Origin: Bacteroidetes bacterium GWF2_35_48
GTDB lineage: Bacteria; Bacteroidota; Bacteroidia; Bacteroidales; GWF2-35-48
DNA: 47,444 nucleotides
Direction: 5' to 3'
NCBI GenBank assembly: GCA_001769125.1
Contig: MEOG01000035.1
Coordinates: forward strand, 1 to 47,444
Each line of letters opens with the position of its first letter. Within the stretch, counting starts at the first letter, position 1. Positions 1 through 47,444 of the stretch are shown piece by piece. The notes beneath the pieces are model-generated. The model did no database searches and had not been told where the DNA came from. It saw only the letters and a list, made by a program, of their open reading frames with translations. The position numbers and the translations under genes are program-made.

Positions 1-74
1 CAAATATGGAAGCTAATTTATTAACAATCAAATGTTTATAACTGCAAAACTGAAGTGAGAAATGTTAGTTAATA
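1..74. repeat. Terminal inverted repeat, left copy (74 bp)
   Basis: Bases 1-74 are the exact reverse complement of 47349-47422; I compared them base by base. Identity stops after base 74. A perfect match this long at both ends suggests that the contig ends inside a multi-copy sequence. Confidence 0.9.
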
Positions 75-76
75 CT

Positions 77-100
77 ATTAATCAGTGAATTAAATCTGTG
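77..100 (+). repeat. Dispersed intergenic repeat, copy 1
   Basis: These 24 bases match the reverse complement of 17506-17529 with one mismatch. The following bases (101-121) also resemble 17534-17558 in direct orientation. This looks like a diverged non-coding interspersed repeat. Confidence 0.6.
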
Positions 101-458
101 CTAATTCGTGAAATCGGTGGCAATTCAATAAAATGATACTTTTCGGAGTGAACTCAATGATATAATCATAATATTCCGGAAAAATATTTGTTTGAAATAA
201 AATTAATGCTAAGTGATTTTTTTGCACAAAAAGTAAGTGAGGCAATGGATAATTTTTGTAATGAAAATAAAGTTACAGAATAGGATTAACTTTCAATAAA
301 ACTGTTTTGCAGCATATTCTTCATTTGCAAACAATGGAACTACCTGAAAATATTGCGTTTTGATCCTTTATCAACAAAAACCCATCTCTTAAAAAATCCG
401 ATTTTAAAGTTTTACCACCTACATTTTATTTTACATTTGCAAAGAAAAATTTTAATAC
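101..458. other. Intergenic region upstream of rnfB
   Basis: With the two repeats to its left this makes a 458-base gene-free stretch. It holds a 15-base segment at 140-154 (TTTTCGGAGTGAACT) whose first 14 bases recur inverted at 21901-21914, and the candidate rnf promoter at 432-439. An open frame from 353 overlaps rnfB and has no family resemblance, so I do not call it. Confidence 0.5.
432..439 (+). promoter_or_regulatory. Candidate -7 box for the rnf operon
   Basis: TACATTTG fits the Bacteroidota -7 consensus TAnnTTTG and lies 19 bases before the rnfB ATG. I see no clear TTG at the -33 position, so this is a partial match. Confidence 0.4.
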
Positions 459-1328
459 ATGGGTACAGTAATATTATATTCGATAATTGTTCTTGCCGGA
501 ATAGCAGCAATATTTGCTGTTATTATCTATTTCGTAGGAGAAAAATTTAAGGTATTGGAAGATCCCCGGATTGATGAAATCCAGGACGTATTACCTGGCG
601 CAAACTGTGGTGGCTGTGGTAAAGCAGGATGTCGTGCATTTGCTGAAGCATTAGTAAAAGCAAACAGTTTTGAAGGTTTATTTTGTCCTGTCGGGGGAAA
701 TGATCTTAATAAAGCAATTGGTCCAATATTGGGTATTGTTGCAGTAGAAAAGGATCCGGAAATTGCGGTTGTACGTTGTGCCGGAACTAAAGTAAAAGCG
801 CCTGCAAAAGTTGAATTCGATGGTCCAAACACTTGCCTTTTTGCACACATGCTATATCAGGGAGAAAGCGGCTGCTCTTTCGGCTGTTTTGGGCTTGGCG
901 ACTGCGTTGTATCATGCCAGTTCGATGCAATTCAAATTGATGAAACAACCGGCTTGCCTGTTGTAAATGAGAAGTGCTGCGCTTGTGGAGCTTGTGTGAA
1001 AGCTTGCCCCAGAAGCATTATTGAACTTCGTAAAAAAGGTCCAAAAGATCGCAGAATATTTGTTTCATGCGTTAATAAAGAAAAAGGCGGTCCTGCTAAA
1101 AAAAATTGTGAAGTTGCATGCATCGGATGTAGTAAATGTGTTAAAGTATGCAAATTTGATGCAATTACAATTACAAATAATCTTGCATATATTGACTTTA
1201 ATAAATGTAAACTTTGTCGCAAATGTACTACTGAATGTCCAACAGGTGCAATTTGGGAACTTAATTTTCCTGAAAGAAAACCCAAAGCTGAACAGGAGTC
1301 GTCAGCAGAAGTAAAAACAGAAGCTTAA
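459..1328 (+). CDS. rnfB: Rnf complex subunit B, iron-sulfur protein
   Basis: RnfB is the soluble-domain electron carrier of the membrane Rnf complex (ferredoxin:NAD oxidoreductase) and probably accepts electrons from ferredoxin. The 289-residue product starts with one membrane helix (about residues 3-26). A Cys motif GANCGGCGKAGC follows near residue 48, typical of the RnfB 4Fe-4S domain. Further on are ferredoxin-type clusters: CCACGACVKACP, CIGCSKCVKVC and CKLCRKCTTECP. It is the first gene of a tightly packed rnfBCDGEA operon, with 22 bases to rnfC. The start at 459 places the helix directly at the N-terminus. The family assignment is firm; the coupling ion (H+ or Na+) cannot be read from this gene. 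Confidence 0.95.
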   Translation: MGTVILYSIIVLAGIAAIFAVIIYFVGEKFKVLEDPRIDEIQDVLPGANCGGCGKAGCRAFAEALVKANSFEGLFCPVGGNDLNKAIGPILGIVAVEKDPEIAVVRCAGTKVKAPAKVEFDGPNTCLFAHMLYQGESGCSFGCFGLGDCVVSCQFDAIQIDETTGLPVVNEKCCACGACVKACPRSIIELRKKGPKDRRIFVSCVNKEKGGPAKKNCEVACIGCSKCVKVCKFDAITITNNLAYIDFNKCKLCRKCTTECPTGAIWELNFPERKPKAEQESSAEVKTEA

Positions 1329-1350
1329 TAATTAATTAAAATAGGAAGCA

Positions 1351-2673
1351 ATGCTAAAAACCTTTAATATAGGTGGAGTTCATCCTGAAGAAAATAAGCT
1401 TTCAGCCAATGCCCCTATTGAAATACTCCCTTATCCGAAAACAATGATTATTCCGGTTGCGCAATCTCTTGGTGCGCCTTCGATTCCGGTTGTGGAAAAA
1501 GGAGCTAAAGTAAAAACAGGTCAACTGATTGCAAAAGGTGAAGGATTTATTGCCTCAAATATTCATTCTCCTGTTACAGGAACTGTAACGAAAATTGATG
1601 ATGCTCTTGATTCATCGGGCTATAAGAGAAAAGCCATCTTTATTGATGTTGATGCAGAAGAATGGGAAGAAGGAATTGATACTTCCGCTGACCTGAAAAA
1701 AGAAATTACACTTTCTTCTGAAGAAATTGTCAATAAAATCAAAGAAAAAGGCATCGTGGGATTGGGAGGAGCAACATTTCCCTCTCATGTAAAAATGATG
1801 GTTCCACAGGGGAAAAAAGCGGAAGTTCTCATCATTAACGCTGTAGAATGTGAGCCTTACCTCACTTCCGACCATCGTTTGATGCTTGAAAAAGCTGACG
1901 AAATTATGGTGGGTGTCAGCATCATTATGAAAGCCCTGAATGTAACCAGAGCTATTATTGGTATTGAAAACAACAAGCCCGATGCCATTGCGCACCTATC
2001 CAAGATTGCAGCAAATTTCAAAGGCATTGAAGTCGTGGCGCTGAAAGTAAAATATCCTCAGGGAGCAGAAAAGCAACTTATCAAAGCTGCCATAAACCGT
2101 GAAGTTCCTTCCGGGAAATTACCCATTGAAGTAGGTGCAGTTGTTCAAAATGTCGGAACTGCATTCGCTGTTTATGAAGCCGTCCAAAAAAATAAACCTC
2201 TTATTGAAAGAGTGGTTACAATTACAGGAAAAGGACTAAAAAAGCCTTCAAACCTGATGGTTCGTATCGGCACGCCTGTTACTCTTCTTATTGAACATGC
2301 CGGCGGAATGCCTGAAAAAACAGGAAAAGTTATCAACGGTGGACCTATGATGGGCAAGGCGCTCAATTCTGTTGATGTACCTGTTGTTAAAGGAACATCA
2401 GGAATTGTTGTTGTTCAGGATGAAGAAACTAAAAGAGAAGAAGTATATAATTGTATCCGCTGCGGGAAATGTGTTTCTGTTTGTCCTATGGGATTAGAGC
2501 CCTACCTGCTTGCCGTTGTTTCTGAACAGGAAAAGTTAGAGGAAGCTGAAAAAGATAGAATAATGGATTGCATGGAGTGTGGCTCATGCCATTATACATG
2601 TCCATCAGGTCGTCCGCTTTTGGACTATCTACGCGTGGGTAAAAATAAAATAATGAGATCAAGAAAGAAATAA
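1351..2673 (+). CDS. rnfC: Rnf complex subunit C
   Basis: RnfC is the peripheral subunit thought to carry the NADH/FMN site and two 4Fe-4S clusters. The product has 440 residues. The N-terminal part looks like a biotinyl/lipoyl-like fold (KVKTGQLIAKGEGFIASNIH). A Gly-rich nucleotide-binding region lies near residue 140 (GIVGLGGATFPSH), and two cluster motifs lie near the C-terminus: CIRCGKCVSVCP and CMECGSCHYTCP. It ends one base before the rnfD start, which implies translational coupling. It is shorter than proteobacterial RnfC because it lacks the long Ala/Lys-rich tail; that is normal for this phylum. Confidence 0.95.
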   Translation: MLKTFNIGGVHPEENKLSANAPIEILPYPKTMIIPVAQSLGAPSIPVVEKGAKVKTGQLIAKGEGFIASNIHSPVTGTVTKIDDALDSSGYKRKAIFIDVDAEEWEEGIDTSADLKKEITLSSEEIVNKIKEKGIVGLGGATFPSHVKMMVPQGKKAEVLIINAVECEPYLTSDHRLMLEKADEIMVGVSIIMKALNVTRAIIGIENNKPDAIAHLSKIAANFKGIEVVALKVKYPQGAEKQLIKAAINREVPSGKLPIEVGAVVQNVGTAFAVYEAVQKNKPLIERVVTITGKGLKKPSNLMVRIGTPVTLLIEHAGGMPEKTGKVINGGPMMGKALNSVDVPVVKGTSGIVVVQDEETKREEVYNCIRCGKCVSVCPMGLEPYLLAVVSEQEKLEEAEKDRIMDCMECGSCHYTCPSGRPLLDYLRVGKNKIMRSRKK

Positions 2674-2674
2674 A

Positions 2675-3679
2675 ATGGGAATATTAACTGTATCTGGGTC
2701 GCCGCATGTTCACGGTAAACAGGATGTAAAAAAAATTATGAGGGGAGTGATAATAGCACTAATCCCTGCAATGCTGGTTTCATTCTGGTTTTTCGGAATT
2801 GGAGCTATTGTGCTCACTTTAACAGCTGTGGCATCTTGTATGTTATTCGAATTTCTTATTCAGAAATATTTTTTAAAAGGAAAAGTAACTATCACAGATG
2901 GTTCTGCAATAATTACAGGCTTACTTCTGGCTTTTAATGTGCCAAGCAGCCTCCCAATATGGCAAATGATAATAGGAAGTTTTGTTGCTATAGCTATTGC
3001 AAAAATGACCTATGGAGGCTTGGGTAAAAATCCATTTAACCCTGCTTTAGTGGGTCGTGTTTTTTTATTGATTTCGTTTCCTGTAGACATGACAACTTGG
3101 CCAATACCACATGCTATTTTCAGCACTGCTCCGGTTGCTGATGCCATCACAGGACCTACCGCTTTAGGAGTAGTAAAAGAAGGTCTAATGAAAGGGGAAA
3201 GTCTTTCTCAACTTATGAGTAATGTTCCTTCTTATACAGACATGTTCATTGGTAATATAGGAGGTTCATTAGGAGAAATTTCCGGTCTCGCTATTATATT
3301 AGGCGGTATTTATATGCTGATTCGCAAAATTATCACTTGGCATATTCCGGCTACCTTTATTGGTTCTACTGTAATTTTTACTGGAATTCTTTGGCTTATT
3401 AATCCTGAAAAATTTGCTGATCCTGTTTTTCATGTACTAGCCGGAGGTTTGTTGTTGGGTGCCTTATTTATGGCAACAGATATGGTAACATCTCCTATGT
3501 CTGCAAAGGGTATGATTATTTTCGGTGTCGGGTGCGGTGTGTTAACGGTTCTGATACGTACTTGGGGAGCTTATCCTGAAGGCGTCTCTTTTGCAATCCT
3601 TTTAATGAACGTTTGCACCCCATTAATTAATAAAGCATTTAAACCTAAAAAATTTGGGGAGGTAGTTAAGAATGGCTAA
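2675..3679 (+). CDS. rnfD: Rnf complex subunit D, membrane flavoprotein
   Basis: RnfD is an integral membrane subunit of the NqrB/RnfD family that carries a covalently bound FMN. The 334-residue product is mostly hydrophobic helices. The segment DAITGPTALG (residues 156-165) contains the Thr region where FMN is attached in this family. The conserved KMTYGGLGKNPFNPALVGR stretch (about 110-128) is typical of NqrB/RnfD. Its end overlaps the rnfG start by 8 bases. Flavinylation normally needs ApbE, which is not encoded in this window. Confidence 0.95.
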   Translation: MGILTVSGSPHVHGKQDVKKIMRGVIIALIPAMLVSFWFFGIGAIVLTLTAVASCMLFEFLIQKYFLKGKVTITDGSAIITGLLLAFNVPSSLPIWQMIIGSFVAIAIAKMTYGGLGKNPFNPALVGRVFLLISFPVDMTTWPIPHAIFSTAPVADAITGPTALGVVKEGLMKGESLSQLMSNVPSYTDMFIGNIGGSLGEISGLAIILGGIYMLIRKIITWHIPATFIGSTVIFTGILWLINPEKFADPVFHVLAGGLLLGALFMATDMVTSPMSAKGMIIFGVGCGVLTVLIRTWGAYPEGVSFAILLMNVCTPLINKAFKPKKFGEVVKNG

Positions 3680-4232
3680 AATAAAATCAAATATTAAAAA
3701 CATGGTGCTTTCATTATCAGCGGTTTCTGTTGCAATGGGTGCAGCTTTAGGATTTGTTTACGTTAAAACAAAAGAGCCAATTGAAAAAGCGAAAATTCAA
3801 AAAGAAATTGATGCTATTTCTACTGTTGTACCTAAATTTGACAACAACCCTAAAGCAGAACAATATACATCAGAGGGCTTGGCATTATATCCAGCAAAAG
3901 TAAATGGTCAAATTGTGGGAACTGCAATAAAAACCACTACAGAAAAAGGCTTCAGTGGGCATATTGCAATCATGGTAGGTATGCTTCCCGATGGAACTAT
4001 AAATACGTTTACTGTGCTTGACCAGAAAGAAACACCTGGACTTGGAACAAAAATGTCAGAACCGAAGTTTAAAGATCAGTTTTCAAAAAAAAATCCATCA
4101 GAATTTAAATTAATCGTTAAAAAAGATGGAGGAGACGTAGACGCTATTACAGCTTCTACAATAACAAGCAGAGCTGTTTGCGAAGCCTTACAAAAAGCAG
4201 CAGATGCATACCAGAAAGGAGGAAAAAAATGA
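3672..4232 (+). CDS. rnfG: Rnf complex subunit G, covalent FMN protein
   Basis: RnfG is a membrane-anchored, externally facing flavoprotein that relays electrons within Rnf. The 186-residue product has one N-terminal helix (about residues 11-31) and an FMN-binding domain. The flavinylation motif appears as DAITASTITS (157-166). It matches the usual D-x-x-T-G-A-T-x-T pattern with Ala-Ser in place of Gly-Ala, so Thr163 is the likely FMN attachment site. The conserved QKETPGLGTKMSEP (118-131) supports the family. It overlaps rnfD at the 5' end and rnfE at the 3' end (ATGA). Confidence 0.94.
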   Translation: MAKIKSNIKNMVLSLSAVSVAMGAALGFVYVKTKEPIEKAKIQKEIDAISTVVPKFDNNPKAEQYTSEGLALYPAKVNGQIVGTAIKTTTEKGFSGHIAIMVGMLPDGTINTFTVLDQKETPGLGTKMSEPKFKDQFSKKNPSEFKLIVKKDGGDVDAITASTITSRAVCEALQKAADAYQKGGKK

Positions 4233-4825
4233 GCTTGTTTAAACATTTTACGAATGGTTTATTAAAAGAAAACCCATCTTTTGTTTTAGTCCTTGGTACA
4301 TGCCCTGCTTTGGCAGTTACAACATCAGGGATAAATGGTTTGGGCATGGGAGCTGCAACTACATTTGTTTTGATATGTTCTAATGTAATTATATCACTTT
4401 TAAAAAATTACATTCCAGACAAAGTTCGTATTCCTGCTTTTATTGTAATTATTGCGACTTTTGTTACGATCGTTGACTTAGTTATGCAAGCATACGTTCC
4501 GGATTTATATAAAGCATTGGGTGTTTTCATTCCCTTAATTGTTGTTAACTGCATTATATTAGGTCGCGCTGAAGCATTTGCTCAAAAAAATTCTGTACCT
4601 GCTGCATTAATTGATGGAATTGGAATGGGGATAGGATTTACACTTGCAATAACAATTATGGGTTCAATAAGAGAAATTCTTGGGAATGGTTCTATTTTTG
4701 ATATCAAATTTTTAAGTGATAATGCAAAAACCGTATTAATTTTTATTATGCCTCCGGGTGCTTTTATTACTTATGGATATCTTATTGCAATTTTTAACCG
4801 TATTAAACAAAAATATAATATCTAA
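4229..4825 (+). CDS. rnfE: Rnf complex subunit E, membrane protein
   Basis: RnfE is one of the two homologous six-helix subunits (RnfA/RnfE) thought to bind an intramembrane iron-sulfur cluster between them. The open frame extends upstream to 4178, but the ATG at 4229 is the better start. It overlaps the rnfG stop as ATGA and is preceded by AGAAAGGAGG (4213-4222), a rare clear Shine-Dalgarno in this window. The resulting 198 residues match the family length. Conserved signatures are NPSFVLVLGTCPALAVTT near the start and GIGMGIGFTLAITIMGSIRE later. Confidence 0.94.
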   Translation: MSLFKHFTNGLLKENPSFVLVLGTCPALAVTTSGINGLGMGAATTFVLICSNVIISLLKNYIPDKVRIPAFIVIIATFVTIVDLVMQAYVPDLYKALGVFIPLIVVNCIILGRAEAFAQKNSVPAALIDGIGMGIGFTLAITIMGSIREILGNGSIFDIKFLSDNAKTVLIFIMPPGAFITYGYLIAIFNRIKQKYNI

Positions 4826-4828
4826 ATT

Positions 4829-5404
4829 ATGGAATACTTTAGCATAATTATACTAGCATTATTTGTAAACAATGTTGTATTAGCTCAATTTCTTGGGATA
4901 TGTCCATTTCTAGGTGTTTCTCAAAAAACAACAACAGCCTTGGGTATGGGTGGAGCCGTTATTTTTGTTATGACTTTGGCTAATATTGTAACGTATTTAA
5001 TTCAAAATTTTATTCTCATCCCAATGGACGTTGAATTTTTACGTACAATCACTTTTATTCTTGTTGTTGCTTCCCTTGTTCAAATAGTTGAAATTATTTT
5101 AAAAAAAGCAACTCCTTCTTTATATCAGGCTTTAGGAATATATCTTCCCCTTATAACAACGAATTGTGCTGTTCTTGGTATAACAATTTTGGCTGTACAG
5201 AAAGATTATAATATAGTTATAAGTGCTATTTATGCTGCATCTACTGCTGCTGGTTTTACTATTGCTATGGTTTTAATGGCAGGCATTAGAGAACAATTAG
5301 AACTAACAGGATATCCTAAGGCAATGAAAGGATTTCCAATATCGTTAGTTACTGCAGGTTTATTGGCTCTTGCTTTTATGGGTTTTGCGGGTCTTGTAAA
5401 ATAA
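4829..5404 (+). CDS. rnfA: Rnf complex subunit A, membrane protein
   Basis: RnfA is the six-helix partner of RnfE in the Rnf membrane core. The product has 191 residues, the usual length. Its N-terminal signature NNVVLAQFLGICPFLGVS and the later LITTNCAVLG and AAGFTIAMVLMAGIREQ are hallmarks of RnfA/NqrE; the Cys residues in these motifs are candidate cluster ligands. It starts 3 bases after rnfE, is the last gene of the operon, and is followed at once by a strong terminator. Confidence 0.95.
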   Translation: MEYFSIIILALFVNNVVLAQFLGICPFLGVSQKTTTALGMGGAVIFVMTLANIVTYLIQNFILIPMDVEFLRTITFILVVASLVQIVEIILKKATPSLYQALGIYLPLITTNCAVLGITILAVQKDYNIVISAIYAASTAAGFTIAMVLMAGIREQLELTGYPKAMKGFPISLVTAGLLALAFMGFAGLVK

Positions 5405-5420
5405 GTTTTTAAAAGAGTAA

Positions 5421-5455
5421 AAAAAAAGTTCTGCCTCAAGCAGAACTTTTTTTTT
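5421..5455 (+). terminator. Rho-independent terminator of the rnf operon
   Basis: GTTCTGC pairs with GCAGAAC around a CTCAA loop, extended by a run of As before and nine Ts after. It sits 17 bases after the rnfA stop. Confidence 0.9.
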
Positions 5456-5517
5456 ATTGTGGCTGTAACTTTTTTATTAATTCATACGTCTCATTACTAA
5501 ATTTAATATTTAAAGTT

Positions 5518-6237
5518 ATGACACATTTTAAAATCTTTTTTATGATTGTTTTTTGTTCAATAATCTTAGGAACAAATGCCTGTATTAATATTGAAACCAT
5601 TGAAGGCAGTGGAAAAGTAATAACCGAAAATCGCGATTTAAAAGGTTTTAAAGGAATCAAAGCCAGTTCCGGACTGATGGTTTATATTTCACAGGGAGAT
5701 ACTGAAAAAGTAGAAATCAAGGCCGATGATAACATTGTAAAGCTTATCAAAACAGAGGTTAAGGGAGATATGCTTTATATCACTTGTGAGAAAAATTTAA
5801 AAAACACAAAATCACGGAATATATATATTACAGCAAAAGAAATAAATTCTATTGAAGGCAGTGCCGGAGTGGAAATAAAGACTACGAATCAAATAAAATC
5901 AAAAGCAATAAGCCTTTCTTCTTCGAGTGGTGCCTCTGTAATTGTAGAAATAGAAAGCGCAGCCGCAAAATGCAAAACAAGCAGTGGAGCTACATTAATA
6001 GTTTCAGGAAAAACAATAGCTTCTTTTATACAGTCGAGCAGTGGAAGTAGTTTTAATGGTTTTGAACTGGAATGTGAAACTTCAGATGCAGAAGCTTCAA
6101 GTGGATCAACAATTAACATATTTGCAAATAAAGCTATTACTGCAAAAGCTTCAAGTGGCGCTAGTGTTTTGTATAAAGGAAGCCCCGATGCTGTTACTAA
6201 AAAAGCAAGTTCCGGTGGCAGCATAAAAGGAATTTAG
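5518..6237 (+). CDS. Head-GIN domain (DUF2807) lipoprotein
   Basis: The 239-residue product has a lipoprotein signal: a hydrophobic N-terminus ending in LGTNAC, so Cys22 is the likely lipidated residue. The rest is a repetitive beta-helix of the 'putative auto-transporter adhesin, head GIN' family (DUF2807). The motif SSG recurs (SSGASVIVE, TSSGATLIVSG, SSGSSFNG, ASSGSTINI, ASSGASVLY, ASSGGSI), one per helical turn. The family is common in Bacteroidota and its function is unknown; surface exposure is likely. It stands alone between the rnf terminator and iorA. Confidence 0.85.
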   Translation: MTHFKIFFMIVFCSIILGTNACINIETIEGSGKVITENRDLKGFKGIKASSGLMVYISQGDTEKVEIKADDNIVKLIKTEVKGDMLYITCEKNLKNTKSRNIYITAKEINSIEGSAGVEIKTTNQIKSKAISLSSSSGASVIVEIESAAAKCKTSSGATLIVSGKTIASFIQSSSGSSFNGFELECETSDAEASSGSTINIFANKAITAKASSGASVLYKGSPDAVTKKASSGGSIKGI

Positions 6238-6278
6238 TTTATGTTTTATAAAACATTAGGATTTTGCAATTATTTTTT

Positions 6279-6286
6279 TAGTTTTG
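6279..6286 (+). promoter_or_regulatory. Candidate -7 box for iorAB
   Basis: TAGTTTTG fits TAnnTTTG. If used, transcription would begin near 6293, which rules out the upstream ATG at 6284 and supports the iorA start at 6317. No TTG lies at the ideal -33 distance. Confidence 0.35.
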
Positions 6287-6316
6287 AAAACAGAGACAAA
6301 ACTAAAATTATATATC

Positions 6317-7915
6317 ATGCAAAAATTATTATTATTAGGAGATGAAGCAATAGCACAGGGCGCAATTGACGGTGGAATATCCGGAATATATGCTTATCCC
6401 GGAACTCCTTCAACAGAGATAACAGAATATGTACAGCATTCAAAACAGGCGAAAGATCTAAAAATTCACAGCCAGTGGGCTACCAACGAGAAAACAGCCT
6501 ACGAATGTGCGCTTGGAATGTCTTATGCAGGAAAAAGAGTCATTACTTGCATGAAGCATGTTGGATTAAATGTTGCTGCCGATGCTTTTATAAACTCAGC
6601 AATTACAGGCGTAAATGGAGGTCTTATCGTAGTTAGCGCAGACGACCCTTCTATGCACTCTTCACAGAACGAGCAGGATTCAAGGTTTTATGGAAAATTT
6701 GCTTTGATACCCGTTCTTGAACCGGCAAATCAACAGGAAGCTTACGATATGACTTATGATGGGCTTGACTTTTCAGAAAAATACGGAGTTCCTGTAATGC
6801 TTCGCCTCACAACAAGGCTCGCGCATTCACGCTCCAGCATTGAAATAAAAGAAACCAAAAAACAAAATGATTTAAAACTTCCCGGTAATCCTACTCAATT
6901 TGTCCTCCTTCCATCTATAGCCAGAAAACAATACAAAAACTTATTGGAAAAACAGGCTGCATTTGAAGAGGAATCAGATAAATCTAAATATAATTTTTAT
7001 GTGGAAGGAACAGATAAAAGCTTAGGGATTATCGCATGCGGACTTGCTTTCAATTATCTTTCAGAAAATTTTTCAGGCAGCAAATGTCCTTATCCGATAG
7101 TAAAGATAGGGCAATATCCTCTGCCCAGAAAAAAAATCGAACGGCTTTTTGCTGAATGTAAAGAAGTTTTGGTTCTGGAAGACGGATATCCCATGATTGA
7201 AGAACTTCTCAAAGGTTATCTAAATAAAGAAAAAGTGAAAGGTAGGTTAGATGGCACTGTTCCTCGCGATGGAGAGCTTGATCCGAATATTGTTGCTAAA
7301 GCATTGGGTCTTCCGAATACTGTTTTAAATGAAATTCCTTCTATTGTAAAAAACCGTCCACCCTCTATGTGTAACGGCTGTAGTCATATTGATGTATATA
7401 ATGCGTTGAATGAAGCTATAAAAGAATATGGAGCAGGAAGAGTTTTTTCAGATATCGGATGCTACACACTCGGCGCATTGCCACCTTTTAATGCTATAAA
7501 TTCCTGTGTAGATATGGGCGCTTCTATTACGATGGCTAAAGGCGCTGCTGATGCTGGTTTGGTGCCTTCCGTTTGTATTCTTGGGGATTCAACTTTTACG
7601 CATGGTGGTATGACCGGATTGCTCGACTGCCTCAGAGACAATTCTCCTGTTACTATTATAATTTCTGATAATTATACAACTGCAATGACAGGTGGACAGG
7701 ATTCAGCAGGAACTCAGAAATTAGATAAAATATGTATCGGACTCGGCGTGGAACCCTCACATGTCAGAATTATGAATCCTCTAAAAAAACACCATGAAGA
7801 AAATGTGAAAATTTTAAAAGAAGAATTTGCCTATAATGGTGTTTCTGTTATTATTCCTCAAAGGGAATGTATTCAAACGGCTGCAAGAAGTGCAAGGGAA
7901 AAACGTTCACAATAA
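6317..7915 (+). CDS. iorA: Indolepyruvate ferredoxin oxidoreductase, alpha subunit
   Basis: IorA, with IorB, oxidatively decarboxylates aryl-pyruvates such as indolepyruvate to aryl-acetyl-CoA and reduces ferredoxin. An ATG at 6284 is possible, but the family begins with the MQKLLLLGDEAIAQG motif at 6317, giving 532 residues. The N-terminal pyrimidine domain shows YAYPGTPSTEITEY. The TPP domain shows PSMCNGCSHIDVYN and GDSTFTHGGMTGLLDC followed by SDNYTTAMTGGQDS. The protein ends just after the TPP domain (PQRECIQTAARS) with no C-terminal ferredoxin-type cluster domain, unlike the longer archaeal enzymes. It is 26 bases upstream of iorB. Confidence 0.93.
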   Translation: MQKLLLLGDEAIAQGAIDGGISGIYAYPGTPSTEITEYVQHSKQAKDLKIHSQWATNEKTAYECALGMSYAGKRVITCMKHVGLNVAADAFINSAITGVNGGLIVVSADDPSMHSSQNEQDSRFYGKFALIPVLEPANQQEAYDMTYDGLDFSEKYGVPVMLRLTTRLAHSRSSIEIKETKKQNDLKLPGNPTQFVLLPSIARKQYKNLLEKQAAFEEESDKSKYNFYVEGTDKSLGIIACGLAFNYLSENFSGSKCPYPIVKIGQYPLPRKKIERLFAECKEVLVLEDGYPMIEELLKGYLNKEKVKGRLDGTVPRDGELDPNIVAKALGLPNTVLNEIPSIVKNRPPSMCNGCSHIDVYNALNEAIKEYGAGRVFSDIGCYTLGALPPFNAINSCVDMGASITMAKGAADAGLVPSVCILGDSTFTHGGMTGLLDCLRDNSPVTIIISDNYTTAMTGGQDSAGTQKLDKICIGLGVEPSHVRIMNPLKKHHEENVKILKEEFAYNGVSVIIPQRECIQTAARSAREKRSQ

Positions 7916-7941
7916 ATTGTTCAAATTTAAAATCAGAAAAA

Positions 7942-8523
7942 ATGAAAACAGATATTATATTAGCAGGAGTAGGCGGACAAGGAATAATTTCCATTGCAGC
8001 CACAATTGGCATGGCGTCGTTAAAAAATAATTTATATTTTAAACAGGCCGAAGTCCATGGCATGAGCCAAAGAGGAGGCGCTGTGCAGTCGCATTTCCGC
8101 TTATCAGATAAAGAAATCGCTTCAGACCTTATTCCTATGGGCAGTGCAGATATTATTCTTTCTGTAGAACCTATGGAGTCATTAAGGTATCTCCCTTTTT
8201 TGAGTGAAACAGGCTGGTTGGTTACAAATACCCGCCCTTATGTGAATATTCCGAATTATCCGGAGCTCGCTGAAATTATTAAAGAAATTGAAAAACATCC
8301 GAATCATATTGCTTTGGATGCAGATCAGATTGCACAAGATATTGGCGCTGCACGTTCCTCCAATATTGTGATGTTGGGAGCTGCTTCTCCTTTTATTCAG
8401 ATGCCATTTGAAAGCCTTGAAGAAGGGATTCGTAAAATTTTTGGCAGTAAGGGAGAAGATGTTGTCAACGCCAACCTAAAAGCGCTGCACGCAGGAAAGC
8501 AATTTTCGGATTCAAAAAAATAG
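7942..8523 (+). CDS. iorB: Indolepyruvate ferredoxin oxidoreductase, beta subunit
   Basis: IorB is the gamma-type (CoA-handling) subunit paired with IorA. The open frame runs upstream to 7867, but homologues start at MKTDIILAGVGGQGI, so the ATG at 7942 is chosen, giving 193 residues. The GVGGQGI motif and the AEVHGMSQRGGAVQSH segment are diagnostic of 2-oxoacid:acceptor oxidoreductase gamma subunits. It follows iorA by 26 bases and ends at a terminator. Reduced ferredoxin from this pair could feed the Rnf complex encoded just upstream. Confidence 0.93.
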   Translation: MKTDIILAGVGGQGIISIAATIGMASLKNNLYFKQAEVHGMSQRGGAVQSHFRLSDKEIASDLIPMGSADIILSVEPMESLRYLPFLSETGWLVTNTRPYVNIPNYPELAEIIKEIEKHPNHIALDADQIAQDIGAARSSNIVMLGAASPFIQMPFESLEEGIRKIFGSKGEDVVNANLKALHAGKQFSDSKK

Positions 8524-8529
8524 AGTATC

Positions 8530-8553
8530 AAAAGCAGGGAAACCTGCTTTTTT
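8530..8553 (+). terminator. Terminator after iorAB
   Basis: AAAGCAGG pairs with CCTGCTTT around a GAAA tetraloop, followed by further Ts. Confidence 0.88.
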
Positions 8554-8564
8554 GTTTATGCAAT

Positions 8565-8611
8565 CCTGTGAGGTATGAGCGCTGGCAAGTGCGCATGAAT
8601 ATCCTCACAGG
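8565..8611. repeat. Nested inverted repeat
   Basis: Outer arms CCTGTGAGG (8565-8573) and CCTCACAGG (8603-8611) enclose inner GCGC arms (8579-8582, 8591-8594). The form is that of a REP-like hairpin. I see no second copy in the window. Confidence 0.6.
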
Positions 8612-8639
8612 TTTGCGGAAGTGGAAAAAAATAAAATAA

Positions 8640-9707
8640 ATGAAATTTCCAGAGTTAAATATTATCAAATATCTTATTCTGATTCTCTGTTTCAGCCAGA
8701 TTTCTTATGCGCAAAAAACTATAAACCTTAAGCCTGATAAGATATTAATTTATAACAGAAATTTTTACTTATCTGATATTATTGATGCCCGAAAAGACAC
8801 CGGTAGTATTGGAATCAGCACAGATAAACAGGAAATTTTTATTGAGCAGGGAGTTAAATTGGCTTTTCTTAATTACTTCTTTACTGCGTTACCTAAAGAA
8901 CAAAAAAGACAGATACCAGTTGTTCTTAAAGTAAATAAAATTCTTGTTACAGAAGAAAACGAATACAGCGAAATTGCGACAGCGATAGCCGAAGTAGAGT
9001 TTATGGTAAAATCAGATGAAGAGTTAATCAGCATTTTTAAAACTGAATCAGAAGTTAGGGAAAGCGGTTCTGGAATAGCTGCTTCACATGAAAAAAGAAT
9101 CCGGTTTGTCTTATACGATTGCTTAAAAAAATTCAGTGAAAATGCTTGGAATCTTGGAGCAAAAATTAAAAATGTGAAAGAGATAAAAGAGGCAGGACCG
9201 TTTTCAGAAAAAAAACAGGACAGAGGGAAAATCATTTATGATAATGAAACTGCTAAATCGAAAGAAAAAATTGAAAAGAATCGAAAAAGACAAGATGACG
9301 ATATGATTCCGCTTAAACAAAAAAATATTTTTGCCGTAGGTTTTTTACTTGGAGGCATCTGTCTTGTTGGTTTTGAATATGAAATAAGAGTGCATAATTA
9401 CATCGGCTTAAATTTTGGCGCAGGTTATCCCGGTTTTACGGGAGGAATAAAAATTCATACAGGATCCGGCAGAGACAGTCATTTTTTCAACCTCAGTTTC
9501 AAAGATTTTTATTATGGATTGATGAATGCTGCAGGCATAGAATGGGGAGGCAGGTGGGTATTTCGTGATGGAAAAAAATTAGGACTTCTCTACCAGTTCG
9601 GATTGGTTTACCAGACAGGAATTAACAAAGATTTAGAAAAACTTTTATACAATGGAAAAGCGTATTCGAAAATCAGTCCGTTTTTTGGTGTTGGATTAAG
9701 CTGGTAA
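8640..9707 (+). CDS. Exported hypothetical protein with a C-terminal barrel-like region
   Basis: I do not recognise a named family. The 355-residue product has a signal peptide (hydrophobic residues 9-22, cleavage probably after YAQ). Residues 30-190 are mixed alpha/beta, residues 190-220 are highly charged (Lys/Glu-rich, likely a linker), and the last 125 residues are Gly/aromatic-rich alternating strands (GFLLGGICLVGFEYE, GLNFGAGYPGFTGG) ending in a hydrophobic GVGLSW. That pattern suggests an outer-membrane-associated strand region. It converges with the next gene with a 4-base gap and no terminator between them. Confidence 0.7.
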   Translation: MKFPELNIIKYLILILCFSQISYAQKTINLKPDKILIYNRNFYLSDIIDARKDTGSIGISTDKQEIFIEQGVKLAFLNYFFTALPKEQKRQIPVVLKVNKILVTEENEYSEIATAIAEVEFMVKSDEELISIFKTESEVRESGSGIAASHEKRIRFVLYDCLKKFSENAWNLGAKIKNVKEIKEAGPFSEKKQDRGKIIYDNETAKSKEKIEKNRKRQDDDMIPLKQKNIFAVGFLLGGICLVGFEYEIRVHNYIGLNFGAGYPGFTGGIKIHTGSGRDSHFFNLSFKDFYYGLMNAAGIEWGGRWVFRDGKKLGLLYQFGLVYQTGINKDLEKLLYNGKAYSKISPFFGVGLSW

Positions 9708-9711
9708 ATGG

Positions 9712-10143
9712 CTATTCATCATCCATCTGAATAAAAATCAAATCAGGATCTTCTTTGCTGGGGGTTTCTGTTTTTGCGGTTTCTCTTTTTTTCTTGATTT
9801 CTTTTAGCCATTTCTCATACGCTTTGAACTGAGTCGTATCCATAATAGTTTTTAACTCTTCATTGGCTGTTTGGTTTCGCTTATTTTTTGCATTTGTGGC
9901 AGCAGTAAGATTTTTATGGAATTTTTCCCTGTCAAGATCTTTTTGCTTTTCGCGTTTATAAATAACGTCCCACACATAAGTTCTTTGTTCAGGCGTAAGC
10001 TTGCAGACTTCTTTTAATTTATTTGCAATAGCATCTGATCTTTTATCAGGAGTCAATCTGTTAGGAATATCATTGCTTGCTATTAGGCTGATTGTATTGT
10101 ACAGATTAGCCAATATGAAAAGAGAAATAATTAAGGTTTTCAT
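9712..10143 (-). CDS. Small exported protein, Spy/CpxP-like in outline
   Basis: The 143-residue product has a signal peptide (MKTLIISLFILANL) followed by an entirely helical, highly charged body. The segment CKLTPEQRTYVWDV near residue 50 resembles the LTxxQ motif of Spy/CpxP periplasmic chaperones, and the family outline (short, helical, exported, Lys/Glu-rich) agrees; the match is suggestive only. It is the last gene of a minus-strand group, 18 bases after birA and the thioredoxin-like gene before that. Confidence 0.65.
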   Translation of the reverse strand: MKTLIISLFILANLYNTISLIASNDIPNRLTPDKRSDAIANKLKEVCKLTPEQRTYVWDVIYKREKQKDLDREKFHKNLTAATNAKNKRNQTANEELKTIMDTTQFKAYEKWLKEIKKKRETAKTETPSKEDPDLIFIQMDDE

Positions 10144-10161
10144 AATTTTTTTTTTACAAAT

Positions 10162-10908
10162 TTACAAAAAAGAAACATCATCTATATTACAGACGTATTT
10201 TTTTCCATCGGTTGCCTCTAATTGCAATCTTCCGTGTTCATCTACTCCTGTTATTTTTGCTTTTTCTTTTTCCCCCAAAATTTTATAATTTGCCATTTCC
10301 TGAAATCTGTATAAAGAGACAGAGTACATTTTATCAATTTCTTTATATTTTTCATTTTCAAGAAGCGAAAAATACTGAGAAATGCTCATGATTAAAACTT
10401 CAAGGCTGTTTTTCAAATCAAGATTAATACCGGTTAATTGTTTTAAAGAAACAGGATTCGGTGCTTTGCTCCGGAAATAAGTCTGATTGATATTTATTCC
10501 AATTCCAATTAAAGAAGATGCAATCGTATCGCCGGCAATTGAGTTTTCAATTAATATACCTGCAATTTTTTTCTTCCCTACATAAATATCATTCGGCCAT
10601 TTAATGGTAACATCATCTACATAATTTTTCACAAAAGCTGCAATCCCTAATGAGACACATTTTGAAATATAAAATGCCTGTTTAGCTTTCAAATATTCAG
10701 GGTAAATGATAAAACTGAAAGTCAGATTTTTTTCTTTTTCACTTTCCCAGTAATTATCTCCTCTGCCTTTTCCTGCTGTTTGTTTATCGGCTATTACGAG
10801 AGTTCCGTGAGCAAGTTTTTTTTCGTTCTGTAATTTTTTCAGATATGCATTGGTGGAATTCACTTTTTCAAGTTTAATGATTTTTGAGCCAATGGTTTCG
10901 TTTTTCAT
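10162..10908 (-). CDS. birA: Biotin--[acetyl-CoA-carboxylase] ligase
   Basis: The enzyme activates biotin as biotinyl-AMP and attaches it to the biotin carboxyl carrier protein in the cytoplasm. The 248-residue protein contains the catalytic GKGRG loop (residues 46-50), KWPNDIYV (103-110) and KKIAGILIEN (113-122), all hallmarks of the ligase. It has no N-terminal winged-helix DNA-binding domain, so it is a monofunctional (class I) ligase and not a biotin-operon repressor. It lies 25 bases downstream of the thioredoxin-like gene and is probably co-transcribed with it. Confidence 0.92.
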   Translation of the reverse strand: MKNETIGSKIIKLEKVNSTNAYLKKLQNEKKLAHGTLVIADKQTAGKGRGDNYWESEKEKNLTFSFIIYPEYLKAKQAFYISKCVSLGIAAFVKNYVDDVTIKWPNDIYVGKKKIAGILIENSIAGDTIASSLIGIGININQTYFRSKAPNPVSLKQLTGINLDLKNSLEVLIMSISQYFSLLENEKYKEIDKMYSVSLYRFQEMANYKILGEKEKAKITGVDEHGRLQLEATDGKKYVCNIDDVSFL

Positions 10909-10933
10909 ATTATCAAGTTAGAGAAATATATTA

Positions 10934-11968
10934 TTATTGCACCTTCCCTTTAAACGTCTTTAAAAATTCATCGTATTTAGTACTTTTAAATTTATCGTCT
11001 GCCAAAAAGTGTAAAACAGGCTCTATTCTTTCTGGAGGGAAGTAGCCCTGAATTTTTTCAAGCATTTGAAATTGTTCGCTCATTATCATCAGCGAGGGAT
11101 AAAACAATTGTTTGTTGAGCATCGTAATGACAATCTGATGCGGGTAATTCGGCGCTAATTTTTCATTGATAAAAACCTGATCGAAAACTTTAATTGTATC
11201 TGTGTCTTCTGCTGTTAATTTAACCGGGTAATATTTTTCATTTATATATTTTACAATTTCAGGATTATTGTATGTTGTTTTGTGCATAATTTTCGATGCA
11301 TTGTTCCATTTTGAAACAATATTAATTAGAATTTTCTTCGGATTTTTTTTAGAAAGTTCAACAGCATCGGGGAATTTCAGCCAAACTATTGTATCAGCTC
11401 TTATGACAGAATCTTTAACTCTGAAGGTTTTTTCAAAATATTTTTTAAAATCATCGTATGGCGCATTTCTGTTCACTCTCTCTGCAAAATAAACAAGCAA
11501 GGGCTCTATATCGTTTGGTGCCATGTAACCGGGCACAGGAGAAGGATTCCCTGTCTCATCAATATAAACAATTGTCGGGTAAGAAAGCTTTCCTTTCATG
11601 AGTTCAATAGCAAGACTGTGTGTTGCTTTTTTGCCTGTTCCTTCATTTTTATAATATTTTCCTTTGTACAAAATCGAATCTTTTCCTTCTGCATCAAAGC
11701 GCACAGGATAAAAGAATGTGTTGATATAATCTGCAATTCCCTGATGAGAAAATGTATTTTTCATCATAACTTTACACCAACCGCACCAGTCGGTGTAAAA
11801 ATCAACAAGAATGGGTTTTGGAAATTTTTTACTCAGGCTGTCTGCTTCTGTAATGGAAATCCATTTTACCAGACCATGCGATTCAACATCTGACTGCACC
11901 TCTTTGGTTTGTGCAAATCCTGAATAAGAAAAAGCAAATAGGAATAAGAATAATGCTATTGTTTTCAT
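10934..11968 (-). CDS. Exported protein with two thioredoxin-like domains
   Basis: The 344-residue product has a signal peptide (cleavage probably near FAQ, residue 20). Domain 1 (about 35-165) has a thioredoxin active site, DFYTDWCGWCKVM, with Cys62 and Cys65. Domain 2 (about 195-335) repeats the same layout (SKWNNASKIM, then YINEKYYPVKL matching YINTFFYPVRF of domain 1), but WCGWC has become WNNAS, so it cannot do dithiol chemistry. The role is probably periplasmic thiol handling by domain 1, with domain 2 structural or for client binding. It is the first gene of the minus-strand group that includes birA. Confidence 0.82.
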   Translation of the reverse strand: MKTIALFLFLFAFSYSGFAQTKEVQSDVESHGLVKWISITEADSLSKKFPKPILVDFYTDWCGWCKVMMKNTFSHQGIADYINTFFYPVRFDAEGKDSILYKGKYYKNEGTGKKATHSLAIELMKGKLSYPTIVYIDETGNPSPVPGYMAPNDIEPLLVYFAERVNRNAPYDDFKKYFEKTFRVKDSVIRADTIVWLKFPDAVELSKKNPKKILINIVSKWNNASKIMHKTTYNNPEIVKYINEKYYPVKLTAEDTDTIKVFDQVFINEKLAPNYPHQIVITMLNKQLFYPSLMIMSEQFQMLEKIQGYFPPERIEPVLHFLADDKFKSTKYDEFLKTFKGKVQ

Positions 11969-12077
11969 TTCTATATTTTTTTACAAAGTAACAATAAAAT
12001 ATGCTATTATAAAAGTTATATGAGATTCTCAATTACCGCTTACCATTTACCATTTTACCCCTCGCTCTCTACTGTAC

Positions 12078-12097
12078 AATCGTTCCATGGAACGATT
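12078..12097. repeat. 20-bp perfect palindrome, copy 1
   Basis: AATCGTTCCATGGAACGATT is its own reverse complement. Flanking CTGTA (12072-12076) and TACAG (12101-12105) extend the dyad. It lies 20 bases beyond the 3' end of the TPR gene. Other copies are at 14534-14590 (split) and 16113-16132. Confidence 0.9.
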
Positions 12098-12117
12098 CTT
12101 TACAGAATACCACCCAC

Positions 12118-14118
12118 CTACGGATTGCAATATCTCTTAATTATATTATAAGAATCTTTCATCCCTAATTCTCCCGCTTTACTTAAATCAATGCACCCGG
12201 ATTTATTATCTTTCAAATAAAGATATGTCAGACCGCGATTAAAATAGGCCTCTGCCAAATCATTTTTAAGATCAATTGCTTTTGTATAATCTGAAATAGC
12301 TCCTTCATAATCTTTGATTATACATTTTACATTGCCCCTGTTATACCATGCATAAGGAAAATCTGGAACAGACTGAATAACGCGGTCAAAATCTTTTAGT
12401 ACATTATCGTAATCGCTTAGGTTATGATCATTTTTATTTTTATCGCTTTGAAGATTTTTTTTCGCATCCTGCCATACAAAGGCATCTTCATCAACAGACT
12501 TCTGATATTCGAGCATTTTAAAACGGGTAACAGCGCGGTTAAAATATGCGAGCGCAAAATCAGGCTTTAGTTCAATCGCTTTCGAATAATCCATGATAGA
12601 ACTGTAGTAGTCGCCTTTCATGTTTTTTAAAATTCCGAATTCAAAAAATAAAAAACAATTACTTGTTGTATTTTCACTTACTGAATTTAAAATAGTAATG
12701 GCTGGCGATGATTGTACAAAAGCACTATCCTCAATATTGCATAAAATTAAATTCACAGGAGCTTTGGCTTTTTGATTAAGATCTTCTACATGAAAAGAGT
12801 AATATGTTTTTTTTTCTGTATTTAAAGAATCCTGACATTTAAAAGTAATAATGAAATTTTCCGCAGCTTCAATGCTTACATTTTTATCTTGTATTCTACC
12901 GTTTAAAATTATTCCATTAGAAATGCCAAAATCATTATCGAATTCAATCATATTATTCAGAATATGAGTAGTATCCATAAAATTCCGAAGCGATGAATCC
13001 CTTTTGCTTTTTTCGTAAGCAGTCATTTTTTCGTATGCAATTCTTAAATCCTGATTAGCTGAATGAACCTGATTTAATTTCATTTTAGCTTCTGCTCGCG
13101 CCATATAGGCAACAGCAAAATCGGGAAAAACCTGAAGCGCTTTGGTAAAATCATCCACTGCGCCTTTAAAATCGCCGATATCCATTCTCACAGACCCTCT
13201 GTTATAATGCGCAAGTACATTATCTGGCTTCAGTTCAGAAACTTTTTCATAATCGGCAATTGCATTGTTATACGCACCGATGTAAGACTGAAGAATTCCT
13301 CTGTTATAATATGTAAGCGCATTTTTTGGATCAAGTTCTAATACTTTATTATAATCGGCTAAAGTCCCCGAATAATCTAACAATTTATATTTAGCAAGCG
13401 CCCTGCAATAAAAAGCAAGTGGATCAAGTTCATCAATTTTAACAGCCTTGGAAAAATCTGAAACTGCTTCGTGATAATCTCCGGTTTCGTATTTGAAAAT
13501 CCCTCTTCGTACATAAGCTTCCGAATATAATGGATTGTATTTTATTGCGCTGTTCATATCACTAATTGCGCCGACAGAGTCTTTGAGTAATGATTTTATA
13601 ATCCCTCTGTTAAGGTACGCACCAGAAAATTTTTTACGAAGTTTTATTGCTTGATTGTAATCATCGAGTGCTTTTTCATATTTTTTTTGCATAGACATTA
13701 CAATTCCTCTGCTGAAAAAAGTTCCTGAATTTGCAGAATCCAGCTCAATAGATTTGTTGAAATCTGCTGTAGCACTTTGGTGATCCCCCAGCTGTTCACG
13801 GGCAATTCCCCTGTAATGAAATGCATCAGAAATAAAAGGATTGTAGTGTATCACTGTATTGTAATCCTGCTCTGCTCCTTTAAAATCGCCAAGATTGTAT
13901 TTTGCAATACCCCTTAAAAAGTACGATTCGTAGTTGTCAGGTTTTACGGATATTACAGAATTAAATGTTTTTATTGCATCCGTAAATTCATTTCTCTGCA
14001 ATTGCATTCTGCCCGTAAATAGATAGCGTTCTGTATTCAATTGTGCAGTTAAAGAAAAAGAAAGTATTATAAAAATGATTGTGTGATAATATTTATTTGA
14101 AAAAGCTGAGTTTATCAT
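12118..14118 (-). CDS. Tetratricopeptide repeat protein
   Basis: The 666-residue product has a hydrophobic N-terminus (about residues 12-25, signal peptide or anchor) and about 13 TPR units of 34 residues with the usual YxxxG...A..DY/DF pattern. About ten run from residue 30 to 370. A non-TPR insert of roughly 100 residues follows (about 380-480, beta-rich). A second block of TPRs reaches the C-terminus and is itself broken by a charged segment. It is a scaffold-type protein, probably in the envelope; the partner is unknown. Its start overlaps the stop of the upstream small gene by 4 bases, so the two are translationally coupled. Confidence 0.85.
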   Translation of the reverse strand: MINSAFSNKYYHTIIFIILSFSLTAQLNTERYLFTGRMQLQRNEFTDAIKTFNSVISVKPDNYESYFLRGIAKYNLGDFKGAEQDYNTVIHYNPFISDAFHYRGIAREQLGDHQSATADFNKSIELDSANSGTFFSRGIVMSMQKKYEKALDDYNQAIKLRKKFSGAYLNRGIIKSLLKDSVGAISDMNSAIKYNPLYSEAYVRRGIFKYETGDYHEAVSDFSKAVKIDELDPLAFYCRALAKYKLLDYSGTLADYNKVLELDPKNALTYYNRGILQSYIGAYNNAIADYEKVSELKPDNVLAHYNRGSVRMDIGDFKGAVDDFTKALQVFPDFAVAYMARAEAKMKLNQVHSANQDLRIAYEKMTAYEKSKRDSSLRNFMDTTHILNNMIEFDNDFGISNGIILNGRIQDKNVSIEAAENFIITFKCQDSLNTEKKTYYSFHVEDLNQKAKAPVNLILCNIEDSAFVQSSPAITILNSVSENTTSNCFLFFEFGILKNMKGDYYSSIMDYSKAIELKPDFALAYFNRAVTRFKMLEYQKSVDEDAFVWQDAKKNLQSDKNKNDHNLSDYDNVLKDFDRVIQSVPDFPYAWYNRGNVKCIIKDYEGAISDYTKAIDLKNDLAEAYFNRGLTYLYLKDNKSGCIDLSKAGELGMKDSYNIIKRYCNP

Positions 14119-14474
14119 TTTTGTTCTTTATATTTTTCAATTAAAAATGATTCAAGAATGCCTCTCCCTACCTTAAACAATTCATCGTCAAATCGAATGC
14201 CTCGTGAATACGTTGTTCTTCCTCCTGATTTATTTTCTATTTCATTTATTGTATTTTTCAGCCAGATAAAATCTTTCAGTTTTTCTTCTACTAGTGCACA
14301 AATTTTATGTATATATTCAAAATCATGCTCTGTAAGATAGCCTGTGTTGGCTTGTTCAAAATCAGATGGATTTACACCCAATTCAAGCTCAGATTCATAC
14401 TGTGCAACTCGAATTATCTTTTTTAAATATAATTCGTTGCCTTTTATTTCATCAAGGTTATTTATATTTTTCAC
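14115..14474 (-). CDS. Small hypothetical protein coupled to the TPR gene
   Basis: I do not recognise the family. The 119-residue product is predicted helical, without a signal peptide or membrane segment. It contains charged amphipathic stretches (YIHKICALVEEKLKDF, LKNTINEIENK) and ends in ESFLIEKYKEQK. Its stop overlaps the start of the 666-residue TPR protein (ATGA), so it is the first gene of a two-gene operon and a likely functional partner of that protein. Confidence 0.65.
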   Translation of the reverse strand: MKNINNLDEIKGNELYLKKIIRVAQYESELELGVNPSDFEQANTGYLTEHDFEYIHKICALVEEKLKDFIWLKNTINEIENKSGGRTTYSRGIRFDDELFKVGRGILESFLIEKYKEQK

Positions 14475-14533
14475 AACTTTTGTATGAGTAATATTTATTT
14501 TAATTTTTTTTTATTATTTATCATTGCACAATT

Positions 14534-14590
14534 ACTGTACGATCGTTCCACCTGTGCTGAGCCTGCCGAAGTATGGAACGATTCTACAGT
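14534..14590. repeat. Palindrome copy 2, interrupted at its centre
   Basis: ACTGTACGATCGTTCCA (14534-14550) and TGGAACGATTCTACAGT (14574-14590) are the two halves of the palindrome seen intact at 12078 and 16113. The 23 bases between them (14551-14573) include CTGAGCCTGCCGAAG, a member of the dispersed TTGAGC-GYCGAA repeat, placed exactly at the dyad centre. Confidence 0.85.
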
Positions 14591-14689
14591 ACTTATCCTT
14601 GCCAAAATATTTCAAACAAACGATTTTTCTTAAATATTATTTTTAATGATATCATATTTTCTATTTTTACAAATCTAAAATTTCATGTC

Positions 14690-16066
14690 ATGAAAACCAT
14701 CTTTTTTTCTATTATTTTTATTTTACCTCTGATGAGTGTTTTTTCACAGGATGTTGATTCCGTGCAAATAAAGAAATTCTTTGATGATGCGCTGAACAGC
14801 AAGATTTCTTACAATAACCTTTCAAAGCTGTGTAAAGAGACTGCCGGAAGAATTTGTGGTACTCAAAAGTCGCTTGATGCTGTTTATTTTACAAAAAAAA
14901 TGATGGAAGAGTTGAAATTTGATACAGTGTATTTACAGGAGCTTATGGTGCCACATTGGATACGTGGGGAGAAAGAAACCTCCGGTTGCACTTTAATGAA
15001 AACAGGCGCTAAATATATTTTTAATGTGTCTGCGCTTGGAATGTCAATTGGAACAGGCAAAAAGGGTATTACTGCTGAAATTATTGAAGTAAAAAGTTTT
15101 GATGATCTTAAAGCTTTGGGCGAAAAAGAGGTTTCCGGAAAAATTGTTTTTTTTAATAAAGAAGCAGAGCAGTCGTATGTTTTAACATTCAGAGCTTATG
15201 GCGAAATAGCAGGATTTCGTTCACGCGGCGCTATAGAAGCAGCTAAATATGGAGCAGTTGGGGTAGTGGTACGATCTGCTACACTTGCGCATGATGAATA
15301 TCCCCACACGGGAGTTATGCGATATGATGAGAATATAAAAAAAATTCCGGCTGTTGCTATTGCAACAAATCATGCGGATACATTGAGTATGCTTTTAAAG
15401 AAAGATAAAAAATTAATTTTTCATTTCAAAACAAACTGCGAAACAAAAGAGGATGTGAAATCTTATAATGTTATAGGAGAATTTTGCGGAAGTGCATATC
15501 CAGATGAGTTCATAACAGTAGGAGGGCATATTGATGCCTGGGATAATGGGGGAGAAGGAGCGCACGATGATGGCTGCGGATGTATGCAGGCTATGGAGGT
15601 AATAAGAATATTCAAAGCTTGTGGATTTAAGCCGAAAAGAACCATTCGCGCTGTAATGTTTATGGATGAAGAAATTGCGCAACGAGGAGGGAGAAAATAC
15701 GCAGAAGAAGCTGTTCGTAAAAATGAAAAACATATAGCAGCCATCGAAAGTGATGCGGGATGTATGTCGCCAAGAGGTTTTTCCATGGATGCAGGCATAG
15801 ATACTGTCAATAAATTCATCCAATTTAAAAAATATTTTGAACCTTACGGGATGTACGAATTCAGAAAGGGATACGGTGGAGTTGATATTTCATTTCTTAA
15901 AAAAAATGGAACACCGCTAATAGGCTTAATGACCGATAATCAAAGATATTTTGATTTTCATCACTGCGCTTTCGATACGTTTGATAAAATCAACAGAAGA
16001 GAAATGCAAATGGGAAGTGCCGCCATAGCTGGATTGGTTTATTTGATTGATAAATACGGACTATAA
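14690..16066 (+). CDS. M28-family zinc metallopeptidase, exported
   Basis: The 458-residue product is a co-catalytic zinc aminopeptidase or carboxypeptidase of family M28. The frame is open from 14573, but that ATG lies inside a palindromic repeat. The ATG at 14690 gives a clean signal peptide ending in VFSQ (residue 20). Zinc ligands can be assigned: His280 and Asp282 (GGHIDAWDNG), Asp293/294 (AHDDG), Glu327/328 (MDEE, one catalytic), Asp355 (ESDAG) and His424/425 (DFHHCAF). Residues about 125-235 form the PA-domain insertion common in this group. It probably degrades peptides outside the cytoplasm, and it stands as a single gene between two palindrome copies. Confidence 0.88.
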   Translation: MKTIFFSIIFILPLMSVFSQDVDSVQIKKFFDDALNSKISYNNLSKLCKETAGRICGTQKSLDAVYFTKKMMEELKFDTVYLQELMVPHWIRGEKETSGCTLMKTGAKYIFNVSALGMSIGTGKKGITAEIIEVKSFDDLKALGEKEVSGKIVFFNKEAEQSYVLTFRAYGEIAGFRSRGAIEAAKYGAVGVVVRSATLAHDEYPHTGVMRYDENIKKIPAVAIATNHADTLSMLLKKDKKLIFHFKTNCETKEDVKSYNVIGEFCGSAYPDEFITVGGHIDAWDNGGEGAHDDGCGCMQAMEVIRIFKACGFKPKRTIRAVMFMDEEIAQRGGRKYAEEAVRKNEKHIAAIESDAGCMSPRGFSMDAGIDTVNKFIQFKKYFEPYGMYEFRKGYGGVDISFLKKNGTPLIGLMTDNQRYFDFHHCAFDTFDKINRREMQMGSAAIAGLVYLIDKYGL

Positions 16067-16085
16067 ACAGACAGACCTCCTACGT

Positions 16086-16111
16086 TACAGTACAGTACGT
16101 ACTGTACTGTA
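16086..16111. repeat. 26-bp perfect palindrome next to palindrome copy 3
   Basis: A perfect dyad centred between 16098 and 16099 and built from TACAGTAC/GTACTGTA steps. It ends two bases before the 20-bp palindrome at 16113, giving a near-continuous 47-bp block of dyad symmetry just 3' of the M28 gene. Confidence 0.85.
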
Positions 16112-16112
16112 C

Positions 16113-16132
16113 AATCGTTCCATGGAACGATT
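16113..16132. repeat. 20-bp perfect palindrome, copy 3
   Basis: AATCGTTCCATGGAACGATT, identical to 12078-12097, including the following CTT. It is 47 bases after the M28 stop. Confidence 0.9.
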
Positions 16133-16148
16133 CTTTATTGATTACGAT

Positions 16149-16376
16149 TTAGAAATAAATACTAAAAGCCTTCGTATCATTCTGCCAAAGGCAATTTACC
16201 ATAGCCAGCGCATTCTTTTCAAAAAACGATAAAGGCGTACTTGTGTCTGCTGCCAATCTTTTCAAACGATCCAAAATGTCTTCGTATTCAGGATAACTGT
16301 TCTGCATCCATTCTAAACGTGGAAGATCTACCTGCATATTGTAGCGCACCAAAACATGATAATTATTCTCATTCAT
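16149..16376 (-). CDS. Small hypothetical protein
   Basis: A 75-residue open frame starting MNENNYHVLVRYNMQ. It has no signal peptide or membrane segment. Composition is ordinary for a folded helical protein (SYPEYEDILDRLKRLAAD, FFEKNALAMVNCLW). I do not recognise a family. The 3' end is close to the palindrome block. It could be a real small gene or a chance frame; composition favours a gene slightly. Confidence 0.5.
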   Translation of the reverse strand: MNENNYHVLVRYNMQVDLPRLEWMQNSYPEYEDILDRLKRLAADTSTPLSFFEKNALAMVNCLWQNDTKAFSIYF

Positions 16377-16495
16377 AACATTTCAATTTTAAATTTATAT
16401 CCCTAATACGTAACTATTTTTAATTTATAACATATCCTGAAAAAAAATATTTAAATAGTATGAATACTCGTATATTTTCCTGAGTTGCTTTAATT

Positions 16496-16581
16496 GGATT
16501 AAGAATCAGGATTAGGATTTAGGATTAAATGGTTCGACATCAAATTCCTTAATCCTACTTCTACTTCTTAATCCTAAATCC
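16496..16581. repeat. Imperfect inverted repeat rich in GGATTA
   Basis: Left arm 16496-16528 and right arm 16549-16581 are imperfect reverse complements built from GGATTAAG/GGATTTAG units. This is non-coding, in the 387-base gap before the sigma factor gene. Confidence 0.6.
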
Positions 16582-16594
16582 ACTATTTCTCCCT

Positions 16595-16619
16595 GCCTGC
16601 TTTACGCAGTCTGGCAGGC
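16595..16619. repeat. Small hairpin, CTGGCAGG repeat
   Basis: GCCTGC (16595-16600) pairs with GCAGGC (16614-16619). The segment GCAGTCTGGCAGG resembles the reverse complement of 17489-17500 (CCTGCCAGACGC), so it is another dispersed element. The rest of 16377-16763 shows nothing I can assign. Confidence 0.5.
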
Positions 16620-16763
16620 TACTCCTACTCCATTATCAATTAACATATCTTTACCGAACCATACAATAAATTTAGGTATTCATCCAGACAATCATTTAAA
16701 TAAAATGGTAATGCAAACTCATTGCATACCTCGCTTGTAATCTTGTAAAAAAAAGATACGATT

Positions 16764-17366
16764 ATGAGCTATCAGAAAAATGATTTATTTAAACTTGTAT
16801 TGCGTGCGCAATCTAATGACAGAACCGCTGTATCAAATGTTATGGAAGCCAGCAGGGAAATTGTAAACCCGGTTATTAATATGTACTTTAAAAATTACGA
16901 CGATCAAAAAGATGTAACGCAGGATTTTCTTGTACACAAATTATTATCGGGTATTAATAAATTTGAACCCTCACGTGGAAATTTTGAATCGTGGATAAAA
17001 AAAATGGCTTCTTGTTATTGTATAGATGTATTACGTAAAAGAAAAACTGAGAAAAATTTCTGGTCAGCTGAATCTTTAAACACTGAATGGGAGTCCCGGC
17101 TTAGATATATTCCTTCTGAAGAAACAAACGAAGAATTTTATGCAAATAAAAGTAAAATGCTGAATTCTGCGATGGCAATGCTTAACCAACGAAAAAGAAA
17201 TATTCTGGTATTATTTTATCAGGAAAATTTAAGCTATAAGGAAATTGCTGGTAAACTAGGAAGCACAACAGGTTCTATTGGTGTAGAAATGCAACGGGCA
17301 AAAGAAGAATTAAAGAAAAATCTTCAAAATATAGGATATGAAAAAGCTTCTTGTTTTGAAATTTGA
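16764..17366 (+). CDS. RNA polymerase sigma factor, sigma-70 family (ECF-like)
   Basis: The 200-residue protein has a sigma region 2 (about 35-97: DVTQDFLVHKLLSGI then FESWIKKMASCYCIDVLRKRK, the core-binding and -10 recognition part) and a region 4 helix-turn-helix (about 140-190: LNQRKRNILVLFYQENLSYKEIAGKLG). No anti-sigma factor gene is adjacent, so its signal is unknown. It is monocistronic, with 387 bases before and 540 after without a recognised gene apart from one tiny frame. Confidence 0.88.
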   Translation: MSYQKNDLFKLVLRAQSNDRTAVSNVMEASREIVNPVINMYFKNYDDQKDVTQDFLVHKLLSGINKFEPSRGNFESWIKKMASCYCIDVLRKRKTEKNFWSAESLNTEWESRLRYIPSEETNEEFYANKSKMLNSAMAMLNQRKRNILVLFYQENLSYKEIAGKLGSTTGSIGVEMQRAKEELKKNLQNIGYEKASCFEI

Positions 17367-17739
17367 AATGTGTTACAGCAAGCATCTATGCCTGTTTTTG
17401 ATAATCTTGCTTTTTGGAAAATGATTTTTATTTATCCAATTATTGAATCTACTCCGAAAAGTACTTCTTTATTATTATGCCACTGACCTGCCAGACGCAG
17501 AATAACACAGATTTAAATCACTGATTAATAGGCGTAATTAATCTGTGAAAATTCGGTGAGCCACGAGGCGTGTATATATAAATACCTAATTGTATGAAAA
17601 TTTTCTTGTTTTGTGAAAATTAAACGCACACACAGTTTTTGTTGAATAACCTTTATTTTATGATTAGAATCAGGCTATTTCCGAATAAGTAATCATTTTT
17701 TAAATTATTTTTACAATTTGTATTTTTACAACAGATTGA
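17367..17739. other. Intergenic region after the sigma factor gene
   Basis: Holds the inverted copy of the dispersed repeat of base 77 (17506-17529) and a fragment of the CTGGCAGG repeat (17489-17500). The remainder is AT-rich with no gene I can support. Confidence 0.5.
17506..17529 (-). repeat. Dispersed intergenic repeat, copy 2
   Basis: Reverse complement of 77-100 with one mismatch in 24. It is followed by TTAATCTGTG at 17537-17546, which can pair with CACAGATT of the repeat, giving a hairpin. Confidence 0.6.
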
Positions 17740-17877
17740 ATGATAAAATCAATTATTTTCAGGCAGCTTCTTCTTTACATTATTACACCTCTTGCTATTA
17801 TTTTAATAGTACTGGGAATTTTTAATTATTTTAATAAAATAATATCAAAGATAAACTTTTACATCTTATTTTTTTAA
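17740..17877 (+). CDS. Possible 45-residue membrane peptide or gene remnant
   Basis: A short frame, ATG to TAA, encodes MIKSIIFRQLLLYIITP followed by a strongly hydrophobic helix (LAIILIVLGIFNYF) and then NKIISKINFYILFF. The sequence resembles the first transmembrane segment of sensor or phosphatase proteins, where a sensor domain would follow, but the frame stops after 45 codons. It may be a small membrane peptide or the decayed start of a lost gene. Confidence 0.35.
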   Translation: MIKSIIFRQLLLYIITPLAIILIVLGIFNYFNKIISKINFYILFF

Positions 17878-17906
17878 TAAATAGAATTGATTTTTGTCAT
17901 ATTACG

Positions 17907-19622
17907 TTATTGAAAATCCAGATTCATTTTTTTCTGTAAAATACTCAAATTTGGATTTTTTTCATTCAAAAAATTAAATTTATCAGCATCTGTATATATT
18001 TTTTTTGTTTGTGTATTATCCTTTTCAACGACAGATGTTTTTATCTGAATATGACTGTTTTTCAGTTCTGTTTTAAGATAATTCAGTAGTTCTGTTTGAA
18101 TTTCTTTTAAAGCTGTTTTTAAGGATGCATTTTCAAAGCAAATTTCTATAATGTTGTTCTCTGTTAAAACAGGATTCAGGCTTGTCATAGTAGAATAAAA
18201 TCTCGGTTTGTCTGCTTTAATTTTCTCTGCAAATATATTCCATGCTTGCTGAAGTTGTTCTTGAGTAAAAGTTTCATTTAAAATAGTTTCTTTCTCTGTT
18301 TCTATTTTTACTTCATCTGCGACAACTTTTTTATTGATATTTTTAATGGATATTGAAGCTGTGAGAAGATTCGTATCCGCAGGCTTGGTAACTTCTTTCT
18401 GGGCTGAAACTGATTTAGGTTTCGCTTCCGTTAAAATTTTAGGGGGTGTGGTAGGAGGAGTAACAGGTTTTACTGGTTCTTCAACAGATTTTTTTTCTGA
18501 AGGGATTTTATTTTCTATCAGCTCAGGCACACGGGTTATATGGCACAGTTGTATAAGTGCCATTTCTACATGAAGCCGTTGGTTCTTGCTACTTTTATAT
18601 CCAACATCACAATTACTGCATACATTTAAGGCTTTAAAAATAAAATCAGGAGAACACAATGCCGCTTGTGATTTATAGCGTTCACGTATGTTATCTCCGA
18701 CCTCTAGTAATTTTAATGTGGCATTATCACGACTTACAAGAACATCTCGCAAGTGACTTGCCATTCCTGAAATAAAATGATGCCCGTCAAAACCTTTAGA
18801 AAGTATTGTGTCGTAGGTAAGCAAAACTTCGCTGATATTGCCTGTCAGAAAATATTCTGTAAGCCTGAAAAAATAGTCGTAGTCCAGTACATTCAGATGA
18901 GCCAATGCATCATCATACGTAAAAGCAGATCCGGCGAAACTTACAATCTGATCAAAAAATGAAAGTGCATCACGCATGGCTCCATCCGATTTTTGCGCTA
19001 TAATATTCAGCGCATCTGAATCTGCATTTATACCTTCTTTTTCTGCCACATAAGCCAAATGATGCACCATATCTTCAATTCGGATTCTGTTAAAATCAAA
19101 AATCTGGCATCGCGATAAAATAGTGGGAATAATTTTATGTTTTTCGGTTGTAGCAAGGATAAAAATTGCGTATGCAGGCGGTTCTTCAAGGGTTTTAAGA
19201 AAAGCATTGAATGCGCTGCTTGACAGCATGTGAACTTCATCTATGATATAAACGCTGTACTTCCCTATCTGTGGTGGTATTCGTACTTTATCTATAACTA
19301 ATTTTATATCATCAACAGAATTATTTGATGCTGCATCCAATTCATGGATATTGTATGATCTGTTTTGGTTGAAAGACATGCAGGATTCGCAAACATCGCA
19401 TGCTTCCATTTCTTCGGTCGGATTGTAACAATTGATTGTTTTTGCAAAAATTCTTGCGCAGGTTGTTTTTCCTACGCCACGGGGACCGCAAAACAGGTAT
19501 GCATGGGCAAGATGCTGAATTTTGATTGCATTTTTTAATGTAACTGTTATCGTATGTTGTCCTATAACTGTATCAAAAGTATTCGGACGGTATTTTCTGG
19601 CAGAAACAATATAGTTTTCCAT
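17907..19622 (-). CDS. dnaX: DNA polymerase III subunit gamma/tau
   Basis: DnaX is the ATPase of the clamp loader and links the polymerases at the fork. In the 571-residue product the Walker A is GPRGVGKTT (46-54). The zinc module uses Cys65, Cys75, Cys78 and Cys81. Walker B is YIIDEVHML and the sensor-1/arginine-finger region is LATTEKHKIIPTILSRCQIF. After about residue 370 comes a Pro/Lys-rich linker and a C-terminal tau-like domain. I did not find an obvious programmed frameshift. A candidate promoter lies upstream, back to back with that of the next gene. Confidence 0.95.
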   Translation of the reverse strand: MENYIVSARKYRPNTFDTVIGQHTITVTLKNAIKIQHLAHAYLFCGPRGVGKTTCARIFAKTINCYNPTEEMEACDVCESCMSFNQNRSYNIHELDAASNNSVDDIKLVIDKVRIPPQIGKYSVYIIDEVHMLSSSAFNAFLKTLEEPPAYAIFILATTEKHKIIPTILSRCQIFDFNRIRIEDMVHHLAYVAEKEGINADSDALNIIAQKSDGAMRDALSFFDQIVSFAGSAFTYDDALAHLNVLDYDYFFRLTEYFLTGNISEVLLTYDTILSKGFDGHHFISGMASHLRDVLVSRDNATLKLLEVGDNIRERYKSQAALCSPDFIFKALNVCSNCDVGYKSSKNQRLHVEMALIQLCHITRVPELIENKIPSEKKSVEEPVKPVTPPTTPPKILTEAKPKSVSAQKEVTKPADTNLLTASISIKNINKKVVADEVKIETEKETILNETFTQEQLQQAWNIFAEKIKADKPRFYSTMTSLNPVLTENNIIEICFENASLKTALKEIQTELLNYLKTELKNSHIQIKTSVVEKDNTQTKKIYTDADKFNFLNEKNPNLSILQKKMNLDFQ

Positions 19623-19639
19623 TGCTTTTTAATTTTGTA

Positions 19640-19668
19640 CAAATATAAAAATAAATTATCCCTTACAA
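19640..19668 (-). promoter_or_regulatory. Candidate dnaX promoter
   Basis: On the minus strand, TTG at 19668-19666 is followed after 18 bases by TATATTTG at 19647-19640, which fits the Bacteroidota -33/-7 pattern. The start codon lies 17 bases further on. Confidence 0.5.
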
Positions 19669-19746
19669 ATTATACGTTAAATCAAATAAAATATTAACAG
19701 ATAATTAATCCATCTTATAATTTTTATAAAAAAACAGCCCTACGTA

Positions 19747-19775
19747 TTGTAATTAGGGAAAAATCATTATTTTTG
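19747..19775 (+). promoter_or_regulatory. Candidate promoter of the cyanophycin-synthetase-like gene
   Basis: TTG at 19747-19749, 18 bases, then TATTTTTG at 19768-19775. The ATG is at 19819, leaving a leader of about 35 bases. It is divergent from the dnaX promoter. Confidence 0.5.
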
Positions 19776-19818
19776 TTTTTGGAAAGATAATTTACGGTAT
19801 AACTTAAACTCATGTATT

Positions 19819-21816
19819 ATGGAAGAAAAACACCTTACCGATTTTTATGTTCATAAATTTTATGGTTACACGGGACCTAATCTGTACCTGAACAAAAAAG
19901 CACTTGTCTTTAATTTATTTATTGATCCTGAAGGTCCGAAAGTTGAGTTTTACAAGGAAAGGGTTCTTCAGAAATTTCCGATATTAAATGAAAAATTTCC
20001 GGGCAGTGTAGTGGATTTGTTTGCTAAATGTGTTGTTTTAGTAAATAAAATGGATATTGATTTATTCATTGAAAATTATAATGTAAGCCGCGATGGTGAA
20101 GAATGGGTTATTGCTGTTGAAAGTCTTGAAGACAGAATGACGAAGAAAGTTGTTTTTATGGTCAGCGATTGGTTTATTGCCCTTAATGAAAACAACAATG
20201 ATTTTGATTTTGACAAGAAGTTTGTCGAACTACAGAATCAGTTTGATAAAACTTTATTTGGCGGACCTACTATTTATTCGCTTGTTGAAGGTGGTGTGAA
20301 ACGTAATATCAATGTTCATTACCTTTTTGAAGAAAATCAGTTCCAGTGGGGATACGGAAAAAAACAGATTCGCGGTCGTTCAACAACGTTTAATATAGAC
20401 GGCATAAAAGATACTGAATTTACTATGTACAAAGACATGGTGGGCGATTTTCTTCAATTGTGCGGATTTCCTACACCTGCCGGTGTCAATTGCTACGATG
20501 AAGAAGAAATTGTTGAACATGCTTTAAAACTTGGATGGCCTGTTGTTGTAAAACCTGTTGCCGGGCATAAAGGACAGGGTGTAAAAACAGGGATTATGTC
20601 TGAGGAGCAGGTGCGCGAGCATTTTAAACTTCTTGTAGGCGGTGCGAAAGAGGCTGGCGCTGCTTTTGAAGGCGCACTCGTACAAAAACAGATTTATGGA
20701 CACGATCATAGAATCCTGACCGTTGGTAAAAAATTTGCTGCTTGCCTGAAGCGTGTACCTGCTTTTATTATTGGTAATGGAAAAGATCCGATTCATGAAC
20801 TTATCAGGGTTGATAATGAAAGAGAAGTGCGCCTCGACAATGCACGTTCTCCGCTTTGCAAAATAAAAATTGACGACGACCTGAAAGATTTCTTGAAACT
20901 CCGCGAATTGTCTGTTGACACTGTGCCTAAAGATGGAGAAGAAGTTGTGTTGAGACGCGTTGCAAATATTTCTGCAGGTGGCGTATCTATTAATGTTACG
21001 AAAGACATTCACCCGGATAATATTCTGATGGTTGAAAATATTGCTAAATTTTTCGATGTTACCTGTCTTGGTATTGACGTCCTTGCAGCAGATATCAGCA
21101 AACCATGGTATGAAGGAAATTTTGGTATTATTGAAATTAATGCAGGTCCCGGTGTATTCATGCATCTTGCTCCGGCAGAAGGAGGCAGTGTTGATGTTCC
21201 CGGTATCATTATGGAATATATGTTTGGTAAAATTGAAGGCTTCGACAGAATTCCTATTATTGCTACCAACAAAATTTCAAAGGAATTAACCAACCGCATT
21301 TATGAAAAATTGCAGGAATTCAAAAAAAGTGTTGAGTTCGGCGCATTAACTGAGGAAGGTGTGTTTTTCAATAATAAATTCCTTGTGAAAAATGAGCACC
21401 ACGACCAAAATGTGAAAATTATTCTTCGCAATCCTAAATTAGATATTGCTTTGTTTACTCATGAAAGAAATGATATTCACGATTATGGTATCTGGCATTC
21501 TGGCTGCGATATAGCTATCCTCGACCATGCAAATTATGCAGAATACATTCTTGAGAGAGACTTGGTGCAGGGAGGAATTCTTGTTGAAATTGTTGATAAA
21601 GAAGTTACAGAAACAGAATCACAAACAAAATTATATGTTATTCAGAATGGAAAAATTCTTCAGGAAGTAAACGTTCAAAAAGGTGATAATGTTGACGATC
21701 TTATTTTTAACGCAATAAGCCCTTATCTGAAAGAAACGCTTTTCAAATATGATTTTTATCTGAAGCTCGAAAACAGACCGGAAGATATGGATTTAGGAAA
21801 ACGGTTTTTAGTATAA
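19819..21816 (+). CDS. Cyanophycin-synthetase-like ATP-grasp protein with a degenerate Mur-ligase domain
   Basis: The 665-residue product follows cyanophycin synthetase (CphA) from end to end but is about 200 residues shorter. Residues 1-160 match the CphA N domain (TGPNLYLNKKALVF). Residues 150-455 form the ATP-grasp domain: GYGKKQIRGR (178-187), WPVVVKPVAGHKGQGV (240-255), RILTVGKKFAACLKRVPAF (298-316) and EINAGPGVFMHLAPAEG (439-455). Where CphA starts its Mur-ligase half with the P-loop GTNGKTTT, this protein reads IPIIATNKISKELTN (478-492). The rest (to 665) keeps the outline of the Mur N-lobe but no catalytic motif. ATP-dependent amide-bond formation by the grasp domain is likely; full cyanophycin synthesis is not. 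A terminator follows. Confidence 0.82.
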   Translation: MEEKHLTDFYVHKFYGYTGPNLYLNKKALVFNLFIDPEGPKVEFYKERVLQKFPILNEKFPGSVVDLFAKCVVLVNKMDIDLFIENYNVSRDGEEWVIAVESLEDRMTKKVVFMVSDWFIALNENNNDFDFDKKFVELQNQFDKTLFGGPTIYSLVEGGVKRNINVHYLFEENQFQWGYGKKQIRGRSTTFNIDGIKDTEFTMYKDMVGDFLQLCGFPTPAGVNCYDEEEIVEHALKLGWPVVVKPVAGHKGQGVKTGIMSEEQVREHFKLLVGGAKEAGAAFEGALVQKQIYGHDHRILTVGKKFAACLKRVPAFIIGNGKDPIHELIRVDNEREVRLDNARSPLCKIKIDDDLKDFLKLRELSVDTVPKDGEEVVLRRVANISAGGVSINVTKDIHPDNILMVENIAKFFDVTCLGIDVLAADISKPWYEGNFGIIEINAGPGVFMHLAPAEGGSVDVPGIIMEYMFGKIEGFDRIPIIATNKISKELTNRIYEKLQEFKKSVEFGALTEEGVFFNNKFLVKNEHHDQNVKIILRNPKLDIALFTHERNDIHDYGIWHSGCDIAILDHANYAEYILERDLVQGGILVEIVDKEVTETESQTKLYVIQNGKILQEVNVQKGDNVDDLIFNAISPYLKETLFKYDFYLKLENRPEDMDLGKRFLV

Positions 21817-21828
21817 TTATTATTTAAA

Positions 21829-21862
21829 GGCAGGGAATGTGAAAGCGTTCCTTGCTTTTTTT
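21829..21862 (+). terminator. Terminator after the CphA-like gene
   Basis: GCAGGGAA (21830-21837) pairs with TTCCTTGC (21848-21855), one G-T pair, followed by nine Ts. Confidence 0.8.
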
Positions 21863-21954
21863 TATTTAAAAACAAATTCTATTTTTTTTTCAAACTAAGG
21901 GTTCACTCCGAAAAAAATAAAATTATAGGAGAAGACTCAACAACCTAAATTATT

Positions 21955-24900
21955 ATGAAAAAATTTTCTTATACTTTTTTATCTCTTTTGCTTTACAGTT
22001 TAGTTGCGTTTTCACAAATAACATTAGAAGTTCAGACTGGTCATATAGAAAATGTAAGTAAAATAGTTCTTTCTCCTGATGGGAAATTTATCGCATCAGG
22101 AAGCCATGACAAAACACTTCGTTTATGGGACACACGCACCAATTTGCAATTATATTCATGGTCATTTCCTGATGCGATATCTGGCACAGAATTTACTGCC
22201 GATGGAGCTTTTCTAGTTGCAGTAGCCCATGACTTTGCAGCTGTCATTGATATTAAATCAGGAAAAAAAATATTGGAATTTGAATTGAAAAACGGTCCGG
22301 CTTATGATTTAGAGTTAAGTCCTGATGGAAAAAAAATGTATGTAAACTCGAATGGCGCATCTGCAGACAAACCTTCATTTATTACCGTATATGATTTAGG
22401 TACAGGTAAAGAACTAAACAAATGGCAGGCGCATGGTTGGAGGATAACCTGTTTGGCTCTCAGCCCAAATGGTAAATTACTTTTTTCAGCATCTCAGGAT
22501 GTATCCTGTAAAATATGGAACACGAAGAATGGAGAACAAGAAAATGGGTTCTCAACGGGCGATATTGTTAAAGATGCTGTATTTACACCCGACGGAAAAA
22601 AGATTATTGTTGCATCCGGAGACAGATTTAAAGGAAAAATGTACGATGTTCAAATATGGTCTTTAAAAGGAGAACAAGAAAAAAGTGTAAAAAACGTGGG
22701 AGTTAACCCGACCAATAATATTAATGCAGTTAGTATTAGTCCTAGTGGCAACCTTGTTGTTTTTGGTGGTCATGAAGGAAAAGCAATAGTATGGGATATC
22801 AAAAAGGGTACAATTTTACAGAACATACAAACTGAAGGTGCAATTCTTGATTTATGTTTTACTGCTGATGAGCAATTTTTTTATACTGCGAACGGGAGAA
22901 TTACTGTTAATGATCCTTTTATTAAATATATTGCAATGTATAATATAAAAAATGCGAGGAAAGTAAAAGAAATTAAAGGAAAATGCGCTATAGCTACAGA
23001 TGTGGCAGTAAACAATTCAAATAAAGCAATAATTTCTTATGCCTCAGACGGGGTCAGGATTTGGGATTTACCTACAGCGAGAATCATAAAATCTATACCC
23101 GAAGATGTTGAAGTACAGTTTGCATCAACTGCTAAAAATAATGCGGGATGGGCTTATTCTTCCCAGAAAATAGTTAAAGTTCTGGATGCAAATAATAAGT
23201 TAAAATGCACTATTCCTCTGGAAATTTCACGTGGAATTCAATTGAGCCCCGATGGTTCAAAAGTAATTGTTGCAAATTGGAAAGATATCGGGTTATTCGA
23301 AACTTCAAGTGGAAAATTAATTAATTCATACCCTATAAAAAACAAGGCGAATGATTACAGAGTAAGTAATATTGCAGTGAATCCTGATTTCACCAAAATA
23401 GCATTAATTTACAACTATATGATAGGAGAAAATTGGACAGGTCATGGGGAACAGGCAGATATTTATGAAATTTCAGGGAATTTTATTTGTTCTGCTTCTT
23501 TCCCAATTGCAATGGATTATTCTACATTTAGTGCCGATGGTAATTTGTTAATTGGCGGGCATTCAGATGGGAAAGACAATACGCCGCTCCTTGTAAATTC
23601 TAAAACAGGTGATAAAGTAATTTCTTTTCCAGATATTAAATCTGCAAACAAAGTGCTTTTCAGTAATGATTCAAAAAAAATATATTTTGCAGACAGTCGT
23701 GGTAAAATTAAACTTTGCGATGCAAAAACCGGAAATATTGAAAAAGAAATCCAGGCTCATACTGGTAAAATTACAGCCTTGTGCCTGCAAGGCGATCAAT
23801 ATTTATTAAGTACAGGGGAAGATTGTGAAACAAAAATGTGGAATCCTGTAACACTGGAAGAAAAAGCATCGTTTATTGCGTTTCAAGACGAAGATTATGC
23901 ATGCATTTTACCCGACAATTATTATTCTGTATCCAAAAAAGCGGTTGATGGTATCGCTTTTCGCTTTGATAATAAAAGTTACTATTGCCGTCAGTTCGAT
24001 ATCAAGTTTAACAGACCTGATATTGTTCTGAAAAGAATCGGGCTGGTTGAAAAAAACACTGAAGCCCTTTACACGAAAGCTTTTTATAAAAGATTAAAAA
24101 GACAAAACTTATCTGAACAATTGCTTGAACAAAGCATCATGAATTTACCCGAAATTAATATAGCGGGCGAAGTTCCGGTTTCTGTTTCCAAAAAAGAATT
24201 TTCCTTTAAAATTAAAGCAGAAGATAAATCGGCGCAATTATCAAAAATAATATTATCAATTAACAACATCCCTATTTATGGTGCGAAGGGTTTAATATTA
24301 ACTGAAAAATCTAATACTATTGATAAAAAAATTGATGTAATTCTGACCTCTGGAATCAACAAGATAAGTGTTGCGGTTCAAAATGAGAAGGGACTTCTTT
24401 CATTAGAGCAAAGCTTTGAGATAATGTATGATGCAGCAGGAAAAAAAGGCAGCTTGTATTTGGCAACCATTGGGGTATCAGAATTTTCAGATGCTTCTAT
24501 GAATTTGAAATATGCTGCAAAAGACGCGAAAGATATAGCTGAAACATTCAAAGAAAATGGTGCTAAAAATTTCGACAATGTCAATATAATGACCCTTACA
24601 AATAAAGATGCTACCAAAGAAAAAATAATTGAGATAAAATCCTTTTTCAGCAAGGCACAACCTGAAGATATTGTTATACTTCAAATTGCTACACATGGGC
24701 TTTTAGATAATGATTTAAACTATTATCTGGCAACTACAGATATTGATTTTTCTTCTCCACAGTTAAAAGGTTTGGTTTACGAAGATTTTGAAAACTTAAT
24801 AGATGGAATTGCTTGCAGAAAAAAAATCGTTTTAATTGATGCCTGTCACTCGGGAGAAGTTGATACTGATGATAAAAATTTACTTGCAGATGCAGAAATA

Positions 24901-25272
24901 AAGAAAGGAAATGTTAATGCCAGAGGTTTTAAAACATTTAAAAAGCCGGCAGATCAGGTAGGAATGGCTAATGCTTATGAATTAATGAAAGAGCTTTTTG
25001 CTGATTTTAGAAGCAGCACGGGGGCAGTTATAATCTCAGCAGCTGGTGGTGCCGAATTTGCTTATGAATCTGATATGTGGAAAAATGGCGTTTTTACCTA
25101 TTCTTTGATTGATGGAATAAAAGACAAAAAAGCAGATACTAATAAAGATGGAATTATTATGATTTCTGAGCTTAGTGATTATATTTTTTCGAGTGTGAAA
25201 AAATTAACAAATGGGAAACAAAATCCAACATCCCGTAAAGAAAACAATGAGTTTAATTTCCGGGTGTGGTAA
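21955..25272 (+). CDS. Exported WD40-repeat protein with a C-terminal caspase (C14) domain
   Basis: The 1105-residue product has a signal peptide (MKKFSYTFLSLLLYSLVAFSQ). About residues 25-650 form WD40-type propellers, with units such as SGSHDKTLRLWDT, ASQDVSCKIWNT and STGEDCETKMWNP. A beta-sandwich-like linker spans about 740-820. The caspase-like domain from about 829 has the catalytic dyad His914 (ATHGLLD) and Cys964 (IDACHSGE), and a p10-like part ending in RVW. Caspase-like peptidases with Asp/Arg/Lys specificity fit. The WD40 part probably binds a partner or substrate. The signal peptide implies action outside the cytoplasm. It lies between the CphA-like gene and the dipeptidase gene on the same strand. 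Confidence 0.88.
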   Translation: MKKFSYTFLSLLLYSLVAFSQITLEVQTGHIENVSKIVLSPDGKFIASGSHDKTLRLWDTRTNLQLYSWSFPDAISGTEFTADGAFLVAVAHDFAAVIDIKSGKKILEFELKNGPAYDLELSPDGKKMYVNSNGASADKPSFITVYDLGTGKELNKWQAHGWRITCLALSPNGKLLFSASQDVSCKIWNTKNGEQENGFSTGDIVKDAVFTPDGKKIIVASGDRFKGKMYDVQIWSLKGEQEKSVKNVGVNPTNNINAVSISPSGNLVVFGGHEGKAIVWDIKKGTILQNIQTEGAILDLCFTADEQFFYTANGRITVNDPFIKYIAMYNIKNARKVKEIKGKCAIATDVAVNNSNKAIISYASDGVRIWDLPTARIIKSIPEDVEVQFASTAKNNAGWAYSSQKIVKVLDANNKLKCTIPLEISRGIQLSPDGSKVIVANWKDIGLFETSSGKLINSYPIKNKANDYRVSNIAVNPDFTKIALIYNYMIGENWTGHGEQADIYEISGNFICSASFPIAMDYSTFSADGNLLIGGHSDGKDNTPLLVNSKTGDKVISFPDIKSANKVLFSNDSKKIYFADSRGKIKLCDAKTGNIEKEIQAHTGKITALCLQGDQYLLSTGEDCETKMWNPVTLEEKASFIAFQDEDYACILPDNYYSVSKKAVDGIAFRFDNKSYYCRQFDIKFNRPDIVLKRIGLVEKNTEALYTKAFYKRLKRQNLSEQLLEQSIMNLPEINIAGEVPVSVSKKEFSFKIKAEDKSAQLSKIILSINNIPIYGAKGLILTEKSNTIDKKIDVILTSGINKISVAVQNEKGLLSLEQSFEIMYDAAGKKGSLYLATIGVSEFSDASMNLKYAAKDAKDIAETFKENGAKNFDNVNIMTLTNKDATKEKIIEIKSFFSKAQPEDIVILQIATHGLLDNDLNYYLATTDIDFSSPQLKGLVYEDFENLIDGIACRKKIVLIDACHSGEVDTDDKNLLADAEIKKGNVNARGFKTFKKPADQVGMANAYELMKELFADFRSSTGAVIISAAGGAEFAYESDMWKNGVFTYSLIDGIKDKKADTNKDGIIMISELSDYIFSSVKKLTNGKQNPTSRKENNEFNFRVW

Positions 25273-25321
25273 AAATAATTCAACTATAATTTTATTATAT
25301 TTAATAACAAATAAAACCTCT

Positions 25322-26488
25322 ATGAAACTATTAAAAAATTGTGAAGTATACGCTCCCGAATTATTGGGAAAAAAAGACATTCTTATTGGTGCCGGAAAAA
25401 TTCTGGCTATTGCCGATAAATTGGAACAACCCGCAGGATGGGATGTTGAAGTTATTGATTGTACAGGATTAAAAGCTGTACCCGGCTTTATTGATGGTCA
25501 CGTCCATATTGCAGGAGCAGGAGGAGAAGGTGGTCCTGCTACACGTACTCCCGAATTAAAATTGAGTCAGCTTGTAGAAGCAGGTGTAACATCCGTAATT
25601 GGTTGTTTAGGAACCGATGGAATGACCCGCAGTGTGGAATCAGTGCTGATGAAAGCCAAAGGCTTGCGCGCAGAAGGCGTTTCCTGTTGGATCTACACAG
25701 GGGCTTATCAGGTTCCGACTCCCACTATTACGGGCGAAATAGGAAAAGATATTGCGACCATTGATGAAGTAATCGGAGTAGGTGAAATAGCACTTTCGGA
25801 TCATCGCTCTTCATGGCCAAATACAGACGAATTGATTCGTATCACAGAGCATGCAAGAGTTGGCGGGATGCTTGGTGGAAAAGCCGGAATCGTAAATATT
25901 CATTTGGGAGATCAGGAGTCAAACCCGTTCCAGCCATTGTATGATGTTATTGAACGTAGTCAGAAAATGCTAAAGCTGACACAATTTGTTCCGACGCACT
26001 GCAACCGTAACGATTATACGCTTGAGTATGCAAAAGAATATGGTAAAAAAGGTGGCCTTGTCGATATCACTACTAGTTCATATCCATATTTTCCCGAGTA
26101 TGAAGTGAAACCTTCAAAATGCCTGAAAATATTAACCGATGCGGGTGTTCCTTTAGAAAATATTACATTTACATCTGATGCCTGTGGTTCGCTTCCCGGC
26201 TTCGATGCACAGGGAAATCTTGTGAAACTCGAAATGGGCATGCCCAGTGCTAATCTTCGCGAATTGATGGATGCTGTGAATGAAGAAGGCTGGCCATTGG
26301 AAAAAGCGGTAAAAGTGTTGACATCAAATCCAGCTGATATTTTTAAACTTAAAAATAAAGGCCGTATTGCAGTAGGAAAAGATGCAGACATCGTCCTTCT
26401 GAAAGGCAATGAAATCAACCATGTTATTGCTCTCAGCGAATTTATGATGCGCGATAAAAAAGTAATCAAAAAAGGAAGTTACGAGTAA
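25322..26488 (+). CDS. iadA: Isoaspartyl dipeptidase (beta-aspartyl-peptidase), M38 family
   Basis: The enzyme hydrolyses beta-Asp-X dipeptides from isomerised proteins or from cyanophycin-type polymers. The frame is open from 25211, but homologues start at MKLLKNCEVYAPE, so the ATG at 25322 gives 388 residues (E. coli IadA has 390). Metal ligands match E. coli IadA: His60 and His62 (GHVH), His194, His226 and Asp286. Substrate residues Glu69, Tyr128, Arg162 and Ser290 are also kept. The bridging carboxylated lysine (Lys162 in E. coli) aligns with Glu155 (GVGEIALSDHR). It follows the caspase gene by 49 bases and is closed by a terminator. Confidence 0.9.
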   Translation: MKLLKNCEVYAPELLGKKDILIGAGKILAIADKLEQPAGWDVEVIDCTGLKAVPGFIDGHVHIAGAGGEGGPATRTPELKLSQLVEAGVTSVIGCLGTDGMTRSVESVLMKAKGLRAEGVSCWIYTGAYQVPTPTITGEIGKDIATIDEVIGVGEIALSDHRSSWPNTDELIRITEHARVGGMLGGKAGIVNIHLGDQESNPFQPLYDVIERSQKMLKLTQFVPTHCNRNDYTLEYAKEYGKKGGLVDITTSSYPYFPEYEVKPSKCLKILTDAGVPLENITFTSDACGSLPGFDAQGNLVKLEMGMPSANLRELMDAVNEEGWPLEKAVKVLTSNPADIFKLKNKGRIAVGKDADIVLLKGNEINHVIALSEFMMRDKKVIKKGSYE

Positions 26489-26510
26489 TTTATAGCAAAA
26501 AAAATGAAAC

Positions 26511-26550
26511 AGCTCTCTCGTGCTTTATTAGTATTGAGAGAGCTTTTTTT
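26511..26550 (+). terminator. Terminator after iadA
   Basis: AGCTCTCTC (26511-26519) pairs with GAGAGAGCT (26536-26544), followed by Ts. Confidence 0.85.
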
Positions 26551-26560
26551 ATAATTTATC

Positions 26561-26613
26561 TTGACCCTGAAGGGGTCAAATATCAATAACCCCGAGTAAC
26601 GCAAGGGGTTATT
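26561..26613. repeat. Two adjacent small hairpins
   Basis: TTGACCC/GGGTCAA (26561-26579, loop TGAAG) and AATAACCCC/GGGGTTATT (26585-26613). They sit between the iadA terminator and the next gene. No second copy seen in the window. Confidence 0.6.
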
Positions 26614-26636
26614 AACCACAATATAACTCAAATAAA

Positions 26637-27035
26637 ATGCGAGACGAAATCGAAGATTTGCCCATTTATAAGCAGGCAAAAGAAGTATTAAAAGTTACCG
26701 AAGCCATAGTTGCCGGTATAGATGAAGAAAAAGATATGTTGCAAATTCGTGATCAGATGCTTGCCAATGCATACATGCTCGGACCCAAAATAGCGGGCGC
26801 AGAGGGCGGAGGCCTTTACAGCATTCGTATGGACAATGCAGTAATCATTAAACTTAATGCACGCGAGCTTCGCTCCATGACCTACATGCTTGAAGCAGAA
26901 GAGCTCGTTAGCCCCGATTATATTAAAGTCCTTCGCGATGAAATTGAGAAATTCAGAATTCTATTTCTCGAATGGGTAAATTCCTTTGATAAGGAAGAAG
27001 ACATAGAGGATGATGAGTGGGGGTTTCATTGGTAG
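26637..27035 (+). CDS. Hypothetical helical protein
   Basis: The 132-residue product has no signal peptide or membrane segment. It appears all-helical (four-helix-bundle-like): helices around residues 8-30, 33-52, 72-90 and 95-115, with an acidic tail ending in DDEWGFHW. A Gly-rich turn AGAEGGGLYSIRMDN separates the second and third helices. I do not recognise a family with confidence. It follows iadA on the same strand but behind a terminator, so co-transcription is unlikely. Confidence 0.7.
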   Translation: MRDEIEDLPIYKQAKEVLKVTEAIVAGIDEEKDMLQIRDQMLANAYMLGPKIAGAEGGGLYSIRMDNAVIIKLNARELRSMTYMLEAEELVSPDYIKVLRDEIEKFRILFLEWVNSFDKEEDIEDDEWGFHW

Positions 27036-27348
27036 AGAATTGCCTTTTTTATTCATTTTGCCCCATGGTTCGCGCTCGTCTTAGAGCAGGCAAATGCGCA
27101 GGCGGACGAGTGCGTATACTATAATATTTTAGCTTGTCTGAAATTTATAATAAATTATTACAAAAGAAAAAGGATTATTAATCCTAACGAAACAACAAGC
27201 GTACTCGTCTATTTCCCGCAAGGTATTGTTGGATACGAATGTGAATGTGGGGCATAATGTTCGGGTGGCAAATTGAAGTCATTTGAAGTGCTTATCCTTA
27301 CATCAGAAAATCAACCCTCAATCTGGGTTTCGACAAGCTCAACCTGCG
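27036..27348. other. Intergenic region before the heptad array
   Basis: Contains facing short arms TGCCCCA (27059-27065) and TGGGGCA (27248-27254), and one copy of the dispersed TTGAGC-GYCGAA repeat on the minus strand (27327-27342). No gene is supported. Confidence 0.5.
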
Positions 27349-27532
27349 GTTAACCTGCAACTTGCAACTTGCAACCTGCAACCTGAAACCTGCAACCTGA
27401 AACCTGAAACCTGCAACTTTCCCAACTCCCTACTTGCAACATGCAACAATAATCATTAAACTTGCAACATTAAACATTAAACTTGCAACCTGCAACCTGC
27501 AACTTGAAACTTGAAACTTGAAACTTGAAACC
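27349..27532 (+). repeat. Imperfect heptanucleotide tandem repeats (CTTGCAA / CCTGAAA)
   Basis: Two blocks of 7-base units, 27352-27418 and 27479-27532, with consensus C(T/C)TG(C/A)AA and a less regular stretch between them. The second block ends 7 bases before the start codon of the methyltransferase gene. A shorter block of the same type is at 35222-35252, upstream of the M16 peptidase gene. Confidence 0.85.
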
Positions 27533-27539
27533 AAAAAAT

Positions 27540-28685
27540 ATGAACCCATTCGAAATAATTGTAACAACGCTTTTCGGTCTTGAAGAAATTCTGGCATCGG
27601 AACTAAAGGAGCTCGGAGCATCAGATATTGAAATTCTAAACAGGGCTGTAAAATGCAGAGGCGATCAGGCGATGCTCTACAAGTGTAATTATAGCTTGAG
27701 AACAGCTATAAAAGTTCTGAAACCGATTTTTTCTTTTTATGCTGCAGACGAACAACAGCTCTATGACAATATTAAAAGAATTAATTGGGCGGATTATCTG
27801 ACTGTAAAGAAAACATTTGCTATAGACGGGAGCACGCACGGTGGAACATTTACTCATTCAAAGTATGTCGCATTAAAGTCAAAAGATGCCATTGCCGATC
27901 AGTTTCGCGACAGGCAGGGAATAAGACCATCTGTAGATATTGAGCATCCTGATTTGCGTATCAATGTTCATATTGCAGAAAAAAAAGTTATTGTATCGCT
28001 CGATAGTTCCGGTTCTTCATTAGGGAAAAGGAATTACAGACTCACGCAAACTCTTGCTCCTATTAGCGAAGTGCTGGCTGCAGGAATTATTCTTCTTTCC
28101 GGCTGGGATAAAAAGTGTGATTTTATTGATCCCATGTGCGGTTCGGGAACATTCTCTGTTGAAGCGGCATTAATGGCTGCTAATATTCCTCCCGGTCGTT
28201 TTCGTAGTTTCGGATTTGAAACATGGAATGATTTTGATTCTGTATTGTGGCAGAAAACTAAAGATGAAGCAGACGCCCTGATTGTCCCTCTGGAAACTCG
28301 TTTCTTTGCAAACGATATGGATGAGGATGCTCTGAAAATTGCTGCTGCAAATGCAGGAAGAGCAGGAGTGAAAGATGCAATATCTTTTTCAAAAGTTGAT
28401 TTTTTTGAGTCTTCTCATGATGCAGGGCAGGGGCTTGTTGTTATGAATCCCCCTTATGGTGAAAGAATAAAAGTTGAAGAAATAGTTCCGTTTTATAAAG
28501 ATATGGGAACGCGATTAAAACATTTTTATCCCGGTTGTGATGCATGGATTATAAGTTCTAATTATGATGCATTGAAATTTTTCGGTCTGCGACCATCAAG
28601 AAAAATTAAATTATTTAACGGTTCTCTTGAATGCCGTCTGCAGAAATATGAGCTGTATCTGGGCTCAAAAAAACAAAAGCAATAA
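27540..28685 (+). CDS. THUMP-domain class I RNA methyltransferase (RlmL/YcbY N-half type)
   Basis: Predicted to methylate rRNA guanine N2, by resemblance to the N-terminal half of RlmL. The frame can be read from a TTG at 27525 within the heptad repeat, but the ATG at 27540 (MNPFEIIVTTLFGLE) is the natural start, giving 381 residues. A ferredoxin-like/THUMP region covers about 1-160. The methyltransferase domain shows DPMCGSGTFSVEAAL (197-211), the AdoMet-binding acidic motif FANDMDEDALKIA, and the catalytic NPPYGERI. It is a single gene in this context. Confidence 0.9.
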   Translation: MNPFEIIVTTLFGLEEILASELKELGASDIEILNRAVKCRGDQAMLYKCNYSLRTAIKVLKPIFSFYAADEQQLYDNIKRINWADYLTVKKTFAIDGSTHGGTFTHSKYVALKSKDAIADQFRDRQGIRPSVDIEHPDLRINVHIAEKKVIVSLDSSGSSLGKRNYRLTQTLAPISEVLAAGIILLSGWDKKCDFIDPMCGSGTFSVEAALMAANIPPGRFRSFGFETWNDFDSVLWQKTKDEADALIVPLETRFFANDMDEDALKIAAANAGRAGVKDAISFSKVDFFESSHDAGQGLVVMNPPYGERIKVEEIVPFYKDMGTRLKHFYPGCDAWIISSNYDALKFFGLRPSRKIKLFNGSLECRLQKYELYLGSKKQKQ

Positions 28686-28827
28686 GAAACGATTGTTATA
28701 ATTTATAACTCAAATTTGCATAAAATAAATAGGTAAAAAAAAATCATCAGCCATTTTTAAGGAATTTTTTTTTTGCTTTATCTATTTAACTAAAAAAATG
28801 TGACTTAAATCAGAATAATAATATTTA

Positions 28828-28971
28828 GGTACGCTGCACCTTTTAAACAACGCAGCTATCGCTGCTACAAATGTTATCGCAGCTCTGCTGCTATATTTAG
28901 AATTCAGCAGCAGAGCTGCGAAATATTTGTAAAGGATAAAAAGACATAATAAAACCAAGGTGCAGAGCACC
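28828..28971. repeat. 144-bp nested palindromic element
   Basis: Outer arms 28828-28842 and 28957-28971 are inverted with two mismatches in 15 (core TGCACCTT/AAGGTGCA). Inner arms CGCAGCTCTGCTGC (28878-28891) and GCAGCAGAGCTGCG (28907-28920) are perfect over 14 bp. It has no coding capacity and fills most of the gap 28686-29118. Confidence 0.75.
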
Positions 28972-29118
28972 GTAATATATACTGAGCATTAAAAATTTGA
29001 TGATATTTTGTAACCATTTAAGCGATGCAGTGCGATGCGTTGAGTATGTCGAAATGTGTAAATAGCTGTGGCGAAAAATATACGTTCAAATCACAACCTC
29101 ATTAATAAATATCAAAAC

Positions 29119-30300
29119 ATGAACCCTGACGAAAAAATTATTCAGTTCCTAAAAGCCCTTGAGGATAGTTTAAGCAGCAATTCTTTTGTTAAAATATCAT
29201 TAGGAAATTACAAAGGGAAAGAAGATAATCTTAAAAATATTTATATAAAAAAAATCCTGATAAAATCAGAAGAAAAATTAAGTTTTACATACCGTTATAA
29301 AACACGCGATATAGTTAAGAATTATTCAATCTCAGAAAGCAATTCTATACTTCAGAAATTGCTGACAGAAGGTTTTTATGTTGCAACACTTTTCACTACA
29401 GAATATGATTTGCAGTATGAAAATTTTTACGATAAAAAATTTACTATAAGAAAAATTCCTGCAACGATAAAAGAACTGCCCTCGATTGAACACGACAGAA
29501 ATAAAAATCGTCAGATAACTGCATCATCGGAAAAGAACTATTTGTTTGAGCTTGGTATTACTGATAAATCGGGAAATGTATTAAAAAATTCGCAGGATAA
29601 ATTCAAACAGATAAATCACTATATCGAAAACCTGAGCGCGCTATTAAAAGAATTTTCTTCAGACAAGGCTTTAAAAGTTGTAGATATGGGCTCTGGCAAA
29701 GGTTATCTGACTTTTGCATTATACGATTATCTGAAAAATATTTTGAAAATTGATGCGTCTGTAACAGGCGTTGAAATCAGACCCGAACTGGTTGCTTTAT
29801 GCAATAGAATTGCGAAAGACTCGGGATTTGAAAAATTAAATTTCGCAGAGGGAAGCATAAATGATTTTAAAGATAAAGATATTGATGTGCTGATTGCGCT
29901 TCATGCATGTGATACAGCTACTGATGATGCTATTTACAAAGGAATACTGGCAAATGCAGAATTAATAGTAGTCGCCCCTTGTTGCCACAAGCAGATTCGC
30001 AAACAAATTGAAAAAAATAAAAAACAAAACGAACTTGATTTTTTAATCAAACACGGTATTTTTTTAGAGCGTCAGGCTGAAATGGTAACAGACGGAATGC
30101 GGTCTTTGATTATGGAATATTTCGGATATAAAACTAAAGTTTTTGAATTTATTGCCGATGCCCATACGCACAAAAATGTACTGATTGTAGGCTCAAAAGT
30201 TAAACAATCAAAAGACAAAAAGATTTTTGAAAAATTAATTGAAATTAAAGCCTATTTTGGAATTGAATATCATCATCTGGAAAGATTATTGGATTTATAA
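29119..30300 (+). CDS. SAM-dependent methyltransferase (Methyltransf_32-like)
   Basis: The frame is open from a GTG at 29068, but the ATG at 29119 is preferred; it gives 393 residues and excludes a segment that begins just after a dispersed repeat. Residues 1-150 are an N-terminal domain of unknown role. The Rossmann methyltransferase domain begins near 185 with KVVDMGSGKGYLTFALYDYL, then TGVEIRPELVALCN, ALHACDTATDDAI and VAPCCHKQIRKQI. The last motif is typical of the Methyltransf_32 group. The substrate is not known from the sequence; RNA is likely. Confidence 0.8.
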   Translation: MNPDEKIIQFLKALEDSLSSNSFVKISLGNYKGKEDNLKNIYIKKILIKSEEKLSFTYRYKTRDIVKNYSISESNSILQKLLTEGFYVATLFTTEYDLQYENFYDKKFTIRKIPATIKELPSIEHDRNKNRQITASSEKNYLFELGITDKSGNVLKNSQDKFKQINHYIENLSALLKEFSSDKALKVVDMGSGKGYLTFALYDYLKNILKIDASVTGVEIRPELVALCNRIAKDSGFEKLNFAEGSINDFKDKDIDVLIALHACDTATDDAIYKGILANAELIVVAPCCHKQIRKQIEKNKKQNELDFLIKHGIFLERQAEMVTDGMRSLIMEYFGYKTKVFEFIADAHTHKNVLIVGSKVKQSKDKKIFEKLIEIKAYFGIEYHHLERLLDL

Positions 30301-30306
30301 AACAAC

Positions 30307-30666
30307 CCGCTGACTTCGACTCCCTGCCTACCGGACAGCTACCGTGTGGACACAAATCGTTTTATTATAATACGCTCGCATCAGCCTTAGCAGATAAAAA
30401 TGCGTTTAAGATGACCCTTGAGAGCTATGGTTATTGAGCGAAGTCGAAATAAGCTCGGGGGTTCTAAAACAAATGTAAATTAAAGATTTTGGCGGAAAAT
30501 TTGCTACATCACAGAGTTTATTTTGTACAAATTAATGCTTGCAAATTTTGTGACAAAATCACAGCATTGTATTGTACGAGAAGACAGGAGTTTTTAATAA
30601 ACTTTCTCTCTTCTCAAAGATGTGTCCACACGGTAGCTACCTGACAGGCAGGCACTCAGCCAGCGG
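30307..30666. repeat. 360-bp region flanked by about 46-bp inverted repeats
   Basis: Left arm 30307-30354 and right arm 30621-30666 are inverted copies. They are perfect over 18 bp (AGCTACCGTGTGGACACA at 30337-30354 against 30621-30638) and imperfect beyond (CCGCTG at the outer ends). The interior has no gene and carries one dispersed TTGAGC repeat at 30433-30449. The element fills the gap between two convergent genes. Confidence 0.75.
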
Positions 30667-30675
30667 TTTTTTATA

Positions 30676-32481
30676 TTATAGCAATCCCCCGTTCTGATAA
30701 ATCTCTAATTGCACATCTGAAAATTTATCAATTTTAATTGTCTTTCCGTTTTGTTTGTTTGATATTTCTCCGGTTTGGAAATTCACTTTTACAAAGTTGC
30801 CATCTTTTAATTCAAGTGCAGAAATATCTTTGTAAGTCATGATAGGCATTGCGGCATTGATAGCATTTCTTTCATAAATTGCCCCAAAAGATTCTGCAAT
30901 AATACAACCAATTCCAAGTGCGGAAAAGCAGTCAACAGCTTGCTGACGCGAACTTCCTGCTCCGAAATTTTTCTGAGTTACAATAATATCTCCTTTTTGC
31001 GCTTTCTTTGCAAAATCTTCATAACCTTTGAGATTATCAAGTGCGTATTGTCCCATTTGATTGATTTCTGTTATTGTCAGGTAGCGGTTGTGGAAAATCA
31101 TATCTGTATCAATATTGTCTTCTTTGATAACCCAAATGCGACCTTCAATCTCAACAGTTTTTTGAATTTTCTCTTTTGTTTTACTTGAGCTTTCCGTCTT
31201 TTGAGAAGCAGTTACTGTAAATTCAGCCGGTATTTCGGGAATATCATTTTTGGTAGTTATATATCCTGCAATAGCAGATGCTGCAACAACAGCGGGCGAA
31301 GCCAAATAAACCTCTCCATTGCCCTGTTTTCCGGGAAAGTTTCTGTTGCCCGTGCTGATTGTAATTTCTTTATTTCCATTCTGACCAACTTGTCCTGCCG
31401 CGCAGCCTGCGCAACCTGCATTGGAAACAAGTGCCCCTGCTTCTTTAAAAATATGAATCAAGCCTTCTTGTAAGCATTGCTGCCAGATAGGATCCGTTGC
31501 AGGAACAATTTTTAAAACTACACCCGGAGCAACTTTTCGCTCTTTCAGAATTTTTGCTGCAACACGCATATCTTCCATACGCCCGTTTGTGCAACTGCCA
31601 ATAAATGCTGAGTCAATTTTTGTCTTCTTTACGTTTTCAACATCAACCGTACCGTGTGGTTTGCCTGGCATTGATACCATCTGAACAAATTTAGAAATAT
31701 CAATTTCATGAACCTGTTCGTAATTTGCATCTGCATCTGCAAATAAAGGCTCAATTTTTTTTCCGGTTTTTGCTTCGCAATAAGATATAATATCTTTATT
31801 TGGAGTGAAAAGTACTATAATAGCACCCATTTCAGTTCCCATGGAAGCAATGGTTACACGCTCGTCAAGACTGAGTTTGTCAACCTCTTCTCCATATAAT
31901 TCGACAGAATATCCAAGCAATTTATTGGCGCCAAAAATTCCAAGCAGGTTCAAAACAATGTCCTTTGCACTTACTCCTTCAGGCTTTTTACCATTCAGCG
32001 TAATTTTAACAGAAGCAGGAACTTTAAACCATACAGAGCCTTTTGCAAAGGTGGCAGCAATATCCTGATCTCCCATTCCCTGACCAAATGCGCCGATTGC
32101 TCCCATGATGTTTGCATGTGAGTCGGTAGAAACAAAAGTGCTTCCTGGATAGGTCATCCCATTATCAATAGCCAGATGTGTCCCGATTCCTGTATTAATA
32201 TCATACACTTTTATTCCTTTTTCACGGGCATAAAGCCTGCACAAATGCTGATTTACCGCATATTTTTGGTCTGATCCCGTGGGGTTACAATCAAAAGTAA
32301 AAAAGGTTTTGCTGGCATCGGCAACATCCAATCCATTATCTTTAATATTCTTTACTACATTTGCTCCACCAAAGTCGCGGGCTACTCTTGAGTCAATTAA
32401 AATATCAATGTTTTCTCCCGGTTTTACAACATCGTATTTTGAATGTTTTGCTAAATTTTTTTCAATTATCGTCATTCCCAT
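30676..32481 (-). CDS. Aconitase-superfamily dehydratase, fused large and small subunits (LeuC-LeuD type)
   Basis: A hydro-lyase of the 3-isopropylmalate/homoaconitate dehydratase group, with both subunits in one 601-residue chain. Residues 1-415 are the large subunit with 4Fe-4S ligands Cys297 (IGSCTNGRMEDM), Cys357 and Cys360 (NAGCAGCAAG). A flexible Thr/Lys/Ser linker (about 421-445) follows. Residues 446-601 are the swivelling small subunit with GAGSSRQQA (508-516) and the substrate loop HNRYLTI (464-470). It is too short for the usual TCA aconitase of this phylum. No leuA or leuB is nearby, so the substrate is open: isopropylmalate, homocitrate or a methylmalate-type acid. Confidence 0.85.
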   Translation of the reverse strand: MGMTIIEKNLAKHSKYDVVKPGENIDILIDSRVARDFGGANVVKNIKDNGLDVADASKTFFTFDCNPTGSDQKYAVNQHLCRLYAREKGIKVYDINTGIGTHLAIDNGMTYPGSTFVSTDSHANIMGAIGAFGQGMGDQDIAATFAKGSVWFKVPASVKITLNGKKPEGVSAKDIVLNLLGIFGANKLLGYSVELYGEEVDKLSLDERVTIASMGTEMGAIIVLFTPNKDIISYCEAKTGKKIEPLFADADANYEQVHEIDISKFVQMVSMPGKPHGTVDVENVKKTKIDSAFIGSCTNGRMEDMRVAAKILKERKVAPGVVLKIVPATDPIWQQCLQEGLIHIFKEAGALVSNAGCAGCAAGQVGQNGNKEITISTGNRNFPGKQGNGEVYLASPAVVAASAIAGYITTKNDIPEIPAEFTVTASQKTESSSKTKEKIQKTVEIEGRIWVIKEDNIDTDMIFHNRYLTITEINQMGQYALDNLKGYEDFAKKAQKGDIIVTQKNFGAGSSRQQAVDCFSALGIGCIIAESFGAIYERNAINAAMPIMTYKDISALELKDGNFVKVNFQTGEISNKQNGKTIKIDKFSDVQLEIYQNGGLL

Positions 32482-32720
32482 GATTTATATTTTTTTATGT
32501 TTGGCTGTAAAAATATGAATTGTTCTGTTTTTTTGTACTAATTTATGATATATTTTTTAACAGGATATTAAAAATATTTTATTGTAAATTAATAGGTTAC
32601 TTTTATTATCGTACAAAATGCTTATAACTTTTCATTTTCAAAGCCTTATCGTAAATTAAAATAATATTATATTCAAAAGTTTTTTTCAATTTTATATATT
32701 TCTTTTTATAAAAAATAATT

Positions 32721-34118
32721 ATGTCGAAATCAAAAGCTGAATTTTTAGCGGAACTTGAAGCCCTTCAAAAGCAATATGAGCAATTGAAGCGGGAATATTC
32801 AGAGACATTAGCTCAGAATGAAAAATTAGTTGCAATTAATAAAAAAAATGAAGAAATTTTATCTTCCCTTCAGAGATCCAAAGGAGGAGATGATGGCAAA
32901 GATAAGCTGCTTCGGTATAAAATGGTTTCTGTTTTATATGCCAATATTCAGGGATTTTCTAAACTCACGGAGCAAATTGGAGCAGAGGCATTGATTGATG
33001 ATCTTGATAAGTTTTTTCTACAGCTCGATACAATTGTTGCAAAATATAATATCGAAAAGATTAACAGCATTGGAGATACCTATATGTGCGCGGGTGGAAT
33101 GCCGCAGAAGAATAGAACAAATCCTATTGAAATTATTCTTGCAGCACTAGAGATTCAGCAACACATGAAAAATCTTCAGGAAGAATATACAAAACAGGGA
33201 AAGAGTTTATGGGAGATAAGTATTGGTATTCACACCGGACCTGTTACCGCAAATATCATAGGTAAAAAGAAAATATCTTATGAACTGAAAGGCGATACAG
33301 TTAATATGGCAAGCCGTATTCAGGCTTCCGGAGAAGTTGGAAAAATTACGATTTCTGAAATGACTTATGAGCTTATTGAAGAATATTTCAGATGCGAATA
33401 CATCGGAAAAATGCCCGTGAAATATATGGGTGATATTTCTTTATATGCTGTTAAAGGTTTCAGCCCCGATTACTTTCTTGATAACGAAGGATTGATTCCA
33501 AATAAAAAATTCAAAATTCGTTTCGCACTCGTTAAATACGACGATCTTGAAGAATTTATTCTCAATAAACTTGAGAAAGAACTTCCAAAACATTTGTTTT
33601 ACCATAATCTGAAACATACCATAGATGTTACAAATCAGTCTGAATTAATAGGAAGAGGTGAGGGGATTGAAGATGAAGAAATGTTGTTATTGAAAACAGC
33701 CGCACTATTCCATGATCTTGGGCACACTATAAATTCAAAAGACCACGAATTTATAGGGACACAGCTTGTAAAAGAAATATTACCCAATTATAGTTATGAT
33801 GAAGAGCAGATGGAAATCATCAATGGAATTATCATGGCTACGAAATTACCTCCCACTCCTCATACTTTACTCCAAAGAATTATTTGTGATGCCGACCTCG
33901 ACTATTTAGGACGCGCAGATTTTGTGCCTGTTTCCGACACGCTTTTCCAGGAATTAAAACACATCAATGTTATTACGAATATTGATGACTGGAACAGGCT
34001 GCAGATTAAATTTCTTTCTGCACACCAGTATTTCACTGAAACTGCGAATAAACTCAGAGAAGTTAACAAGCAACAACAGATTGAGCGCATAATGAAACTG
34101 CTGCCGGAAAATCAGTAG
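32721..34118 (+). CDS. Class III nucleotide cyclase-like domain fused to an HD phosphohydrolase domain
   Basis: The 465-residue soluble protein has an N-terminal coiled coil (about 5-52), a class III cyclase homology domain (about 65-245) and an HD domain (about 290-400). In the cyclase part Lys113 and Asp119 (KINSIGDTYM), Asn195 and Arg199 (GDTVNMASRI) are kept. The first metal-binding Asp is Asn75 (VLYANIQGF, normally FADI), and the base-selecting position, Asp in adenylyl and Cys in guanylyl cyclases, is Glu188. The HD part has His299, His331-Asp332 (ALFHDLGHT) and a distal Asp (CDADLDY). It may make and degrade a cyclic nucleotide, or the cyclase part may be a sensor. Monocistronic, divergent from the dehydratase gene. 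Confidence 0.85.
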   Translation: MSKSKAEFLAELEALQKQYEQLKREYSETLAQNEKLVAINKKNEEILSSLQRSKGGDDGKDKLLRYKMVSVLYANIQGFSKLTEQIGAEALIDDLDKFFLQLDTIVAKYNIEKINSIGDTYMCAGGMPQKNRTNPIEIILAALEIQQHMKNLQEEYTKQGKSLWEISIGIHTGPVTANIIGKKKISYELKGDTVNMASRIQASGEVGKITISEMTYELIEEYFRCEYIGKMPVKYMGDISLYAVKGFSPDYFLDNEGLIPNKKFKIRFALVKYDDLEEFILNKLEKELPKHLFYHNLKHTIDVTNQSELIGRGEGIEDEEMLLLKTAALFHDLGHTINSKDHEFIGTQLVKEILPNYSYDEEQMEIINGIIMATKLPPTPHTLLQRIICDADLDYLGRADFVPVSDTLFQELKHINVITNIDDWNRLQIKFLSAHQYFTETANKLREVNKQQQIERIMKLLPENQ

Positions 34119-34223
34119 CCAGAACTTACTTCATTTTTTATTAGAAAAGTTTTTAATGAAAGATAACACCCGTCAGCAAATTATTTTCCAAGCTTTGTCT
34201 TTTTTTGCGTATTAAAAAAAATA

Positions 34224-34298
34224 GAGGTCTTCATTGGATTGGTGCAATGAGGTTCTCTAGTGTTCACTTGATTAATGACCTTTAAGAGAGTATAAGAT
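34224..34298 (+). repeat. Dispersed element, copy 1
   Basis: Block A (34224-34252, GAGGTCT..TTGGAT.GG.GCAATGAGG) matches 41814-41842 in 25 of 29 bases. Block B (34274-34298, AATGACC..TAAGAG) matches 41886 onward. The spacing between blocks differs (21 versus 43 bases). Non-coding. Confidence 0.6.
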
Positions 34299-34326
34299 AT
34301 TTTCAGGTTAAGTAGAATAACATAAA

Positions 34327-35181
34327 ATGTTAAAAAGTAATAAAATAGAAGTTATAGGAACTAAAATAACTGTTCTTTCAGAGAATCAGACTGACTTTAT
34401 AAGTTTAACTGATATGACTTCCGGTTTCAAAGAAGGTAGTGGTTTAATCGGAAAATGGATTACAAATAAAAATACTTTAGAATATATTGGGATTTGGGAA
34501 AAGATAAACAATCCTGATTTTAATTACCCCGAATTCGGGGTAATTGAAAATGAGTCTGGCGTAAATAGATTTATGATGTCTGTTGGTCAATGGATTGAAA
34601 GAACGGGAGCTAAAGGCTTGCTGGTTAAAGCCGGAAGATATGGCGGTACCTATGCGCATAAAGATATTTCCTTTCATTTTGCGATGTGGCTGAGTCCTGA
34701 ATTTCAGATATATCTTGTTAATGAATTTCAACGACTAAAAGAAATTGAAAACGACAAGTTGCAATTAGAATGGAACGTAAAACGCTTACTGTCGAAAACC
34801 AATTATCATTTACAAACAGGTGCGGTACAAAAGCATGTTATTCCAACCAAAAATTATACGAAAGATAAAGAATGGCTGATATATGCAGAAGAGGCTGATT
34901 TGCTGAATGTAGCCCTTTTTGGTTGTTCTGCAAAAGATTGGCGGAGTGTTAATCCTGGTTTAGCTCAAAGAAATTTTAATATTCGAGATGTTGCGAGTAT
35001 TAATCAATTAACCGTTTTATCGAATATAGAGAGCATGAATTCGGTCTTGATAAAGCAAGGTGTTTCTAAAGAAGACCGATATGCGCAATTGCATGAAATA
35101 GCAATATACCAACTCGACGTTCTTAATCATAAAGAACAAAAAAAGTCAATTCAAAAAAGTAAGTTTATTAATAAAGTATAA
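34327..35181 (+). CDS. KilA-N domain protein
   Basis: The 284-residue product has an N-terminal KilA-N DNA-binding-type domain (about residues 10-140: FISLTDMTSGF, LIGKWITNKNTLEYIGIWE, AGRYGGTYAHKDISFHFAMWLSPEFQIYL). A C-terminal domain follows that is also seen in bacterial KilA-N proteins (WLIYAEEADLLNVALFG). KilA-N is typical of phages and large DNA viruses, but single chromosomal copies are common in Bacteroidota. The segment NNPDFNYPEFGVI is encoded over a 24-bp perfect DNA palindrome (34522-34545). No other phage genes are nearby. Confidence 0.87.
   Translation: MLKSNKIEVIGTKITVLSENQTDFISLTDMTSGFKEGSGLIGKWITNKNTLEYIGIWEKINNPDFNYPEFGVIENESGVNRFMMSVGQWIERTGAKGLLVKAGRYGGTYAHKDISFHFAMWLSPEFQIYLVNEFQRLKEIENDKLQLEWNVKRLLSKTNYHLQTGAVQKHVIPTKNYTKDKEWLIYAEEADLLNVALFGCSAKDWRSVNPGLAQRNFNIRDVASINQLTVLSNIESMNSVLIKQGVSKEDRYAQLHEIAIYQLDVLNHKEQKKSIQKSKFINKV
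34522..34545. repeat. 24-bp perfect palindrome inside the KilA-N gene
   Basis: A perfect dyad with centre GAATTC and arms AATTACCCC/GGGGTAATT, lying within the coding region at about codons 66-73. Confidence 0.9.
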
Positions 35182-35331
35182 GTCCACTCGGAAAACCTTC
35201 TGCATATTTCTGATGAAACAAACCTTAAACTTGAAACCTTAAACTTGAAACCTGTAATTAAATAAAGTATTCACTAAAAATATCGAATAACCTGAAAAAA
35301 GATTGCATAAATTATTTTTAATCCTTTTTAT

Positions 35332-38202
35332 ATGAAATTAATTAATTTTTTAATTCTAACCTGTTTCCTACAGAGCGTTTCATCTTTTGCGCAAAACAAA
35401 ATTAAAGTAACTGAATTTAAATTAGACAATGGTCTTACCGTTTACTTAAACGAAGATCACAGTAAGCCTGAAATTTTTGGCGTTGTGGCTGTAAGAGCCG
35501 GAGCTAAAAACGATCCTGCTGATGCAACAGGTATGGCGCATTACATGGAACACATGCTTTTTAAAGGCACAGAGGAGCTAGGCACCATGAACTGGGAAAA
35601 AGAAAAACCATGGATTGACAAAACCTTTGAACTCTACGACCAGCTTGCCAAAACAAAAGATGAAGCTGAACGGAAAAAAATACAGCTCCAGATAAATGAG
35701 GCATCTCTCAAAGCTAATGAATTCGCTGTTCCCAATGAATTAAGCAATCTTTTGCTTTCTACCGGTGGCACAAAACTCAATGCCAATACGGGCGCTGACA
35801 GAACCGTTTATTTTAATGCATTTCCTTCAAATCAATTGGAACGATGGATTGAAATTTACAGCCACAGGTTCATCAGTCCTGTTTTCAGAGGTTTTCAGTC
35901 GGAACTTGAAGTTGTATATGAAGAAAAAAATCTGTATTCAGACATGTTTCAGTTTTCACTGATTGAGGAATTCAACAAAAGTTTTTTTAAGAAACACCCT
36001 TATGGGCAGCAAAGCATTATTGGTACTATAGATCATTTGAAAAATCCATCGCTGACAAAAATGTATAAATTTTTCAAAGACCATTATGTCGCGAATAATA
36101 TGGCGCTGATACTTTCCGGTGATTTCAATACAGAGTATGTGAAAGTTTTAATTAAAGAAAAATTTGGAAGGCTTAAATCAGGAGAAGTCCCAAAAATGCA
36201 GGAGTTCAAAGAAGAACCTTTCAAGGGTCGTGAACTTATTGAAAAAAGATTGTCGCCGATTCCTTTAATTATTTTAGGATATAGAACTCCGCCTAATGGT
36301 GCGCCCGAAGAACCGGTAATGGATGTTTTATATGGAGTATTGTCGAATCAGAATCAAACAGGATTGCTCGATAAACTTGCCCTTGATGATAAATTACTTG
36401 CTGCAATGATGATTCCCATGTCTAATAACGATTACGGTGCTACTATGGTTTTTGTTATTCCTAAATTATTCGGACAGAAAATGGAAGCTGCTGAAAAATT
36501 GGTAACTGCCGAAATCGAAAAACTCAGCAAAGGCGAATTTGATGATAATCTTATAGAAGCCGTAAAGCTTCAGCTTTATAAAAATTATCAGTATAAACTT
36601 GAATCTTGCCAGCAGAAAGCGCTTCTTCTAACTGAAATGTATTCTGCCAAAATGAATATTAAGGAACTGACTGATTATCCTGATAAAATTAAGAAAGTTA
36701 CAAAACAGGATGTGATGAAAATGGCTTCTTCTTTTTTTGGAAATGATTATCTCGCTTTTCATTCAAAAATGGGATTTCCTAAAAAAGAAAAAATTGAAAA
36801 ACCCGGCTACAAACCAGCCCTTTCTAATATTGAGGCGAAAAGTAATTATGTTAAAAAAATCGAACAGATTCCGGCTAAAGAAACAAGCTTGAATTTTTAT
36901 GATTTCAATAAAGATATTCAAAGTTCTTCGATTAGTGATGGAGCGCAGTTTCATTATGTGAAGAATCCTTTGAATGATATTTTTTCTTTGAAAATAAAAT
37001 ATGGTGTAGGTGAAGAAAAAATTCCCATGTTGAAATATGCTTCAGAAATGATGAATATGGCCGGAACGAAAGATAAATCAGTAAGCGATTTTAAAAGCGA
37101 TTTTGCAAAAATTGGCTGTAGTTATTATTTCTCGTCAGATGATAGTTATTTAACTTTAAATATTGATGGAATTGAAGAAAATTTTAATTCAGCAATTAAT
37201 CTTATCGGTGCATTTTTAAAAGAACCTGTCCTCGAAAAAAATAAACTGAATATATTGGTAAACGGCGAGCGCACGAACAGAAGGATGGAGCGTTCCGAAC
37301 CCGATAATATTGCAACTGCCCTATTCGATTTTGTAAAAAATAAAAATCAGTCCCCTTATCTGAACAGGCTTTCTATGAAGGAAATTACGAAGCTGAATGC
37401 TGATACTTTAATTAAATATTTTAAGTTCGCTTTGAATTACGAATGTGAAATTCATTTCTCCGGAACAACAGATCCCGCAAAAGTAAAAGAAGCGTTAAAA
37501 ACTTCAATGAATTTTACTGCTGCACCCATAAAATCTACATCTCCCGAAGTATTAAAAAATGAAGCATACAATGAGAAAACGGTTTTCTTTGTAAACAATA
37601 AAAAGGCAGTACAAAGCAAAATTTATTTGTATGAAAACGGTCCTTCTTTTTCTCCTGAAATGCAGCCCTACATGGAGGCATTTAACATCTATTTCGGCGG
37701 AGGTTTTTCCGGATTGGTTTTGCAGGAAATTCGTGAATACCGTTCTCTTGCTTATGGCGCCGGTGCAGGCTTTTCAACTCCAGTGAAAAACGGTGTAAAT
37801 ACTTTTTTCAAAGGATATGTGGGAACGCAGGCAGACAAAACGATAGAGGCCATGCAGGTTTTCAATGATCTTATTTCCAAAATGCCCGAAAAACCGGAAC
37901 GAATGGAAATGATTAAACAATATTTATATTTATCATCTTTAACAAACCGACCTTCTTTCCGTGATTTAAGTGAGACGGTAATTAAGTGGAGAAATCTTGG
38001 TTACAATGATGATCCTATGAAGAAAAAATCAGAAGTTTACAAAAGTCTGGAGTTTAAAAATATTGTTTCTTTTTATAATGAAAACTTACAGAAGAAGCCC
38101 CTTGTTTATGCAATTGTAGGAAACAAAAAACGCATCAATATGAAAGAAGTTGCAAAATTCGGAAAGATTATAAAAGTTAAAGAAAAATCATTGTTTAAGT
38201 AA
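35332..38202 (+). CDS. M16-family zinc metallopeptidase, exported
   Basis: The 956-residue product is a pitrilysin/insulinase-type peptidase with a signal peptide ending in SFAQ (about residue 21). The inverted zinc motif HYMEHMLFKG supplies HxxEH, and the distal Glu is in ELEVVYEEKN about 130 residues later. An insertion of about 60 charged residues follows HxxEH. The second half (about 520-956) repeats the fold without the zinc motif, as usual for M16 proteins that form a clam-shell from two halves. It probably degrades peptides in the periplasm. A perfect hairpin lies just after the stop. Confidence 0.92.
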   Translation: MKLINFLILTCFLQSVSSFAQNKIKVTEFKLDNGLTVYLNEDHSKPEIFGVVAVRAGAKNDPADATGMAHYMEHMLFKGTEELGTMNWEKEKPWIDKTFELYDQLAKTKDEAERKKIQLQINEASLKANEFAVPNELSNLLLSTGGTKLNANTGADRTVYFNAFPSNQLERWIEIYSHRFISPVFRGFQSELEVVYEEKNLYSDMFQFSLIEEFNKSFFKKHPYGQQSIIGTIDHLKNPSLTKMYKFFKDHYVANNMALILSGDFNTEYVKVLIKEKFGRLKSGEVPKMQEFKEEPFKGRELIEKRLSPIPLIILGYRTPPNGAPEEPVMDVLYGVLSNQNQTGLLDKLALDDKLLAAMMIPMSNNDYGATMVFVIPKLFGQKMEAAEKLVTAEIEKLSKGEFDDNLIEAVKLQLYKNYQYKLESCQQKALLLTEMYSAKMNIKELTDYPDKIKKVTKQDVMKMASSFFGNDYLAFHSKMGFPKKEKIEKPGYKPALSNIEAKSNYVKKIEQIPAKETSLNFYDFNKDIQSSSISDGAQFHYVKNPLNDIFSLKIKYGVGEEKIPMLKYASEMMNMAGTKDKSVSDFKSDFAKIGCSYYFSSDDSYLTLNIDGIEENFNSAINLIGAFLKEPVLEKNKLNILVNGERTNRRMERSEPDNIATALFDFVKNKNQSPYLNRLSMKEITKLNADTLIKYFKFALNYECEIHFSGTTDPAKVKEALKTSMNFTAAPIKSTSPEVLKNEAYNEKTVFFVNNKKAVQSKIYLYENGPSFSPEMQPYMEAFNIYFGGGFSGLVLQEIREYRSLAYGAGAGFSTPVKNGVNTFFKGYVGTQADKTIEAMQVFNDLISKMPEKPERMEMIKQYLYLSSLTNRPSFRDLSETVIKWRNLGYNDDPMKKKSEVYKSLEFKNIVSFYNENLQKKPLVYAIVGNKKRINMKEVAKFGKIIKVKEKSLFK

Positions 38203-38208
38203 TTGTAA

Positions 38209-38229
38209 ATACGGTGCAATGCACCGTAT
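38209..38229. repeat. Perfect hairpin after the M16 gene
   Basis: ATACGGTGCA and TGCACCGTAT pair around a single A. The GGTGCA/TGCACC core recalls the outer arms of the element at 28828-28971. There is no T-run, so it is not a classical terminator. Confidence 0.75.
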
Positions 38230-38261
38230 CAACATACTTAAACAAATCTAAATAAAAAAAA

Positions 38262-38816
38262 ATGAACCGCGAAGAAGCAATCCAATTATTACACCAACAC
38301 ATCAAAAACGACCGCATGATTGCGCACAGCCTCGCCTCTGAAGTTGTAATGAAAGCGCTTGCCAGACATCTCGGATACGATGAAGAAAAGTGGGGATTAG
38401 CAGGATTGTTGCACGATCTGGATGTTGAAATAACCAATGCAGACCTGAATATCCACGGGCTGGAAACAGAAAAAATTCTCAAAGAAAATAATGTAGACCC
38501 CGAAATTGTGGATGCAATAAAAATGCACAATACACAGCCACATGGTATTCCAAGAAGTACTATTTTTCATCATGCGCTGGCAGCAGGAGAAACCATAACA
38601 GGTTTGATAATGGCAACAACATTTGTGTATCCCGATAAAAAAATTGCCGGTGTAAAATCCAAATCTGTTACCAAAAGAATGAAAGAAAAAGCATTTGCCG
38701 CATCGGTAAGCAGAGAGCACATTCTCGAATGTGAGAAAATAGGAATTCCTTTAGACCTGTTTGCCGAAATCTCTGTAAACGCAATGAAGGAAATTGCGGA
38801 GGAGATTGGGTTGTGA
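38262..38816 (+). CDS. HD-domain hydrolase (COG2316-like)
   Basis: The 184-residue cytoplasmic protein has a single HD domain: His22 (MIAHSLAS), His51-Asp52 (GLLHDLDVE) and a later His pair region (MHNTQPHG). The pattern fits small HD-superfamily phosphohydrolases conserved in bacteria. The substrate is unknown; nucleotides are the usual class. It starts 59 bases after the M16 gene, behind the GGTGCA hairpin, and may be read through from it. Confidence 0.85.
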   Translation: MNREEAIQLLHQHIKNDRMIAHSLASEVVMKALARHLGYDEEKWGLAGLLHDLDVEITNADLNIHGLETEKILKENNVDPEIVDAIKMHNTQPHGIPRSTIFHHALAAGETITGLIMATTFVYPDKKIAGVKSKSVTKRMKEKAFAASVSREHILECEKIGIPLDLFAEISVNAMKEIAEEIGL

Positions 38817-38821
38817 TTGAC

Positions 38822-38851
38822 CCGCTGACTGAGCGGAGTCGAAGTCAGCGG
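38822..38851. repeat. Hairpin carrying the TGAGC-GTCGAAG repeat
   Basis: CCGCTGACT (38822-38830) pairs with AGTCAGCGG (38843-38851). The loop GAGCGGAGTCGA is a member of the dispersed TTGAGC-GYCGAA family. The arm CCGCTGACT also appears at the left end of the 30307 element. Confidence 0.75.
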
Positions 38852-38881
38852 AAGTCAGGGATTCTTGTTTTATCATAAATT

Positions 38882-39025
38882 AGTGTCTGTCCATATAGTA
38901 AGTGTTTAGTTCAGAATGTTCGAGAGCGAGGCTTTCGTAGGATTGAAAATCAGGGAGTTTACTTGGGTAAGCGACCGTTTTCAATTCAAGAGTAACGAAG
39001 CTATCGGACATTATGGACAAACACT
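38882..39025. repeat. 144-bp MITE-like palindromic element
   Basis: Terminal inverted repeats AGTGTCTGTCCATA (38882-38895) and TATGGACAAACACT (39012-39025) differ at one base. Inside, TTTCGTAGGATTGAAAA and TTTTCAATTCAAGAGTAACGAAG also face each other, so most of the element can fold on itself. No reading frame. No matching transposase is seen in the window. Confidence 0.7.
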
Positions 39026-39109
39026 GATTAAGAATCCTTTTTCAACAACACCATACAACTATTTTATCCGGATTTTTGTCTTATAAAAAAAACACAAATC
39101 TTAAAGCTT

Positions 39110-41164
39110 ATGAAATCAATATCCGCTATTTTATTATTATTATCATTTTATACGCTAAAAGCGCAAGTAACAGCATCATTTACTCCATCTGTTACGGAGG
39201 GGTGTGGCAGTATTCCTATTGTTAGTTTTACGAATACTTCAACAGGAAGCAATTTAAGTTATTTGTGGGATTTTGGTAATGGAAATACATCTGTTCTGCA
39301 AAACCCTTCTGCAGGTTTTATGACAGTTGGAAATTTTATTGTTGTTCTTACAGTAACAGATGGTGTAGAAACAGATTCAGCTTCAACAATAATTACAGTC
39401 TATTCAAACCCGACTTCAGATTTTGTTGCTCCTGTAACTTGTGGGTCTATACCACCTGGAATAATAAACTGGGCTACGATGACATATACGGGCAGTTCTC
39501 AATCTGGAGCAACATTTTTATGGAATCTTTCAGGAAATCCAGAGCCTTCAAATACTTTTACAACTCCGGGCCCTTGGAGCGTTTATTACAATGATGTTGC
39601 TGTACCTACCTATTACAATATTACTTTAACTGTTACAAATCCTAACGGATGTACTTTTACAAATATTGATTCAATTCTGGTCAGCCCTTCAACAGATCAG
39701 AATTGTTGTATTATGCCAAATGCAAATGCAGGACCCGATCAAACAGTTTGCGGAAATACTGTCCAAATGAATGCTACTGCTCCCGGTGTTAATGAAACAG
39801 GATATTGGAGTATGCCATCTGGAACCATGTTTGCCCCTAATCAAATTTTCCCAACAGCTTATATTGTTGTCCCACCGTTTACTTCTATTCAGACGTATGA
39901 GTTTTGGTGGCACATTCTAAATGGTACTTGTCACGATTCGGATAATGTAGTGATTACTTTTTTTCCTGCACCAACTGGTCTTGTAAATGCTGGATGTGAC
40001 CAATTAGTATGTGGTTTATCTTATGAATTGGTTGGTGTTTTACAAGATACTTTAGGTTCAGTTATCTGGAGTACAAATAATTCTTATATAACTATTGCTG
40101 AACCTGATTCTTTAACAACAATGGTCTCTCTTGATCCCAATTCAATTTTTTTTGTTGATTCGGCATTTGAACATGTTTCTTTTTTCTGTTCATTCATAGA
40201 TTCAAACTGTGTGAGTTCTGATGAAGTTATTATAACATTTCAGCAGTTGTTACAGATACAGGGTACTGTCAGCGGGACAAGCCTTCCCTCGACACTCATT
40301 GCTAATATTTATAATGCGAACATGCAGGGAAATTTTTTTCCTATTGAAAGCAGCCCTGTTATTGGGGGTAATTTCCAATTTTCAATGATTGACGGAGATT
40401 ATATCATTCAGATATCAGATACTTTGAGCAACAGTAATATTTTAATAACTTATTATGGCAATACCGCTCAATGGCAAAATGCCGACACCTTGCATGTCGT
40501 TTGCGGAAATACATATAATGTTGCTGTGAATATGCTTGAATTTCCTTTATTAACCCCGGGCTTCGGACAGATTTCAGGAACGATAAATTATGAAACTGAA
40601 AGCAAACTCATCGGCGAACCTGTACCGGAAGCCAATGTTTACTTACAGGTTGAACCTATAGATGAAATTCTTGCACAAACGGTTACTGATATTAACGGCT
40701 TTTATTCTTTCGATAGTATTCCCGATGGTTCGTACTCTGTGATGGTTGAAATTCCCATGATACCTCAGCAAACAACGTATTATATTGATGTTACTCCTTC
40801 CCAATATATATTTACGGATTTTAATTTTATTGTAGATACAAGTTCTTCTAAAAATTTTGGATACGGAATATGGGCAAGCAATTTGAATTCTGTAACTGAA
40901 TTCAGTGCCGATAATTTATTGCAAATTTCAATGTATCCCAATCCGGTCAGCGATGTGTTAAATGTTTCTGTTCAGAACAAAAATGCAGATTTATTACAGC
41001 TTGTATTATATGATATTTCCGGAAGAATAATTGAACATAAAATTTCAGATACTTCAAAATCTTTGAACAATGTTTTCATGTTTGATAATTTACACTCCGG
41101 TATGTATCTCCTGAAATTTGAAACGACAAAGGGTGTTGTTGTGAAGAAAATTGTTGTGGAGTAA
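39110..41164 (+). CDS. Surface or secreted PKD-domain protein with T9SS sorting signal
   Basis: The 684-residue product has a signal peptide (MKSISAILLLLSFYTLKAQ). A PKD domain follows (about 20-95: VSFTNTSTGSNLSYLWDFGNG). Next come further Ig-like/PKD-like repeats with Cys pairs, and a carboxypeptidase-regulatory-like domain (about 485-570: GEPVPEANVYL, TDINGFYSFDSIPDGSY). The C-terminus is a type IX secretion (Por) sorting domain (about 605-684: MYPNPVSDVLNVSV, LYDISGRII, SGMYLLKFE, VKKIVVE). It is an adhesive or structural surface protein with no catalytic domain visible. Its terminator is shared with the convergent gene. Confidence 0.88.
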   Translation: MKSISAILLLLSFYTLKAQVTASFTPSVTEGCGSIPIVSFTNTSTGSNLSYLWDFGNGNTSVLQNPSAGFMTVGNFIVVLTVTDGVETDSASTIITVYSNPTSDFVAPVTCGSIPPGIINWATMTYTGSSQSGATFLWNLSGNPEPSNTFTTPGPWSVYYNDVAVPTYYNITLTVTNPNGCTFTNIDSILVSPSTDQNCCIMPNANAGPDQTVCGNTVQMNATAPGVNETGYWSMPSGTMFAPNQIFPTAYIVVPPFTSIQTYEFWWHILNGTCHDSDNVVITFFPAPTGLVNAGCDQLVCGLSYELVGVLQDTLGSVIWSTNNSYITIAEPDSLTTMVSLDPNSIFFVDSAFEHVSFFCSFIDSNCVSSDEVIITFQQLLQIQGTVSGTSLPSTLIANIYNANMQGNFFPIESSPVIGGNFQFSMIDGDYIIQISDTLSNSNILITYYGNTAQWQNADTLHVVCGNTYNVAVNMLEFPLLTPGFGQISGTINYETESKLIGEPVPEANVYLQVEPIDEILAQTVTDINGFYSFDSIPDGSYSVMVEIPMIPQQTTYYIDVTPSQYIFTDFNFIVDTSSSKNFGYGIWASNLNSVTEFSADNLLQISMYPNPVSDVLNVSVQNKNADLLQLVLYDISGRIIEHKISDTSKSLNNVFMFDNLHSGMYLLKFETTKGVVVKKIVVE

Positions 41165-41168
41165 AAAA

Positions 41169-41204
41169 AAAAAAACTCAAACCGAATAGATTTGAGTTTT
41201 TTTT
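41169..41204. terminator. Bidirectional terminator between convergent genes
   Basis: AAAAACTCAAA pairs with TTTGAGTTTTT around CCGAATAGA. An A-run before and a T-run after let it work for both the PKD gene and the minus-strand SiaC-like gene. Confidence 0.88.
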
Positions 41205-41222
41205 ATTTTATAAATTGAAAAA

Positions 41223-41603
41223 TTAATCTCTGAAAGGTACCATTTTAAAGGGAACACTTAATGAGGATGAATATTCTTCACCAATTTCCAGCAGGTCTTC
41301 ATTGTCAATTTCATAAAACCAGCTTATTTGAACCTTGTGTCCTTCTTTGTATATGGCTTCAAATTTTCTGAAAACATCTACTAAACATTTAGACGAACTT
41401 GTATTAAAATATTCAAGGTTGATTTTAACATCAGTAAATACATGGGGCGTTTTCACGTATTCATCGAGCCATGAGAAAATGGGTCTGTAAAAACCTATGG
41501 AGTCCTCAGGGATTGATCTGCCGGATAATTCAAATTTACCTGTTTCAATATTAAAATCAACAAGCGGTGTTTTTTCAGTTTTCTTTTTCAATAAAGATTC
41601 CAT
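41223..41603 (-). CDS. SiaC-like regulatory phosphoprotein (DUF1987)
   Basis: A 126-residue protein of the DUF1987 family, whose characterised member SiaC is controlled by phosphorylation on a threonine. The conserved stretch INLEYFNTSSSKCLVDVFRK contains Thr68 in NTSSSK, the family phosphosite region. The usual partners, a SiaB-type kinase and a PP2C phosphatase, are not adjacent, so it is an orphan copy here. A candidate promoter lies directly upstream. Confidence 0.85.
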   Translation of the reverse strand: MESLLKKKTEKTPLVDFNIETGKFELSGRSIPEDSIGFYRPIFSWLDEYVKTPHVFTDVKINLEYFNTSSSKCLVDVFRKFEAIYKEGHKVQISWFYEIDNEDLLEIGEEYSSSLSVPFKMVPFRD

Positions 41604-41629
41604 GACTATTTTTTTAAATATTTATGATA

Positions 41630-41661
41630 CAAAAATATTAATAAAAAATTAATAATTACAA
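41630..41661 (-). promoter_or_regulatory. Candidate promoter of the SiaC-like gene
   Basis: On the minus strand, TTG at 41661-41659, then 21 bases, then TATTTTTG at 41637-41630. The ATG follows 26 bases later. Confidence 0.5.
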
Positions 41662-41770
41662 TTTGTGAATAAATTTTATAATTTTTATCGGATTAGAGAG
41701 ATAGCGATTAGTTTTTTTGCTAATATCTGAAAGATCGTTATTTTTGAAAATATTCGCACGTATACCAAGC

Positions 41771-41902
41771 CCGGTCATTATTGCCGTGGCGATTGCGCTT
41801 TTGAAAAACCCTTGAGGTCTCCCTTGGATAGGCGCAATGAGGCATGTATAGCAAGGCGGGATCTCAAGGGTTTATGCGTTGAGAAAATGACCGATAAGAG
41901 TA
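41771..41902. repeat. Dispersed element, copy 2, with nested inverted repeats
   Basis: Outer arms CGGTCATT (41772-41779) and AATGACCG (41886-41893) face each other. Inner arms AAACCCTTGAGGTCTCCCTTG and CAAGGCGGGATCTCAAGGG face each other with mismatches. Blocks 41814-41842 and 41886-41902 match the element at 34224-34298. It fills most of the 351-base gap 41604-41954. Confidence 0.65.
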
Positions 41903-41954
41903 TAAATGCTCCCTGAGTAAATTTTAAATCAATAATTGTTATAATTGTAAAACA

Positions 41955-42740
41955 ATGAATGAAGTCTTAACATTAACCCTCGTACAGTCTGCTCTTGATT
42001 GGGAAAATTCCCAGTCAAATATAGATTTTTTTCAAAGCGTTATAATGGATATTAAAGAAGCAACAGATTTGATAATTCTTCCGGAAATGTTCACAACAGG
42101 ATTTTCAATGCGGGCAAGGGAGCTTGCAGAATTGCCTGATGGATTAAGTTTTAAATGGATGCAAAATATTGCAAATGAAAAGCAGTCTGCTGTTTGTGGC
42201 TCTGTTATTGTTAAGGAAGGCGATCGGTTTTATAACAGATTTATGTTTGTGAAACCCGATGGAACTTTTTCTTATTACGATAAGCGGCATTTGTTTCGTC
42301 TCGCGGGCGAAAATGAGCGTTTTACATCAGGAAGCAGACGTGTTGTTGTTGAATGGAAAGGATGGAGAATTCTTCCGTTGATTTGTTATGATCTGCGTTT
42401 TCCCGTGTGGAGCAGAAACCGTAATGATTATGATTTAATAATCAATGTTGCCAATTGGCCTGCTGTTCGTTCTGATACATGGAAAACACTTTTAAAAGCA
42501 AGGGCTATCGAAAATCAGTCTTTTATTGTTGGTGTAAACAGAATAGGCACTGATGGCATGGGGTATAAATATTCCGGAGATTCGGGTTTGTATTCGCCCT
42601 ATGGTGTTGAACTTTCAGAAATAAAACCCGACAATCAGGAAGTGCTTACAATAAAAATATCAAAAAAAGATTTGCAAGATTGTCGCAACAAATATCCTTT
42701 TTTTAAAGATGCTGATGATTTTGAAATATCAGGATTATAG
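41955..42740 (+). CDS. Omega-amidase-like carbon-nitrogen hydrolase (YafV/NIT2 type)
   Basis: The 261-residue cytoplasmic protein is a nitrilase-superfamily amidase. The catalytic triad is Glu44 (ILPEMFTTGF), Lys110 (YYDKRHLF) and Cys144 (LICYDLRFP). The motif pattern fits the YafV/omega-amidase branch, which hydrolyses alpha-ketoglutaramate and related ketoacid amides formed by glutamine transaminases. An aminotransferase gene lies 308 bases downstream, consistent with that pairing. Nothing in the sequence fixes the exact substrate. Confidence 0.88.
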   Translation: MNEVLTLTLVQSALDWENSQSNIDFFQSVIMDIKEATDLIILPEMFTTGFSMRARELAELPDGLSFKWMQNIANEKQSAVCGSVIVKEGDRFYNRFMFVKPDGTFSYYDKRHLFRLAGENERFTSGSRRVVVEWKGWRILPLICYDLRFPVWSRNRNDYDLIINVANWPAVRSDTWKTLLKARAIENQSFIVGVNRIGTDGMGYKYSGDSGLYSPYGVELSEIKPDNQEVLTIKISKKDLQDCRNKYPFFKDADDFEISGL

Positions 42741-42748
42741 ACTTGTAC

Positions 42749-42867
42749 AGACGTTGCACGTCTCACACTTGCTCAACGCCTACCCGCAACAATTCTAACA
42801 TGCAAACCACTTCCAATTACCAAATACGCACTGGCTCGGCTTGTACAGACGTTGCACTGCAACGTCT
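42749..42867. repeat. Pair of AGACGTTGCA hairpins
   Basis: AGACGT-TGC-ACGTCT (42749-42763) and AGACGTTGCA-C-TGCAACGTCT (42847-42867). Both are preceded by CTTGTAC, so they are two copies of one hairpin repeat about 98 bases apart. They lie in the 308-base gap 42741-43048, which also holds a TTGAGC repeat at 42922-42938. Confidence 0.75.
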
Positions 42868-42995
42868 TACACCCGCTTATTACCGCTTACACACAACATT
42901 TCCAACCTGCAACCTGATAAGTTGAGCGAAGCCGAAACTTGTAACTTTCTTTTCCCCAAATTCCTTCCAATATGTTATATAAAATCTTTGCAAAC

Positions 42996-43026
42996 TTTGT
43001 TCTGATAAAAACTTTGTCTATTATTG
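42996..43026 (+). promoter_or_regulatory. Candidate promoter of the aminotransferase gene
   Basis: TTTG at 42996-42999, 19 bases, then TATTATTG (one mismatch to TAnnTTTG) at 43019-43026, with the ATG 22 bases on. Confidence 0.4.
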
Positions 43027-43048
43027 CAATATATCAAAAATTACAGAT

Positions 43049-44383
43049 ATGGGAAAGATTGATTTATCTACAAAACAAACACCAATTGACTACAAAACAG
43101 TAACAGAAAAAATAGAAGCTTCCGGTATTGCCAATATTGGAAAAGCCACCATTCGTGAACTTGTTAGGCTGGTAAACCAAATTGAGGGTGCGACCGGAAA
43201 GAAATTTGTAAGGATGGAAATGGGCGTGCCGGGGCTGAAACCACCACAAATCGGTATTGATGCTGAAATTAAATCATTGCAGGAAGGTGCTGCGGCCAAG
43301 TATGTTTTAATAGACGGTATTCCTGAATTGAAAAAAGAAGCCTCACGCTTTGTGAAATTATTCATGGATATTGACGTAGATGCTGAATGTTGCGTTCCTA
43401 CTGTTGGTTCCATGCAGGGTTCGTTTGCAGCTTTCATGCTTATGGGAAAATACATGAAGGGAAAAGACACAACCCTGTTTATTGATCCCGGTTTTCCTGT
43501 TCAGAAACAGCAGCACCACGCATTGGGAATAAAGTATGAAACATTTGATGTTTATGATTACAGGGGATCAAAACTGAAAGAAAAACTGGAATCATATCTT
43601 GTTAAGGGTAATATTTCATGCATTGTTTACTCAAATCCTAACAACCCTGCATGGGTTTGTTTTAATGATGATGAACTGAAAATTATAGGCGATCTGGCGA
43701 ACAAATATGATATTACAGTAGTTGAAGACCTTGCTTATTTCGGAATGGATTTCCGAAAAGACCTCTCAAAGCCCGGATTGCCACCTTATCAGCCAACAGT
43801 TGCAAAATATACGGATAATTATTTCTTAATGATTTCCAGTTCTAAAATTTTCAGCTATGCAGGGCAAAGAATAGGACTTGCTGTTATTTCCAATAAATTG
43901 TATAATCGTTGTTTTCCCGGTTTAACAGAAAACTTTAAAACAGAAAAATTCGGTTATGCTTTTGTATACCGCGTTCTTTATTCGCTGACAGCAGGAACGG
44001 CTCATTCTGCTCAATACGGGTTAACATCCATGTTAAAGGCAGTAAATGATGGTTCGTATAATTTTGTTGAAGCTACCAGAGAATATGGAGAGAAAGCTAA
44101 AATCATGAAAAAATTTTTTACGGATAACGGCTTTACTATTGTATACGATAAAGACATTGATCAGCCTCTTGCCGATGGTTTTTATTTTACTTTTGCGTAT
44201 CCCGGATTTACTGGCGAAGAATTGCTTGAACAACTTTTGTATTATGGTATCAGTGCTATTTCTCTTTCTATTACAGGAAGCGACCGGGTTGAAGGAATCA
44301 GAGCTTGTGTTTCTCTTGTTATGAGAAGCCAGTTTGAAGACCTCGAACTACGCCTGAAATTATTTCACGAACATCATAAATAA
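43049..44383 (+). CDS. PLP-dependent aminotransferase, class I/II (fold type I)
   Basis: The 444-residue cytoplasmic enzyme transfers an amino group between an amino acid and a 2-oxo acid. Visible landmarks are MGVPGLKPP (58-66), YSNPNNPAWV (194-203), VVEDLAYFG (224-232, with the PLP-ring Asp227 and Tyr230) and SSSKIFSYAGQRIG (263-276), where Lys266 forms the Schiff base. The C-terminal substrate Arg is probably in EGIRACVSL. Substrate preference cannot be read. It sits between an omega-amidase-like gene and a tryptophanase-like fusion on the same strand, so a role in amino acid catabolism is likely. Confidence 0.88.
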   Translation: MGKIDLSTKQTPIDYKTVTEKIEASGIANIGKATIRELVRLVNQIEGATGKKFVRMEMGVPGLKPPQIGIDAEIKSLQEGAAAKYVLIDGIPELKKEASRFVKLFMDIDVDAECCVPTVGSMQGSFAAFMLMGKYMKGKDTTLFIDPGFPVQKQQHHALGIKYETFDVYDYRGSKLKEKLESYLVKGNISCIVYSNPNNPAWVCFNDDELKIIGDLANKYDITVVEDLAYFGMDFRKDLSKPGLPPYQPTVAKYTDNYFLMISSSKIFSYAGQRIGLAVISNKLYNRCFPGLTENFKTEKFGYAFVYRVLYSLTAGTAHSAQYGLTSMLKAVNDGSYNFVEATREYGEKAKIMKKFFTDNGFTIVYDKDIDQPLADGFYFTFAYPGFTGEELLEQLLYYGISAISLSITGSDRVEGIRACVSLVMRSQFEDLELRLKLFHEHHK

Positions 44384-44592
44384 AAAATAATGACCTGGAT
44401 TTTTACAAATAATTCTACCAGCCCCATTTGCCGGCCTGAAAGGTAATTTTGTGCGCGTGTCTTCGACTCAATTCGACTTCGCTTGTTTCGGCAAGCTCAA
44501 CACATCGCACTGCAAGCCGCTCAGACACCGCTTAAAAATACTAATTATATTCAAAAAGTACATTATTACTAACTTTATAAATAAAAAAAACT
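44384..44592. other. Intergenic region with dispersed repeat
   Basis: Between the aminotransferase and the fusion gene. Carries a minus-strand copy of the TTGAGC-GYCGAA repeat (44485-44500) and a shorter related piece at 44461-44471. No terminator or clear promoter is seen. Confidence 0.5.
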
Positions 44593-47241
44593 ATGATAGC
44601 AGAACCTCATAAAATTAAAACTGTAAGAAACATTAAATTTTTATCATTCTTAGACAGAGTTGATGCTCTTCAGGATGCAAATTATAATACTTTCAGAGTA
44701 AAATCTGATAAAGTAATTTTTGACATGACCAGTCAGGGAACAAGTGCCGTAAGCCACGATCAGTATTCCGGTCTTTATATTGGCGATGAAACCTATGCAG
44801 GAAGCCGTAACTTCGAATACCTGAAAGATTGTGTGCTTCGTATTTTTGGTCACAAAGATGTTTGTCCTACTCATAATATCAAAGGATCGCACAAGCTTAT
44901 TGTTGCTACAATGGTAAAAGGCGGGGATGTAATTTTATCCAATTCACATTCACCCTCGGAACTGATTAAGGACAAATGTGCAAGCATTGAGTATTTTAGC
45001 GATAAAGTGCACAAAGTATATCCCGGAAATATGGATTTAGGAAAACTGGAAGCCCGCCTTAAAGAAGGGATTCATGTTCCTTTTATTTATATGGAGCTTT
45101 TTGCAAGCGGTTATCGTCCGGTTTCTATGGAAAATATGAAAGCTGTTTATGCTTTGGCAGAAAAATATAAAACGGTGTTTGTATTAAATGTTTCTCAGGC
45201 TATTTCCAATGCGCAATATCTTCGTAAAAATGAAGCTTCCCTGAATGCAAAAAGTTTGCATGAACTTTTAAAAGAAATGGGAACTTCCGCGCATGTTATT
45301 GTTCTCGATGCAGGTCAAGATCCTCGTTCCAATACAGGCGGACTTATCGGTTCCAATGTGTCTGAATTGTACAATAAATATATGAATGAAGTTGTGGTAT
45401 ACGAAGGTCTTCATACTTATGGCGGTATGGCCGGAAGAACTATGGAAGTTTTTGCTCGTGGAATGGATGAAATGATAAAGGAAGAACAGGCAGAATGGAT
45501 TGATGTGCAGATCGAAAAGTTATCCTCACTTCTTAAAAATATTCCCCATTACAAAGGCGCAGATGGAATTTACATCAAATCCGATGAATTTTTGCCCCAA
45601 TGCAAACAATATGCCCCATTCACTTTAGCTGCTGCAATGTACCTGAAAGCTGGTGTTCGTACATTTTTGCAAAATCGTTGGTGTCCTGAATGCAAGCTTC
45701 TTCCTTTACAAATACCACGTCTTTCTTTTACAATGGATCAGATTGCGCAAATTGCAGAATCAATTAACCAATTGTATGCAGAGCGTAATAAAATAACAGA
45801 GCTTGTGCTTACAAACACTCCGGTTTGGTCTGACGAGGCTGAATTCAAATGGAAACGCCCATTAATGAATGGATACAAATTTTCTTGTGAAGCATACACA
45901 ATTCAGCATTTTGAATATTTCGGAACATGCAGCAGGGAAGAGCGTCTGAAACAAATGAATGAAGCGGGATTTAACACTTTTCTTCTTCCAAATAAATATA
46001 TTGGAATAGATTTATTGACAGACTCCGGTACTTGTTCTCAAACAACAACCGCATGGAGTAAATATATTCTGAGTTCAGAAACGCAAGCTTCTTCAATCAG
46101 CTACGATGAATTGGTAAAAGAATTGCAAGGCGTAACCGGATATAAATATATTGTTCCTACGCATCAGGGAAGAGCTGCAGAACATATCATGTCCCAATGT
46201 TTAATTAAAGGAGGATTTGTCCCGGGAAACATGTATTTCACAACCACAAAATTGCACCAGGAGTTAGCCGGTGGTACTTTTGTTGACATCATTGTTGATG
46301 AAGCGCATGTTGCCCAAAGTAATTTTTTATGGAAAGGGAATGTAGATGTTAGAAAAATTGATGTTATTGTGCAAAAACACGGAGCTGATTCCATACCTTA
46401 TATAAGTTTTGAATTCAATGTGAATCTTGCAGGCGGTCAGCCAGTATCAATGGATAATGCAAGAGAGGTTTATGAATATTGTGAAAAGCATAATATTCCT
46501 GTAATGTGGGATGCTACCCGCGCTGTTGAAAATGCTTATTTTGTTAAGAAAAATGATCCGCGTTTTAAAGATACATCCATTAAAGATATTTTAAGGGAAT
46601 TATTTAGCTATGGACATGGTTGTACTGTTTCTGCAAAGAAAGATTATCTGGTAAATATCGGGGGTTTCCTTGCTATTAAAGATGATGAAAAATTTTACAA
46701 CAAAGCAATGGAAATGTTGCGTATTTATGAAGGTTCTGTTACCAACGGCGGTTTGTCTGCCGGAGATATGGCTGCATTTGCGCAAGGAGTTCGCGAAATG
46801 GTGGATGAAGATTACATTACCGCACGCGTTGAACAGGTACTGTATCTTGGTCAGAAACTATTGAAAGCAGGTGTTCCTATTGTTGAACCTGTTGGCGGTC
46901 ACGCTGTATTTTTAGATGCAAAACGTTTTTTACCACATATTGATCAGGATGCATACCCAGCGCAGGCACTTGCTTCTGCATTGTTTGTAGAGTCAGGAGT
47001 AAGATCTATGGAGAGAGGAAATGTTTCTAAAGGTCGTGATAAAGATGGAAAAAACTACAGACCCCATCTGGAACTTGTTCGTCTTACAATTCCAAGAAGA
47101 GCGTATACGAATGCTCACATGGATTTAATAGCAGATTGCATTATTGATATTTATAAGAAACGTGAAACTGTAAAAGGTCTCCGCTTTACTTATGAACCGC
47201 CTATGCTTCGTTTTTTCCAAGGAAGATTTGAAGAAATCTAA
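44593..47241 (+). CDS. Tandem fusion of two tryptophanase/tyrosine phenol-lyase-like domains
   Basis: An 882-residue protein, about twice the length of tryptophanase (471 in E. coli). The C half (about 420-882) is full length: LLTDSGT (474-480), THQGRAAEHIM (523-533), NLAGGQPVSM (611-620), the PLP lysine motif SAKKD (680-684, Lys683), GGHAVFLDA (768-776), RLTIPRRAYTNAHMD (830-844) and FTYEPPMLRFF (865-875). The N half (1-415) has the same layout, including GDETYAGSRNF (64-74) and GYRPVSMEN (173-181), but its SAKKD position reads DAGQD (239-243), so it has no PLP lysine. In turn the C half has lost the GDEAYAGS segment (SSETQASS, 494-501). Beta-elimination giving pyruvate, ammonia and indole or phenol is the family reaction. 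A terminator follows. Confidence 0.85.
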   Translation: MIAEPHKIKTVRNIKFLSFLDRVDALQDANYNTFRVKSDKVIFDMTSQGTSAVSHDQYSGLYIGDETYAGSRNFEYLKDCVLRIFGHKDVCPTHNIKGSHKLIVATMVKGGDVILSNSHSPSELIKDKCASIEYFSDKVHKVYPGNMDLGKLEARLKEGIHVPFIYMELFASGYRPVSMENMKAVYALAEKYKTVFVLNVSQAISNAQYLRKNEASLNAKSLHELLKEMGTSAHVIVLDAGQDPRSNTGGLIGSNVSELYNKYMNEVVVYEGLHTYGGMAGRTMEVFARGMDEMIKEEQAEWIDVQIEKLSSLLKNIPHYKGADGIYIKSDEFLPQCKQYAPFTLAAAMYLKAGVRTFLQNRWCPECKLLPLQIPRLSFTMDQIAQIAESINQLYAERNKITELVLTNTPVWSDEAEFKWKRPLMNGYKFSCEAYTIQHFEYFGTCSREERLKQMNEAGFNTFLLPNKYIGIDLLTDSGTCSQTTTAWSKYILSSETQASSISYDELVKELQGVTGYKYIVPTHQGRAAEHIMSQCLIKGGFVPGNMYFTTTKLHQELAGGTFVDIIVDEAHVAQSNFLWKGNVDVRKIDVIVQKHGADSIPYISFEFNVNLAGGQPVSMDNAREVYEYCEKHNIPVMWDATRAVENAYFVKKNDPRFKDTSIKDILRELFSYGHGCTVSAKKDYLVNIGGFLAIKDDEKFYNKAMEMLRIYEGSVTNGGLSAGDMAAFAQGVREMVDEDYITARVEQVLYLGQKLLKAGVPIVEPVGGHAVFLDAKRFLPHIDQDAYPAQALASALFVESGVRSMERGNVSKGRDKDGKNYRPHLELVRLTIPRRAYTNAHMDLIADCIIDIYKKRETVKGLRFTYEPPMLRFFQGRFEEI

Positions 47242-47245
47242 TTTA

Positions 47246-47278
47246 AAAAAAGAGCCTGCTTGCAGGTTCTTTTTTTTT
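47246..47278 (+). terminator. Terminator after the tryptophanase-like fusion
   Basis: AGAGCCTGC (47251-47259) pairs with GCAGGTTCT (47262-47270), one G-T pair, followed by eight Ts. Confidence 0.88.
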
Positions 47279-47348
47279 CATGTTTTGTAAAAAAAATGAC
47301 CAACGGTTTTTGTCGAATAATTAGATATTTTATTTATCTTTATTTTTT

Positions 47349-47422
47349 TATTAACTAACATTTCTCACTTCAGTTTTGCAGTTATAAACATTTGATTGTT
47401 AATAAATTAGCTTCCATATTTG
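47349..47422. repeat. Terminal inverted repeat, right copy (74 bp)
   Basis: Exact reverse complement of bases 1-74. Confidence 0.9.
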
Positions 47423-47424
47423 CA

Positions 47425-47432
47425 TAATTTTG
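47425..47432 (+). promoter_or_regulatory. Possible -7 box pointing out of the window
   Basis: TAATTTTG fits TAnnTTTG and lies just beyond the 74-bp repeat, so the repeat may be the upstream region of a multi-copy gene outside the window. The -33 spacing is not ideal. Confidence 0.3.
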
Positions 47433-47444
47433 TGTACTTTTATA

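Follow-up and report, generated by a model that had tools for sequence, protein, structure and literature searches.

A recurrent tandem fusion of tyrosine phenol-lyase-like halves with a complementary division of active-site residues

Introduction

Textbook accounts present tyrosine phenol-lyase (TPL; EC 4.1.99.2) and tryptophanase as homotetramers whose active sites are shared, and TPL is used in making L-DOPA. In a 47,444-nucleotide stretch of Bacteroidetes bacterium GWF2_35_48 (contig MEOG01000035.1, hereafter the window), one gene encodes two TPL/tryptophanase-like halves in a single chain, the first of which has Gln at the position of the PLP lysine. This raises the question of why a half without the PLP lysine is kept, and of where a working active site might be assembled in such a protein.

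Results

A single open frame encodes two TPL-like halves

The gene is a stop-free frame that starts with ATG and encodes 882 aa (Table 1). Pfam recognized two Beta_elim_lyase stretches in its product, and in sequence searches both sides matched a TPL, residues 1-439 with E 5e-55 and residues 427-882 with E 2e-163. This agrees with a previous sequence-only reading, in which both halves were described as tryptophanase/TPL-like, and the motif positions quoted there were also correct (GDETYAGS with Tyr68, DAGQD at 239-243, SSETQASS at 494-501, and Lys683). The stretch that joins the halves has three residues that are invariant in the alignment (N408, W420, and P423). No long direct repeat was found within the fusion gene, and a recent DNA duplication was rejected as its origin on this ground.

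Table 1. Coordinates of the fusion gene, its parts, and its upstream neighbor in the window
Feature	Position	Strand	Remarks
Aminotransferase class I/II gene, upstream of fusion	43049..44383	+	adjoins fusion in several genomes
Fused TPL/tryptophanase-like gene	44593..47241	+	882 aa; 22 homologues with same architecture, then two more
N half, pseudoenzyme keeping trans-acting loops	44593..45885	+	residues 1-431
N-terminal strand of N half	44608..44631	+	residues 6-13; Lys9 (TPL K11) kept, Arg12 replaces E14
Trans loop 1, GDETYAGS	44782..44805	+	residues 64-71; Tyr68 = TPL Tyr71
Gln242, PLP-lysine position of N half	45316..45318	+	Gln in 23/23, plus 2/2 later fusions
Trans loop 2, EGLHTYGGMAGR	45403..45438	+	residues 271-282; Tyr276 = TPL Tyr291 / TnaA Tyr307
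Joining stretch	45793..45885	+	about residues 401-431; partly conserved
C half, PLP-binding TPL-type domain (predicted)	45886..47241	+	residues 432-882
N-terminal strand of C half	45895..45918	+	residues 435-442; Glu441 (TPL E14) kept, Gln438 replaces K11
Gln498, TPL Tyr71 position, lost in C half	46084..46086	+	Gln 16, Pro 7 of 23
Lys683, PLP lysine of C half	46639..46641	+	Lys in 20/20 C halves with data
Asn718, TPL Tyr291 position, lost in C half	46744..46746	+	Asn 15, Ser 3, Thr 2 of 20

The fusion recurs across genomes

The fusion is present in 25 genomes, including the window's own. A search of 393 genomes of the order with the N half returned 26 matches at E 1e-60 or better, 23 of which (the window's own included) are fusions in one open frame, spread over 15 family codes; 19 are complete and four are cut at contig ends. 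The remaining three matches (L113-L115) are single-domain genes of the tryptophanase type with their tyrosines and lysine in place, and no stand-alone N-type gene was found among the 26. Among 395 genomes of the class there were three matches at E 1e-72 or better, namely the window's own and two new fusions, both of which fall outside the order and one of which lies in a genome consisting of a single 4.1-Mb contig. Among 395 genomes of the phylum, the window's own alone reached E 1e-70. Plasmid records gave 82 matches, every one <60% identical to the fusion, and the best 8 of the 82 lie at single-domain-sized places annotated as tyrosine phenol-lyase. A scan of genome contigs with the N half found two distant relatives only.

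The assembly of the window's genome comprises 142 contigs, which would leave room for a misassembled join of two genes, and one might equally suppose that the gene is a decaying pseudogene. However, misassembly or frameshift is excluded because the open-frame fusion recurs with the same architecture in 24 other genomes, including the single-contig one, while dN/dS values well under 1 in both halves (see below) argue against decay, so that we assign this explanation a negligible probability. The sequence-only reading had raised the concerns of a misassembly and of an unconserved N-half motif; the 24 additional genomes dispose of the former, and Tyr in 23/23 N halves at the Tyr68 position disposes of the latter. 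It should be noted that one of the class-level fusions (L119, genome G1014, positions 9148-11793) comes from another order of the class, yet is 84% identical to that of L099, which would reflect either horizontal transfer or contamination.

Cis and trans active-site residues are divided between the halves

According to PMC2770544, Tyr74 and Tyr307 of one subunit of E. coli tryptophanase (TnaA) reach the PLP of the neighboring subunit, with Tyr307 extending to the PLP phosphate. In the P. vulgaris enzyme, Tyr72 from the other chain lies 3.3-3.9 Å from the ring carbon of a bound substrate analogue (PMC11301627). The action of the loop tyrosine on the neighboring subunit, as stated in the sequence-only reading, is thus backed by both sources. 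By alignment with E. coli K-12 TnaA, Tyr68 and Gln498 of the window's protein correspond to Tyr74, Gln242 and Lys683 to Lys270, and Tyr276 and Asn718 to Tyr307.

Residue counts come from aligning the N and C halves of the 23 fusions with 58 of the 60 single-domain relatives collected, in the numbering of E. herbicola TPL; the number of C halves varies from 20 to 23 by position because four of the 23 fusions are cut at contig ends (L090, L098, L103, and L110). Tyr71, Tyr291, and Arg297 were each present in 23/23 N halves versus 0/23, 0/20, and 0/20 C halves, respectively, and D68 was also present in 23/23 N halves. Lys257 had the opposite distribution, being absent from all 23 N halves (Gln in every case) and present in 20/20 C halves, as were Arg404, Lys256, Ser254, and Arg381 (each 0/23 versus 20/20). 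Among the single-domain relatives, Y71, Y291, and K257 were all kept in 58/58. The remaining PLP/carboxylate residues of the C halves were similarly retained beside K257, R404, and S254, with D214 and R217 in 21/21 and N185 in 22/23, the exception being L110, whose row is cut at the contig end. Residues E69 and A72 of trans loop 1 are still found in 23/23 C halves. The two fusions fetched later match the others at both tyrosines, Arg297, the lysines, Arg404, Ser254, and Arg381, and D68 in one of their C halves is an exception to the split. The complementary losses noticed in the window's protein, with an N half devoid of the PLP lysine and a C half that keeps Lys683 without the trans-loop tyrosine, therefore hold in a family of 23 fusions plus two, wherever these positions can be read. 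A second trans tyrosine had been missed in the sequence-only reading, namely Tyr276, which is kept in the N half and lost (Asn718) in the C half.

In an unbiased scan, we considered the 100 positions that are ≥98% invariant in the 58 relatives and classified each as kept (≥90%) or lost (≤50%) in either half. Both halves kept 29 of these; a further nine survived in the N half alone and 35 in the C half alone, and 27 were mixed. The N-only positions are K11, V43, G67, D68, Y71, G73, Y291, G296, and R297, seven of which sit in the two trans loops. The bulk complementarity is modest (the N half retains 9 of the 14 positions that the C half has lost, versus 33 of the 86 others), and this count by itself is only suggestive; the weight rests on which residues split. 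As judged from the alignment, the complementary pattern is not due to chance, since it recurs in every fusion homologue readable at these positions. Many other near-invariant positions are also lost in the N halves, and their pocket is dead, with Q98 replaced by Asn (Asn95), S254 by Asp (Asp239), and K257 by Gln (Gln242) in 23/23. We take S254 of TPL to sit near the PLP phosphate, and therefore the new acid at this position would disfavor PLP in the N half, the pocket of which may be empty or occupied by a different ligand.

Purifying selection on the N half

Rates of dN/dS were computed for pairs with enough codons and an N-half dS <2, and we quote the nine pairs with dS <0.5. In these, N-half values were 0.10-0.18, while C-half values were 0.045-0.105 in eight of the nine pairs and 0.28 in the ninth, where one of the rows is truncated by the end of its contig. 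The mean identity over 190 pairs was 54% for N halves and 72% for C halves. The N half is thus under purifying selection, evolving faster yet clearly constrained. In a tree built from 84 of 105 rows (three rows were left out for shortness and 18 for near-identity to other rows), the N halves formed one clade (17 rows) and the C halves another (12 rows); the N halves lie on long branches, for which the program issued a warning, and the clades do not separate one duplication from two sources.

The halves of one chain probably meet at the non-catalytic interface

The best of five single-chain models of the fusion had a pLDDT of 82.6 and a pTM of 0.73, with low confidence in the active-site loops, and the C half modeled alone reached 90.0 and 0.90; the two were folded from different alignments (42 rows for the C half alone versus 23 for the fusion). 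Alignments A2 and A3 were left out of the folding, the invariant columns of A3 all being in the C half. The top structure match of the fusion model was TPL (Z 53.9; 446 C-half residues superposed with rmsd 1.9). We had expected the model to bring the halves together at the catalytic interface, but its strand pairing pointed to the non-catalytic interface instead. PMC2770544 describes the non-catalytic sheet of TnaA as strands 12-17 and 58-60 of two subunits, and the alignment maps four strands of the fusion model (6-13, 53-54, 435-442, and 482-484) onto the four strands of this sheet. The two from the C half, 435-442 and 482-484, are coil when the C half is modeled alone. The N-terminal strands have also diverged in a complementary manner. 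The single-domain relatives have Lys11 and Glu14 in 58/58 each, whereas N halves have Lys11 in 24/24 with data and Arg or Lys at 14, and C halves have Glu14 in 25/25 and Gln, Thr, or His at 11.

Judged from secondary structure, the halves of one chain thus probably meet through the non-catalytic interface. If so, the composite active site is more likely to lie between two chains, and we consider it probable that it forms there. The proposal in the sequence-only reading of a composite site inside one chain is not supported in this respect, as the strand pairing of the model indicates that N and C meet at the non-catalytic interface.

The C half has a TPL-type pocket

The C halves carry a TPL-type pocket (T124 in 23/23; R381, M379, and F448 in 20/20 each), whereas tryptophanase-type relatives have Asp at 124, Ile/Val at 381, mostly Val at 379, and His at 448. 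A tryptophanase-type relative is also encoded separately in the window's genome, by a single-domain gene whose product keeps its own tyrosines and lysine. Because the C-half pocket is TPL-type and this separate gene exists, the likeliest reaction, as predicted from sequence, would be that of L-tyrosine to phenol, pyruvate, and ammonia. Counting against it is the score with the TPL equivalog model TIGR02618 (cut-off 720.7 bits), which we expected the C half alone to pass; it reached 622 bits and the N half alone 226. The whole protein scored 838.5 bits by summing the two stretches, and automatic annotation may hide the fusion because the summed half scores carry it past the cut-off.

Discussion

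Our preferred interpretation, which we consider likely, is that N and C halves have become obligate partners in this TPL-like fusion, in place of the usual symmetric catalytic dimer, and that the dead N half serves the site of the C half. The C half would bind PLP, through Lys683, and the substrate, while the N half, without a working site of its own, would contribute Tyr68 as the catalytic acid together with the second trans loop, which carries Tyr276, and would have been retained for this reason; only half of the usual active sites would work. Both interfaces appear to be N-to-C, and two fused chains in a pseudo-D2 arrangement would therefore fit, with the halves of one chain meeting through their N-terminal strands and each active site shared between an N half and a C half that belong to different chains. 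The architecture, its recurrence, the residue pattern, and purifying selection are observed, whereas the catalytic pairing of the two halves, the reaction, and the assembly are what we infer from them. Of the earlier proposal that the N half is a pseudoenzyme donating a residue in trans, the pseudoenzyme part stands, as the N half is conserved, dead, and in possession of both trans tyrosines lost from the C half, and the donation itself belongs to our model. A more far-reaching version, which we offer tentatively and at slightly less than an even chance, is a second, independent glycine-decarboxylase-like architecture with two interlocked chains that assemble each active site between them. In this version an N half would always face a C half, at one interface through the trans tyrosines and the PLP site and at the other through N-half Lys11 and C-half Glu14, and the convergent Lys-to-Gln change would be the mark of a dead pocket that has conserved residues of its own and possibly a new ligand.

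The same residue pattern would fit equally well if the catalytic partners were the two halves of a single chain and the chains dimerized via the other interface, and the ~30-residue joining stretch could be long enough to allow this. However, the single-chain model shows, at the level of secondary structure, every one of the four strands that make up the TnaA non-catalytic sheet, and the two contributed by the C half vanish when it is modeled alone; we therefore regard a site within one chain as unlikely, though a serious contender. A regulatory or folding role for the N half, with a C half that dispenses with any trans tyrosine and acts, for example, on S-substituted cysteines with good leaving groups, is rather improbable. 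The loss of Tyr71 from the C half would agree with such a role, as would the observation in PMC3870968 that replacing Tyr71 affected different substrates differently, and the dead pocket has its own invariant Asn95, Asp239, and Gln242 and may bind something. Yet a purely regulatory domain would have no need of the tyrosines of both trans loops, which are kept in 23/23, and the pocket of the C half is of the tyrosine type. As the window's genome encodes a single-domain tryptophanase-type relative, the C half might also partner with that separate enzyme rather than with the N half. This seems very improbable, given that the relative has its own tyrosines and lysine and that the fusion chain carries conserved trans loops on its own N half.

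Under our preferred interpretation of an obligate N/C pair, the fusion has the fold, PLP lysine, carboxylate-binding residues, and TPL-type pocket of TPL in its C half, and the trans tyrosines of TPL are also present but carried by the N half. TPL has one domain per chain, identical sites, and both a cis site and a trans tyrosine on each subunit, whereas the fusion splits these between two unlike halves, with one of two sites dead. TnaA, the source of our cis/trans residue assignments, belongs to the same superfamily, but its tryptophanase-type residues (Asp, Ile/Val, and His at TPL 124, 381, and 448) are absent from the C half of the fusion.

The closest parallel in design is the glycine decarboxylase P-protein (GcvP/GLDC), an unusual fold-type-I enzyme with two similar halves per chain, in which Gln replaces Lys in the N half (PMC7259800). 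Its active Lys is in the C half only, as with Lys683 and Gln242 here, and in the fusions this design is seen as Gln in 23/23 N halves and Lys in 20/20 C halves. The statement in the sequence-only reading that no enzyme of this design was described was consequently too strong. The likeness is one of design alone, the P-protein being of another family and reaction: Pfam gives the fusion Beta_elim_lyase alone at E 0.001 or better, and the NCBIfam models that match are TPL/tryptophanase only. Glycine decarboxylase was absent among the 50 structure matches listed, an absence that is uninformative. Unfused alpha/beta forms are known for the P-protein, but none was seen for the fusion among the N-half matches in the order. 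None of the titles and abstract openings listed, from a literature with most subscription journals outside it, concerned a fused or heteromeric TPL/tryptophanase. At the level of sequence, the fusion is well supported as a repeat of the glycine decarboxylase design outside that family, down to the same Lys-to-Gln change.

Further parallels are SPTLC1, which lacks the PLP lysine, and the AdoMetDC/prozyme pair, which is activated by relief of autoinhibition and is neither a PLP enzyme nor fused. Eukaryotic serine palmitoyltransferase, a PLP enzyme, has a pair of unlike subunits (SPTLC1/SPTLC2) as its core, as described in PMC10196870; these are separate chains of a different family, and what they share with the fusion is the unlike pair. 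For Trypanosoma, PMC5201418 describes a catalytically dead paralogue of AdoMetDC as its functional partner, and a dead paralogue as partner is common to both systems. The fusion would be a second case, beside glycine decarboxylase, of a symmetric PLP dimer that became asymmetric, with the same Lys-to-Gln change, and a conserved natural version with unlike halves would make half-of-sites behavior and the role of the trans tyrosines addressable residue by residue.

The genes around the fusion would suit amino-acid fermentation. The upstream aminotransferase adjoins it in at least 7 of the 22 other order loci and in one of the two later loci (L119); in the window, this gene falls far short of the cut-off in each of the 25 listed NCBIfam models and perhaps represents a new subfamily with a role in the pathway of the fusion. 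Also found near the fusion were the alpha subunit of a 2-oxoacid:ferredoxin oxidoreductase (at least 8/23 loci), an ornithine-cyclodeaminase/alanine-dehydrogenase-like gene (at least 5/23), and an ADP-forming-type acyl-CoA ligase gene (at least 4/23), the counts being lower bounds because many of the loci are small or truncated by contig edges, and the gene names being taken from the members in L092 only. The same gene run as the fusion in L092 includes a PLP-dependent decarboxylase gene (10278-11717; diaminobutyrate/aspartate decarboxylase-like). Elsewhere in the window there is a SiaC-family regulatory phosphoprotein gene (41223-41603, minus strand), past which comes a gene for a carbon-nitrogen hydrolase (41955-42740) that is presumably omega-amidase-like. 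There is also a 1105-aa protein (21955-25272) that combines WD40-type propeller repeats with a C-terminal caspase-like (Peptidase_C14) domain.
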